From Syntrophorhabdus sp. PtaB.Bin047 (GTDB taxonomy: Bacteria; Desulfobacterota; Syntrophorhabdia; Syntrophorhabdales; Syntrophorhabdaceae), in contig MVQP01000017.1 of the NCBI GenBank assembly GCA_002067235.1, positions 1 through 41,753 of the forward strand: a stretch of 41,753 nucleotides of DNA. The letters run 5' to 3'. Both the position numbers and the translations under genes were made by a program. The notes beneath the pieces are model-generated. The model was given only the letters and a program-made list of their open reading frames with translations. It was not told the DNA's origin and did no database searches. Below are positions 1 through 41,753 of this stretch, one piece after another; the first letter of the stretch is position 1; every line of letters begins with the position of its first letter.

Positions 1-59
1 TGATGAAGAACAAAGCAACATGGGCGGAGGCCCGTTCATGAAAAAGAAATCAATTGACA

Positions 60-130
60 TTCAACACAGTTGCTGGAACGTGAAACTGTCTTCACTTCCT
101 GAAACCTGGAACCTGAAACTGTCTTTACGG
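60..130. repeat. Short degenerate direct repeats in the left intergenic gap
   Basis: The word GAAACTGTCTT occurs at 81-91 and again at 115-125, separated by related CCTGAAACCTGGAACC text. It lies just 3' of the minus-strand formimidoyltransferase gene. No promoter or RNA gene is visible here. It resembles the other short-word intergenic repeats in this window in style, though not in sequence. Confidence 0.5.
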
Positions 131-135
131 TCTTC

Positions 136-1044
136 TCAGTCGTTGAGCTTGTTTTCCAGGATCTGGTCGGTGGTGAAGTTTTCGAGGCCCATGTAGTAGG
201 CGGCGCTCTGGACTATGGCGTCGGAGGGGACGAGGCCAACTATCTCGCTGCCGATGACGTTGACGCCATACTGCTTCGCCTCCATCCTCACCATCTCCAG
301 GGCGCGGTACAGGGGGGTGCGGGTGTAGTCCGTCATGTTCATGGATACCTGGACTATGCCCCGTTCCCTGAGGTTGACGGCGATGGCGCGGCAGTGGCGC
401 AGGCCTCCGCTCTGGAAACGCACCGCCCGCGCGATCGCGGTGGCGACAGCCATGCTGTCCGTATCGAGGTTGACGTTGAAGGCAACGAGAGGTCTTCTCG
501 CGCCCACGGCAACCACGCCCGCCGTGGGATGCACGGCCGCGTCACCGAAATCTGGTTTCCATTGAGGGTCTTTGATCTTTTCTTTCATCCCCTCGAACTC
601 TCCCCTGCGGATGTCGGGGAGCGCTCTCCTGTCGGGGCGGGAGGCTGATTCCTCGTAGAGGAACACAGGTACGCGGAAACTCCGCCAGATCTCCTTCGCG
701 ACATCGAGGGAGAGCGCGATGGCGTCTTCCATGGAGGTCTCACCGATAGGGATGAAGGGTATCACATCAACGGCCCCCATCCGTGGGTGTTCACCCCTGT
801 GACGGCGCAGGTCTATGTTCTTTACGGCAATGTCCACCGCGGCGAGCACGGCCTTCCTCACACCCGCCGCCTCCCCGGCGGCCGTCACGACGAGGCGGTT
901 GTGGTCCTTGTCCTTGTGATGGTCGAGGAGCTTGACCCCCTTGACACCGGTGAAACAGTCGAGGATCTTCCTGATCTTTGCCTGATTGCGTCCCTCGCTG
1001 AAGTTGGGAACGGTCTCTATGGTCTTCTTCATGGTGGCTTTCAT
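136..1044 (-). CDS. ftcD: Glutamate formimidoyltransferase
   Basis: The enzyme transfers the formimino group between N-formimino-glutamate and tetrahydrofolate, linking histidine or formimino-amino-acid breakdown to C1-folate metabolism in the cytoplasm. The N-terminal motif ETVPNFSEGRN is the family signature, and the RRHRGEHPRMGAVDVIPF block matches the substrate-binding core of the formiminotransferase N-terminal subdomain. The length (about 302 residues) fits the stand-alone bacterial enzyme without a cyclodeaminase domain. The frame is open to 1077, but ATG at 1044-1042 has an AAAGG ribosome-binding site 5 nt upstream, while ATG at 1032 has none at proper distance; I prefer 1044. The neighbour is a helicase on the same strand, with no functional link. 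Confidence 0.9.
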   Translation of the reverse strand: MKATMKKTIETVPNFSEGRNQAKIRKILDCFTGVKGVKLLDHHKDKDHNRLVVTAAGEAAGVRKAVLAAVDIAVKNIDLRRHRGEHPRMGAVDVIPFIPIGETSMEDAIALSLDVAKEIWRSFRVPVFLYEESASRPDRRALPDIRRGEFEGMKEKIKDPQWKPDFGDAAVHPTAGVVAVGARRPLVAFNVNLDTDSMAVATAIARAVRFQSGGLRHCRAIAVNLRERGIVQVSMNMTDYTRTPLYRALEMVRMEAKQYGVNVIGSEIVGLVPSDAIVQSAAYYMGLENFTTDQILENKLND

Positions 1045-1099
1045 TGTAACCTTTATGGCATGAAGGGTAAAGGACAAAGAACGGGCAGGGGCCCTCCGG

Positions 1100-3118
1100 T
1101 CACTTCATGGAATCGAGGAGCTTCTCCAGAAGGTCCGTCTTGCTCATGCCGTCCCGGGGACCGTGAATCGCCGTCTCATCCGTTTCGGGTGCGTCGAGGA
1201 GATGCCCCTCGTCGAGGCACGCCCTGACGTTGGGCGCCTCGATGAAGCGGGAAAGCCTGTTGAAGGTGTGGATGCCGTTGTTGCGGCCCTCGTGGTGGGC
1301 GAGGACGTAAAGCCGCTCCCTGGCCCGCGTGACCGCGACATAGAGGAGCCGTCGCTCCTCTTCGAGACCTTCGTCGTCACGGGTCGTGTAACTGGAGGGG
1401 AGGACGCCGTCGACGGCGCCGATGAGGAAGACGTTGCGCCATTCCAATCCTTTCGCGGAATGGATCGTCGACAGGATGAGCGGCCTTTCCCATATGGTGT
1501 CGTGGAAATCCTTCACACCCCGCTCCGGCGGCTCGATGGCGAGGTCGACAAGAAAATCGCGGACCGATTCGTAGCGGCCCGATATCTGCGCCAGGGCGTC
1601 GAGGTCGTTCTTCCTCAGATTCCAGTCGAGATCGAACTTCTCCCTCAGGATGGGATCACAGTAGTCGATCACCCTCCTCACCACGTCTTCCGGCCCCGTC
1701 CCGTCGGATTCAAGGAGACGGGCAAGACGGGCAAGGCCGGCGGAAGACCTCCCCAGGACAGTTCCCGTCGGCTCGATGACATTCGCAACAACGGACCGGA
1801 GGGTCTCACAGGAGACCATCTCCCCGAGCATTCTTTCGGCGGTCTTCGGGCCTATCCCCGGCACGAGCAGCAGAACGCGGCTCCACGCCAGCTCGTCCTT
1901 CGGGTTGACGAAGAGCTTGAGGTGCGCTATGAGGTCCTTCACGTGTGCCGTTTCGTAGAACTTCAGGCCGCCGTAGACGGCGAAGGGGATGTTGCGCCTC
2001 CCCAGCTCCGCCTGCAGCGGTATCGTTATATAGGAGGAACGGAAAAGGACGCACTGGTGGGACAGCTCCATTCCCTGGTCGTAGAACTCCTTTATCCTGT
2101 CGACCACCCAGGCGGCCTCCTCGTGGGCGTCCCGGGAATAGATGAGGCGGGGCTTCTCTCCATAGTCCTTTGCCACGGCCTTCAGGCATTTCTGGTATTT
2201 GTTCGCCATGTTGTCGAGGACGGCATTGCCCACATTGAGGATCGCCTGGGTGCTCCGGTAGTTGTCCTCCAGCTTGATGACCCTGCACCCGTCAAAGCGC
2301 TCGGGAAAGCGCATGATGTTCTCGTGGGAGCTTCCCCGGAAGGAATAGATGGACTGGGCGTCGTCGCCGACCGCCAGGATATTGCGGTGAGCGGCGGCCA
2401 GGTGGTACGCGATGTCCCCCTGCATGGCGTTGGTGTCCTGGAACTCATCGATCATGACGTAGCGGTAGCGGGCGGCGATGCGGGAACGCATGTCTTCATT
2501 CTCGAGGAGGAGCTTGAAGTAGAGCAGGAGATCGTCGTAGTCGAGGCACTGCGAGGCCACCTTGTACTCCGCGTATTTGCGGCGCAATTCGCCTATCTCG
2601 TCGGCGAATTGGAGGAACTCCGGGTAGTGCCTCTCCAGAACTCCCTCGAGGGGCATCTCCTTGTTGACCGCCATGCTGAGGATCTTCCTCAGCATGTCCT
2701 TCCGGGGACGCCTTTTCTGCCTCTCGTAGAAGCCAAGGCCCGTCGCTGAGCGGTGGATCGCCTCCTCGGCATCGGACTCATCATAGATGGTGAACGTGTC
2801 GGGAAGCCCGAAGAAAGCACTGTACCTGCGCAGCATCTTGTTGGCGAAGGAATGGAAGGTCCCTCCCTCGACACCCTCGCACCGGGGGTCGTGGCGTGCG
2901 GCCCGGGATATCATCTCCTTCGCGCTTCGCCTCGTGAACGTGAGAAGGAGGATCGAGGCAGGGTCAATGCCCGTCTCGACGAGATACCGCACCCTGTACT
3001 CGATGACCCGCGTCTTCCCGCTGCCCGCCCCCGCAATGACGAGCACCGGCCCGTCGACGGCCGTCACCGCCTCGTATTGCCTCTCGTTGAGCTCTTCCCT
3101 GAGATCGCCGTCCGCCAT
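1100..3118 (-). CDS. UvrD/Rep-family ATP-dependent DNA helicase
   Basis: This is a superfamily 1A 3'-5' DNA helicase that unwinds DNA in repair or replication. The Q motif is near residues 10-18 (LNERQYEAV), Walker A GAGSGKT is at 30-36, TFTRRSAKEM follows as motif Ia, DEFQD (Walker B/motif II) lies near 224, GDDAQSIYSFRG is motif III, and VTRARERLYVL near 600 is motif VI. At 672 residues it has the usual size of UvrD, Rep or PcrA proteins, but the C-terminal tail is short and no exonuclease domain is present, so I do not assign one symbol. A TATAAT hexamer (3134-3129, minus strand) lies only 10 nt before the ATG, so the leader may be very short; no good -35 box is visible. Confidence 0.92.
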   Translation of the reverse strand: MADGDLREELNERQYEAVTAVDGPVLVIAGAGSGKTRVIEYRVRYLVETGIDPASILLLTFTRRSAKEMISRAARHDPRCEGVEGGTFHSFANKMLRRYSAFFGLPDTFTIYDESDAEEAIHRSATGLGFYERQKRRPRKDMLRKILSMAVNKEMPLEGVLERHYPEFLQFADEIGELRRKYAEYKVASQCLDYDDLLLYFKLLLENEDMRSRIAARYRYVMIDEFQDTNAMQGDIAYHLAAAHRNILAVGDDAQSIYSFRGSSHENIMRFPERFDGCRVIKLEDNYRSTQAILNVGNAVLDNMANKYQKCLKAVAKDYGEKPRLIYSRDAHEEAAWVVDRIKEFYDQGMELSHQCVLFRSSYITIPLQAELGRRNIPFAVYGGLKFYETAHVKDLIAHLKLFVNPKDELAWSRVLLLVPGIGPKTAERMLGEMVSCETLRSVVANVIEPTGTVLGRSSAGLARLARLLESDGTGPEDVVRRVIDYCDPILREKFDLDWNLRKNDLDALAQISGRYESVRDFLVDLAIEPPERGVKDFHDTIWERPLILSTIHSAKGLEWRNVFLIGAVDGVLPSSYTTRDDEGLEEERRLLYVAVTRARERLYVLAHHEGRNNGIHTFNRLSRFIEAPNVRACLDEGHLLDAPETDETAIHGPRDGMSKTDLLEKLLDSMK

Positions 3119-3193
3119 TTTCCCGAATATTATAACAGAAAAAGGCGTTCAAGGGTTTAGTAGCGAAAGGGATGATGACCGATGAAACGAATA

Positions 3194-3330
3194 ATGACCA
3201 ATTGACCAAATTCCAATGACCAGAGAAACAAACGATAACCAATAACCAAAATGATACGGACAGGCCTTTCTGTTCTTCCCTTTGTTCAATTGGTTATTGG
3301 TACATTGGTCATTGGAATTTGGTCATTGGT
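3194..3330. repeat. Imperfect long inverted repeat of GGTCATTGG/CCAATGACC words
   Basis: The left arm contains GACCAAATTCCAATGACCA (from about 3204) and CCAATAACCA (3239-3248). The right arm carries the reverse complements TTGGTTATTGG (3290-3300) and TGGTCATTGGAATTTGGTCA (3305-3324). The arms are separated by about 40 nt and could form a long hairpin. It lies between a helicase gene and the 3' end of a PilZ gene, both on the minus strand. It contains no plausible coding frame. Confidence 0.75.
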
Positions 3331-3371
3331 GATTCTCTTCTCATGCCGTGCTGTCCGGACGTACCCGGGGT

Positions 3372-4100
3372 TCAGTCTTCGGCGAAGAGTTCCTGTTCGA
3401 CCCGGCGTTCCTGGTCTGCCTGGCGTTCCCGCTCGGACACATATTCGGTGATGCCCCTTAAGGCATCGTCAGGCAGGGTAGAGAACTCGACCCCGATCCG
3501 GGTCAGGTCCATGAGATGGACGACGCTCCTCACCGTGGCCCGTGCGCGCACCTCTCCGAACGAGGGAACCGTGACGGTAAGCTCGACGGCATCGCCCGAT
3601 TTGAAGCGGGCCACCTCTTCCGTCATCATGAAGGATAAGCCGCCGGTGCTTATGTCAACCGGTTCCACGTGGACGGCGTCTCCGTTACCCATGGCTATCC
3701 ATGCCGACACCGGCAGGGTTGCCGACGGACGCACCCTGACGTGTCTGCGTCTTTCCCGCTTTGTGATCCTGTCGGGGTACTGGATGGTCAGGTGCATGCG
3801 GCGGTGTTCCGCCAGTTCTATGGAAAGGACCTTTGTCCCGAAGGTGTAGAGAGACATGTCACCGGCGCAGGTGACGGTGGCACGTCCCGTTTCCGGGTAT
3901 TCTCCCGGCGCAAGCGACGCCTCGATGAGAAGGGCTTTCCTGGCACCCCCGCGGAAGACAAGCCGGCAGTCGTCGAGGACGATGGTGTCGTCGATAACGA
4001 CCCTGACAGGCATACTCTGCTCGGTTATCTCCCGGATGTACTGGTCTACCTGATGCTTCTCGCGAAGGACGATGAGACTCTTTTTGTCGTCTGCTGCCAT
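3372..4100 (-). CDS. PilZ-domain protein (predicted c-di-GMP binding)
   Basis: The protein has 242 residues with an N-terminal YcgR-like flagellar-brake/beta-barrel region (about 1-110) and a C-terminal PilZ domain (about 112-225). The PilZ ligand motifs are visible: RRRHVRV (RxxxR type) near residue 117 and DISTGGLSF (D/NxSxxG) near 148. Such proteins bind c-di-GMP and tune motility, pilus or envelope functions in the cytoplasm or at the membrane. The tail is rich in Glu/Arg (SERERQADQERRVEQE) and probably helical. No motility gene is adjacent, although a chemoreceptor and a pilin-like gene lie elsewhere in the window. The ATG start at 4100 is used. Confidence 0.85.
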   Translation of the reverse strand: MAADDKKSLIVLREKHQVDQYIREITEQSMPVRVVIDDTIVLDDCRLVFRGGARKALLIEASLAPGEYPETGRATVTCAGDMSLYTFGTKVLSIELAEHRRMHLTIQYPDRITKRERRRHVRVRPSATLPVSAWIAMGNGDAVHVEPVDISTGGLSFMMTEEVARFKSGDAVELTVTVPSFGEVRARATVRSVVHLMDLTRIGVEFSTLPDDALRGITEYVSERERQADQERRVEQELFAED

Positions 4101-4222
4101 GATATCACACGGTCTCGATCTTTATCCTGTTAATTCTCTTTCAATTCCCCCCCATTTACAAGAGAAAAGTGCGATTGACTTTTCCCGTGCCTTCTTCTAG
4201 GATATGGGCAAAACTGGTGCCC

Positions 4223-4765
4223 ATGACGAACAGGTATCTTCTTTTCTTCCTTTTCCTCGCAGCCCTCCTGTCGCTGCCCTCGGGAGCCGGGTGCGCGGAG
4301 TACGGCAAGGACGTCACCGTCAGTCTCTGCTTCACTCCCGGCGGTTCCTGCACCGACAGGATCGTGCGGGAGATTGCCGCGGCGCGCTCCGAGATCCTCA
4401 TCCAGGCATACTCCTTCACTTCCGCCCCCATAGCGAAGGCACTCATCGAGGCCCACAAGCGCGGTGTCAGGGTGACCGCGATCCTCGACAAGAGCCAGCG
4501 CACGGCGAAATACACCTCCGCCACATTCCTGGCGAACATGAGGATACCCACGTACATCGACGCCAAACACGCCATCGCCCATAACAAGGTCATCATCATA
4601 GACGGTGCCGTAACGATAACGGGTTCCTTCAATTTCACGAGGGCCGCCCAGGAGAAGAACGCCGAGAACCTCCTCATCATCCGCTCCCGGGAGGTCGCCA
4701 AGGCCTACCGCGAAAACTGGCAGGACCACCTCAACCACTCCGAGCGCTACGACCCAAAATACTAA
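4223..4765 (+). CDS. Secreted phospholipase D-family nuclease (single HKD motif)
   Basis: The protein is about 180 residues with an N-terminal signal peptide (a hydrophobic run after MTNRY, ending near GAGCA), predicting export to the periplasm or outside. It carries one catalytic PLD motif, HNKVIIIDG, followed by the GSFNFT segment typical of Nuc/PLD nucleases, which act as dimers with one HKD motif per subunit. The frame is open from a GTG at 4169, but the ATG at 4223 places the signal peptide correctly at the N terminus. It could act on nucleic acid or on phosphodiesters; the size matches Nuc-type endonucleases rather than the large lipid-active PLDs. It stands alone between repeat-filled gaps. 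Confidence 0.85.
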   Translation: MTNRYLLFFLFLAALLSLPSGAGCAEYGKDVTVSLCFTPGGSCTDRIVREIAAARSEILIQAYSFTSAPIAKALIEAHKRGVRVTAILDKSQRTAKYTSATFLANMRIPTYIDAKHAIAHNKVIIIDGAVTITGSFNFTRAAQEKNAENLLIIRSREVAKAYRENWQDHLNHSERYDPKY

Positions 4766-4872
4766 CCCCCCCACATGTCCTATACGTCCTAAGCGTCCTA
4801 TAAGTCCTATACGTCCCGTAGGTCCTATCCCCTCCTGTAAGTCCTATACGTCCCATAGGTCCCATCCCCCCT
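4766..4872 (+). repeat. Degenerate tandem CCTATACGTCC words
   Basis: About ten imperfect copies of a 9-10 nt word around GTCCTATAC/GTCCCATAG fill the gap between the PLD nuclease stop codon and the hydrogenase promoter. No gene or hairpin terminator is seen. The word can be read as a chain of half-palindromes (TCCTATAGGA-like). The repeat stops just upstream of the -35 box at 4886. Confidence 0.75.
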
Positions 4873-4885
4873 CCTATGCCCTGTT

Positions 4886-4913
4886 TTGACTTTCTTCAAA
4901 CTTACTGTATAAT
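4886..4913 (+). promoter_or_regulatory. Sigma70-type promoter of the hydrogenase gene
   Basis: TTGACT (4886-4891) and TATAAT (4908-4913) are separated by 16 nt. The expected transcription start is near 4920, about 29 nt before the GTG start codon at 4949, with GGAGG at 4938-4943 as ribosome-binding site. Confidence 0.7.
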
Positions 4914-4948
4914 ATTGGGCCTTTAGACACACGGCAACGGAGGACATA

Positions 4949-7900
4949 GTGATAACAGCATTGATCGACAACAGGAAATGCTCCATAAGACAAGGCAGCA
5001 CGATCATCGACGCGGCCCGGGAGAACGGGATAGACATACCCAGTCTCGGGTATGATCCCCGGGTAAGCCCCCCGACCAACATCGAGATATCCGTGGTGGA
5101 GATAATCGAGAATGGAAAGCCCCGCACCGTCTCGGCGACATCTACCATCGTCGAGGACGGGATGGTGATCACCACCAGGTCGCCCGCCCTCGAGAGCTTC
5201 AGGAAGATATATCTTCAGGCACTCTTGAGGAACCACTACGGTGATTGCGTCGCTCCCTGCGTCGCGCGGTGTCCGGCGCACATCGACATCCAGAAATATC
5301 TTTACCACGTGGCCAACGGCAACTTTGTCGAGGCCCTCGCCGTGATCAGGGAAAACAACCCCTTTCCCTCGGTGTGCGGCAGGGTCTGTCCGCACCCCTG
5401 CGAGGCCGAGTGCCGCAGGAACGCTGTGGATTCACCCGTCAACATCAACGGGGTGAAACGCTTCATCGGCGACTTCGACAGCTACCAGACCGTGGAGTTC
5501 ACACCCTTCGTGGCCGCGGACACAGGGCGTAGCGTCGCCGTTATCGGCGCGGGCCCGGCGGGCCTCACCTGCGCTTACTTCCTGCGCTGCCTCGGACACA
5601 GGGTGACCGTCTTCGAGAAACAGGAAGCCGCGGGCGGCATGCTCCGCTGGGGCATTCCCTACTACCGCCTCCCGGAGAGCATCCTGGACCGCGAGATAAC
5701 GACCATTCTCAATCTCGGCATAGACATACGATACGGCAAGGAACTGGGGAAGGATTTTACCCTCCTGTCCCTGAAACGGGACGGGTACGAGGCGATATTT
5801 CTCGGTATTGGCGCACAGAAGACCTCCCGCATGGCAATCCCTGGCGAGGACCTTCCCGGTGTCATGACGGGTCTCGACCTCCTTGCCCGCATGGCGAGGA
5901 ACGATACGCCCGACCTCGGTGACACCGTCATCGTCTTCGGAGGGGGAAACACCGCCATGGACGCCGCCCGCAGCGCCATCCGGCTGGGATCGAAAAAGGT
6001 GGTCGTCGCCTACCGGAGGACGAGGACCGAAATGCCCGCCGAGGATGCGGAAATAGAGGAGGCCCTCGAAGAAGGCGTGGAGATGATGTTCCTCACCGCC
6101 CCCATGTCCATCAACCGCGAGAACGGATCGCTGACCTTGAGATGCATGAAGATGGAGCTTGGCGAGCCCGACGGGACCGGCAGGCGCCGCCCCGTTCCCG
6201 TGGAAGGCTCCGAGTTCAATCTTGTCTGTTCCACTGTCGTGAGCGCCATCGGACAGATCGTGGACAACGAGTGTATCGCCCGCGACGACCTCACAACGAA
6301 ACGCGGCACCGTCCTGACGAACCCCGGCACCACGGAAACCTCCATTCCCGGCGTCTTTTCCGGGGGAGACTGCGTGAGCGGTCCCGACATCGCCATCGGC
6401 GCCATCGGCGCGGGAAAGCGGGCGGCCCTGCAGATAGACGAATACCTCCGCACGGGGAAATGCACCCCTGCCTCGGAGCCTTACAACTGTTCCAAAGGAC
6501 ACTGGCGCACGATACCCCGGGACGAGTACAGATGGATCACCCCGCTGGAAAGACTGGATGTGCCCTGCCTCCCGGCCGAGATCAGGAAGACAAGCTTCCA
6601 GGAGTCGACGCACACATGGGACAGCGAGAGTGCGGTGCAGGAGGCCTCGCGATGCCTCGCCTGCGGGTGCACGGAGCGCTACACCTGCATCCTCAGAAGC
6701 CACGCCAGCGAATACGGCGTCGAGTTCGATCAGCCGACACCGGCGCGCGCCCTCCCCATCGACGAGAACCACCCCTTCATCATACGTGATCCCGGGAAAT
6801 GCATCCTTTGCGGCCTGTGCCTCAAGATATGCCGTGAAATGGAGGGCTCATCGGCCCTGTCCTTCTACGAGACCGACAATGTCCTCACCATAGGGCCCAA
6901 CGACCACCGTCCTCTCGATATGACCGTGTGCGTCGCCTGCGGGCACTGTGCTACTGCATGTCCTACAGGTGCCCTGTCTTTCAAGCCCGTCATCCCCCGG
7001 ATCTACCGCGCCCTTCACGACCCGAACCTCACCGTTGTCGCCCAGATAGCGCCGGCGGTGCGGGCCGCCTTCGGGCAGCACTACGGCATAGACCCCGCCT
7101 CGGCCATGTCCGTTCTCTCGGCAGGGCTCAAGGAGGTCGGGTTCGATTTCGTTTTCGATACCTGCTGGGCCGCGGACCTCACCATCATGGAAGAAGGCAC
7201 CGAATTCCTGACCCGCGTGGCCGAGGGCGGCGTCCTTCCCCAGATAACCTCCTGCTGCCCCGCCTGGGTAAACTACTGCGAGAAGATGGCCCCCGATATC
7301 CTTCCCCATCTTTCGTCCTGCCGGTCTCCCCAGCAGATGTTCGGCTCCGTCATGAAGCACTACTTTGCGCGGGAGCTCAAGGTTCAGCCCCAGCGTCTCT
7401 TCTTTGTCTCCATCATGCCCTGCAACGCGAAGAAATACGAGGCGCGGCGGCCGGAGTTCAACCGGGAGGGCCTCGCCGACGTGGACGCGGTGCTCACCAC
7501 GACAGAGGTCATCAGGCTCTTCGAGGAGCGGGGGATGGACCCGAGAACCATCAAGCCCGTCCCCGTCGACGCCTTCTTCGGAAAGGCGAGCGGCGCGGGC
7601 ATAATATTCGGCGCCTCGGGCGGCGTCGCCGAGGCGGCCCTGCGCCTTGCGGCCGAGCGTGTCATCGGGAAGCGCATGGAAAGCTTCACCTACGAGGAAG
7701 TGCGGGGGCTGAAAGGCGTCAAGAAGACCACCGTCGGCCTCGGGGAAACGAAGGTGCGGCTCGCCGTCGTGAGCGGCCTCACGAACGCCCAGGACCTTGT
7801 CGACCATATACGTTCCGGGGACGCCCCCTACGACCTCATCGAGGTCATGGCCTGCCCCGGCGGCTGCATCAACGGCTCGGGAAACCCGGCACCGAAACTC

Positions 7901-8392
7901 ACGAGCGACCCCGGGGACAGGCTCGAGGTCCTCTATCGCCTCGACGAGGCGGCGCCCATAAAGACAAGCCAGGACAACCCCACGATTAAGGCCATCTACA
8001 CGAACTGGCTTGGAGAACCCGACGGCACCCTGTCCCATCACAACCTCCATACGACCTATCGCCGCCGTTCCATGCGCGTCCAGGAATCCGTCGAGGAGCT
8101 TCTCCGGGACAACGTCCCTATCGATGTGGGCGTCTGCCTCGGCACAAGCTGCTACCTGAAGGGCTCCTTCCACCTCCTCGAAGGGCTGTCGGCTGAACTG
8201 CGCAAGCGGGGCCTCCTGGAGAGATTCAGGATAAAGGCGCGTTTCTGCACCGACCAGTGTTCCGGCGGCCCCAACGTCGTGGTGGGGGCGAACGTGATCA
8301 ACCGCGTCGACCCCAATGACCCGGTGGCCTTCATCGACACCTACCTCATTCCCGCCCTCGATGGGGGAGGAGGCAAAGGGACGGCGTCCTGA
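4949..8392 (+). CDS. [FeFe]-hydrogenase fused to GltD-like NAD(P)H oxidoreductase and NuoE-like domain
   Basis: The 1147-residue fusion predicts cytoplasmic coupling of NAD(P)H to H2. Order: ferredoxin-like fold (1-75), Cys-rich 4Fe-4S region and glutamate synthase beta/GltD-like module (about 95-500) with FAD motif VIGAGPAGL near 196 and dinucleotide motif FGGGNTAMDAA near 328. Two 4Fe-4S motifs follow (CILCGLCLKIC near 617, CVACGHCATAC near 659). The H-cluster domain has TSCCPAW (767-773), MPCNAKKYE (from 823) and MACPGGC (967-973). A NuoE-like thioredoxin-fold [2Fe-2S] domain closes it (CLGTSC near 1062 and CTDQC). This architecture matches the glutamate-synthase-linked (group A2-type) hydrogenases. 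Oddities: the N-terminal ferredoxin fold has lost its cluster cysteines, and the third H-cluster motif ends GSGNP rather than the usual GGGQP. The start is GTG with GGAGG upstream. Confidence 0.93.
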   Translation: MITALIDNRKCSIRQGSTIIDAARENGIDIPSLGYDPRVSPPTNIEISVVEIIENGKPRTVSATSTIVEDGMVITTRSPALESFRKIYLQALLRNHYGDCVAPCVARCPAHIDIQKYLYHVANGNFVEALAVIRENNPFPSVCGRVCPHPCEAECRRNAVDSPVNINGVKRFIGDFDSYQTVEFTPFVAADTGRSVAVIGAGPAGLTCAYFLRCLGHRVTVFEKQEAAGGMLRWGIPYYRLPESILDREITTILNLGIDIRYGKELGKDFTLLSLKRDGYEAIFLGIGAQKTSRMAIPGEDLPGVMTGLDLLARMARNDTPDLGDTVIVFGGGNTAMDAARSAIRLGSKKVVVAYRRTRTEMPAEDAEIEEALEEGVEMMFLTAPMSINRENGSLTLRCMKMELGEPDGTGRRRPVPVEGSEFNLVCSTVVSAIGQIVDNECIARDDLTTKRGTVLTNPGTTETSIPGVFSGGDCVSGPDIAIGAIGAGKRAALQIDEYLRTGKCTPASEPYNCSKGHWRTIPRDEYRWITPLERLDVPCLPAEIRKTSFQESTHTWDSESAVQEASRCLACGCTERYTCILRSHASEYGVEFDQPTPARALPIDENHPFIIRDPGKCILCGLCLKICREMEGSSALSFYETDNVLTIGPNDHRPLDMTVCVACGHCATACPTGALSFKPVIPRIYRALHDPNLTVVAQIAPAVRAAFGQHYGIDPASAMSVLSAGLKEVGFDFVFDTCWAADLTIMEEGTEFLTRVAEGGVLPQITSCCPAWVNYCEKMAPDILPHLSSCRSPQQMFGSVMKHYFARELKVQPQRLFFVSIMPCNAKKYEARRPEFNREGLADVDAVLTTTEVIRLFEERGMDPRTIKPVPVDAFFGKASGAGIIFGASGGVAEAALRLAAERVIGKRMESFTYEEVRGLKGVKKTTVGLGETKVRLAVVSGLTNAQDLVDHIRSGDAPYDLIEVMACPGGCINGSGNPAPKLTSDPGDRLEVLYRLDEAAPIKTSQDNPTIKAIYTNWLGEPDGTLSHHNLHTTYRRRSMRVQESVEELLRDNVPIDVGVCLGTSCYLKGSFHLLEGLSAELRKRGLLERFRIKARFCTDQCSGGPNVVVGANVINRVDPNDPVAFIDTYLIPALDGGGGKGTAS

Positions 8393-8666
8393 AGGTCACT
8401 TCCTTCGGTGCAGCCGCGGCCACCCGGGCCGGAATGTTAACCTAAGCGCCGGATGATCCGACAATTGTTAAGAGGGGCAGCCGATTCGTGAGACCCGTGG
8501 GCCGGTTGGGCAATGCGGTTCAGGTTTTCAGTGCACCACTCCACAGTATTGCCCCCAGCCTTGCGTGCCACACCGGAGCCCTCGCTGCGAATCCGTCTTG
8601 TACATAGCACGATGTTGCATGTAATATAGTTGTGGACAGAGCACAGAATGTCGTCGGGTATGAAGG
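8393..8666. other. Intergenic region, no gene seen
   Basis: This 274-nt gap contains no convincing reading frame. A short GAAGG/CCTTC hairpin follows the hydrogenase stop codon without a T-run, and the words TGTTAACC and TTGTTAAG occur near 8437 and 8465. A candidate promoter for the kinase gene lies at its right end. Confidence 0.5.
8598..8627 (+). promoter_or_regulatory. Candidate sigma70 promoter of the hybrid kinase
   Basis: TTGTAC (8598-8603) and TAATAT (8622-8627) are 18 nt apart, ending 40 nt upstream of the ATG at 8667. Both hexamers deviate from consensus, so this is a modest prediction. Confidence 0.4.
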
Positions 8667-11156
8667 ATGCTTAAGAACGTGGCCCTGAAATACAGAATGA
8701 TTCTCGGCGGAGTCGCGGCCGTCCTTATCCCTTTCCTGATAGCGGGGATGATCGTCTACGTTCTCCTCTCCGGCTCCCTTCTCGAAATGACACAGGAAAG
8801 GTCGGTCCGCATGGCAATGGATATGGCCGCCCTGATCGAGGCGAACCTGATGCAGGAGATGAAGCTGGCCTCATCCATTGCCGCGGACCCGACGGTGGTC
8901 AGGGCCTCCCGAACCGGGGACTACCGTGACGTCCAGGCGAAACTGGAGGCTGTCCATAAACGTATAGGCAAGCCTTTCTTCACACTCTTCGCACTCGACA
9001 GAAAAGGTGTCGTCAGGGCCGATGCGCAATTTTCCAGGCAGATGGGCGTTGACCTCTCAGACCGCGAGTATTTCCTGCGCGCAAGGGAGGGCAAGACGAG
9101 CGTCATCGGTCCTGTTCCCGCCAGGGGCCCTTCAACGCCGGGAGACCCCATCCTTATCGTGTCCGCTCCCATTAGAGAGGACAACGAGTTCCACGGGGTC
9201 GTCTGCATACCTTTTGATCCGAACTTTCTCGGGGCCATAGTATCGCACGTAAGGACAGGCAAGACGGGGTATGCCTACCTGGTTAGCTCCGAAGGGCTCG
9301 TGCTGGCCCACCCGAAAAAGGAATACGTCCTCCGGGTACGCCTCCAGGACCATCCCGGCACGGAAGAGATCTACAAGCTCGCACAGTCCGGAAGAACGGG
9401 GACGGCGTCCTATTATTCCGGCGGTGCCCGGAAGGTGGCCGGGTTGACGACCATGAAGCTCACGGGCTGGACGGTCGTCTTTGCCCAGAACAGGGACGAG
9501 GTGATGGCCCCTGTCAACAGGATTATGTCAATCATGGCCGTCAGCGGGACACTCTTTCTCATCATAACGATCACGACCATAGTCATCGTTTCGAGCAGAC
9601 TCAGCTCTCCCGTGCAGAGGCTTCTCGAAAGGATGAAGAAGATGACGGAGCACTCCACGGAGATCATCATCCAGATAGGGGCCGACAGGAAGATCACCTT
9701 TGCGAACCCCGCCTTCGAAAGGACAACGGGTATACGGCCGGAGGAGGTGATCGGCACCGAACCGGACTTTGCCAATCTCCACAATACCCCGCCGGACACT
9801 ATCTGGGACTCCCTCAATGCAGGAACTCCCTGGTCGGGCAGGGTGTCCCTCAAGGCAATCGACGGGACCCCCGTCACTCTCGACGTGATGGTCATGCCTC
9901 TCAGAGACTCAGGCGGCGCCGTGGAGGGCTACCTCGAGATAGGCCGGGACGTAACGAAGGAGCTCATGTTCGAGAACAGGATGCAGCAATCGCAAAAACT
10001 TGAGGCGATCGGCACCCTGGCCGGGGGCATAGCCCACGACTTCAACAACATCCTGAGCGGCATCCTCGGTTACGCGGAACTGGCCCTGATCACGGGAAAA
10101 AATGATGGGGAGACAGACAAGTTCCTGAGGGAGATAATAAAGGCCGCTCAAAGGGTGGGTGAGGTCGTGGGGCAGATACTGACCTTCAGCAGACAGACGG
10201 AGGTCGAGCTGAGGCCGATCCTGCCCGGGCCCGTCCTCGAGGAGGCCTTGAAGCTCCTGCGCGCGTCCGCACCGGCCTCGATCGACATCCGGTTGAAGAT
10301 CGACAGCCGATCGGCCATCCTGGCGGAACCGACCCAGATCCACCAGGTCGTCATGAACCTTTTTACGAACGCCGTGCACGCCATTGAACCGGAACAGGGA
10401 ACCATCACCATTGGACTTGAGGACCTCGCGGTCGATGAAGAGCTCGCGAAGGCCCATCCCGACATGCGCCCGGGAAGACATGTCGTGCTCTCCGTCTCCG
10501 ACACGGGAGGCGGCATGGAACAGGAGACCGTGAACCGCATATTCGAGCCCTTCTTCACCACCAGATCCCAGGGGAAAGGCACCGGCCTCGGTCTTTCCGT
10601 CGTGCACGGCATCGTGAAGGAACTGGGAGGGATGATCGAGGTCGAAAGCCAGGCCGGCAAGGGCACGACCTTCAGCATCTACATCCCCTGTACGGACCTG
10701 GACGCTGCCGGCCCGCCCCGGGAAGCCCCCCCGATCGAGAAGGGGAAACACCGGATCGTCCTCATAGACGACGAGGAGGCAATTCTCACTACCACGGGCG
10801 GCATCCTGACCCAGCTCGGCCACACGGTGACCGCCTTTGCCAACGGCCTCGATGCCCTGGAAGCAATAAAAGAGAACCCCCGCGACTTCGACCTCGTGAT
10901 CACAGACCATTCGATGCCGAAGATCACGGGCCTCGAAATAGCGCGGAGCCTTAGAGAGATGGGCATCGACATCCCCGTCATACTCACCTCGGGCTATCTC
11001 GCCCATACCATCGGCGATGAGGTCCGTGACGTCGGCGTATCGGAAGTGATGACAAAACCCATAACCATGCGTGAGCTTACCGAGTCAATAGGCCGTGTGC
11101 TTGGCGACGAGCGGCCCATTGACGGAGAGACGGCCGGCTCCGGCAAAGACACCTGA
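8667..11156 (+). CDS. Hybrid sensor histidine kinase (dCache-PAS-HisKA-HATPase-REC)
   Basis: This 829-residue inner-membrane sensor has TM1 at about 10-35, a periplasmic double-Cache-like sensing domain (about 36-285), TM2 at about 288-311, and a PAS domain (about 325-435). The HisKA phospho-acceptor is His457 in GGIAHDFNN. HATPase_c follows with the DTGGGM and GKGTGLGLS boxes, and a C-terminal receiver domain has predicted phospho-Asp747 (ITDHSMPK). The FNN version of the H-box is typical of the NtrB-like/HisKA families of Deltaproteobacteria. The ligand is unknown. Because the receiver is attached at the C terminus and no partner response regulator is adjacent, the output probably goes through a phosphorelay or an unlinked regulator. 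It is transcribed alone. Confidence 0.92.
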   Translation: MLKNVALKYRMILGGVAAVLIPFLIAGMIVYVLLSGSLLEMTQERSVRMAMDMAALIEANLMQEMKLASSIAADPTVVRASRTGDYRDVQAKLEAVHKRIGKPFFTLFALDRKGVVRADAQFSRQMGVDLSDREYFLRAREGKTSVIGPVPARGPSTPGDPILIVSAPIREDNEFHGVVCIPFDPNFLGAIVSHVRTGKTGYAYLVSSEGLVLAHPKKEYVLRVRLQDHPGTEEIYKLAQSGRTGTASYYSGGARKVAGLTTMKLTGWTVVFAQNRDEVMAPVNRIMSIMAVSGTLFLIITITTIVIVSSRLSSPVQRLLERMKKMTEHSTEIIIQIGADRKITFANPAFERTTGIRPEEVIGTEPDFANLHNTPPDTIWDSLNAGTPWSGRVSLKAIDGTPVTLDVMVMPLRDSGGAVEGYLEIGRDVTKELMFENRMQQSQKLEAIGTLAGGIAHDFNNILSGILGYAELALITGKNDGETDKFLREIIKAAQRVGEVVGQILTFSRQTEVELRPILPGPVLEEALKLLRASAPASIDIRLKIDSRSAILAEPTQIHQVVMNLFTNAVHAIEPEQGTITIGLEDLAVDEELAKAHPDMRPGRHVVLSVSDTGGGMEQETVNRIFEPFFTTRSQGKGTGLGLSVVHGIVKELGGMIEVESQAGKGTTFSIYIPCTDLDAAGPPREAPPIEKGKHRIVLIDDEEAILTTTGGILTQLGHTVTAFANGLDALEAIKENPRDFDLVITDHSMPKITGLEIARSLREMGIDIPVILTSGYLAHTIGDEVRDVGVSEVMTKPITMRELTESIGRVLGDERPIDGETAGSGKDT

Positions 11157-11274
11157 TCTCCACCAATTCCCTCCCTTGCCCTCTCGCTCTCTATTCCTCT
11201 CATCCTCTCCCTATCAACGGGGTGTTTCAAGAAAGACCCCGCCCCTCTACCCCATCAGAAGGACAAGATTTGTG

Positions 11275-11304
11275 TTGACAGTAAAGGTGGTTGATGTTAC
11301 CTTT
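11275..11304 (+). promoter_or_regulatory. Promoter and dyad operator candidate ahead of the metal-uptake block
   Basis: TTGACA (11275-11280) is followed by a perfect inverted repeat AAAGGT-N10-ACCTTT (11283-11304), which would cover the -10 region (TACCTT at 11298-11303, 17-nt spacing). A dyad on the promoter suggests repression, plausibly by a metal sensor, since the genes downstream encode a receptor and an ABC importer. It does not match the Fur box, and I cannot name the regulator. Confidence 0.5.
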
Positions 11305-11481
11305 TTTTCATTAGTAGCACGATAACCGCCTCCAGATCCTCCGGATCAGGTGAGCATGCCGCGGAGAAAGACGGCAGGACACCTGATGACAAACAGCATG
11401 GGAGAACATGACCGGTGGTTTCCCCTGCCCCCACCCTTCAAGCGGCAGGCATGGCGGCGGAACCGACCGGGAGACCATGTG

Positions 11482-13593
11482 ATGAAGACTATCGGAACAC
11501 TTGCCTTCGGCATTTTCCTGCTCATTTTCGTTGCCGCCGCGCCGGCCTGGGCTGAGGACCGGAAAGAGGAGAGCGGCGCGGGCCAAGAGGACGGCAAGAA
11601 GCTTGTCCTCGACAAGATCACCGTCACGGAAACGCGCTACGACAACCCCGTGACGCCCGTCGACACCCGCTACGGCACGCAGTACAACGTCGTGACGGAG
11701 GAGCAGATCAGCGAGCAGAATTCCTACGATTTTCAGTCGACCCTGCGCGACGTGCCGGGGGTCATGTTCCAGAGCAAGAACCTCATGGGGAGCCAGACCA
11801 GCCACAGCCTCTACATACACGGCCGGGGGTCGAGCCATCCCAGCTCGGACATCGTCGTTCAGTTCGACGGCGCTCCCCGGTACGGCGGACTATTCGGACA
11901 GGTGCTGGGCGACGGCATCGCCGTTCCCACCATCGGGAGCATAGAGGTCTACAAGAGTCCGCAACCCTCCCAGTTCGGCAGCGGCTACGCAGCGGTCAAC
12001 ATCCTGCCGAAATACATGAAGAAGGAAGGGCAGGAGGGAATCCTCGGTCTCAACGGCGGCAGCTACGGCTCCTTCGACGAAAATGTCTCGGCCGGGCTCA
12101 AGAAGGGACCCTTCGACGTCTACGCGTCCCAGAGCTACACGAGCACCGATGGCGACCGGGCGAATTCAGCCTCCCACCAGCAAAGTCTCTATGCCAATGC
12201 CGGCTACCAGGTCACGAAAGAGTGGAGGGTCAGGTTCCTCATCAACCAGGTGAACGGCACAACGGAAGCCCCCATGCCCGACAGGACTCCCAACGCGGTT
12301 AACGGGGTGAGCTGGCCCGGAGCGGAACGATACAAGACGGACACCCTTTTCGCCACGCTGACGGTGAGCCACGAGTACGAGCGCGCAAGCGGCTATCTCA
12401 AGGGCTACTGGAACGACACCACCTTCGACCTGCTCCAGGAACTGACGAACGGTAACCAGTACGCCAACGGTACCGGCGGTCTCTGGTCCCGGCAAAAGGT
12501 CATCCTCTACGGTGCCCGGGCCAAAGAAACACTCCATCTGTGGCAAGGCGGCGAGATTCTTCTCGGGGCCGACCTCGACATGACAACGCTCAAGAACACG
12601 CAACAGACATACAGCGGCCGGGCCCCCACCGGCGCGGGCGCGGCTTCCGTCAACGGCGGCAAAGCGAGAAGGGTCTGGGATTTCCCCGACACCCGCCTTG
12701 TGTCCCCATACATCGCTGCAAGTCACACCTTCGGCCGCCCTGAAGGCTTTCACGTCACCCCGTCGGCAGGACTCAGGTATTTCAATCACGACGAGTTCGA
12801 GAACAAGACCGGCCCCCAGGCCGGCCTGGTGGTGGGATACGCAAACACCGACCTGAAGCTCAATTACGCCCGGGGCGTCAACTACCCTTCTCCCGTCGTA
12901 CTCATGAACTTCGTGCGCACCGATGCACCCGTCGCCAATGCCGAGCAGTACTGGAAGAACATCAAACCCGAGGTGGTCGACCACTACGAGGCGAGCCTTA
13001 CCCACTCATGGCCGAAGATGGCCACGGTGGGTGCGACAGTCTTTCGCGACAAGGGAACCGACCGCTTCCTGGCATACATGAGCGGGACCATCCCGACCCA
13101 GTTTAACGATCATATCGGTCACTACGAGATCGAGGGGCTGGAGCTGAGCGGCACCGTGACTCCCGTGAAGGACCTGGAATTCTTCTCGGCCGCCACCTGG
13201 CTCACAACGGAGGCCAAAGGGTCCAACGGCGCCCAAAGCGACCACATTCCCTACACGCCTGGCTTTCAATTCCAGGCCGGGGCGAAGTGGAGATTCCTCA
13301 AGGACTTCCAGATATTCGCCGACATGCAGCACCTTCGCAACCTCTACCAGGGCACGTTCGCGCGAAGCAACACTCTCAACACCACGACGCTCACGGCGAA
13401 GGATAAACTGAACGACATCACCCTCGTGAACGCCCGGATAAGCTATCGCTTCGACCACGCTCCGCTCAGGCTCAAGGATTCGGACGTCTTCTTTGCCGTC
13501 AACAACATCTTCAACAGCGATTATGAATATGCCAAGGGCTACCCCATGCCGGGGACGACCTTCTTCGGCGGGTTCACGCTGAAATTCAATTAG
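11482..13593 (+). CDS. TonB-dependent outer-membrane receptor
   Basis: The 703-residue protein begins with a signal peptide (MKTIGTLAFG to about AWAED), then a plug domain (about 45-165; ISEQNSYDFQSTLRDVPGV and YKSPQPSQFGSGYAAVNI) and a beta-barrel ending in FGGFTLKFN with the terminal aromatic/Asn pattern of outer-membrane barrels. It imports a substrate across the outer membrane using TonB energy. The frame is open from 11350, but ATG at 11482 has a GGGAG box and starts the signal peptide. It is followed at 44 nt by a metal-type ABC importer, so the substrate is probably a metal ion or metal complex. The TonB box is not obvious; LDKITVTETR may serve. Confidence 0.9.
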   Translation: MKTIGTLAFGIFLLIFVAAAPAWAEDRKEESGAGQEDGKKLVLDKITVTETRYDNPVTPVDTRYGTQYNVVTEEQISEQNSYDFQSTLRDVPGVMFQSKNLMGSQTSHSLYIHGRGSSHPSSDIVVQFDGAPRYGGLFGQVLGDGIAVPTIGSIEVYKSPQPSQFGSGYAAVNILPKYMKKEGQEGILGLNGGSYGSFDENVSAGLKKGPFDVYASQSYTSTDGDRANSASHQQSLYANAGYQVTKEWRVRFLINQVNGTTEAPMPDRTPNAVNGVSWPGAERYKTDTLFATLTVSHEYERASGYLKGYWNDTTFDLLQELTNGNQYANGTGGLWSRQKVILYGARAKETLHLWQGGEILLGADLDMTTLKNTQQTYSGRAPTGAGAASVNGGKARRVWDFPDTRLVSPYIAASHTFGRPEGFHVTPSAGLRYFNHDEFENKTGPQAGLVVGYANTDLKLNYARGVNYPSPVVLMNFVRTDAPVANAEQYWKNIKPEVVDHYEASLTHSWPKMATVGATVFRDKGTDRFLAYMSGTIPTQFNDHIGHYEIEGLELSGTVTPVKDLEFFSAATWLTTEAKGSNGAQSDHIPYTPGFQFQAGAKWRFLKDFQIFADMQHLRNLYQGTFARSNTLNTTTLTAKDKLNDITLVNARISYRFDHAPLRLKDSDVFFAVNNIFNSDYEYAKGYPMPGTTFFGGFTLKFN

Positions 13594-13594
13594 G

Positions 13595-13619
13595 CCCCGC
13601 GCGCCGCGATGGCGCGGGG
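13595..13619 (+). terminator. Intercistronic GC hairpin
   Basis: CCCCGCGC (13595-13602) pairs perfectly with GCGCGGGG (13612-13619) directly after the receptor stop codon. It is followed by AAAA, not T, so it is more likely an mRNA-stabilising or attenuating hairpin than a terminator. It could set receptor levels above the importer genes. Confidence 0.5.
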
Positions 13620-13637
13620 AAAACTTGAGGAGCCTGT

Positions 13638-14501
13638 GTGGTCCGACAACCGTTTATGAGCAAACACCACGCGATGGCCCGGGAAGCGGTGCTTATTACG
13701 ATCGCGGCCATGGTCCTCGTGTGTATTCTCTCCGGGTGCACCGGCAGACCACAGGACGCCGGGCCTTCGGACGCGCGCACCGTAGTGGCGTCGGACACGA
13801 TCCTGTCGGACATCATCTCCTCACTCCTTCCTCCCGACCGATACCGCGTCGAGGCCATACTTCCTCCGGGACAGTGTCCCGGCCATTACGACGTGAAACT
13901 GACAGACATCGAAAAGATGAAAAAGGCCGTACTCATCGTCTCCTTCCGGGGGATGTCCTTCATGAGCAAGGCAGCGCCGGATGATGGAGGACAGCTTGTC
14001 GTCGACCCGGAAGGCCGCAACTGGATGACGCCCGATACTTACGTGCAGGGCCTTGAACTCCTTGCGGCGAAGCTTTCAGAGCGTTTTCCCGCGGACAGGG
14101 TCGAGATAGACCGCCGGAAACAACAGGCCGTACGCCTGGTGAAGAAAGGTGCCGAGGCGCTCGTTCGGAAAGTCACGGGCGCGGGCCTCTCCGGAAGGCC
14201 CGTCATCGCCTCCTCCATGCAAAAGGAGCCTCTCGAATGGATGGGATTCCAGGTGGTCGCGGAGTACGGCAGGCAGGAAGGGATGTCCGCGCGGGACGTG
14301 GTGCGGCTGGCCGAGGTCGGGAAAGGCCGCAAGGCGATCATGGTCGTTGACAACCTCCAATCCGGGCCTGACGCCGGCAAGGGGGTCTCCGAGACCCTCA
14401 AGGTCCCCCACGTTGTCCTGACGAACTTCCCCTCTGAGAGAGGTTATCTGGCCACCCTGGAAGAGAATGTTGACGCCCTTCTGTCCGCTGTGCGAAAATG
14501 A
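13638..14501 (+). CDS. Metal ABC transporter substrate-binding lipoprotein (ZnuA/TroA superfamily, divergent)
   Basis: The 287-residue lipoprotein has a signal sequence ending in the lipobox LSGC (lipid Cys34), so it is anchored on the periplasmic side. The fold and gene context match the Zn/Mn-type cluster A-I binding proteins. The ligand motifs are unusual. Where relatives have PPGSDPH this protein has PPGQCPGHYD (Cys80, His83), and the usual HxWLDP motif reads RNWMTP without its His. The late region VVDNLQSGPDAGKG keeps an Asp. I infer an altered metal or metal-complex specificity. The GTG start at 13638 has GAGGAG upstream. The ATPase gene follows after 27 nt. Confidence 0.82.
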   Translation: MVRQPFMSKHHAMAREAVLITIAAMVLVCILSGCTGRPQDAGPSDARTVVASDTILSDIISSLLPPDRYRVEAILPPGQCPGHYDVKLTDIEKMKKAVLIVSFRGMSFMSKAAPDDGGQLVVDPEGRNWMTPDTYVQGLELLAAKLSERFPADRVEIDRRKQQAVRLVKKGAEALVRKVTGAGLSGRPVIASSMQKEPLEWMGFQVVAEYGRQEGMSARDVVRLAEVGKGRKAIMVVDNLQSGPDAGKGVSETLKVPHVVLTNFPSERGYLATLEENVDALLSAVRK

Positions 14502-14528
14502 GGCACGACCGTCTGAAACGAATTCACC

Positions 14529-15305
14529 ATGAACGAGCAATTGATAGCCCTTGACAGGGTGACAGTCCGTAAGACGAGAACGGTACTTCTCGACAGCGTC
14601 AGCCTCGCCGTGGCCCGGGGTGAGCTCGTCGGGATCATCGGCCCCAACGGCGCCGGAAAGACCACGCTCCTCAATGTCATCGCCGGGTTCGAGAGGTTCG
14701 AAGGGGTCTTGAGCCTCTTCGGACGCCCGGAGACCCACAGGCGCTCCCGTGAAAGCCGGCTCCGCGTCGGATACATTCCGCAATCATTCCCCGTCGATCC
14801 CTCCTTTCCCATCCTCGCCGTGGAGGCCGTCATGACGGGAGCGATCGGGAGGACGGGTCTCTTTCGCTCCCCCGGAAGACGGCAGAAGGAGGAAGCTATG
14901 GCGCTCATGGAGACCATGCGCCTTTCCCACCTTGCCGCAAGGCCCCTCGGCCAGCTCTCCGGCGGCGAGAGGCAGAAGGTGTCGCTGGCCCGAGCCATCC
15001 TCCAGCGGCCGGACATCCTCCTCATGGACGAACCGACGGCGAACCTGGACATCGCCGTGCAGAAGGAGGTGCTCGACCTCGTCGACGAGATCCACCGGAA
15101 GGAGGCCTTGACGGTCCTCTTCGTCACCCATGATTTCACCATGCTTCCCGTGGCGATGGGGCGCGCCGTGCTGCTCGACCACGGCAGGATGCTCTTTGAC
15201 GGGGACATCGATACCGCGCTGTCGGGAGAGACACTGACGAGGCTCTTCCGCTATCCCCTAGAGACGTTCCGGCAAAAGGGCAGGAGATTCATTTCCTATG
15301 ATTGA
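14529..15305 (+). CDS. Metal ABC transporter ATP-binding protein (ZnuC-like)
   Basis: This 258-residue ABC ATPase powers the importer. Walker A GPNGAGKTT is at 38-46, the Q-loop is IPQSFPVD near 83, the signature LSGGERQKVSLARA lies near 143, Walker B ILLMDEPTAN near 163, and the H-loop is in FVTHDF near 203. It belongs to the zinc/manganese family by its permease partner. Its stop codon overlaps the permease start by 8 nt, indicating translational coupling. Confidence 0.92.
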   Translation: MNEQLIALDRVTVRKTRTVLLDSVSLAVARGELVGIIGPNGAGKTTLLNVIAGFERFEGVLSLFGRPETHRRSRESRLRVGYIPQSFPVDPSFPILAVEAVMTGAIGRTGLFRSPGRRQKEEAMALMETMRLSHLAARPLGQLSGGERQKVSLARAILQRPDILLMDEPTANLDIAVQKEVLDLVDEIHRKEALTVLFVTHDFTMLPVAMGRAVLLDHGRMLFDGDIDTALSGETLTRLFRYPLETFRQKGRRFISYD

Positions 15306-16146
15306 CCCTCTCATTGACATTCTCACATACCCGCCTATCCAGCGCGCCGCCATAGCCTGCGTGCTCTGCGGGGCCAGCTGCTCTCTCCTCTCCGTCTTCG
15401 TGGTGCTCATGAAGATGCCCCTCATCGGCGTCTCCATGTCGCATGCCGCCTTTGCCGGCGCCGTGCTGGGCACGCTTGCCGGCATCAACCCTTTCCTCAG
15501 CGGCTTCGTCGTGTGCCTTCTCGCCGCGGGGGTTCTCGGCCCCCTTTCAGACCGCACGGACCTCGCCCCTGAGAACATGCTGGGCATCCTTTTTTCCTTT
15601 CTCATGGGGATCGCCTTCCTCGGAATGGGCATCCTCACGCGGACAAAGGCGGGTGTCCTCAACCTGATGTGGGGGAGCCTTCTCACGCTTTCCCGCTTTG
15701 ACGTCACCATACTGGCCGTCGTCACGGGGGTCCTCGTCCTCTTCGTGGCGGTCTTCTTCAAGGAGATCCGCGCGGTCCTCTTCAACCGGCGGCTCGCCAG
15801 GGCGAGCGGGGTGCCGGAACGGATGATCTACTACGCGCTTCTTTTCCTCACGGGGGCCGTCGTGTCGTCCAACCTGGCGACCGTAGGGGGCCTTCTCATC
15901 TTCGCCCTTCTCGTGCAGCCCGGGGCAACGGCACTCCAGCTCACGTACGACATGAAACACTTTTTCCTCATCTCCGCTGCCTCCGGGGTCGGCGCCTGCG
16001 CGTCCGGCCTTGTCATATCCTACATCTTCGACCTGCCCTCCGGCGCCTCGGTGGTCCTTACGGCCACGGTCATCTTTGCCGCCGCGTACGTCTTCTCGCC
16101 AAAACGCCGCAGGGCCAGACTAAAGGAAAGGAACCGCATCATATGA
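15298..16146 (+). CDS. Metal ABC transporter permease (ZnuB/ABC-3 family)
   Basis: The 282-residue integral membrane protein has about eight hydrophobic segments. The N-terminal segment LIGVSMSHAAFAGAVLG is typical of the ABC-3 (TroC/ZnuB) family. It forms the inner-membrane channel for the importer encoded by the two preceding genes. The gene overlaps both neighbours (8 nt with the ATPase, 4 nt with the methyltransferase), so all are co-translated from one mRNA. Confidence 0.92.
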   Translation: MIDPLIDILTYPPIQRAAIACVLCGASCSLLSVFVVLMKMPLIGVSMSHAAFAGAVLGTLAGINPFLSGFVVCLLAAGVLGPLSDRTDLAPENMLGILFSFLMGIAFLGMGILTRTKAGVLNLMWGSLLTLSRFDVTILAVVTGVLVLFVAVFFKEIRAVLFNRRLARASGVPERMIYYALLFLTGAVVSSNLATVGGLLIFALLVQPGATALQLTYDMKHFFLISAASGVGACASGLVISYIFDLPSGASVVLTATVIFAAAYVFSPKRRRARLKERNRII

Positions 16147-16790
16147 AAATGACAGACGATGAACGATACATCAGGCGCAGGGACTTCTTCAACGAGCATG
16201 CGGAAGAGTGGCTCGACATGTGGTACAAGGACCGCGTCACGGGGATCTACGACAAACACGCCGGGGACTTCAAGCGCCTCTTCTCTCTTATGCCGCTTGA
16301 AACCGGAGACCACGTGCTGGACGTGGGGTGTGGGAGCGGCATTCTCGTTCCCTTCATCCTCGAACGCATCACGTCGACGGGACTTCTCTACGAACTCGAT
16401 TTCGCGGAGAAGATGCTCGACGTCAACCGCACCCTCCACGGGCAGGAAAACATCCGGTTCGTCCACGCCGACGCGGAGAATGCCCCCCTCGACGACAACT
16501 CCTGCGACGTTGTCGTCTGCTTCTCCTGCTTTCCCCACTTTCATGACAAGCAAAAGGCCGTCGCAACGCTATGCCGTATCCTAAGGCCCGGCGGCCACCT
16601 CGTCGTGTCCCATTTCAGCTCCGCGGAGGGGATCAACAGACACCACGGGTCCTGTGAAGCCGTCATGCACGATCACCTGCCCGACGAAGAATCGATGCGC
16701 GGCCTGTTCACCGGCGCGGGCCTCACAGTGACAAGCTTTGTGGACGAAGAAGGCTTCTACTATATCTCTTCCACCCTGACCGGCCGCTGA
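16143..16790 (+). CDS. Class I SAM-dependent methyltransferase
   Basis: The 215-residue protein has motif I VLDVGCGSGIL near residue 58, an acidic residue after the second strand (YELDFAEKML), a motif resembling HADAENAPLDDNSCDVVVC, and RILRPGGHLVVSH. These mark a UbiE/Methyltransf_11-type enzyme. Its start overlaps the permease stop (ATGA), so it belongs to the metal-uptake operon. The substrate is unknown; a role in modifying a metal-binding small molecule is only a context-based guess. Confidence 0.85.
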   Translation: MKMTDDERYIRRRDFFNEHAEEWLDMWYKDRVTGIYDKHAGDFKRLFSLMPLETGDHVLDVGCGSGILVPFILERITSTGLLYELDFAEKMLDVNRTLHGQENIRFVHADAENAPLDDNSCDVVVCFSCFPHFHDKQKAVATLCRILRPGGHLVVSHFSSAEGINRHHGSCEAVMHDHLPDEESMRGLFTGAGLTVTSFVDEEGFYYISSTLTGR

Positions 16791-16798
16791 CACAGCGG
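16784..16798 (+). terminator. Hairpin terminator at the end of the metal-uptake operon
   Basis: CCGCTG (16784-16789), loop ACA, CAGCGG (16793-16798), followed by TTATTACTT. The stem overlaps the stop codon of the methyltransferase. The T-rich tail is imperfect. Confidence 0.5.
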
Positions 16799-16872
16799 TT
16801 ATTACTTAATTCCGGCCAATTGTGGTAGAGTTATACAGGTTAAGACATTACACATCCGCAGAAGGGTGCTGA

Positions 16873-17994
16873 TTGAAGAAGTCTGACGCAACAACACGCG
16901 AGCTCATCCGGGAAATTGGCGCTCTAAAACAGAGGATCGCAGAACTCGAACAATTCAAGGCAATACACCGCGGCATGGAGGAGGCCCTCCGGGAAAGCGA
17001 GGAACGGTTCCGTTCTCTCGTGGAGGCAACGAGCGACTGGGTGTGGGAGGTCGACGGAAACGGGGTCTACACCTACGTGGGCCCGAACGTAAAAAACCTG
17101 CTCGGATACGAGCCTCACGAGATCATGGGGAAGACCCCTTTCGACCTCATGCCGAAGGACAGGGCGCAGGAGATCGGCGCCTGGTTCAGAAAGGTCTCCG
17201 ATGCCCGGAAGCCCTTCTCGGGGCTGGAGAACGTGAACCTCCACAAGGACGGGCGGGAGGTGGTGCTCGAAACCAACGGGGTCCCCGTCTTTGACACCCG
17301 CGGTGCGTATCTCGGGTACCGGGGCTTCGACCGGGACATCACCGCGAGCAAGAGGGCGGACAGGGCGCTTCAGGCAAGTGAAGAGCGTTTTCGCCTGCTC
17401 GCCGAACGATCACGGGACCTCATCTTTCGACTGTCCCTTGTTGAAGGAAGATACGAGTATATCAGTCCCGCCGTCCTGGAAATGACCGGGTACCAACCGG
17501 AAGAGTATTATGACGATCCCTTTCTCATCAGGAGGGTGATTCATCCCGATTGGAGGGACTATTTCTTCCGCGAATGGGAGAACCTCATTGAGGGGAACAT
17601 GCCGTCCTCGTACGAGTACGAGATCATGCACAGATCAGGTGAAGAGCGATGGTTCCATCAGCGGAACGTACTGATACGGGACGCCAATGGACGCCCGGTC
17701 GCCCTGGAGGGGATAGTCACCGACATCACCGAACGCAAGCAGGCGGAGGAAGAGCGCGAAAACCTCATCTTCGAGCTCAAGGCAACCCTCGCAAAGGTGA
17801 AACTGCTCAGCGGATTGATCCCCGTCTGCGCCTCCTGCAAGAGGATACGCAACGACAAGGGATACTGGGAACAAATCGAGGCCTACATACGGGACCACTC
17901 GGAAGCGGAATTCAGCCACTCCATCTGCCCCGAGTGCGCGAAGCGGCTATATGGCGGAATGCTGGATGACGGGGAACCAGGTCCCCCGCCCTGA
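16873..17994 (+). CDS. Double-PAS signalling protein with C-terminal CxxC tail
   Basis: The 373-residue cytoplasmic protein starts with a coiled-coil (about 1-30), then two PAS/PAC domains (about 35-155 and 165-290), a short coiled coil, and a conserved tail with Cys319-x2-Cys322 (VCASCKRIRNDKGYW) and Cys352-x2-Cys355 (CPECAKRLYGG). There is no kinase, GGDEF or other output domain. The tail resembles a short zinc-ribbon-like module seen at the C terminus of many PAS proteins and hybrid kinases in Geobacter-type bacteria. It may bind metal and mediate partner contact; its function is not established to my knowledge. The start is TTG, preceded by GAAGGGTG. It is monocistronic. Confidence 0.82.
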   Translation: MKKSDATTRELIREIGALKQRIAELEQFKAIHRGMEEALRESEERFRSLVEATSDWVWEVDGNGVYTYVGPNVKNLLGYEPHEIMGKTPFDLMPKDRAQEIGAWFRKVSDARKPFSGLENVNLHKDGREVVLETNGVPVFDTRGAYLGYRGFDRDITASKRADRALQASEERFRLLAERSRDLIFRLSLVEGRYEYISPAVLEMTGYQPEEYYDDPFLIRRVIHPDWRDYFFREWENLIEGNMPSSYEYEIMHRSGEERWFHQRNVLIRDANGRPVALEGIVTDITERKQAEEERENLIFELKATLAKVKLLSGLIPVCASCKRIRNDKGYWEQIEAYIRDHSEAEFSHSICPECAKRLYGGMLDDGEPGPPP

Positions 17995-17999
17995 CGTGT

Positions 18000-18035
18000 C
18001 ATTCCCATCACCCATAACCCATTACCTGTCACCCA
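18000..18035. repeat. Short CCCATCACCCAT word repeats
   Basis: The convergent gap between the PAS gene and glgX consists of degenerate copies of CCCATCACC/CCCATAACC. It has no hairpin and no coding frame. It belongs to the same style of low-complexity intergenic filler as the gaps near 100, 3200 and 4800. Confidence 0.6.
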
Positions 18036-20102
18036 TCACCCCTCTTCTCGCGCATGAGAGAAAAGGACCGCTATGGACCAGGGTTTCAGCCGGTATGTCT
18101 CCCCCGCTATCCTGGGGGCCAGGTCCCAGGCACAGAAGTCGTCAGGGGACTCGAGGGATGTGTCGATCAGGCGGCGCCAGGGGCCCCGGGCCGCCCCTGC
18201 CGGCGGCAGTTCGAATTCGAGGGGCTCCCGGTAACTGCTGATCATTATGTGGAACAGGAGGCCTTCGTCGACCTCGAGGGCCACGGCGAGGCTGTGCGAA
18301 TGGTCGGCCCAGTCGGGCTCGCCGAGCTTCACCCCGTGCCACGACATGCGGGCCTGGTGAAGCTGTTCGTTGAGGGTCATGAGCCGCTCGGCCCTCTTGT
18401 ACCGCCGGGAGACCCGAAGCCCGATGAGGCCCTTCGTGAAGCGGTGTATGTCCGCATGGCGGGTGAGAAGGGACCAGTCGAACCAGCTTGTCTCGTTGTC
18501 CTGGCAGTAGGCGTTGTTGTTCCCGTACCGCGTGAGCCGCACCTCGTCTCCCATGGAGAGCATCGGCGTGCCCACGGAGGTCAGGGTGATAGTGATGAAG
18601 TTCTTGACCTGGCGGTTGCGAAGCCCCTCAATGACAGGGTCGTCGCTCGGGCCTTCGAAGCCGCAGTTCCAGCTCAGATTGTAGTCCGTGCCGTCCCTGT
18701 TCTCCTCTCCGTTCGCCTCATTGTGCTTGCGGTTGTAGGAAACAAGGTCGTTCAAGGTAAACCCGTCATGACAGGTCACGAAGTTGACGCTCTGTTCCGG
18801 CTCGCGCTCCCGGCCACCGTAAATATCGGGACTTCCCATCAGGCGCTGGGCGAGTCTCGTCACGGTCCCTTCTTCGCCCCTCATGAAGGCCCGCACATCG
18901 TCCCGGAACTTGCCGTTCCATTCCTTCCAGTTGTCCCCGACGAAGCGGCCGACCTGGTATAGCCCCGCCGCGTCCCAGGCCTCGGCGATGAGCTTGACCC
19001 CGGCGAGGACGGGGTCGGACTCGATATCCCACAGCACGGGCGGGTTCTCCATCGGCCTGCCGGACTCGTCGCGGGAGAGGATCGATGCCAGGTCGAAGCG
19101 AAAACCGTCGACGTGCATCTTCTTAACCCAGAAACGGAGACTGTTTATAATCATCCTGCGGACGATGGGCTGGTTGGCGTTCAGGGTGTTGCCTGTCCCC
19201 GTGTAGTTCGCGAAGCGCGCCCTGTCGCTGTCGAGGACGTAATAGATGTCGTTCCCAAAACCCCGAAAGGAGATGGTGGGGCCACTGTGGTCTCCCTCGG
19301 CCGTGTGATTGTAGACGACGTCGAGAATGACCTCGATGCCGGCCCTGTGCAGGGCCTTCACCATGTCCCGGAATTCGTCGAGGGGGCCGAGGTGGTCCCT
19401 CCGGGAACTGTACCGGCTGTGGGGAGCGAAGAAAGACACAGGGGCATACCCCCAGTAGTTCGTCCTGCCGGGGGGAGCGTCCTGCTCATCAAACTGGAAG
19501 ACGGGCATGAGCTCGATAGCCGTGATGCCGAGGTCCATGAGATAGGGGATCTTCTCTATCAGGCCCGCGTAGGTGCCTCGTTTCTCCGGGGCAACGCCGG
19601 AATTGGGGTTCTTCGTCATCCCCGCCACGTGCGCCTCGTAGATCACGGTTGTCGCGAAGGGGCGCATGAGGAGCCTGTCTCCCTCCCAGTCGTAGTCATC
19701 GAGGTCGGCCACAACGCTCTTCATGGCAGCCGCCGTGTTGTCGCCCGGCTCGGATGCGGCCATGCGGCTGTATCCGTGAGGAACGGCCACCGCCTTCGCA
19801 TAGGGGTCGAGAAGGACCTTGGCGGCGTCGAACCTCTGGCCCCTTTCCGGCGCGAAGGGGCCGTGGGCGCGCCAGCCGTAGACCTGTCCCGGCATGAGCC
19901 CGGGCACGAAGACATGCCAGTAGTGATAGGTGCGGTCCGCCTCGGGGTCGAGCCTGATCACGCGCGCCGGTGCAGCGTCGTCGACGTTGTCGAAGAGAAG
20001 GAGCTCCACCGCGTCGGCGTTCTTCGAGAAAACGCTGAAGTTCACCCCGTTGCCGTACACAGCGGGGCCGAGAGGGAAACAGGTGCTGTCGGAGCGGTCC
20101 AT
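18036..20102 (-). CDS. glgX: Glycogen debranching enzyme, GlgX/isoamylase family
   Basis: The 688-residue GH13 enzyme hydrolyses alpha-1,6 branches of glycogen or limit dextrin. It has an N-terminal carbohydrate-binding/isoamylase domain (about 10-100), a catalytic barrel with DVVYNH (261-266), nucleophile Asp337 in GFRFDLAS, acid/base Glu374 in LIAEAWD and the third acid in TCHDGFTL near 445, then a C-terminal beta domain. The length matches GlgX/TreX. ATG at 20102 has GGAGG 4 nt upstream. A sigma70 promoter (20154-20126) reads into it. No other glycogen gene is in the window. Confidence 0.93.
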   Translation of the reverse strand: MDRSDSTCFPLGPAVYGNGVNFSVFSKNADAVELLLFDNVDDAAPARVIRLDPEADRTYHYWHVFVPGLMPGQVYGWRAHGPFAPERGQRFDAAKVLLDPYAKAVAVPHGYSRMAASEPGDNTAAAMKSVVADLDDYDWEGDRLLMRPFATTVIYEAHVAGMTKNPNSGVAPEKRGTYAGLIEKIPYLMDLGITAIELMPVFQFDEQDAPPGRTNYWGYAPVSFFAPHSRYSSRRDHLGPLDEFRDMVKALHRAGIEVILDVVYNHTAEGDHSGPTISFRGFGNDIYYVLDSDRARFANYTGTGNTLNANQPIVRRMIINSLRFWVKKMHVDGFRFDLASILSRDESGRPMENPPVLWDIESDPVLAGVKLIAEAWDAAGLYQVGRFVGDNWKEWNGKFRDDVRAFMRGEEGTVTRLAQRLMGSPDIYGGREREPEQSVNFVTCHDGFTLNDLVSYNRKHNEANGEENRDGTDYNLSWNCGFEGPSDDPVIEGLRNRQVKNFITITLTSVGTPMLSMGDEVRLTRYGNNNAYCQDNETSWFDWSLLTRHADIHRFTKGLIGLRVSRRYKRAERLMTLNEQLHQARMSWHGVKLGEPDWADHSHSLAVALEVDEGLLFHIMISSYREPLEFELPPAGAARGPWRRLIDTSLESPDDFCAWDLAPRIAGETYRLKPWSIAVLFSHAREEG

Positions 20103-20125
20103 CGTCCTCCTGCAAGACAGTCTCT

Positions 20126-20154
20126 ATGGTAGCACCTATTCGAACCATCGTCAA
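20126..20154 (-). promoter_or_regulatory. Sigma70 promoter of glgX
   Basis: On the minus strand, TTGACG (20154-20149) and TACCAT (20131-20126) are 17 nt apart. The sequence AGGTGCTACCAT around the -10 box is identical to that of the Nudix promoter at 23063-23091, including the TGC before the -10. Confidence 0.65.
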
Positions 20155-20246
20155 AAGGAAAGCCCCCGCCCCGGAGACGATACCGGGGCCGGGGCGCATG
20201 TGGATGCGGCAGGAGGGTTGGGGGCCTGCAGCTCCGCACTCGAAGG

Positions 20247-20342
20247 TCATTGCCGCTGTAGACTATTTACCACCAGGATTATGAGCGGGATCCCCATCAC
20301 ACCGATCCCGAGGACAATGGAGATAACATCGAAGTAATGCAT
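20247..20342 (-). CDS. Small single-helix membrane peptide (31 aa)
   Basis: The reading frame starts at ATG 20342-20340, with GAGGAGGTGAGG immediately upstream, and ends at TGA 20249-20247. The product has a short N terminus (MHYFDV), one hydrophobic helix (ISIVLGIGVMGIPLIILVV) and a polar tail (NSLQRQ). It looks like the small accessory membrane peptides of transport or respiratory complexes, but I recognise no family. It lies between glgX (same strand, 144 nt downstream) and a divergent Crp/Fnr gene. The strong ribosome-binding site is the main support. Confidence 0.55.
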   Translation of the reverse strand: MHYFDVISIVLGIGVMGIPLIILVVNSLQRQ

Positions 20343-20430
20343 ATGCCTCACCTCCTCTGTTCTCCATCATCATAGACAGAGGCCCCGGACCCTTTCCACT
20401 AACCGATTTATACAGTAAGCCCGCCGACTG

Positions 20431-20446
20431 TGTTAAGCTGTTAACA
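20431..20446. promoter_or_regulatory. Perfect palindrome TGTTAA-N4-TTAACA, Crp/Fnr-type operator candidate
   Basis: TGTTAA (20431-20436) and TTAACA (20441-20446) flank GCTG. The N4 spacing between five-base half-sites is the geometry bound by Crp/Fnr-family dimers (Fnr: TTGAT-N4-ATCAA). It lies 61 nt upstream of the Crp/Fnr gene, so autoregulation is likely. It is also upstream of the divergent small membrane peptide. Confidence 0.6.
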
Positions 20447-20450
20447 TTAC

Positions 20451-20470
20451 CTGACCCCCACAGGGGTTAG
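20451..20470. promoter_or_regulatory. Second dyad CTGACCCC-N4-GGGGTTAG
   Basis: Arms 20451-20458 and 20463-20470 are complementary except for one position that could be a G-U pair in RNA. It lies between the palindrome at 20431 and the ATG of the regulator gene. It may be a second operator or a leader hairpin. Confidence 0.4.
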
Positions 20471-20506
20471 ACTTGGGGGGAAGAGGGTCCGAGAAAAGGG
20501 GGGCAC

Positions 20507-21205
20507 ATGGAGGGGAGAGAGGGCGCTCCGGATTCGCCTTACCTCACCGACAACCTGAAGGATTACCCGGACGAGCTGAGCCTGCTTTACGAGAACTCGA
20601 CGAAACGGTCCTGCGCCGCGGGGGAGATGATCTACATCCAGAGCGAGGCGAGCAGGCCCGAGTTCTATCTCATCGAGAAAGGCAGGGTCAAGATTACGCT
20701 CCTCAGCAAGGACGGGTCCGAAAGGACCGTCATCATCCAGGAGAGGAACACTCTCTTCGGTTATGCCGCCGCTTTTGACGGCCACCCCCATTTTCAGACA
20801 GCCACCGCCCTTGAGCCGACGGAACTGCGTGTGATCCCCGTCGCCACCTTTCTTGCCCTCAACGAGAAGCATCCCAGGCTGTCCGCCGTCATCATCGCCG
20901 CCTTCGCCAGGGTGACAAGGATGCTGATACTCCAGATAGAGAACGACTCTTTCATGGACGCCCGCAGGCGGGTGGCTCACATGCTCTGCAAACTCGCCTC
21001 GGAGGTGGGCCAGAGAACGCCGAAAGGGATCCTCATCGCGAAGAAGGTGACACAGGAGGATTTAGGGAACCTGACCGGTCTCTCGCGGGTCTCCGTATCC
21101 CTCGCGCTTAACCACTTCGAGGAGCAGGACCTCCTCAGAAAGAAGAGGAACATGATCGAGATCTTCAACGTGGAAAAGCTGCGGAACATGGTGGGGATAT
21201 CCTGA
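20507..21205 (+). CDS. Crp/Fnr-family transcriptional regulator
   Basis: The 232-residue protein has an N-terminal cyclic-nucleotide-binding-type beta barrel (about 20-130), a dimerisation helix and a C-terminal winged helix (TQEDLGNLTGLSRVSVSLAL, about 180-200). The N terminus lacks the Cys cluster of Fnr, so it is not an oxygen-sensing Fe-S Fnr. The cNMP phosphate-binding residues (RxA/S) are not clear either, so the effector is unknown. A perfect Crp/Fnr-like palindrome lies upstream, suggesting self-control and possibly control of the divergent genes. The ATG at 20507 follows a purine-rich GGGGGGCAC. Confidence 0.88.
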   Translation: MEGREGAPDSPYLTDNLKDYPDELSLLYENSTKRSCAAGEMIYIQSEASRPEFYLIEKGRVKITLLSKDGSERTVIIQERNTLFGYAAAFDGHPHFQTATALEPTELRVIPVATFLALNEKHPRLSAVIIAAFARVTRMLILQIENDSFMDARRRVAHMLCKLASEVGQRTPKGILIAKKVTQEDLGNLTGLSRVSVSLALNHFEEQDLLRKKRNMIEIFNVEKLRNMVGIS

Positions 21206-21233
21206 AGGTGAACACCGGAACCACCCTTCAGGA
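21200..21233 (+). terminator. Stem-loop at the end of the Crp/Fnr gene
   Basis: TCCTGAAGGTG (21200-21210) pairs with CACCCTTCAGGA (21222-21233) with one bulged C. It begins at the stop codon. No T-run follows on the plus strand; it may work in both directions for the convergent pilin-like gene. Confidence 0.5.
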
Positions 21234-21273
21234 CACGTGCCGGTAAAGCCGGGCGGCGGAATCCGACGGCGTG

Positions 21274-21630
21274 TCAGTCCGTGGATATCTCCCCTCTTTC
21301 GTCCACCTGATATGCCCGTCTGCTCCTCACATGACCGGCCGTTATCCGAAGATCGCCCTTGCCTCCGGATATGGTCAACACAATGTCGGGGGAGCTCCGG
21401 TAACCGAAGCGCGAGATCTCCTCCAGGGTCGCCCGCCCCTTCGGATTGTCGCGGAAGAAGGCCTGAGAAGCCTGATAGGCCTGAGAGGCATGCGCTTTTG
21501 CCTCGCGATCGATATCGCGGTTCCTGTAGTTCACGTACTGAGGAATGGCGATGGCGGCGATGATCCCGAGGATGGCGATGCCGATCAACCCTTCCATCAC
21601 AAAGGCCCTGACAAATCCGCGATCGTTCAT
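21274..21630 (-). CDS. Type IV pilin-like protein with atypical leader
   Basis: The 118-residue protein has the class III/type IV pilin N-terminal helix: EGLIGIAILGIIAAIAIPQY aligns without gaps to the usual E5 to P22 segment of type IVa pilins. The prepilin peptidase site is odd. The Gly-Phe after the basic leader (MNDRGF) is separated from Glu by VRAFVM, so Glu is at +8 if cleaved after Gly5; if Glu is kept at +5 the residue at -1 is Arg. It may be a pseudopilin or an unprocessed minor pilin. ATG at 21630 has AAGGAG 8 nt upstream. No assembly genes are nearby. Confidence 0.75.
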   Translation of the reverse strand: MNDRGFVRAFVMEGLIGIAILGIIAAIAIPQYVNYRNRDIDREAKAHASQAYQASQAFFRDNPKGRATLEEISRFGYRSSPDIVLTISGGKGDLRITAGHVRSRRAYQVDERGEISTD

Positions 21631-21680
21631 GCCGATGCTCCTTTCAGTGCTGCCCGTTCTCCTGAGGTCTTTGCCGACCC

Positions 21681-22022
21681 TCAGCCTTCCTCACAGGTGT
21701 CGCAGATGTTCCTGCACCCCGTAAAAAGACCCTCTTTCCCCTTCAGGAGCTGGGATTCAAAAACGTAACCCTCGCCCAGGGTCGAGTGGGTGTAATCGAT
21801 CCGTATGGGCTTTGCCCTCTCGAAAAGTCTCTTGTCAACGACAAACGTCACACCCCTGTCCGTCAGGACCTCATCGGTCTCCTTCTGGTCGTCCATGGCC
21901 ATCACGAGATAGAGCCCTCTCCATCCCCCTTCGGTCGTCAGTATCCTGATCGGCTTCGGATTCTCCTGTTCCTGCAGGAACTTCTTCATCCTGTCAGATG
22001 CTTCCTGGCTCACTTCAAACAT
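21681..22022 (-). CDS. HesB/IscA-like small protein
   Basis: The protein has 113 residues starting MFEVSQEASDRMKKFL, the pattern of HesB/IscA-like proteins common in anaerobes. The GG(C/U)xG site used by several relatives reads GGWRGL here: a TGG Trp codon replaces the Cys or selenocysteine position. Three Cys remain in the C-terminal tail (GCRNICDTCEEG). The open frame extends to 22124, but ATG at 22022 has GAGGAGG 4 nt upstream. A role in Fe-S or metal handling is inferred from the family only, and the missing Cys makes classical scaffold activity doubtful. Confidence 0.65.
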   Translation of the reverse strand: MFEVSQEASDRMKKFLQEQENPKPIRILTTEGGWRGLYLVMAMDDQKETDEVLTDRGVTFVVDKRLFERAKPIRIDYTHSTLGEGYVFESQLLKGKEGLFTGCRNICDTCEEG

Positions 22023-22171
22023 GGGGACCTCCTCATTCCTTCGCGTTTTCGTCTTCCCTTCCGGTCCCGATGGGAGCCGGACGATGTCGATGCCTCTCTC
22101 CTGTCCATATTGTCCGGCAATCACGGGACCATTTCAAGACAAAAGAGATGGCGGGACGGCCGGGCCCGGTG

Positions 22172-22615
22172 CTAGAGGTGACGTATCTGTATGCCGGGGA
22201 ATCTGCCTTGAAGGTACTCGGCGACCAGCCTGCGGTGGCATCTCTCGGGCGTCGGCTCGCTGCACAACAGGCATGCGTTGTGCAATTGCTCCGCAGATAT
22301 CCGGTCTTCGATCCTGCGGTCTTCCATGAGCTTGATGAAGCGCTTCTCATATGCGGGCCAGTCGATCGCCTTCTTCTTCCAGGCATCGAGTATCTCCTGC
22401 GTGGGGGCGAAACAGGGCTCATGGATGTAGCCGCAACCGCAGATCTCCTTCAGAAAATAGATGAGGTCGTCCCGCTTCGTGAAGCCCGCCAGCTGCGAGA
22501 CGTTGTTCAAACGGATATCTATCACCCTCACGATGCCGGCCTCCTTCAGCTTCGTAAAGAAGGCGCTTGCGCTATGCTTCGTGAAGCCGATCGTCGACAA
22601 CAGGATCGTGGCCAT
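22172..22615 (-). CDS. DUF488 family protein
   Basis: The 147-residue protein contains the DUF488 pattern: STIGFTKHSASAFFTKL at the N terminus, VIDIRLNN, and LLCSEPTPERCHRRLVAEYL near the C terminus with the paired Cys-His-Arg. The biochemical role of this family is not well established. It lies 5 nt downstream of the Nudix gene's stop codon on the same strand, so the two are likely co-transcribed. The initial ATG at 22615 is used. Confidence 0.85.
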   Translation of the reverse strand: MATILLSTIGFTKHSASAFFTKLKEAGIVRVIDIRLNNVSQLAGFTKRDDLIYFLKEICGCGYIHEPCFAPTQEILDAWKKKAIDWPAYEKRFIKLMEDRRIEDRISAEQLHNACLLCSEPTPERCHRRLVAEYLQGRFPGIQIRHL

Positions 22616-22620
22616 ATGCG

Positions 22621-23055
22621 TCAGCCCTCCCTGCTTCTGTCTTTATGGAACATCTCGAAATAGGCGGTCACGATCTCGCGGCAATTGGCCGCGCAATCGA
22701 CACCTTCCAGTTCTTTGAGCGAGAAGAACCTGCCTCCCTGCCCTTCCCTCACCGTCAGATCGTTAAGAGTGAGGTCCCTGTCGACCGTCCTGTACATGTA
22801 GATATCGTATCCGTCAAAGGGAAAGTTCCCGAAGTACTCCGGGTTGGACAGTTCGTATTCGAGTTCCTCCCATATCTCCCTCCGGATGCCCTCTTCGGGG
22901 GTCTCATCGCCTTCTATCTGCCCGCCGAACGTCCCCCAACACCCGGGATAGGGTATATCCGCCCTGTCGTCCCTGAGCTGCAGCAGGACCCTGCCCTCGC
23001 TGTTCTCGATAAGGAGGCCGCACTGGTCTCGGTCCTTTCCCGTAAGAGATCCCAC
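22621..23055 (-). CDS. Nudix hydrolase
   Basis: The protein hydrolyses a nucleoside-diphosphate-linked substrate. The Nudix box GX5EX7REUXEEXGU is present as GQIEGDETPEEGIRREIWEELEYEL, about 42 residues in. The frame is open upstream to 23127, but that part overlaps the promoter. GTG at 23055-23053 gives a compact 144-residue protein beginning VGSLTGKDRDQCGLL. There is no Shine-Dalgarno sequence, and the sigma70 promoter at 23091-23063 predicts transcription starting at or within 2 nt of this GTG, so the mRNA is probably leaderless. The next gene downstream is the DUF488 gene. Confidence 0.85.
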   Translation of the reverse strand: MGSLTGKDRDQCGLLIENSEGRVLLQLRDDRADIPYPGCWGTFGGQIEGDETPEEGIRREIWEELEYELSNPEYFGNFPFDGYDIYMYRTVDRDLTLNDLTVREGQGGRFFSLKELEGVDCAANCREIVTAYFEMFHKDRSREG

Positions 23056-23062
23056 AGTCCCT

Positions 23063-23091
23063 ATGGTAGCACCTCTCGCGGCCCCGGTCAA
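23063..23091 (-). promoter_or_regulatory. Sigma70 promoter of the Nudix-DUF488 pair
   Basis: Minus strand TTGACC (23091-23086), 17-nt spacer, TACCAT (23068-23063). The AGGTGCTACCAT string matches the glgX promoter exactly. The expected start of transcription, about 7 nt past the -10, coincides with the GTG at 23055. Confidence 0.65.
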
Positions 23092-23197
23092 AGCAAAGCG
23101 GAAGACACCGCAGAGGCAGGGAAGCAAAGGACTATCGGAGCGATCGCCGAATGCTGTATACTAACTGTCGTTTCCCGATCAAAGACAAGGAGCCCCA

Positions 23198-24037
23198 ACG
23201 ATCGACGAGTATCTCTCAACCGGATTTGCCGATGTCGACAACGCTGAGGACAGTGACGCCTACTCTTCGTGCCTTGCCCTCATCGATTCCCTGCCCTATT
23301 TCAGCGAATGCAAGAGGACGAGCTACGATCTCCTCCGGCTCCGGCCGGGGATGACGGTCCTCGACGCCGGTTGCGGCCTTGGCGACGACGCCTTCAGGAT
23401 GGCGAAGCTGGTGATACCCGGTGGCAGGGTGGTGGCCCTTGACTCAAGCATCGTCATGATCGAAAAAGCGAGGTTGAGCGGGCTCGCCGCCCGCCTGCCC
23501 GTCGAGTTTCAGGCGGGAGACGTAAGGACCCTGCCCTTTCCGGATTGTTCCTTTTCGCGGTGCAGGATCGACCGGGTCCTGCAGCACGTCCCCCGGCCCG
23601 AAGAGGCCGTCTCCGAACTCATTCGCGTCCTCGAACCGGGAGGGCTCCTCCTCGCCTACGACAACGACTGGGAGACATTCACGGTGGAGTCGGCAGACCG
23701 GGAGACAGCGCGGTCCCTCGAGACTTTCTGGCGTGACTCCTTCACGAACAGCCGGATCGGCCGCGAACTCGCCGAGCTTCTTGTCTCCACCGGTCTATCC
23801 GACGTGGAGATATATCCCAGTACCTGTCTCATAAAGGACTTCGACACAGCCGACAAGGTTTATAACCTCCGCGAGACCGCGCGGAGGGCAGCCGCGGAGG
23901 GGATCGTCTCCTCCGACCGGGCCCGCCTCTGGCTGGAAGAGCTCCTTGACAGGATGGTGCGGGGCAGCTTTCTCGCCGCCCACACGGCGTATACCGTCGT
24001 CGCGGGAAAGAAGCAGGTGCGCACCCGTTGCAGGTGA
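23198..24037 (+). CDS. SAM-dependent methyltransferase, probable ACG start
   Basis: The methyltransferase has motif I VLDAGCGLGDD, then VVALDSSIVMIEKAR, DVRTLPFPDCSFS and RVLEPGGLLLAYDND, a UbiE/Methyltransf_11-like enzyme of unknown substrate. The first ATG (23351) falls only four codons before motif I's DAGCG and would cut off the usual N-terminal helices. The frame stays open upstream to a TAA at 23162, and the translated stretch (IDEYLSTGFADVDNAEDSDA..., from 23201) looks like real protein. AAGGAG at 23187-23192 is 5 nt before ACG (23198) and 8 nt before ATC (23201), with no ATG, GTG or TTG there. I infer an ACG start or a mutated ATG. It is divergent from the Nudix gene. Confidence 0.75.
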   Translation, partial: TIDEYLSTGFADVDNAEDSDAYSSCLALIDSLPYFSECKRTSYDLLRLRPGMTVLDAGCGLGDDAFRMAKLVIPGGRVVALDSSIVMIEKARLSGLAARLPVEFQAGDVRTLPFPDCSFSRCRIDRVLQHVPRPEEAVSELIRVLEPGGLLLAYDNDWETFTVESADRETARSLETFWRDSFTNSRIGRELAELLVSTGLSDVEIYPSTCLIKDFDTADKVYNLRETARRAAAEGIVSSDRARLWLEELLDRMVRGSFLAAHTAYTVVAGKKQVRTRCR

Positions 24038-24077
24038 CGACCCCCTCTTCTTTTTTTAGCGAAACCCAGCGAAACCT

Positions 24078-24104
24078 TAAGCTTTTTCTCCGATGTGTCG
24101 ATAA
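24078..24104 (+). promoter_or_regulatory. Sigma28 (FliA) flagellar promoter of the chemoreceptor
   Basis: TAAGCTTT (24078-24085), exactly 11 nt, then GTCGATAA (24097-24104). The consensus is TAAAGTTT-N11-GCCGATAA, so 6/8 and 7/8 positions match. The predicted transcript start is near 24112, 65 nt before the chemoreceptor ATG. Confidence 0.75.
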
Positions 24105-24176
24105 TGCATGTGACAACAACTGTCATGCCTGCGGGCCCCCGCATGCGTGCGGACATTGCATAATGAGAGGTGCATC

Positions 24177-25835
24177 ATGTTCAAGGATTTCAGCATATCC
24201 AAGAAGCTCGTCGTTACGATCTCGTCTGTTCTCATCATCGCCACGGGCATCATGTGCGTGTTCTGTATCTTCAAGATGTCGGGTCTCGCCAATTCGATCA
24301 CGGACATAACCCTGGGAAAGAAACTGGAAGGAGATGCAAGATCGATACATTTCTACCTTGATAAGTACCACGGCAAAGTGGAACTCAGAATGGGAAATCT
24401 CGTTGACAAAGACGGCAATTCCATCGCCGGGAAATTCGACATGGTCGATGCCATCCTGAACGACCTCGGCGACACGGCGACCATTTTTATGAAGGACGGC
24501 GATGATTTCCTCAGGATCTCCACCAACGTGAAGAAAGCCGACGGAGCGCGCGCCATAGGCACGAAACTGGGAAAGGACAGCGCCGCCTATACCCCCATCA
24601 CACAGGGAAGATCGTATGTCGGCGACGCCAACATACTGGGCAAGCCTTATCTCACAAGCTACGAGCCTCTGAAGGGGGCGAACGGAGACGTGATAGGCAT
24701 ACTGTATATCGGGATCCCCAAGGAGCAGGCGCATCACCTGGCATCGAAGACCTTGAGGAACACGGTCATTTTGAGCGCCGTCATAGGGATTGTCATAATC
24801 GCCGTTTTCGTCTTCTTCTCCATCGGGCTCTTCAGGCGGGTCGTCATCGGACCGATCACCCGCATGGTGGGTGCCCTCGAGGATATCGCCCAGGGTCAGG
24901 GCGATATCACGAAGCGGATTGAGGTGTCGTCACAGGATGAAATGGGCACGATGGGACGGTACTACAACACCTTCATCGAGAAGCTTCACGGCATGATGAA
25001 GACCGTGGCGCGGGACAGCGACACGATAGCCGCGGCCGCGGACAACCTGAACGCCGATACGAGCCAGATGACGCGGGAGGCGGAGAAGACCCTCGAACAG
25101 GCGAACTCACTTGCCGCCGCGACGGAAGAGATGTCCAAGACAACGTCGGAGATAGCACAGAACTGCGTGACTGCCGCGGCAAGCTCCGAAAAGACCAGCG
25201 AGGCGGCCGCCCAGGGAGAGAGCATCGTGAAGGACACCATCGGCGCCATGAACAGGATAAGCGAGATGGTCAAGGCCTCGGCGGCCACGGTGGAAAACCT
25301 CGGCAGCCAGTCCGAAGAGATCGGAAAGGTCGTCGACCTCATCAATGACATCGCCGACCAGACAAACCTTCTCGCCCTCAACGCGGCCATCGAGGCGGCA
25401 AGGGCCGGCGAGCACGGCAGAGGTTTCGCCGTGGTTGCCGACGAGGTCCGCAAGCTGGCGGAAAAGACGGGACTCGCGACGAAGGACATAAAGACCAACG
25501 TCGACGCCATACAGGAACAGGTGGGCAAGACGGTGGATACGATCGAGAAGGGGGTGCGGGAGGTCGAGGTCGGCACCAACGACGTTCGCTCCCTTGAAAC
25601 GAGCTTCAAGAGCATGTTCGAGCAGATCAACAACGTGACGGAGCAGGTCCGCCAGATAGCCGTCGCGTCGGAAGAGCAGTCCATGGCAACGAACGACATC
25701 TCCGAGAGCATCCAGAGGATCTACGCCGCCGTGCAGGAAATGACAAAGAAGATCGAAGGAAACGCCTCGGCTTCGTCACAGTTCGCGGAGCTCTCCAGCG
25801 AGCTGCAGGGGCTGACGAGGCAATTCATACTCTAA
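24177..25835 (+). CDS. Methyl-accepting chemotaxis protein with single Cache sensor
   Basis: This 552-residue inner-membrane chemoreceptor has TM1 (about 11-33), a periplasmic Cache-type domain (about 34-195; [20 protein letters not shown] is typical), TM2 (about 198-222), HAMP (about 223-275) and a cytoplasmic signalling domain. The hairpin tip is [21 protein letters not shown] (near 412-432), which binds CheA/CheW. The frame begins at 24147, but ATG 24177 has GAGAGGTG upstream and gives the standard short cytoplasmic N terminus. A sigma28 promoter precedes it, so it is co-regulated with flagella, and the host is predicted to be motile. No CheR-binding pentapeptide is seen at the C terminus. 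Confidence 0.93.
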
Positions 25836-25841
25836 ACATTT

Positions 25842-25876
25842 CCGCCTGCCGTCCCCCACCCCTAGCCGGCAGGCGG
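25842..25876 (+). terminator. Terminator-like hairpin after the chemoreceptor
   Basis: CCGCCTGCCG (25842-25851) pairs perfectly with CGGCAGGCGG (25867-25876) across a 15-nt loop. It lies 6 nt after the stop codon. There is no T-run. Confidence 0.6.
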
Positions 25877-25896
25877 CCCTCAAGCTCCATTAGCTT

Positions 25897-25953
25897 GACA
25901 GGGGACGGTTTACCCTACTATAGTGTGGTTGTCGGTCCGTCCCCACATCTGTC
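25897..25953. repeat. REP-like imperfect hairpin with GGGGACGG/CCGTCCCC arms
   Basis: GACAGGGGACGG (25897-25908) pairs with CCGTCCCC (25937-25944) and, after a 4-nt bulge, CTGTC (25949-25953). The GGGGACGGTTTACC style resembles extragenic palindromes associated with REP-type transposases, but no transposase gene is present here. It lies just left of the presumed prophage end. Confidence 0.5.
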
Positions 25954-26059
25954 CAAAATACAGTTTACAGCAACGGACATGCTGACGCTCGGGAGCAATC
26001 GAGGTGTTGGGGGGTGTGAAAGTTGGAAGTCATTGAAATGTTATATTTCGTTTCTTAAC

Positions 26060-26099
26060 TAATCTTACAGGGTCTGGAAACGGGGCGTCTTAATCTTAC
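26060..26099. repeat. Direct repeats TAATCTTAC near the prophage left end
   Basis: TAATCTTAC occurs at 26060-26068 and 26091-26099, 31 bp apart (three helical turns), each preceded by a CTTAA-like string. Spaced direct repeats near the terminus are what transposase end-binding sites of Mu-like phages look like. This assignment is inference. Confidence 0.4.
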
Positions 26100-26153
26100 T
26101 TTCAAAAGGGTTTTGATTTTAGTATTTCGGGCGATCGCAATATTGTCCGCACA

Positions 26154-26798
26154 CTATTTATTATCGATCTGGTTGAGCACTTCTGTTAATTTTGCCTTAT
26201 CGCTTAACGGATCGTTGAGACCATCTTGAATAATTATCTTTGCGAGATCTCTGTGTTTTGCCCTTCCCTTCTCAGTCTTGAGATTTTGCGCTTTTTCTAA
26301 GTGTGATCCGGCTATATTCAAATAAAGGGTTGTGTGGTATATGTTTCGCGTCTCCTCGATCACAGAGGCTATAAGAGCAGCCGTTTCTGGAGCGAGGAGT
26401 CCAGTATGTTCCTGTTGTGATTCTTGCCACCGATCCAATGCCAACTCCATGCGTGACTCGGCTATATCCCTTCTTTTGCTGGTCAGTGCAATATCCAAGG
26501 ACTCCCTAATTATTTGAAGATTTCTAATTAAAGGAGCCCAGCCGGGATATTTTCCGGCCAGCCACATATTAATCGCCTTCGCCTGTGTTGGCACCACTGG
26601 GTATCTGATGGTCTTGAGCGCCAAAGTCTGAAGCTCGACGTATCTGCGCGCCAGGAGAATACGCCTGACATAAATATAACCAGCAATTATACATAAAATT
26701 ATAAGGGTGAAGAATATGGGACCAACCGCTTCATATAGCCAGATAAAAGGAAAGATTACTGCCGCTGCTACTATTCCAAGTATCACAATGACGTGCAC
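26154..26798 (-). CDS. Lysogeny-operon membrane protein, unknown function
   Basis: The 214-residue protein has two close N-terminal membrane helices (VIVILGIVAAAVIFPFIWLY and PIFFTLIILCIIAGYIYV, about residues 3-46) followed by a basic turn and a helical cytoplasmic domain (about 50-214). I recognise no family. The start is GTG at 26798, with GGAGGGG 10 nt upstream. It is the last gene of the leftward repressor operon, so it should be made in the lysogen. Position and topology would suit a superinfection-exclusion or defence cargo, but nothing in the sequence proves it. Its base composition is AT-richer than the lytic genes. Confidence 0.75.
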   Translation of the reverse strand: MHVIVILGIVAAAVIFPFIWLYEAVGPIFFTLIILCIIAGYIYVRRILLARRYVELQTLALKTIRYPVVPTQAKAINMWLAGKYPGWAPLIRNLQIIRESLDIALTSKRRDIAESRMELALDRWQESQQEHTGLLAPETAALIASVIEETRNIYHTTLYLNIAGSHLEKAQNLKTEKGRAKHRDLAKIIIQDGLNDPLSDKAKLTEVLNQIDNK

Positions 26799-26868
26799 TG
26801 TCGCTTATCCCCTCCATCTGGCATATATCTTCCGCTCACACTATACCCCCACAGATCTTAGGCTTATA

Positions 26869-27033
26869 TTAAAATTGTCGGAGGCAACATTGGCACACAA
26901 GCACATCTCTACGGACCCGCTTTTTGCAATATGGGCATGTTTTTGCCGTAAAAGTAAGAATAATATTTTTAAATAACCATGCAAAAACCATTAAAACCGA
27001 TAAAATAATAACTATTAGTATTAGCCATTTCAT
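26869..27033 (-). CDS. Small membrane-anchored zinc-ribbon protein (54 aa)
   Basis: ATG at 27033-27031 has GAGGAGAGGTAG directly upstream; the frame ends at TAA 26871-26869. One hydrophobic N-terminal helix (about residues 3-28, starting MKWLILIVIILSV) is followed by a polar tail with CPYC (33-36) and CQCC (47-50), i.e. a one-helix anchor with a small cytoplasmic or periplasmic zinc finger. It lies 16 nt after the stop of the 59-residue gene and 70 nt before the 214-residue membrane protein, so it forms part of the lysogeny operon. I know no family for it. Confidence 0.7.
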   Translation of the reverse strand: MKWLILIVIILSVLMVFAWLFKNIILTFTAKTCPYCKKRVRRDVLVCQCCLRQF

Positions 27034-27049
27034 CTACCTCTCCTCCTCA

Positions 27050-27229
27050 CTAATGCGCCTGCAGGTAAAAACGGTTAATGTGCCATTCTATTAAATCGTG
27101 TAGCCAGAACAGACGCAGCGGATTTGTGTAGATGACGGCGATTCCGCGGCGGCGAATCCTGTCCCACTTCTCATAAATACTCTCCTCCTCGGCCCGGTCA
27201 TCACGGCCCCCATTAATCACTGTCATCAT
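27050..27229 (-). CDS. Small basic protein coupled to the repressor (59 aa)
   Basis: The start ATG (27229-27227) overlaps the repressor stop codon in an ATGA arrangement, so translation is coupled. The product begins MMTVINGGRDDRAEEES and continues with a basic/aromatic stretch (KWDRIRRRGIAVIYTNP, then RLFWLHDLIEWHINRFY). It has no transmembrane helix and no known motif that I recognise. Because it is made together with the repressor, it may modulate repression or belong to the lysogeny cargo. Confidence 0.65.
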   Translation of the reverse strand: MMTVINGGRDDRAEEESIYEKWDRIRRRGIAVIYTNPLRLFWLHDLIEWHINRFYLQAH

Positions 27230-27945
27230 TTCCCGCCCGCATGATGTTTTTCCCCCGGATGTTCGCTCGCCCCTGGTGTTCCCTGGGTTTTAAAGTCGGC
27301 GTCACGAGTTCTTAACACTTTTTTAATATCTTCAATGTCTGACTCCAATTTTGCAACTTTTTGACCGTCACGAACGGCTTGCTGAAACATAAGAGTGTTT
27401 TGTGTCAGCGCAAGCTTCATACCTTCGTTGTCAGAGGTTATAACCTCAAGAAAAGCTTCAAGAATTGCCTGGAGTTCAGGAAATTTATTGTGCACGAGTG
27501 CCAGCTTAGCTATTATTTTCCACTTTGGAACGTTTTTGTCAAAATTCTCGGAGCTTTCCGCCCCTAAAATCTCTCGCGCAAAATCCGCTTTGAATCCTTT
27601 AAGAGTCTTGTTTAACTCCTGCGGGCCATATGGGTTGTATGGACCATATGCGTGGGACTCCCGATATTCGTGCTGCTCAGTGGGCTTGGGCTTCGCGTCT
27701 ATAGCACGACCCCTGTCTTCGCCAGTTTTAATATGTTCTCCTTCGACTTGACCGGTGAGTAACCAATTCAACGACCAACCTTCCTGTTCACATAATGAAA
27801 TAATCAGGTTGTAGGGAATAGTAGATCGTTTTCGCCAATTTGAAACAGTAGTAGGCTTGACCTTAAGTAATTTTGCGAGAGCTGTGTCGTTCTTCAGCCC
27901 TTTATACTTAATAATCGTGTCCAAAATCTCATTAATAGTATGCAC
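27226..27945 (-). CDS. Phage CI-type repressor without peptidase domain
   Basis: The 239-residue protein has an N-terminal phage-CI-type helix-turn-helix (residues about 5-65: NDTALAKLLKVKPTTVSNWRKR, then LCEQEGWSLNWLLTG), a Pro/Tyr-rich linker, and a C-terminal alpha-helical region with a coiled coil (about 180-215). The S24 self-cleavage domain (Ala-Gly site, Ser/Lys dyad) of LexA/lambda-CI proteins is missing, so induction should not depend on RecA-stimulated autocleavage. The start is GTG at 27945, divergent from the Cro/Ner-like gene with a 68-bp shared control region. It corresponds in position to Mu c. Confidence 0.85.
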   Translation of the reverse strand: MHTINEILDTIIKYKGLKNDTALAKLLKVKPTTVSNWRKRSTIPYNLIISLCEQEGWSLNWLLTGQVEGEHIKTGEDRGRAIDAKPKPTEQHEYRESHAYGPYNPYGPQELNKTLKGFKADFAREILGAESSENFDKNVPKWKIIAKLALVHNKFPELQAILEAFLEVITSDNEGMKLALTQNTLMFQQAVRDGQKVAKLESDIEDIKKVLRTRDADFKTQGTPGASEHPGEKHHAGGK

Positions 27946-27962
27946 GGCGGCTTTTCACACTA

Positions 27963-28008
27963 TGTGGATTATTATCTTGACAAGATGTTACATACTGTGG
28001 ATATAATC
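27963..28008. promoter_or_regulatory. Early promoter and operator repeats
   Basis: On the plus strand TTGACA (27977-27982) and TATAAT (28002-28007, 19-nt spacing) form the presumed early lytic promoter. Direct repeats TGTGGATTATTATC (27964-27977) and TGTGGATATAATC (27996-28008), 32 bp apart, overlap its -35 and -10 boxes and are the likely operators for the repressor and the Cro/Ner-like protein. The -10 box ends 6 nt before the ATG at 28014, so the first early mRNA looks leaderless. Confidence 0.6.
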
Positions 28009-28013
28009 TATTC

Positions 28014-28268
28014 ATGATTAATAACACTAAGCTCGAAAAGCTAAAAAAAGAGAACAAGCCAGAATTCATCAAGGTGAGCCTAAAACTTAGCGGGTTCTTC
28101 ACCTTGGTCGCCTTCGCTGAGTACCTCGGCGTAACCCCGGAAATCATAAGCATGGTCATCCACGACAAATGCACCTCACGGCGCGTTCGCTCGGCTATCG
28201 CTGAGGCATGCGGTGTCCCATACGAAAATCTTTGGTGCGCAAAACCCAGCAAGCCTTCACGGAGGTAA
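28014..28268 (+). CDS. Cro/Ner-like small DNA-binding protein
   Basis: The 84-residue protein has a helix-turn-helix in the middle (FAEYLGVTPEIISMVIHD, about 34-51) and a basic tail. It is the first rightward gene opposite the repressor, the position of Mu ner or lambda cro. It probably turns down both early and repressor transcription. There is no Shine-Dalgarno sequence before the ATG, in agreement with a leaderless transcript from the TATAAT at 28002. The next small frame starts after 5 nt. Confidence 0.75.
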   Translation: MINNTKLEKLKKENKPEFIKVSLKLSGFFTLVAFAEYLGVTPEIISMVIHDKCTSRRVRSAIAEACGVPYENLWCAKPSKPSRR

Positions 28269-28273
28269 AAAGT

Positions 28274-28357
28274 ATGGACCAATACCCAGACGTAGACCAC
28301 AACCTGCCGGTTCTGAAGGCAAACATCCCCACAGGAGGCACTAATGACGCCAGATGA
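28274..28357 (+). CDS. Possible 27-aa early peptide
   Basis: ATG at 28274 has GGAGG 8 nt upstream, and the frame ends at TGA 28355-28357. The product (MDQYPDVDHNLPVLKAN..., 27 residues) has no known motif. The good ribosome-binding site and position directly after the Cro/Ner-like gene suggest it is translated. Function unknown. Confidence 0.4.
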   Translation: MDQYPDVDHNLPVLKANIPTGGTNDAR

Positions 28358-28412
28358 CCGGATACTCATTATTATGGGCATAACCGTCGGTGTGTGCCTG
28401 TGTGGTATCATT

Positions 28413-28982
28413 CTAACCATCTACTTTTTCAGCTCCGGCTTTCTCAATCCAAGCCCCTTCAACCGCCTCTGTACTCACCTGAAACATCTTAAGAATAGAA
28501 GACTCTATCGCCGATACCTGAAGGTCCTTTCGCATCGCGTTGATGGCCTCCAGGTACTTTTTCTCTACAGCGGCCACGGTCTCGGAGAACTGGTCAAGGG
28601 TCAATACTTTTTTCGGATCGGCCATATACTCGAAAAACGACTTCTGGCTCTCAAGCCAGAACTCCTGGATTTTTACGTTTACCGGCTCGGCGATGAAAAG
28701 TCCGCCGCCGGCAAGGTCGACGAGCTTCTTGGCCTCCTCTCCCAGGTCCTTTGGTATTGCATACGGGTCCAACTGTTTCAGGGAAGGCTTGCAGCGCCTC
28801 AGGCTGAACTCGGCGGATGCAAGGGCGGTTCTGTGGACGGCGACTGCCAGTTCCTTGTAAAAGGCCAGTTTATTCTCATAGACCGCCTCTTTGAATTTTT
28901 CCTCTCGGAGCTTCCAGTGGAGCCAGACAGTAGCTCCGCAGGCACAGAGGGTAAAGACCCCGGCAATGACGGCGCCGGTCAT
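28413..28982 (-). CDS. Membrane-anchored protein on the strand opposite the early operon
   Basis: The 189-residue protein has one N-terminal membrane helix (MTGAVIAGVFTLCACGATVW) and a long alpha-helical soluble domain. The frame extends to 29045, but ATG at 28982 has GGGAGGC about 5 nt upstream and places the helix at the N terminus. It runs against the early operon and resembles lysogeny-expressed cargo (moron) genes. A plus-strand frame (28344-29024) overlaps it entirely. I prefer the minus-strand reading because its product has a natural helical composition with charged heptads. Confidence 0.7.
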   Translation of the reverse strand: MTGAVIAGVFTLCACGATVWLHWKLREEKFKEAVYENKLAFYKELAVAVHRTALASAEFSLRRCKPSLKQLDPYAIPKDLGEEAKKLVDLAGGGLFIAEPVNVKIQEFWLESQKSFFEYMADPKKVLTLDQFSETVAAVEKKYLEAINAMRKDLQVSAIESSILKMFQVSTEAVEGAWIEKAGAEKVDG

Positions 28983-29020
28983 CAGAAGCCTCCCGCCAGG
29001 GCACGCGTCAGGAAGGACAA

Positions 29021-29101
29021 ATGAATCACGAAACCTATATGGCAATAATCAAGCACAGTTTGATTGTATCAAAACCATCAGGAGCATGCAATGTCAAATA
29101 G
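29021..29101 (+). CDS. Possible 26-aa leader peptide
   Basis: ATG at 29021 is preceded by AGGAAGG, and the frame ends at TAG 29099-29101, overlapping the start of the next gene by 11 nt. The product (MNHETYMAIIKHSLIVSK...) has no known motif. It may be a coupling leader for the 29091 gene. Confidence 0.35.
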   Translation: MNHETYMAIIKHSLIVSKPSGACNVK

Positions 29102-29537
29102 AAACAAAAAATTGCACACCGTGTTATCCGGCCAGGGCAACCTCTTTGACACCGAGATATCCGAGGGCGCCCTCGATCTGAGCCTGATATTCAGGGACTC
29201 CCTTACGAAAGCCCTCTCGGCCTGCAAAGACTCCAGGTACCAGGTGGCCGCCAAGATCTCCGAGCTCACCCGGCGCAATCTCTCAAAGGACATGCTCGAT
29301 AAATACACGAGCGCCAATCTGGATTACGGCTTCCGGGCCGAGGAGCTCACCGCCTTCTGCGCGGTTACAAGGAGTCTTGAACCCTTCCGGGCTCTCCTTA
29401 CCCCCCTCAGCTGCGACGTCGTCGATCCGGAAGATTCAAAACACCTCCGCCTGGCCAGACTCCTCCAGCAGCAGATGACCCTGACCACGGAGATAGCCCG
29501 GATAGAGAGTGAACTCGGCATCAAGCGCAAGTTATAG
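29091..29537 (+). CDS. Conserved Mu-like phage early protein, unknown function
   Basis: The 148-residue protein starts MSNRNKKLHTVLSGQGNLFD. A central helical region (RDSLTKALSACKDSRYQVAAKISELTRR..., written here in part) has a helix-turn-helix-like look, and the C terminus is a coiled coil (about 125-148). Proteins with the LSGQGNLFD opening occur in Mu-like prophages of anaerobes; I know no function. Its place before the transposase suggests a regulatory or replication role. Confidence 0.7.
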   Translation: MSNRNKKLHTVLSGQGNLFDTEISEGALDLSLIFRDSLTKALSACKDSRYQVAAKISELTRRNLSKDMLDKYTSANLDYGFRAEELTAFCAVTRSLEPFRALLTPLSCDVVDPEDSKHLRLARLLQQQMTLTTEIARIESELGIKRKL

Positions 29538-29546
29538 GAGACACAG

Positions 29547-29855
29547 ATGGCAGAGAACAGATACAGGATCAACTCCGTCTACACCGCATGCATGCTCATA
29601 AAAGAGATGGCGGCGAGCGCCGACCCCACGAACGTCGTTGAGGCCTCAAAGCTCCTTGGCATATCAACCGATGTGGCGTTCAGGACCTTCAAGACCCTCG
29701 AAGAGTGCGGATTCGTGACCGCCACACAGGGCGGTTACGTCCCGGGAGAGAACCTCGCACAAGCCTGGAAGACATATCGCCTTTACCAGAAACAGTCCAT
29801 CGAGCGGGCGAAAAAGGCCCTCAAGGATACGGCAATATCAGGAGAGGAGGATTAA
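29547..29855 (+). CDS. Winged-helix regulator (IclR N-terminal type)
   Basis: The 102-residue protein has a winged helix: YTACMLIKEMAASA, then EASKLLGISTDVAFRTFKTL (recognition helix about 45-57) and EECGFVTATQGGYVPG as the wing. There is no effector domain. It follows the previous gene by 9 nt and shares a TAATG junction with the next gene, so the three form an operon. It is probably an early-operon transcription factor. Confidence 0.75.
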   Translation: MAENRYRINSVYTACMLIKEMAASADPTNVVEASKLLGISTDVAFRTFKTLEECGFVTATQGGYVPGENLAQAWKTYRLYQKQSIERAKKALKDTAISGEED

Positions 29856-30748
29856 TGAACGGCAAACACCCGAACCCGGAAATGATCGACTTCGACGCGG
29901 AAAGCGACATCGACGCCAGAAATAACGAGGCGGTTGAGTTTAAGGTCCTCCAGATGAAGCTCCGCGACAAGGAGGATCTGGAGGAGAAGGAGGCGATCGC
30001 CTACACCTGCACAATGCTCGGCAGGATCCAGAGCGCCTCCTTCAATGAGAAACAGCAGCGCCTCATGAAGCTCATCTGGCTCAAGCAGGTCAAGGACGGA
30101 CGGATCTACAAGAAGATGCGCGGCCTCGACACCTGGGTGAAGTTCTGCGAAGCCTGCGGAGAATCGTGGCGGACGGTTGACAACAATCTGCAGGAATTAT
30201 CTGTCTTCGCCGACGACTTTTTAACCGAAACGGTTAAATTGGGCTGGACCCCATCTGAGGTTAAACGCCTGTCCAGAGCCGTTTTAGCAGAGAATCCAGA
30301 ATTAACCGAAATGGTTAATTCTGACGCCATCACCATCGACGGCAGGACCGTCCCTTTTGACGCCGACCACAAGGACGAGATCATGGAACTCGTCGCCGAC
30401 GTCCTCGATCGCACCCGCAAGGAGGCCAAAAAGGTCGGCCGGGAACTCGCCGAGGCGGAGAAGGAGCACGCGGCGGAGGTGAAGGACTACCGCAAACAGA
30501 TCAAGGACCTCAAGGCCCAGGTCATCGACCCGACCGTTCCCGAGCACTTCCAGGAGATATTCAGGGGGATCGAAGGCAAGGTAACGGAGATCGTGACCCT
30601 GGCGAGCCGCCTGGACTTCCAGAAGGCTTTCGCCGAGACCGACAACGAGCTCGTCGCCAAGCGCAATTTTCTCGTCGCCATCAACGTCATCGAGACGCAG
30701 TTCGTGAACGTCGTCAACGCCCTGAAAGACGCGATCATCGAGCGGTAG
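29855..30748 (+). CDS. Early protein with coiled coil, possibly partition/replication-related
   Basis: The 297-residue protein starts at ATG 29855 with GGAGAGGAGG upstream. The N-terminal half resembles phage proteins that assess host growth conditions or bind DNA (CTMLGRIQSASFNEKQQ, then TWVKFCEACGESWRTVDNNL); the middle is a long coiled coil (about 185-225: KKVGRELAEAEKEHAAEVKD). The sequence TVDNNLQELSVFADDF with the preceding helix may be a helix-turn-helix. I do not recognise a named family. It lies immediately before the transposase. Confidence 0.7.
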   Translation: MNGKHPNPEMIDFDAESDIDARNNEAVEFKVLQMKLRDKEDLEEKEAIAYTCTMLGRIQSASFNEKQQRLMKLIWLKQVKDGRIYKKMRGLDTWVKFCEACGESWRTVDNNLQELSVFADDFLTETVKLGWTPSEVKRLSRAVLAENPELTEMVNSDAITIDGRTVPFDADHKDEIMELVADVLDRTRKEAKKVGRELAEAEKEHAAEVKDYRKQIKDLKAQVIDPTVPEHFQEIFRGIEGKVTEIVTLASRLDFQKAFAETDNELVAKRNFLVAINVIETQFVNVVNALKDAIIER

Positions 30749-30760
30749 ATAATAGGACCC

Positions 30761-32398
30761 ATGAGGGAGATAGACAACATCATGCTGGCAAGCGCATACA
30801 ACGAATGGACGGCTGCCCCCCACAGCCAGAAGAGTTTCACGGCTCAAAAGTGGGCCGACACGCTTTCCATCTCCCTCATGACCCTCTATCGCAGGTTCAA
30901 GACCTTCGGCTTCAAGCCGGCGCAGCGCAAGGAGCGCGCCAGCAAGGGAATACCCCGGATACCGAACCTCGACCAATATGCCCGGTCCCTGTCCCACATG
31001 TACGCCTTCCTGCCCCGCGGGGCGAGAAAACCACCCCTGCGCCTGGTTGTCGAGAAGGCCCTCGTGAACGGCATCCTCCCGCCCGAGGCCTCCGAAATCC
31101 ATCCGGCGACCTTCGCGCGTGTCCTGCGCCAGATGCAGCTCCTCGACGAGGACGGCCGCGTGCTCCGCTTCGAGGCCCGCCGGCCCATGGAGCAGGTCCA
31201 GTACGATGTCTCCGGGTCGGAGTATCTCTACGTTCACCGCATTGAGAACGGGGAGCCCGTCCTGCGGATCCGCGGGACCAAGAAGTACAAGAACAAGGAC
31301 CGCTACGAGAACATGCGCCTGTGGTACCACGGCCTGGTCGATGACTGTTCGCGGTACTGGCTCGCGAAGGCCTTCGTCAGCGCCGGCGAGTCATCGGCCG
31401 ATGCCCTGACCTTCTCGAAGTGGGCCTTCTCGATGAAGTCCGACGAGCGGATCATCTTTCGCGGCCTTCCAGCAAGGATCTACATGGATAACGGTCCCCT
31501 GGCGCGGGCACAGGTCACGACGGAGTTCTTTAATCGCATCGGCGTCGAGATCAAGACCCACGAACCCGGCAGCCCCGAGGACACGGGCAAGATCGAGATC
31601 AAATGGAGACAACTCTGGACGAACTTCGAAAGCTTGGAATTCTTGATAGACCCCAACTGGGAATCCCGGGAATACACCCTCAGCGAGATCACCGAGCGGC
31701 TCATCAATTATACCGTGAGACTCAACCGTGCCATGCACCCCACAAGGGCGGCCACCAAGGAAGAGATCTGGCTCAGCATCATACAGGACGGCGGGGTTGT
31801 CGACATCGACGAGAGCGCCTTCGACACGGCCTTCAAGCGCAGCCGGAGGCACGTGGAGGCCGACGGCACCTTCAGCCTCGACAACACCACGTACTTCGTG
31901 AAGGGATTGTACAACTCGTGGGTGTATGTCTACGAGGGTATCGCTGGCGGACACATGATCGCTGAGGACATCCAGACACACCGGCGCTACGCAGTGACAC
32001 CCTACTCCATGCCGGGCCTCGACGAGATCAGGACCGACAACGCCCTTCCCGGGAAGACCGCCCGCAAAGAAGCCAGAGAATACAAGAAGACCTACAGGAT
32101 ACAGCCCTTCAAGGGCCTCTACGAGAAGGACGCCCAAGTGCGGGATGAGAATGTGAGCGTTTTCCCGGTGAGATCCCGTGAAGAGAGACAGGTTGAGAAC
32201 CCCCTGGATATAACCGCATACCCCTCCCTGGCCGAGGCCCGGGATGAGTTCTTTGAGATCGTCGGGTCATCTGTCTCCGGCGACGACTGGGGTGACATCT
32301 CGCGGCTTATCATCGAAAACGGCTTAAAGAGGCAATTCGTTGTCGATCTTGCCCTGGAAATCCGGGGCGAGATGGAGCGGCAGACACTATCCATATAA
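30761..32398 (+). CDS. Mu-like DDE transposase (MuA-type)
   Basis: The 545-residue recombinase integrates and replicates the phage by transposition. An N-terminal helix-turn-helix (KWADTLSISLMTLYRRFKTF, 30-49) is followed by an RNase-H-like rve core with catalytic Asp149 (QYDVSG), Asp243 (YMDNGP) and Glu279 (GKIEIKW), a D-x35-E spacing, then a Mu-type C-terminal beta barrel (about 340-430). It is shorter than Mu A (663 residues) and lacks the long N-terminal enhancer-binding part. The 5'-end is 12 nt after the previous gene, and the MuB-like gene follows after 13 nt. Confidence 0.93.
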   Translation: MREIDNIMLASAYNEWTAAPHSQKSFTAQKWADTLSISLMTLYRRFKTFGFKPAQRKERASKGIPRIPNLDQYARSLSHMYAFLPRGARKPPLRLVVEKALVNGILPPEASEIHPATFARVLRQMQLLDEDGRVLRFEARRPMEQVQYDVSGSEYLYVHRIENGEPVLRIRGTKKYKNKDRYENMRLWYHGLVDDCSRYWLAKAFVSAGESSADALTFSKWAFSMKSDERIIFRGLPARIYMDNGPLARAQVTTEFFNRIGVEIKTHEPGSPEDTGKIEIKWRQLWTNFESLEFLIDPNWESREYTLSEITERLINYTVRLNRAMHPTRAATKEEIWLSIIQDGGVVDIDESAFDTAFKRSRRHVEADGTFSLDNTTYFVKGLYNSWVYVYEGIAGGHMIAEDIQTHRRYAVTPYSMPGLDEIRTDNALPGKTARKEAREYKKTYRIQPFKGLYEKDAQVRDENVSVFPVRSREERQVENPLDITAYPSLAEARDEFFEIVGSSVSGDDWGDISRLIIENGLKRQFVVDLALEIRGEMERQTLSI

Positions 32399-32411
32399 GG
32401 AGGAGAAAATT

Positions 32412-33392
32412 ATGACTCGTTTGGAAGTCCTCGCGGATTACGGTTTCGCGAAAGACCCCTTCCCGGCCAGGTTCATGGAGACGGCCGATGTCCTGAGGGT
32501 GAGGAAGCTCCTAACCCTCGCAATCAGCTCAAAACGCATGGTGGCGATCGTCGCCGACCGCGGCGCCGGTAAGACGTGGGCAATCGAGCACGTCCTCAAG
32601 GGGATGTCGAACATCGCCCTGGTGCACACGGAGCGCTCATTCAAAGAAAAGATGACCATCGAGAACATCGAGCACGACATCATCCTCACCCTCTCCGACG
32701 AGCCCGTGAAGCGCGCGGCGAACACCCGCAAGCGCCAGCTGAGGAGGATCCTCGGGGAGGCGGCCCAGAGGAAGAACGTCGTCCTCCTTATCGAGGAGGC
32801 TCACCGGCTGCACGGCCAGACCCTGGCGAGCCTGAAGACCCTGCTTGAGATGGAGTGGGCGGGAACGCGGCCGCTCTTTACACCGGTCCTCGTCGGGCAA
32901 TACGATCCCATGCGCAAGCGTGGCGTCGACGAGGTCAGGCTGAGAAGCGATTCGGCGTATATGAAGGGATTGTCGACTGCAGAGGCGAGAGAATACGTGA
33001 ACAGCACGGTGGGCGAGCACTTCGATACAGCCGCGATCGATGCCCTGTCGCGGCTGCCAGCCGCAAGGAACTATCTCGATCTCCAGGAGGCGGTGATAAC
33101 CGTCATGGGGAAGGCTCTCGCCATGGGCCAGTCGAAGGTGACAGCCATCGAGGTCTTGGACTGCCACGGCGGAGGCATGAAGGAGATCCTCCGCTCCGCC
33201 GGCATGTCGGAGAACGACCTCTCCCGCGAGACCGGGATACCGCGCTCAACGCTGGCGCTCGTTATCAACGATTACCAGGGGACCATCAAGGACGAGACAT
33301 ACCGAAAGACCCGCCAGGCGATCACGACGGTCCTTAGAAAGAGGCTTGGCCAGGACGCGCAGGGCGCGGCAGCCGCGACGAGCGGCGCGTAA
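32412..33392 (+). CDS. MuB-like AAA+ ATPase, transposition target activator
   Basis: The 326-residue AAA+ protein has Walker A ADRGAGKT (about 48-55), Walker B VVLLIEEAH (about 118-126) and sensor residues around FTPVLVGQYD. A C-terminal DNA-binding helix-turn-helix is visible in RETGIPRSTLALVINDYQG (about 276-295). It should bind target DNA, stimulate the transposase and give target immunity, like Mu B. The frame opens at 32340, but ATG 32412 has AAGGAGGAG just upstream. Confidence 0.92.
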   Translation: MTRLEVLADYGFAKDPFPARFMETADVLRVRKLLTLAISSKRMVAIVADRGAGKTWAIEHVLKGMSNIALVHTERSFKEKMTIENIEHDIILTLSDEPVKRAANTRKRQLRRILGEAAQRKNVVLLIEEAHRLHGQTLASLKTLLEMEWAGTRPLFTPVLVGQYDPMRKRGVDEVRLRSDSAYMKGLSTAEAREYVNSTVGEHFDTAAIDALSRLPAARNYLDLQEAVITVMGKALAMGQSKVTAIEVLDCHGGGMKEILRSAGMSENDLSRETGIPRSTLALVINDYQGTIKDETYRKTRQAITTVLRKRLGQDAQGAAAATSGA

Positions 33393-33403
33393 GGAGGGGT
33401 GTC

Positions 33404-33649
33404 ATGACAAGAGCTAAGCAGCGTTTGATGGCGCATAAACAGCAAACCGCTACCTGCGGCTATCCCGTGAAAACCGGAAACCCGACCGGAAAGGCCACAA
33501 GATACCCCAACGGCGACGTGTGGTGCCAGCAATACAGTGACCGCATCGACCACGCGGTCTGCATTACCCGCGCCGTGAGACATCCAGAGATGTGCAAGGG
33601 CTGTCCGCTTAACCTGCAAGGAAGGAGAGAACCATGGGAAAGCTTTTGA
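33404..33649 (+). CDS. Small Cys-containing early protein
   Basis: The 81-residue protein has Cys at TCGYP, WCQQY, VCITR, and MCKGCPL; the last two could form a zinc site. AAGGAGG precedes the ATG. It overlaps the next gene by 16 nt. No family is recognised; it is one of several small Cys-rich proteins in this early block. Confidence 0.65.
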   Translation: MTRAKQRLMAHKQQTATCGYPVKTGNPTGKATRYPNGDVWCQQYSDRIDHAVCITRAVRHPEMCKGCPLNLQGRREPWESF

Positions 33650-33852
33650 GTCTCATTATCGGTAAAGAGGAAAAGCCCGTCCAGGCGATTCCCCTCGAAC
33701 ATGCGGCCCTGTGTATAAACTGCGAGACCGTGTTCGACATGACGGAACGCGCCTGCCCGGTCTGCTGCAGCGAGGTATACCTCAATGTCGGGATCGCCTT
33801 TGGTGATGAGGAGACAAGATCTCGGATCCGGCAACTGGCGGTGACAGCATGA
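33634..33852 (+). CDS. Small zinc-ribbon protein
   Basis: The 72-residue protein has a CINC (27-30) and CPVCC (41-45) arrangement consistent with a rubredoxin/zinc-ribbon knuckle. It begins MGKLLSLIIGKEEKP. GGAAGGAGAG lies upstream of the ATG. The stop overlaps the next start (ATGA). Function unknown; nucleic-acid or protein binding is plausible. Confidence 0.65.
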   Translation: MGKLLSLIIGKEEKPVQAIPLEHAALCINCETVFDMTERACPVCCSEVYLNVGIAFGDEETRSRIRQLAVTA

Positions 33853-34025
33853 GGGCCTTTGTGGAATCGTATGAGGACGGCAAGAGCATCATCAAGATCT
33901 GCGGCGATGACGATGAGGTCCTTGAGCGTTTTGAAGTCACCGCCCTCATTCTGGAGAGCCGGGCGCCTGTGTGCTTCAGAACAATCCCGGATGTAACGAT
34001 ACGGTTCGATATAACCAGGAACTGA
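33849..34025 (+). CDS. Small early protein (58 aa)
   Basis: ATG at 33849 overlaps the preceding stop (ATGA); the frame ends at TGA 34023-34025. The product begins MRAFVESYEDGKSIIKICGD and ends VTIRFDITRN, with alternating hydrophobic strands suggesting a small beta fold. No family is recognised. Coupling to the upstream gene supports that it is real. Confidence 0.6.
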   Translation: MRAFVESYEDGKSIIKICGDDDEVLERFEVTALILESRAPVCFRTIPDVTIRFDITRN

Positions 34026-34048
34026 CACATGGATCAAGGAGGTGCAAC

Positions 34049-34156
34049 GTGCCGGCAGAAATTAGTCTACCACTTGGGATAGCGATAATTGTTGCGATGA
34101 TGGCTGCCTTTATCCTGGGCACCTGGATAGGGTTTAAGGCGGGTCAGAAATGTTAG
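34049..34156 (+). CDS. Small single-helix membrane protein (35 aa)
   Basis: The GTG start at 34049 is preceded by AAGGAGG at optimal distance; the frame ends at TAG 34154-34156. The product is a short head (MPAEISLPL), a membrane helix (GIAIIVAMMAAFILGTWIGF) and a basic tail with a terminal Cys (KAGQKC). Its function is unknown. It ends convergently against the minus-strand gene at 34153. Confidence 0.6.
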   Translation: MPAEISLPLGIAIIVAMMAAFILGTWIGFKAGQKC

Positions 34157-34428
34157 AGGTATCTACATCTCTTTCCGGTGTACTCGCACATCCTTTTTGT
34201 GAGGACATTACAGACTACCGAGCTGATCTTCCCGTTTCGGAAGATAAGCTTGGACGTGAAACCCGACTCGTTCTGTCTCATGTTGGCCAGCATTGTCGGA
34301 CACACCGTGTGCGGGTGTTCCGTAATCGTCGGTTGCTGGCTCTTGCCTGCGTAGAAACCGCAACCGAAGCCGGTGCCGAAGGCGGTAACTATGGCCACCA
34401 CAACTGCAAGCGTCGAGGATTCAACCAT
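34153..34428 (-). CDS. Minus-strand membrane-anchored cargo protein
   Basis: The 91-residue protein has an N-terminal helix (TLAVVVAIVTAFGTGFGCGF) followed by a soluble part with four Cys (VCPTM, VVCNV, RMCEY, KRCRYL) that could form disulfides if exported or a metal site. There is no Shine-Dalgarno box. A TATAGT -10 element (34440-34435, minus strand) ends 6 nt before the ATG, so the mRNA may be leaderless, though the -35 region is poor. Its orientation against the early operon suggests expression in the lysogen. No family is recognised. Confidence 0.6.
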   Translation of the reverse strand: MVESSTLAVVVAIVTAFGTGFGCGFYAGKSQQPTITEHPHTVCPTMLANMRQNESGFTSKLIFRNGKISSVVCNVLTKRMCEYTGKRCRYL

Positions 34429-34486
34429 GAAAGCACTATATCACAGCCAATTGCGGCGAAAAAGAAAAATTGAAGGGGAGGACCCC

Positions 34487-34696
34487 ATGGTAACAAACGA
34501 CCCGATAGCAATAACAGTCCGTTACGCTGCCGGCGCCTATATAGCCAGGTGTTATGGCAAGAGTGCATCCCGTACCTCATGCGCGAAGGACGCCGCAGAG
34601 GCGGTGGCCGAAAAGCTCTTCGGCAACAAGCCTCATGTTGTGGTTCGCGTGGACGGGGACAGGATCTGGAAGATCGTGGAACAAACCAACGAGTAA
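34487..34696 (+). CDS. Small early protein (69 aa)
   Basis: ATG 34487 has GGGGAGG upstream; longer in-frame starts lack a ribosome-binding site. The product begins MVTNDPIAITVRYAAGAYIA and continues CYGKSASRTSCAKDAAEAVA, with an alpha-beta pattern and no named domain that I recognise. The gam gene follows after 11 nt. Confidence 0.65.
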   Translation: MVTNDPIAITVRYAAGAYIARCYGKSASRTSCAKDAAEAVAEKLFGNKPHVVVRVDGDRIWKIVEQTNE

Positions 34697-34707
34697 GGAG
34701 GAGATAT

Positions 34708-35208
34708 ATGGCAAAGATCATCAAGACATCAGATTACACGGACTGGAACGACGTTGACGGTGCCCTGAGACGCATGGGCGAGCTTGACGTCAAGCTCCAG
34801 AAGCTCGAAGGCGAGATGACCCTCAAGATCAATGAGATCAAGGCAGAGTATGATGTGAAGGCTGAGGGGCTGAAAGCGGAGCGCAAGGCCATCGAGGAAA
34901 ACATCACCCTCTTCGCCGAGTCCAGGAAACAGGAATTCGCGAAGGTCAGGTCGAAGGACCTCACCTTCGGCGTCGTCGCCTACCGGGTGGTGACGAAGGT
35001 GGTCCTGAAAAACAAGGCGGCAACGGTGGCAGCCCTCAAAGCCCTTGGGCTCGTGCAGTATCTCCGGATCATCGAGGAACCCGATAAAGAAGCCATGAGC
35101 GGTCTTGACGCAACGACCCTTGCCAAAGTCGGCACCACTTTGAAGACCGAGGACAAGCTCCGCATCGAACCGAACATGGAGAAGATAAAGGAGAAGGACG
35201 CTGCATGA
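34708..35208 (+). CDS. gam: Mu Gam-like host-nuclease inhibitor
   Basis: The 166-residue protein matches the Gam family: an N-terminal long helix (DVDGALRRMGELDVKLQKLE), the ERKAIEENITLFAES segment, the beta segment RSKDLTFGVVAYR and the C-terminal KLRIEPN. Gam binds DNA ends and protects linear or transposing phage DNA against RecBCD-type exonucleases; it is a prokaryotic relative of Ku. GGAGGAG precedes the ATG. Its stop codon (35206-35208) directly abuts a type II hammerhead ribozyme. Confidence 0.88.
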   Translation: MAKIIKTSDYTDWNDVDGALRRMGELDVKLQKLEGEMTLKINEIKAEYDVKAEGLKAERKAIEENITLFAESRKQEFAKVRSKDLTFGVVAYRVVTKVVLKNKAATVAALKALGLVQYLRIIEEPDKEAMSGLDATTLAKVGTTLKTEDKLRIEPNMEKIKEKDAA

Positions 35209-35272
35209 GGCCGAAACCATTTTCGTGACACCGCGAAAATGGTCCGTCGGTAATGCCGGTGCTGAGGAGGCC
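35209..35272 (+). ncRNA. Type II hammerhead ribozyme, copy 1
   Basis: Reading 5' to 3': stem II strand GGCC (35209-35212), core GAAA (35213-35216), stem III ACCATTTTCG (35216-35225) pairing perfectly with CGAAAATGGT (35234-35243), cleavage triplet GUC with cleavage after C35244, stem I CGUCGG (35245-35250)/CCGGUG (35256-35261) with loop UAAUG, core CUGAGGA (35262-35268), stem II strand GGCC (35269-35272). All invariant core bases are present, and the A-U pair closes stem III. The open stem II makes it type II. AGGAGG (35265-35270), the best ribosome-binding site for the ATG at 35282, lies inside the core and stem II. It lies between gam and the next gene. Confidence 0.93.
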
Positions 35273-35281
35273 AGGACGAGA

Positions 35282-35800
35282 ATGAATAAGGACTATATCA
35301 TGGACGGTAACCGGATCGCGGACTGCAAGGAGAACGTGGCCAGGATGTCCGTATGGGAGCTCATAAGGTTTCGTCTTCCTCGGGATGTTGACATGGCTGG
35401 TGTCCTCCGCGCGCTCCTGGATCTCGTCGAACCCGTATGGTTCCTGATGGTCCGGACCCTGGGGCTGATGGTCTTCCCACTGTTACTTGTCCTCTTGCCG
35501 TTCATCGCTGATAAGGAGATACGTCTCGCCCGGCGGTTTGTTGCCAGGATGGAGGCTGAAAAGACGGGGAGTGGCTCCATAGAGGTGCACCGCACGAATT
35601 TCGAGAGGTTCAAGGGTCGGAGGTTCAAGTGCTGGGCCTACAACGTTCTCGTGGACAGTCTCCCCCTGCATCAACTCGTTGGAATCCCTTCCTTTGATTA
35701 CGCGCAGCAGGACCGCCAGACCGGTGACATGGTGTTCTACAGGCTGAAAAAGGATAATACGGAGGTCTCAGATGAAGTCGAAAAGCCGGAAGAGACGTGA
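35282..35800 (+). CDS. Membrane-associated early protein downstream of ribozyme 1
   Basis: The 172-residue protein starts at ATG 35282, 9 nt after the hammerhead. It has a central hydrophobic hairpin (VWFLMVRTLGLMVFPLLLVL, about 59-78) and a basic helix (RLARRFVARMEAEK), suggesting a membrane-bound protein with a cytoplasmic C-terminal domain. I recognise no family. It overlaps the next gene by 29 nt. Confidence 0.65.
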   Translation: MNKDYIMDGNRIADCKENVARMSVWELIRFRLPRDVDMAGVLRALLDLVEPVWFLMVRTLGLMVFPLLLVLLPFIADKEIRLARRFVARMEAEKTGSGSIEVHRTNFERFKGRRFKCWAYNVLVDSLPLHQLVGIPSFDYAQQDRQTGDMVFYRLKKDNTEVSDEVEKPEET

Positions 35801-36374
35801 TCCTGCGGAGTTATTGAACATGTTCAAGAAACTCTGCCCGACCAAAGACAACAGCGCTGAATCCGCGATGGTGCCCGAGCTCTATAGACCGTCCTGCGGT
35901 ACCGAAGGAATGGATTTCGAAGCCGAGTTTTGTGATAAGTGCGAAAGGAACAGGGAATTTTGGGAACATTACGACCGGGACGATATAAGGCCGGAATTGC
36001 TCTGCCCAATAAACGACAAGGCTCTTTCCGGAAATTACGTGCCGCAATGGATCATCAGGAACGGCAAGCCGTGCTGTACGGAATTCAGGACACAACATAC
36101 AAAACCGCAAGGTGCCGTAACGAAAGGAGCGAACAGTGAAGGGCGTAATCGAACCGAAATATCGATGGAGGATGTCGCGGTAAGGCTGAGATTGCTCAGA
36201 GGAAAGAACGCCCAAGCCTCTGTAGCTTCTGGGCTTGGCATAACCACGCGGGCATATCAATATCTCGAACACGCTAAGAGACTGCCGTCTGTACCCATCC
36301 TGGTAAAAATAGCGGCTACATATGGTGTCTCTATTGATCGGCTCCTTAATGGAACCAAGACAGACCGGGGGTGA
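35772..36374 (+). CDS. XRE-family regulator with N-terminal Cys cluster
   Basis: The 200-residue protein has an N-terminal half with scattered Cys (FCDKCERNREF, LLCPIND, PCCTEF) that may form a zinc-binding domain, and a C-terminal XRE helix-turn-helix (RLRLLRGKNAQASVASGLGI, about 136-155, then YGVSIDRLLNG). A domain order with the DNA-binding domain last is unusual for XRE proteins. GGAGG lies 7 nt before the ATG. It is probably a regulator of early or middle phage expression. Confidence 0.72.
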   Translation: MKSKSRKRRDPAELLNMFKKLCPTKDNSAESAMVPELYRPSCGTEGMDFEAEFCDKCERNREFWEHYDRDDIRPELLCPINDKALSGNYVPQWIIRNGKPCCTEFRTQHTKPQGAVTKGANSEGRNRTEISMEDVAVRLRLLRGKNAQASVASGLGITTRAYQYLEHAKRLPSVPILVKIAATYGVSIDRLLNGTKTDRG

Positions 36375-36378
36375 GAGT

Positions 36379-36546
36379 ATGAACTCAAAGGGTATCGAGA
36401 TATCGGTATACGATAATCGCAGTATCCTATTCCTCATCCCTTCTATCCATCTCGACCTTAGTAGCGGGATCTTCGCCGTCACGTTCTCCTGGATATTCTG
36501 GAGCCTGGAGATCGCCATAAAGGAGGTGGCTGATGGCAATCCTTAA
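36379..36546 (+). CDS. Small early protein (55 aa)
   Basis: ATG 36379 has GGGGGTGAG upstream. The product (MNSKGIEISVYDNRSILFLI..., 55 residues) has a moderately hydrophobic middle (SSGIFAVTFSWIFWSLEIAI). It may be a small membrane or phage-specific protein. The function is unknown. Confidence 0.55.
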   Translation: MNSKGIEISVYDNRSILFLIPSIHLDLSSGIFAVTFSWIFWSLEIAIKEVADGNP

Positions 36547-36577
36547 CAAAGAAACTCAGGAGGGGGATTTCAAATGA
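36533..36577 (+). CDS. Possible 14-aa coupling peptide
   Basis: ATG 36533 has AAGGAGG 5 nt upstream. The 14-codon frame (MAILNKETQEGDFK) ends in ATGA shared with the start of the next gene at 36574. It is probably a translational coupling leader rather than a functional protein. Confidence 0.35.
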   Translation: MAILNKETQEGDFK

Positions 36578-36999
36578 GCAGACAAAATCAGAAGAAGCGC
36601 GACCCTGTAAAGCTGATACCGGTTGATGCAGCCAAGCGGATCGCCGAGGAGTACGCCCAGGATCAGGTTATCGTCTGCACCTTTGAGAGCACCACCAACC
36701 GGGTCCACGTGGTGACCTATGGCAAACGCATCGAAGACGCCGAGAACGCAGCCAAGGGCGGTGATTTCGTGAAGAAGGCCCTGGGGTGGCCCGACAGGCT
36801 CTGCAACAGCACACCTCCGAGAGTCCAGGCTCTTGGCGACGCCCTGAAAGAGGCGGTAAAGCTAATAGAGGGATGGCATAGCATGAGGGAGCAGCGTTTG
36901 CCCGAACACAAGGAGCGCGAGGCATGGAGGATTTACTACGATCACGCCCCAGAGATGAAACCGATCCGAGAGGCCCTCGAGCTTCTCTCGGGAGGATAG
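36574..36999 (+). CDS. Early protein of unknown function
   Basis: The 141-residue protein has an N-terminal alpha/beta part (DAAKRIAEEYAQDQVIVCTF, then VHVVTYGKRIEDAENAA) that resembles small domains found in many mobile elements, and a helical C-terminal half. GGAGGGG precedes the ATG. The function is unknown; its position between regulator genes suggests an early role. Confidence 0.65.
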   Translation: MSRQNQKKRDPVKLIPVDAAKRIAEEYAQDQVIVCTFESTTNRVHVVTYGKRIEDAENAAKGGDFVKKALGWPDRLCNSTPPRVQALGDALKEAVKLIEGWHSMREQRLPEHKEREAWRIYYDHAPEMKPIREALELLSGG

Positions 37000-37003
37000 C
37001 ACA

Positions 37004-37156
37004 ATGACATGCCCTACGTGTAAAGAACAAGTAGCAATAACAGCGTTCCCGGCGGTCCATGATGAGGAACTGGTGGATGTCAAGTTAGAGTGCCCCGCCT
37101 GCGGTTGGTCGGCCTATGCCTTTCTTGACATCGACAGTTTCGTGCGCGTCGAATAG
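37004..37156 (+). CDS. Small zinc-ribbon protein (50 aa)
   Basis: ATG 37004 has GGAGG 9 nt upstream, and the frame ends at TAG 37154-37156. CPTC (3-6) and CPAC (30-33) form a classical four-Cys zinc ribbon with about 23 residues between knuckles. Its stop codon lies 7 nt before hammerhead copy 2. The likely role is nucleic-acid or protein binding. Confidence 0.7.
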   Translation: MTCPTCKEQVAITAFPAVHDEELVDVKLECPACGWSAYAFLDIDSFVRVE

Positions 37157-37163
37157 GGAGCGA

Positions 37164-37227
37164 GGCCGAAACCATCTTCGGGACACCAGGAAGATGGTCT
37201 GCCGGTAATGCCGCCGCTGAGGAGGCC
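37164..37227 (+). ncRNA. Type II hammerhead ribozyme, copy 2
   Basis: Stem II GGCC (37164-37167), GAAA (37168-37171), stem III ACCATCTTC (37171-37179) pairing with GAAGATGGT (37190-37198), cleavage triplet GUC with cleavage after C37199, stem I UGCCGG (37200-37205)/CCGCCG (37211-37216) with loop UAAUG and one C-C mismatch, core CUGAGGA (37217-37223), stem II GGCC (37224-37227). Compared with copy 1 the stem III pair T-A has become C-G, a compensatory change; most other positions are kept. AGGAGG (37220-37225) is again the ribosome-binding site, 10 nt before ATG 37236. Confidence 0.88.
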
Positions 37228-37235
37228 AGGAAACG

Positions 37236-37451
37236 ATGGACAAGACAAAGAATATGAAAATCCCAAAATTCCCGAACTGCGATGTCAGTCTGACGCACTC
37301 AGAGCAATACGGTCTCACCACGGGCTTTGACGCGATCATCTATCGCGTCATGCTGTTCCCGACAGAGAAGAAACGGCCGAACAAGGAGCAGATCGACAAG
37401 ATGGCGTGCTCACTTATAGACGCCGCCTGCAATGCTATGGAGACAGAATAA
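37236..37451 (+). CDS. Small early protein downstream of ribozyme 2
   Basis: The 71-residue protein starts 8 nt after the hammerhead. The product (MDKTKNMKIPKFPNCDVSL...) has no named domain; the C-terminal helix KEQIDKMACSLIDAACNAME is likely amphipathic. It joins the next gene by a TAATG overlap. The function is unknown. Confidence 0.65.
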   Translation: MDKTKNMKIPKFPNCDVSLTHSEQYGLTTGFDAIIYRVMLFPTEKKRPNKEQIDKMACSLIDAACNAMETE

Positions 37452-37727
37452 TGACAGATGACCGTAACCGCCGTCACTCGCAATGCGGCAGGGATCTCAC
37501 AAAATCCTCCAGAACTCTCCTTGCCGGAGGAGAGCAATTGCGGGATCCGGCAATAACCGATCTCGGGAGTGTATCCATCATGAATGACGACACCTGCCAC
37601 GTGGAACTGACAACGGACTGCTGGACCTGCGGAAAACCCATGACACGCTTCGCCCAGGATTCCTGGTACTGGTACTACCGGTGCGAGGCCTGCGGCGTGG
37701 AGCGTATGTATCCGAAGGAGAAAAACG

Positions 37728-37750
<23 letters not shown>
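37451..37750 (+). CDS. Small zinc-ribbon protein
   Basis: The 99-residue frame is coupled to the previous gene. The N-terminal third is low in structure; an internal ATG at 37580 could be the true start of a 56-residue zinc ribbon. CWTC (57-60) and CEAC (78-81) form the four-Cys site, with aromatic residues DSWYWYYR between. It overlaps the next zinc-ribbon gene by 23 nt. Confidence 0.6.
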
Positions 37751-37872
<122 letters not shown>

Positions 37873-37895
<23 letters not shown>

Positions 37896-38235
37896 TTTTG
37901 ACAGACCCGCCCTGACGGAGGAGCAAGAGCTGATCTTCAACCTGCTCCGCAAGGGCAGGAAGAACGCGATCCGCGAGAAGACCCTTTCTGCCATGACGGG
38001 GATCTCCGGCGTGCGGGTCCGGCAGATCATCAAGCACCTCACCGAGCATCACGGCATCCTGGTGGTTTCCTCCACGGCAAATCCTCCCGGGTTCTACTTT
38101 CCGGAGACCAGGGAGGAATACCGGGCAGGCGTCGCGCAGTATGTGAACAGGATCCGGTCTCTGGCGGGCCGCCTGAGGGCAATGGACCGCGAGGCCTACG
38201 AATCGTTATTCGGTCAGGAGAGGCTGGCAATATAA
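37873..38235 (+). CDS. Winged-helix DNA-binding protein
   Basis: The 120-residue protein has an N-terminal winged helix (TEEQELIFNLLRKG, then SAMTGISGVRVRQIIKHLTE with recognition helix near 50-60, and a wing GILVVSSTANPPGFYFP). The C-terminal part is helical. Translation depends on the GA tract as leader. It is probably a phage regulator. Confidence 0.75.
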
Positions 38236-38264
38236 AACCTAATCTTTTAAGGAGGGTGTTACGT

Positions 38265-38822
38265 ATGGAGACAATCAAGGTCAGAATCGAAGGAACGGCA
38301 CCGCTGATGCAGCACCGGTATGTGTTCAAGGATGAACTGGCGCAGAAGACCCAAAAGAAGACGGGTGCCAAGGATTACAGCGACGAGTGGAAAACGGGGC
38401 TCCACTGGGACGATGTGCTCGGAGTCTTTGAGCCTGCAAGTCACATCGAGGGCGCACTCATCAAGGCGGCGGTCAACTTCCAGATAACAGGCAAGGGCAA
38501 GAAAACGTATAAGGATCTCTTCAAGAGCGCGGTCTTTGTCACTCCGGACTATATTCCCCACGGGCTGAAAGACTCTCCGGAAAAGCTCCTGGAATCGGGG
38601 AAACTGACCGTGGACAAGAGGCTTGTGAGGGTCAACAACTCGGGCGTTGAGAGGATGCGTCCCATGCTCAGAAACTGGTCCCTGGAATTTGACATCGAGG
38701 TGCATGATCCCCAGATCCCCCGGGAGGTGGTGAAGGAGGTCCTGGACCTTGCAGGTAAACAGTACGGCATCGGGGATTTCAGGCCGAGGTACGGAAGATT
38801 TATGGTGACGCGGTTTGAATAG
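38265..38822 (+). CDS. Conserved phage protein, unknown function
   Basis: The 185-residue protein starts METIKVRIEGTAPLMQHRYV. ATG 38265 has AAGGAGG 9 nt upstream; an in-frame GTG at 38256 is less likely. Proteins with the opening I-G-T-x-P-L-M-x-H occur in many phages without known function. The C-terminal segment GIGDFRPRYGRFMVTRFE is well defined. An RNA-binding RAMP-like fold is conceivable from the strand pattern, but I cannot support it further. Confidence 0.65.
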   Translation: METIKVRIEGTAPLMQHRYVFKDELAQKTQKKTGAKDYSDEWKTGLHWDDVLGVFEPASHIEGALIKAAVNFQITGKGKKTYKDLFKSAVFVTPDYIPHGLKDSPEKLLESGKLTVDKRLVRVNNSGVERMRPMLRNWSLEFDIEVHDPQIPREVVKEVLDLAGKQYGIGDFRPRYGRFMVTRFE

Positions 38823-39085
38823 GGCAAGGCATGGTTTGGCTTGGTAAGGCCTGGCGCGCTCGGGCCTGGCACGATCGGGCGAGGTTAGGTTAGGCAAGGC
38901 GAAACACCCCTTCGGGGGTGTCACCGGATGATGTCCGGTCTGATGAGCCTCAAGGCAAGGCGGGCTGTGGCCGGGTTACGGTTAGGCGCGATCGGCCGAG
39001 GTTAGGCGGGCTCAGGTGCGGCTCGGCAAATGCTGGCATGGCGAGGCGAGTTTTGGCAAGGCAAGGTCTGGCAGGGCAGGGATTA
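38823..39085 (+). repeat. GGYNN pentanucleotide-periodic repeat field
   Basis: For about 210 nt the sequence can be cut into five-base words beginning GG(C/T): GGCAA, GGCAT, GGTTT, GGCTT, GGTAA, GGTTA, GGCGA and so on. The series is interrupted by hammerhead copy 3 (38897-38950) and resumes afterwards. No gene is present in this 280-nt gap. In RNA this gives a G-pair every five bases. Confidence 0.85.
38897..38950 (+). ncRNA. Type II hammerhead ribozyme, copy 3
   Basis: Stem II AGGC (38897-38900), GAAA (38901-38904), stem III ACACCCC (38904-38910) capped by a UUCG tetraloop and GGGGTGT (38915-38921), GUC with cleavage after C38922, stem I ACCGG (38923-38927)/CCGGT (38935-38939) with a 7-nt loop, core CUGAUGA (38940-38946), stem II GCCT (38947-38950). 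All stems are perfect, and the core is the classical CUGAUGA version. It sits 74 nt after the previous gene and 152 nt before the Gp16-like gene, inside the GGYNN repeat field. Confidence 0.95.
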
Positions 39086-39102
39086 TTTCCTTGGGAGGTT
39101 TT

Positions 39103-39585
39103 ATGAACGAGGCCGTCAACCGAAAGCAACTGCAGATAATTCATGTTGCCCTCAAACAACTTAGACTTGATGACGCGACCTATCGGGCCATGCTGAAAAA
39201 CCGCTACAATGTGGAATCCAGTAAGAACCTCTCTTACCGGGAAGCAAGCGAGTTGATAGATTACTTCAAAGGGCTCGGCTTCCGGCTGAAGACGAAGCGG
39301 ACCCCGCCCCAGAATCCCTGCTGGCCCTGCGCTCCCAGGACGCCCGGCATGCCCCTTCCCGAGAACGTCGTCGTCCTCGCGAGCCCCGGCCAGCTCCGGA
39401 TGATCGAGCACCTTGCCGCAGATATCAAGTGGCACCACTGGGACGGGTACCGTCGCTGGCTGAAGAAGTACTTCAAGGTCGACCAGGTCCGTACATCTCC
39501 CGACGCCTCCGCCGTCATCGAGGCGCTGAAAAACATGTGGAAGGACCAGAACGGCTGCGCCTGCAGGAGGGCAAAGAATGGCTGA
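39103..39585 (+). CDS. Mu Gp16/GemA-like regulatory protein
   Basis: The 160-residue protein has the Gp16/GemA (DUF1018) pattern: NRKQLQIIHVALKQLRLDDA, then YRAMLKNRYNVESSKNLSYR with the conserved ELIDYFKGLGF helix, and a C-terminal half with HHWDGYRRWLKKYFKVDQVR. In Mu, the gemA region lies just before mor and affects host gene expression. ATG 39103 has GGGAGG upstream. It overlaps mor by 8 nt. Confidence 0.85.
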   Translation: MNEAVNRKQLQIIHVALKQLRLDDATYRAMLKNRYNVESSKNLSYREASELIDYFKGLGFRLKTKRTPPQNPCWPCAPRTPGMPLPENVVVLASPGQLRMIEHLAADIKWHHWDGYRRWLKKYFKVDQVRTSPDASAVIEALKNMWKDQNGCACRRAKNG

Positions 39586-39913
39586 TGATCCTATCCTGAG
39601 GCGCCTGACCGGTGACTTTCGCCGTCTCGCTGAGATCGTGGGAGTAGAGAACGCGCTGCGGGTTTCCCAGGAGTTCGGAGGGCTGTGGATCTCCATCCCG
39701 AAGCTTGACGCCCTCAGGCGGGAAAGTCGCGACGCCGAGATCAGGGGGGAATACGACAAGGCGGTGGACAACAAGACGGACGTGGTTCGAACCCTCGCCC
39801 GCAAATACAATTTGACCGCCCGACAGATTTACAATATATTGGGTATACAGCCGGAGGGAGATCCAGATCTCGTTCTTCCCCTTTTTTTCAATGAAACTCC
39901 TCCAGTGAAATAG
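39578..39913 (+). CDS. Mor-like middle transcription activator
   Basis: The 111-residue protein matches the Mor/C family: an N-terminal dimerisation region (LAEIVGVENALRVSQEFGGLWISIP) and a C-terminal helix-turn-helix (VVRTLARKYNLTARQIYNIL, about 69-88). It should activate the middle promoter immediately downstream. The Gly-Gly between helix and strand, as in Mu Mor, is present (EFGG). It is the last gene of the early operon. Confidence 0.88.
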   Translation: MADDPILRRLTGDFRRLAEIVGVENALRVSQEFGGLWISIPKLDALRRESRDAEIRGEYDKAVDNKTDVVRTLARKYNLTARQIYNILGIQPEGDPDLVLPLFFNETPPVK

Positions 39914-39919
39914 TTCAAA

Positions 39920-39969
39920 CTGAAACGCTTCAGATTCCCCGCTTCACCAGTACCCGGATAGACTATGAA
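39920..39969 (+). promoter_or_regulatory. Candidate Mor-dependent middle promoter
   Basis: An inverted repeat CTGAA-N4-TTCAG (39920-39933) lies about 44 bp upstream of a start expected from TAGACT (39959-39964) or TATGAA (39964-39969). There is no -35 box, as expected for a promoter that needs Mor. The exact Mor recognition sequence of this phage is unknown. Confidence 0.4.
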
Positions 39970-39974
39970 TCGAT

Positions 39975-40340
39975 ATGAAACACCTCTCCTTTATGGCACA
40001 GGATGCCGGGCCCGTCGCACCCGGTGTCCTGTGCCCATCAAAAGAAAACCCCCACACCCATTGCGAAGCCCTGGAGGGGAACCCGCGTCCGGTTAAAGGC
40101 CCGGCCGGTCCCCTACCAGGCAATAAAGACTTTATCGACAAGCTCCAGGAACTGGTTGCCCGTTGGGAACATCACGCGAGACGAGAGTTTCATGCGGCTG
40201 AAAGCGAAGAGAATTACATGGGGAGAAAGTTGCTGGAACACGGAGCAGTATGCCACTGCAACTGCGCGAACGCTCTCAGGGAAGTCCTAAAGGCAGCCTC
40301 AACTGAGCCTTCAGCCACTCCAGAAGGAGATCAAAAGTGA
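39975..40340 (+). CDS. Phage protein of unknown function
   Basis: The 121-residue frame has a low-structure Pro/Gly-rich first third, so the real start may be further in. The later part (DFIDKLQELVARWEHHARRE, then GRKLLEHGAVCHCNCANALR) is helical and resembles small phage proteins of unknown function. The ATG at 39975 lacks a ribosome-binding site. Its end overlaps the convergent DUF2513 gene by 65 nt. Confidence 0.5.
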   Translation: MKHLSFMAQDAGPVAPGVLCPSKENPHTHCEALEGNPRPVKGPAGPLPGNKDFIDKLQELVARWEHHARREFHAAESEENYMGRKLLEHGAVCHCNCANALREVLKAASTEPSATPEGDQK

Positions 40341-40641
40341 CTGATACACCGGGCTTGAGGATCGTCTCCTTTGCTTTTCTCCAGAGAGAGTCGTCCGCAG
40401 CGGCATGGAGAAACTCGTACCCCGCCCAGGTGAGTTCATCGATGTGTATTCCCGATATGCCCTTCATGACCCTGACGACCCGGCCCTTGAGAAAACCCGC
40501 GTCAATGAGGAGGTCGAAATGAGCGTAAACGGCCGCAGGATCATAATCCTCGAAAGCTCGGATGTTTGTATAGGCCACACCAGCCGGCTTGGCCTCGATC
40601 TCCTTGAAGATAGCCCTGATCAGGTCAAAATCGCGCTCCAT
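40276..40641 (-). CDS. DUF2513 family protein (minus-strand cargo)
   Basis: The 121-residue protein has the DUF2513 pattern: MERDFDLIRAIFKEIEAKP, AVYAHFDLLIDAGFLKG and HIDELTWAGYEFLHAA, a winged-helix-like fold found in phages and islands. It is transcribed against the lytic genes from its own promoter (40678-40651), which predicts a 2-3 nt leader, i.e. an almost leaderless mRNA. Expression in the lysogen is likely. The function of the family is not established. Confidence 0.78.
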   Translation of the reverse strand: MERDFDLIRAIFKEIEAKPAGVAYTNIRAFEDYDPAAVYAHFDLLIDAGFLKGRVVRVMKGISGIHIDELTWAGYEFLHAAADDSLWRKAKETILKPGVSVTFDLLLEWLKAQLRLPLGLP

Positions 40642-40650
40642 GGCGTAGAT

Positions 40651-40678
40651 CGTATAACGGCATCAAAGATCAAGTCAA
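40651..40678 (-). promoter_or_regulatory. Sigma70 promoter of the DUF2513 gene
   Basis: Minus strand TTGACT (40678-40673), 16-nt spacer, TATACG (40656-40651). The -10 box ends 9 nt before the ATG at 40641, and no ribosome-binding site is present. Confidence 0.6.
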
Positions 40679-40688
40679 GGGTGACCGG

Positions 40689-41135
40689 ATGAAAAAGCCT
40701 TCCGAATGTTTCCTGAAGCTCGACGACACGCAGCTTCTCGCCCTGTGTCTCTACGGGGAGACGGGCAAGAAACCCGTGACTGGGCAGCAGCTCGGAATAG
40801 CCTGGTGCGTCATGAACCGGCTCAGGGTCCTTGACCGGCGGGTTGGTGAGGTCACCTTGAAGAACGTCGTTCTCTCCTCGAGGCAGTTCCCCTGTTTTCA
40901 GGAGGGCAACCCGAACCGCCTGGGCCTCATGGCGATCGCCTGCGGGTGGGACAAGGCGTTCCAGAGAAACAAGCGCCTGCGCGAATGCTACCGGATCGCG
41001 GAGGGTGTCATGAACGGCGATCTCCCGGACAACGTCTCCGGGGCAATCCACTACAGGAGAAGCAAGGACCAGGCCCCCTGGTCAGAGGCGAGACAGCTCG
41101 TCGCCGTCATCGGCGACTACGAATTCTACGCATAA
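40689..41135 (+). CDS. SleB-type cell wall hydrolase (endolysin)
   Basis: The 148-residue protein has the SleB/Hydrolase_2 pattern: LALCLYGETGKKPVTGQQLG with the conserved catalytic Glu (YGET), IAWCVMNRL, SSRQFPCF and GAIHYRRSKDQAPWSE. It should cut peptidoglycan glycan strands for host lysis. There is no signal peptide, so it relies on the holin. It is the first lysis gene after the middle-promoter region. Confidence 0.85.
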   Translation: MKKPSECFLKLDDTQLLALCLYGETGKKPVTGQQLGIAWCVMNRLRVLDRRVGEVTLKNVVLSSRQFPCFQEGNPNRLGLMAIACGWDKAFQRNKRLRECYRIAEGVMNGDLPDNVSGAIHYRRSKDQAPWSEARQLVAVIGDYEFYA

Positions 41136-41147
41136 TCGGAGGTGCGC

Positions 41148-41639
41148 GTGATCTGGCATGTCATCATCTTTGCGGTCGGACTTATCTTCGGGGTTTTCCT
41201 CGGGATCCTCGTCGCAAAGCGGAACCCCCGCTTCGTTAAGTGTTGCAACGCCCTCTATCTGAAGCTCCGCGGCAAGGCCGCCACAACGGCGGGGGAGATC
41301 CTGGACCGTACCGGTGATGAGAAAGGCAGCACCTCTGTATCACCGGTATCCGCGAATGCCCTGATGAAGTACCTCCTCAGATTCGGCATTCCCCTTGCCG
41401 CCGCCATAGTCCTCACCTGGTCCCTCAAACCAAATATGGTTGAGACGATGCTGTACAAGTGCTGCCTGATCTTCACAGCGTACGCCCTGGCAGAACTGAT
41501 ATGGGTCATCGGGTACAAACGGACGTTCGACAGGAAAGAGAAGGAGGGAAAGATCACCGATGTTGGCAGGATTGCGATACTTGTTTTTCGTGGTCTGCTT
41601 TTTGGCGCTGTCATTGTCGGTCTTACCCAGGGACTGTGA
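41148..41639 (+). CDS. Holin-like membrane protein
   Basis: The 163-residue protein has four hydrophobic segments (starting near residues 3, 79, 103 and 143) with a polar domain after the first. The GTG at 41148 has GGAGG 5 nt upstream; an in-frame GTG at 41142 overlaps that site. Its location between an endolysin and a transglycosylase supports a holin or a related lysis role. It is larger than most holins, so the call is by context. Confidence 0.6.
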   Translation: MIWHVIIFAVGLIFGVFLGILVAKRNPRFVKCCNALYLKLRGKAATTAGEILDRTGDEKGSTSVSPVSANALMKYLLRFGIPLAAAIVLTWSLKPNMVETMLYKCCLIFTAYALAELIWVIGYKRTFDRKEKEGKITDVGRIAILVFRGLLFGAVIVGLTQGL

Positions 41640-41753
41640 GGGACAGACCGTCGACCGCTGCCTGAAGTACCGCGCCCGGGTCATCCGCGAGGCCCGCTAC
41701 CATATCGGCCTTAATGCCCCCTGGCACCTCTTCCTCGGCCAGATCGAGCAGGA
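41560..41753 (+). CDS. Lytic transglycosylase-like protein, partial at the right edge
   Basis: The reading frame starts at ATG 41560 (AAGGAGG 12 nt upstream), overlaps the holin-like gene by 80 nt in another frame and runs off the window. The visible 64 residues show a signal peptide (LRYLFFVVCFLALSLSVLP) and VDRCLKYRARVIREARYHIG followed by LGQIEQ, the opening of SLT-type transglycosylases, where the catalytic Glu would be at or just after the edge. Confidence 0.7.
   Translation, partial: MLAGLRYLFFVVCFLALSLSVLPRDCEGQTVDRCLKYRARVIREARYHIGLNAPWHLFLGQIEQ

Follow-up and report, generated by a model that had tools for sequence, protein, structure and literature searches.

A compact type II hammerhead ribozyme predicted behind a Mu-like gam gene, with the putative Shine-Dalgarno sequence of the next gene in its core

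The window, that is, the whole stretch of 41,753 nucleotides of contig MVQP01000017.1 of Syntrophorhabdus sp. PtaB.Bin047 analysed here, probably (we put the chance at about 0.7) carries at positions 35209-35272 of the + strand a type II hammerhead ribozyme that is predicted to cut after C35244 and to supply the following gene with a ribosome-binding site from its core. We read this element as one of a compact subclass of the known phage type II hammerheads, which would split a polycistronic mRNA and offer a Shine-Dalgarno sequence made of active-site bases to the gene that follows.

Results

Architecture of the element after gam

The motif occupies 64 bases in the order GGCC, GAAA, stem III, GUC, stem I, CUGAGGA and GGCC, and the parts of this first copy (copy 1) are given below.

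35209-35272, + strand: type II hammerhead ribozyme, compact N7=G form, copy 1 (scanner score 28; model R2 51.1 bits, E=7.6e-13)
35209-35212, + strand: GGCC, 5' strand (sequence)
35213-35215, + strand: core GAA (sequence)
35216-35227/35232-35243, + strand: stem III (sequence)
35244, + strand: C17 (sequence)
35244-35245, + strand: predicted cleavage junction after C17 (GUC triplet adjoining U16.1)
35245-35250/35256-35261, + strand: stem I (sequence)
35262-35268, + strand: core CUGAGGA (sequence)
35269-35272, + strand: GGCC, 3' strand (sequence)
35265-35270, + strand: predicted Shine-Dalgarno AGGAGG, 11 nt before ATG 35282
35273-35276, + strand: AGGA outside the core, possible alternative ribosome-binding site, 5 nt before ATG 35282

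All invariant type II elements listed by the sequence-only reading are present in order, and every position matches the sequence. The core is composed of CUGAGGA, GAAA, the pair A35216-U35243 (A15.1-U16.1) and C35244 at position 17 (H), and the three stems have 4, 12 and 6 pairs, stems I and III being closed by loops and stem II being open. Stem III had been described as a perfect 10-bp stem, of which the ten Watson-Crick pairs stand, but the full stem counts 12 by adding a U-G and a G-C pair. The six pairs of stem I include a tandem G-U/U-G wobble in mid-stem, and by inspection no four-base Watson-Crick match was found between loop I (UAAUG) and the tail AGGACGAGA.

Candidates were scored by a scanner for the core and the three stems, made for type II, with type I and III architectures outside its scope. 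There are three ribozymes on the + strand of the window, with scores of 28 (35209), 22 (37164) and 24 (38897), where the earlier reading had named one, and the sole other scanner row on either strand of the window had a score of 8. The assignment of copy 1 to the type II hammerhead structural class is supported by its sequence, and it is filed there and not under RF02276, whose gathering value of 37 bits is a threshold of detection; its self-cleavage is likely.

The Mu-like prophage

Profile matches to Pfam and PHROG show that the early part of a Mu-like prophage begins at about 28 kb and runs to the end of the window, with an accessory block between gam and gemA.

30761: transposase gene (PHROG transposase, 2.1e-22)
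32415: transposition ATPase gene (PHROG DNA transposition protein, 1e-17)
34708-35208, + strand: gam, Mu Gam-like protein of 166 aa (Pfam PF07352, E=1e-31; PHROG 491, E=4.8e-34)
35206-35208, + strand: gam stop codon TGA, abutting copy 1 (sequence)
35282-35800, + strand: gene after copy 1, 172 aa, with its ATG at 35282
37236-37451, + strand: gene after copy 2, 71 aa, whose relative in G000:C187 follows a copy with changed G12
39103-39585, + strand: gemA-like gene (Pfam PF06252, E=1.5e-17)
40689: endolysin-like gene (Pfam/PHROG annotation of the window)

The region is a Mu-like prophage, with Gam, GemA, the transposase and its ATPase present in order; the match to Pfam rve was below its cut-off. 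The scan gave no promoter-like or terminator-like matches on the + strand from 32,907 to 39,811, which fits one transcript as far as such scans, which are not functional evidence, can indicate. The 172-aa product of the gene at 35282 had no family match in Pfam, PHROG or NCBIfam; its starting Met is shared by four homologs, one of which is 99% identical and may be from the same organism. The small gene at 37439-37750 encodes a product with a weak likeness to the zinc ribbon of the IF-2 beta subunit (E=1e-4, below cut-off), and relatives of part of it are located directly behind a hammerhead in loci L003, L355 and L356.

The predicted Shine-Dalgarno sequence and the start codon

The placing of the next gene's AGGAGG inside the core is borne out by its position and by its recurrence elsewhere, so it is not a one-off. 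In copy 1 its six bases are core positions A6, G7, G8 and A9 followed by the first two positions of the stem II strand GGCC. The starts lie 13 and 12 nt past A9 in copies 1 and 2, with the AGGAGG 11 and 10 nt ahead of them, and both copies have the features of the proposed subclass, i.e., N7=G, a core AGGAGG and a start within 14 nt of A9.

Viral-contig scans for N7=G and for N7=A/C/T skeletons, together with other loci and the window, yielded 187 distinct ribozymes with a score of at least 19, rows below 19 and identical rows being excluded from all counts. A start was defined as ATG or GTG within 60 nt opening a reading frame that had at least 35 aa or ran off the 400-nt piece, a rule that drops short frames and scores L511 (ATG 7 nt after A9) as a miss. 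Among the matches listed, the start was within 14 nt of A9 in 19/32 N7=G ribozymes vs 14/155 others (p=2e-9), a comparison that pools separate scans, so that the proportions of N7 types in it are meaningless and the fractions within each type valid. After removal of near-duplicates a near start was found in 18/30 vs 13/150 among the matches listed. The comparison was enlarged by three more scans to 351 distinct type II ribozymes from loci other than the window, with L227-L345 and the window-repeating L346, L349 and L350 also excluded, and a near start was again found in 22/36 N7=G vs 29/315 others among the matches listed; the newly fetched loci alone gave 5/6 vs 15/160, likewise among those listed. 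The effect goes with the 17-nt stem I hairpin (19/24 N7=G vs 13/162 others among the matches listed); with other stem I lengths, in N7=G ribozymes longer hairpins, no start-codon effect was seen (3/12 vs 16/153 listed, p=0.15).

The AGGAGG is 2-11 nt from the start in the 19 close N7=G cases, and a separate Shine-Dalgarno-like motif is present in 103/126 other-N7 ribozymes with a farther start, among the matches listed. It could be argued that the ribozyme cuts and the ribosome ignores its core, with initiation from the AGGA past stem II and the AGGAGG being incidental. This AGGA is located 5 nt from the ATG in both window copies, as compared to 11 and 10 nt for the AGGAGG, but between stem II and the start a second motif is absent from 17/19 close N7=G cases, the other two being the window copies, and N7=G and a near start occur together across unrelated loci; we regard initiation from the AGGA as unlikely.

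Among 20 viral records a Gam match was found in two, both with N7=G ribozymes that have no start codon close by, and in 0/17 of the viral records with a near start codon, which may be fragments. Ten upstream genes were tested, one being primase-like and one ATPase-like, and the start-codon effect seems to extend beyond Mu-like phages. The compact subclass, as delimited from sequence by N7=G, mostly a 17-nt stem I hairpin and a putative ribosome-binding AGGAGG in the core just before a start, is recurrent.

Further copies and the state of the core

The two other ribozymes of the window are the following.

37164-37227, + strand: second compact N7=G type II hammerhead, copy 2 (scanner score 22; R2 47.2 bits)
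37220-37225, + strand: AGGAGG of copy 2, before ATG 37236
38897-38954, + strand: third type II hammerhead, ordinary (N7=U) (RF02276 40.5 bits, E=5.4e-05, gathering 37)

Stem I of copy 2 contains a C-C mismatch. The third hammerhead sits in the leader before gemA, the same place as in L003 and L105/L354. The leader around it (38820-39100, 281 nt) is irregular and GGC-rich with 27 GGC, and a similar stretch flanks the ribozyme of L105.

Another prophage copy in the same bacterial genome (G000:C187:2895-2958; L347, L357) has A in place of G12 and keeps the AGGAGG and the ATG, its downstream gene being 88.7% identical. In the accessible text of PMC12192606, G12 acts as general base, with the 2'-OH of G8 as general acid, and the C187 copy is probably catalytically inactive because its general base has been replaced. 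In viral contigs, 17 distinct skeletons of the GGCC form had intact G12 and C3, 14 of them with stems; no GGCC-form skeletons with G12 replaced were found there, and two with C3 replaced were found, neither passing the stem test. By eye, L655 looks like a relative with C3 changed to U.

These data bear on the view that the element is a non-cutting structured spacer with a ribosome-binding site, i.e., a ribozyme relic kept for its hairpins and AGGAGG. The C187 copy, which lost G12 and retained AGGAGG and ATG, and the stem I flaws in copies 1 and 2 speak for such a relic, and like the miss by RF02276 described below they count among the points against our best explanation. The core and the GUC are nevertheless intact in both window copies, and in viral contigs no GGCC-form skeleton with G12 replaced was found and neither of the two with C3 replaced passed the stem test, which makes a non-cutting spacer quite improbable in our judgement.

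Place between genes

The gam stop codon had been said to touch the ribozyme, and indeed the TGA ends at 35208. This arrangement is general: the ribozyme fills the intergenic gap and abuts the upstream stop, the median gap to which was 2 nt in close N7=G cases (stop present in 17/19), 0 nt in other N7=G (13/13) and 1 nt in ribozymes with other N7 (151/155 listed). A Gam protein search retrieved 25 viral loci, and a hammerhead follows the gam stop within about 20 nt in eight of them (L003 and L016-L022, some of which are near-duplicates). L002 has its hammerhead one small gene further from gam, L015 has a degenerate one, and in the remaining 15/25 the scanner found no hammerhead near gam. The Gam proteins of L016-L022 are 30-36% identical, and these loci carry the ordinary kind with CUGAUGA and a Shine-Dalgarno after the tail; since this distant group carries the ordinary kind, the place after gam is shared and the subtype differs.

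In the genus relatives L352 and L353 one upstream gene and the hammerhead are followed by two different downstream genes, and a small downstream gene is preceded by gam in L003 and by the upstream gene of L352/L353 in L356. The flanking genes being shuffled in this way, the ribozymes sit at borders of exchanged cassettes. Four viral contigs (L123, L138, L126 and L151) have four to nine skeleton matches each among the matches listed, and their operons are apparently divided by many type II ribozymes. One could suppose that the ribozymes are recombination joints, i.e., short conserved cassette borders for swapping accessory genes from gam to gemA, as the different downstream genes of L352/L353 and the different upstream genes of L003/L356 would suggest, but neither the intact catalytic bases in viral contigs nor the link of N7=G with a near start is explained in this way. 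As the sole function we consider this very improbable; such a role may exist alongside cutting and ribosome binding.

Detection and chance resemblance

On 18,669 first-order Markov windows searched on both strands, the scanner gave 2 hits with scores of at least 22 and none of at least 24. A second null consisted of at least 119 stretches of genome contigs (L227-L345) sharing only the skeleton GCCGAAA..GUC..CUGAGGAGGC; among the matches listed, stems at score 19 were found in 0/119 of these skeleton-only bacterial stretches, and two reached 15-16. Many of L227-L345 are a recurrent 58-nt stretch of alphaproteobacterial records (GCCGAAA..CTGAGGAGGC), constant in length and stemless, which is probably coding.

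The sequence-only reading had named the lack of a covariance-model hit as a refutation, and with the type II model of Rfam this refutation applies to copy 1, as RF02276 found nothing in 301 bases even at E<=10. The Rfam scan of the whole window at gathering level returned only 38897-38954 (40.5 bits), and copy 2 (37164) scored 15.3 bits, under the gathering value of 37. In 8/8 further loci RF02276 also missed the N7=G ribozyme, the single gathering-level match there being the ordinary second ribozyme of L003. Because RF02276 misses the N7=G ribozymes supplied to it, such ribozymes are probably undercounted. A covariance model (R2) was built from 19 other ribozymes of the compact design, with the window copies and L002 left out and with L003, L048 and L085, prophages with shared genes, included. 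It recovered copy 1 with 51.1 bits and copy 2 with 47.2 bits (E=1.1e-11), and the next rows in the window had E=0.0085 and 1 and were only 19 and 12 bases long. The former, at 41370-41388 on the - strand, has CCGAA beside CUGAGGAGG and lacks stems I and III, so it was rejected as spurious.

Changes on both sides occurred in 10/14 pairs of 19 relatives (shuffled mean 5.6), counts that are weaker than they look because the rows were picked partly by a scanner that requires pairing; the results from the gam loci, the skeleton null and the Markov windows are free of this selection bias. Chance resemblance to a hammerhead, to which the missing RF02276 match of copy 1 would point, is practically negligible in view of both nulls, the covariation, the match to a model that left the window copies out and the presence of three ribozymes in a single operon, all on the same strand.

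A match to Rfam RAGATH-1 at 35197-35248 had 14.2 bits vs a gathering value of 56.3 and was taken as chance. Reading it through the upstream CUGcAUGA as a second core strand was also rejected, as this strand has an extra base and stem II is absent; no strand like CUGcAUGA was seen before the L003 ribozyme. The genus search matched 4/12 genomes at E<=0.1. A phylum-wide search of 395 genomes with model R1, in which strict filters were applied and 14 candidates were scored per genome, so that it says little about absence, gave one positive besides the host genome, G077, in which the scanner shows no hammerhead.

Discussion

Our results point to an element that would act on the mRNA and on translation through the same bases. 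Copy 1 would fold and cut after C35244 during transcription, leaving the gam message with the stem III hairpin at its very 3' end and giving the downstream message a 5'-OH end headed by the stem I hairpin; hairpins at both new mRNA ends are expected because stems I and III are both closed in type II. The uncut folded core and a bound 30S subunit would be mutually exclusive, since pairing with the anti-Shine-Dalgarno would occupy G8 and A9 together with two stem II bases. We tentatively propose, at somewhat less than even odds, that the same bases of these phage hammerheads are both active site (with the 2'-OH of G8 as general acid) and Shine-Dalgarno, so that each transcript makes a one-time choice between ribozyme and ribosome and cutting yields hairpin-capped units that are immediately translatable.

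The interpretation given by the sequence-only reading is supported in part, the competition of folding and cutting with ribosome binding and the parting of gam mRNA from the genes behind it being predictions. The switch part of this proposal is weaker than the cutting part because the folding energies show no release of the Shine-Dalgarno. Secondary-structure folding gave an opening energy for the Shine-Dalgarno of copy 1 of 0.9 kcal/mol before the cut and 0.9 after, and the median of the 19 close cases was 3.47 before and 3.02 kcal/mol after, so release upon cleavage is unsupported by the folding of these 19 cases. The hammerhead fold was the minimum in 10/19; in copy 1 it is 2.2 kcal/mol above the minimum, and when copy 1 was folded with its flanks a different fold was preferred. 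The hammerhead energy of copy 2 counts stem I only to the mismatch and is too weak.

What the analysis adds is the recurrent overlap of a predicted active site with a predicted ribosome-binding site. If the catalytic bases are the ribosome-binding site, the ribozyme is tied to the translation of a particular next gene, and the question is testable because single-base changes can part cutting (G12) from ribosome binding (A6-A9).

By 2011 the known bacterial hammerheads numbered in the hundreds (PMC3088659), and according to the accessible text of that paper three multi-ribozyme prophage regions cut in vitro, one of them also in E. coli. The natural type II hammerheads of Perreault et al. 2011 (PMC3088659; RF02276) have the same core, closed stems I and III and an open stem II as described there, and like those of the window they occur several per prophage operon, between genes. 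Compared with this class, as far as its accessible description goes, copy 1 has N7=G, a 5-nt loop I, a core overlapping the predicted Shine-Dalgarno and no Rfam match. A pseudoknot of at least 4 pairs between loop I and the tail is common but not universal in the class as described in that text, and copy 1 has none of this length. A word check of the main text of PMC3088659 gave no occurrence of translation, Shine, stop codon or ribosom-. The HHphage hammerhead of haloviruses HF1/HF2 reported there shares the phage setting and lies 13 nt before a start codon, and a mapped transcript end is within three nt of its cleavage site. It differs from copy 1 in that it is a core variant of archaeal viruses located at the first gene of a polycistronic transcript, and overlap with a Shine-Dalgarno is unstated in the accessible text (PMC3088659).

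According to PMC10085705, which cites its references 25 and 26 for this, hammerhead and twister ribozymes show enrichment close to one another and close to genes of Mu-like phages, and the available passage on this enrichment names no gene, role or ribosome-binding site; the biological reason for the association of hammerheads with phage genes was still described as unknown in 2023 in the same source (PMC10085705, as available). Among the matches listed from open-licence titles and abstract starts, no natural ribozyme whose core is the ribosome-binding site was found, which is not proof. The nearest likeness in function comes from engineered switches (PMC5052635), in which, according to the available text, the ribozyme sequesters the Shine-Dalgarno and an active ribozyme raises expression in E. 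coli, two twister designs raising it 5-fold and about 100-fold. Those switches, as described there, were designed and hold the Shine-Dalgarno in a stem, whereas the case in the window is natural and has the predicted Shine-Dalgarno in the catalytic core.
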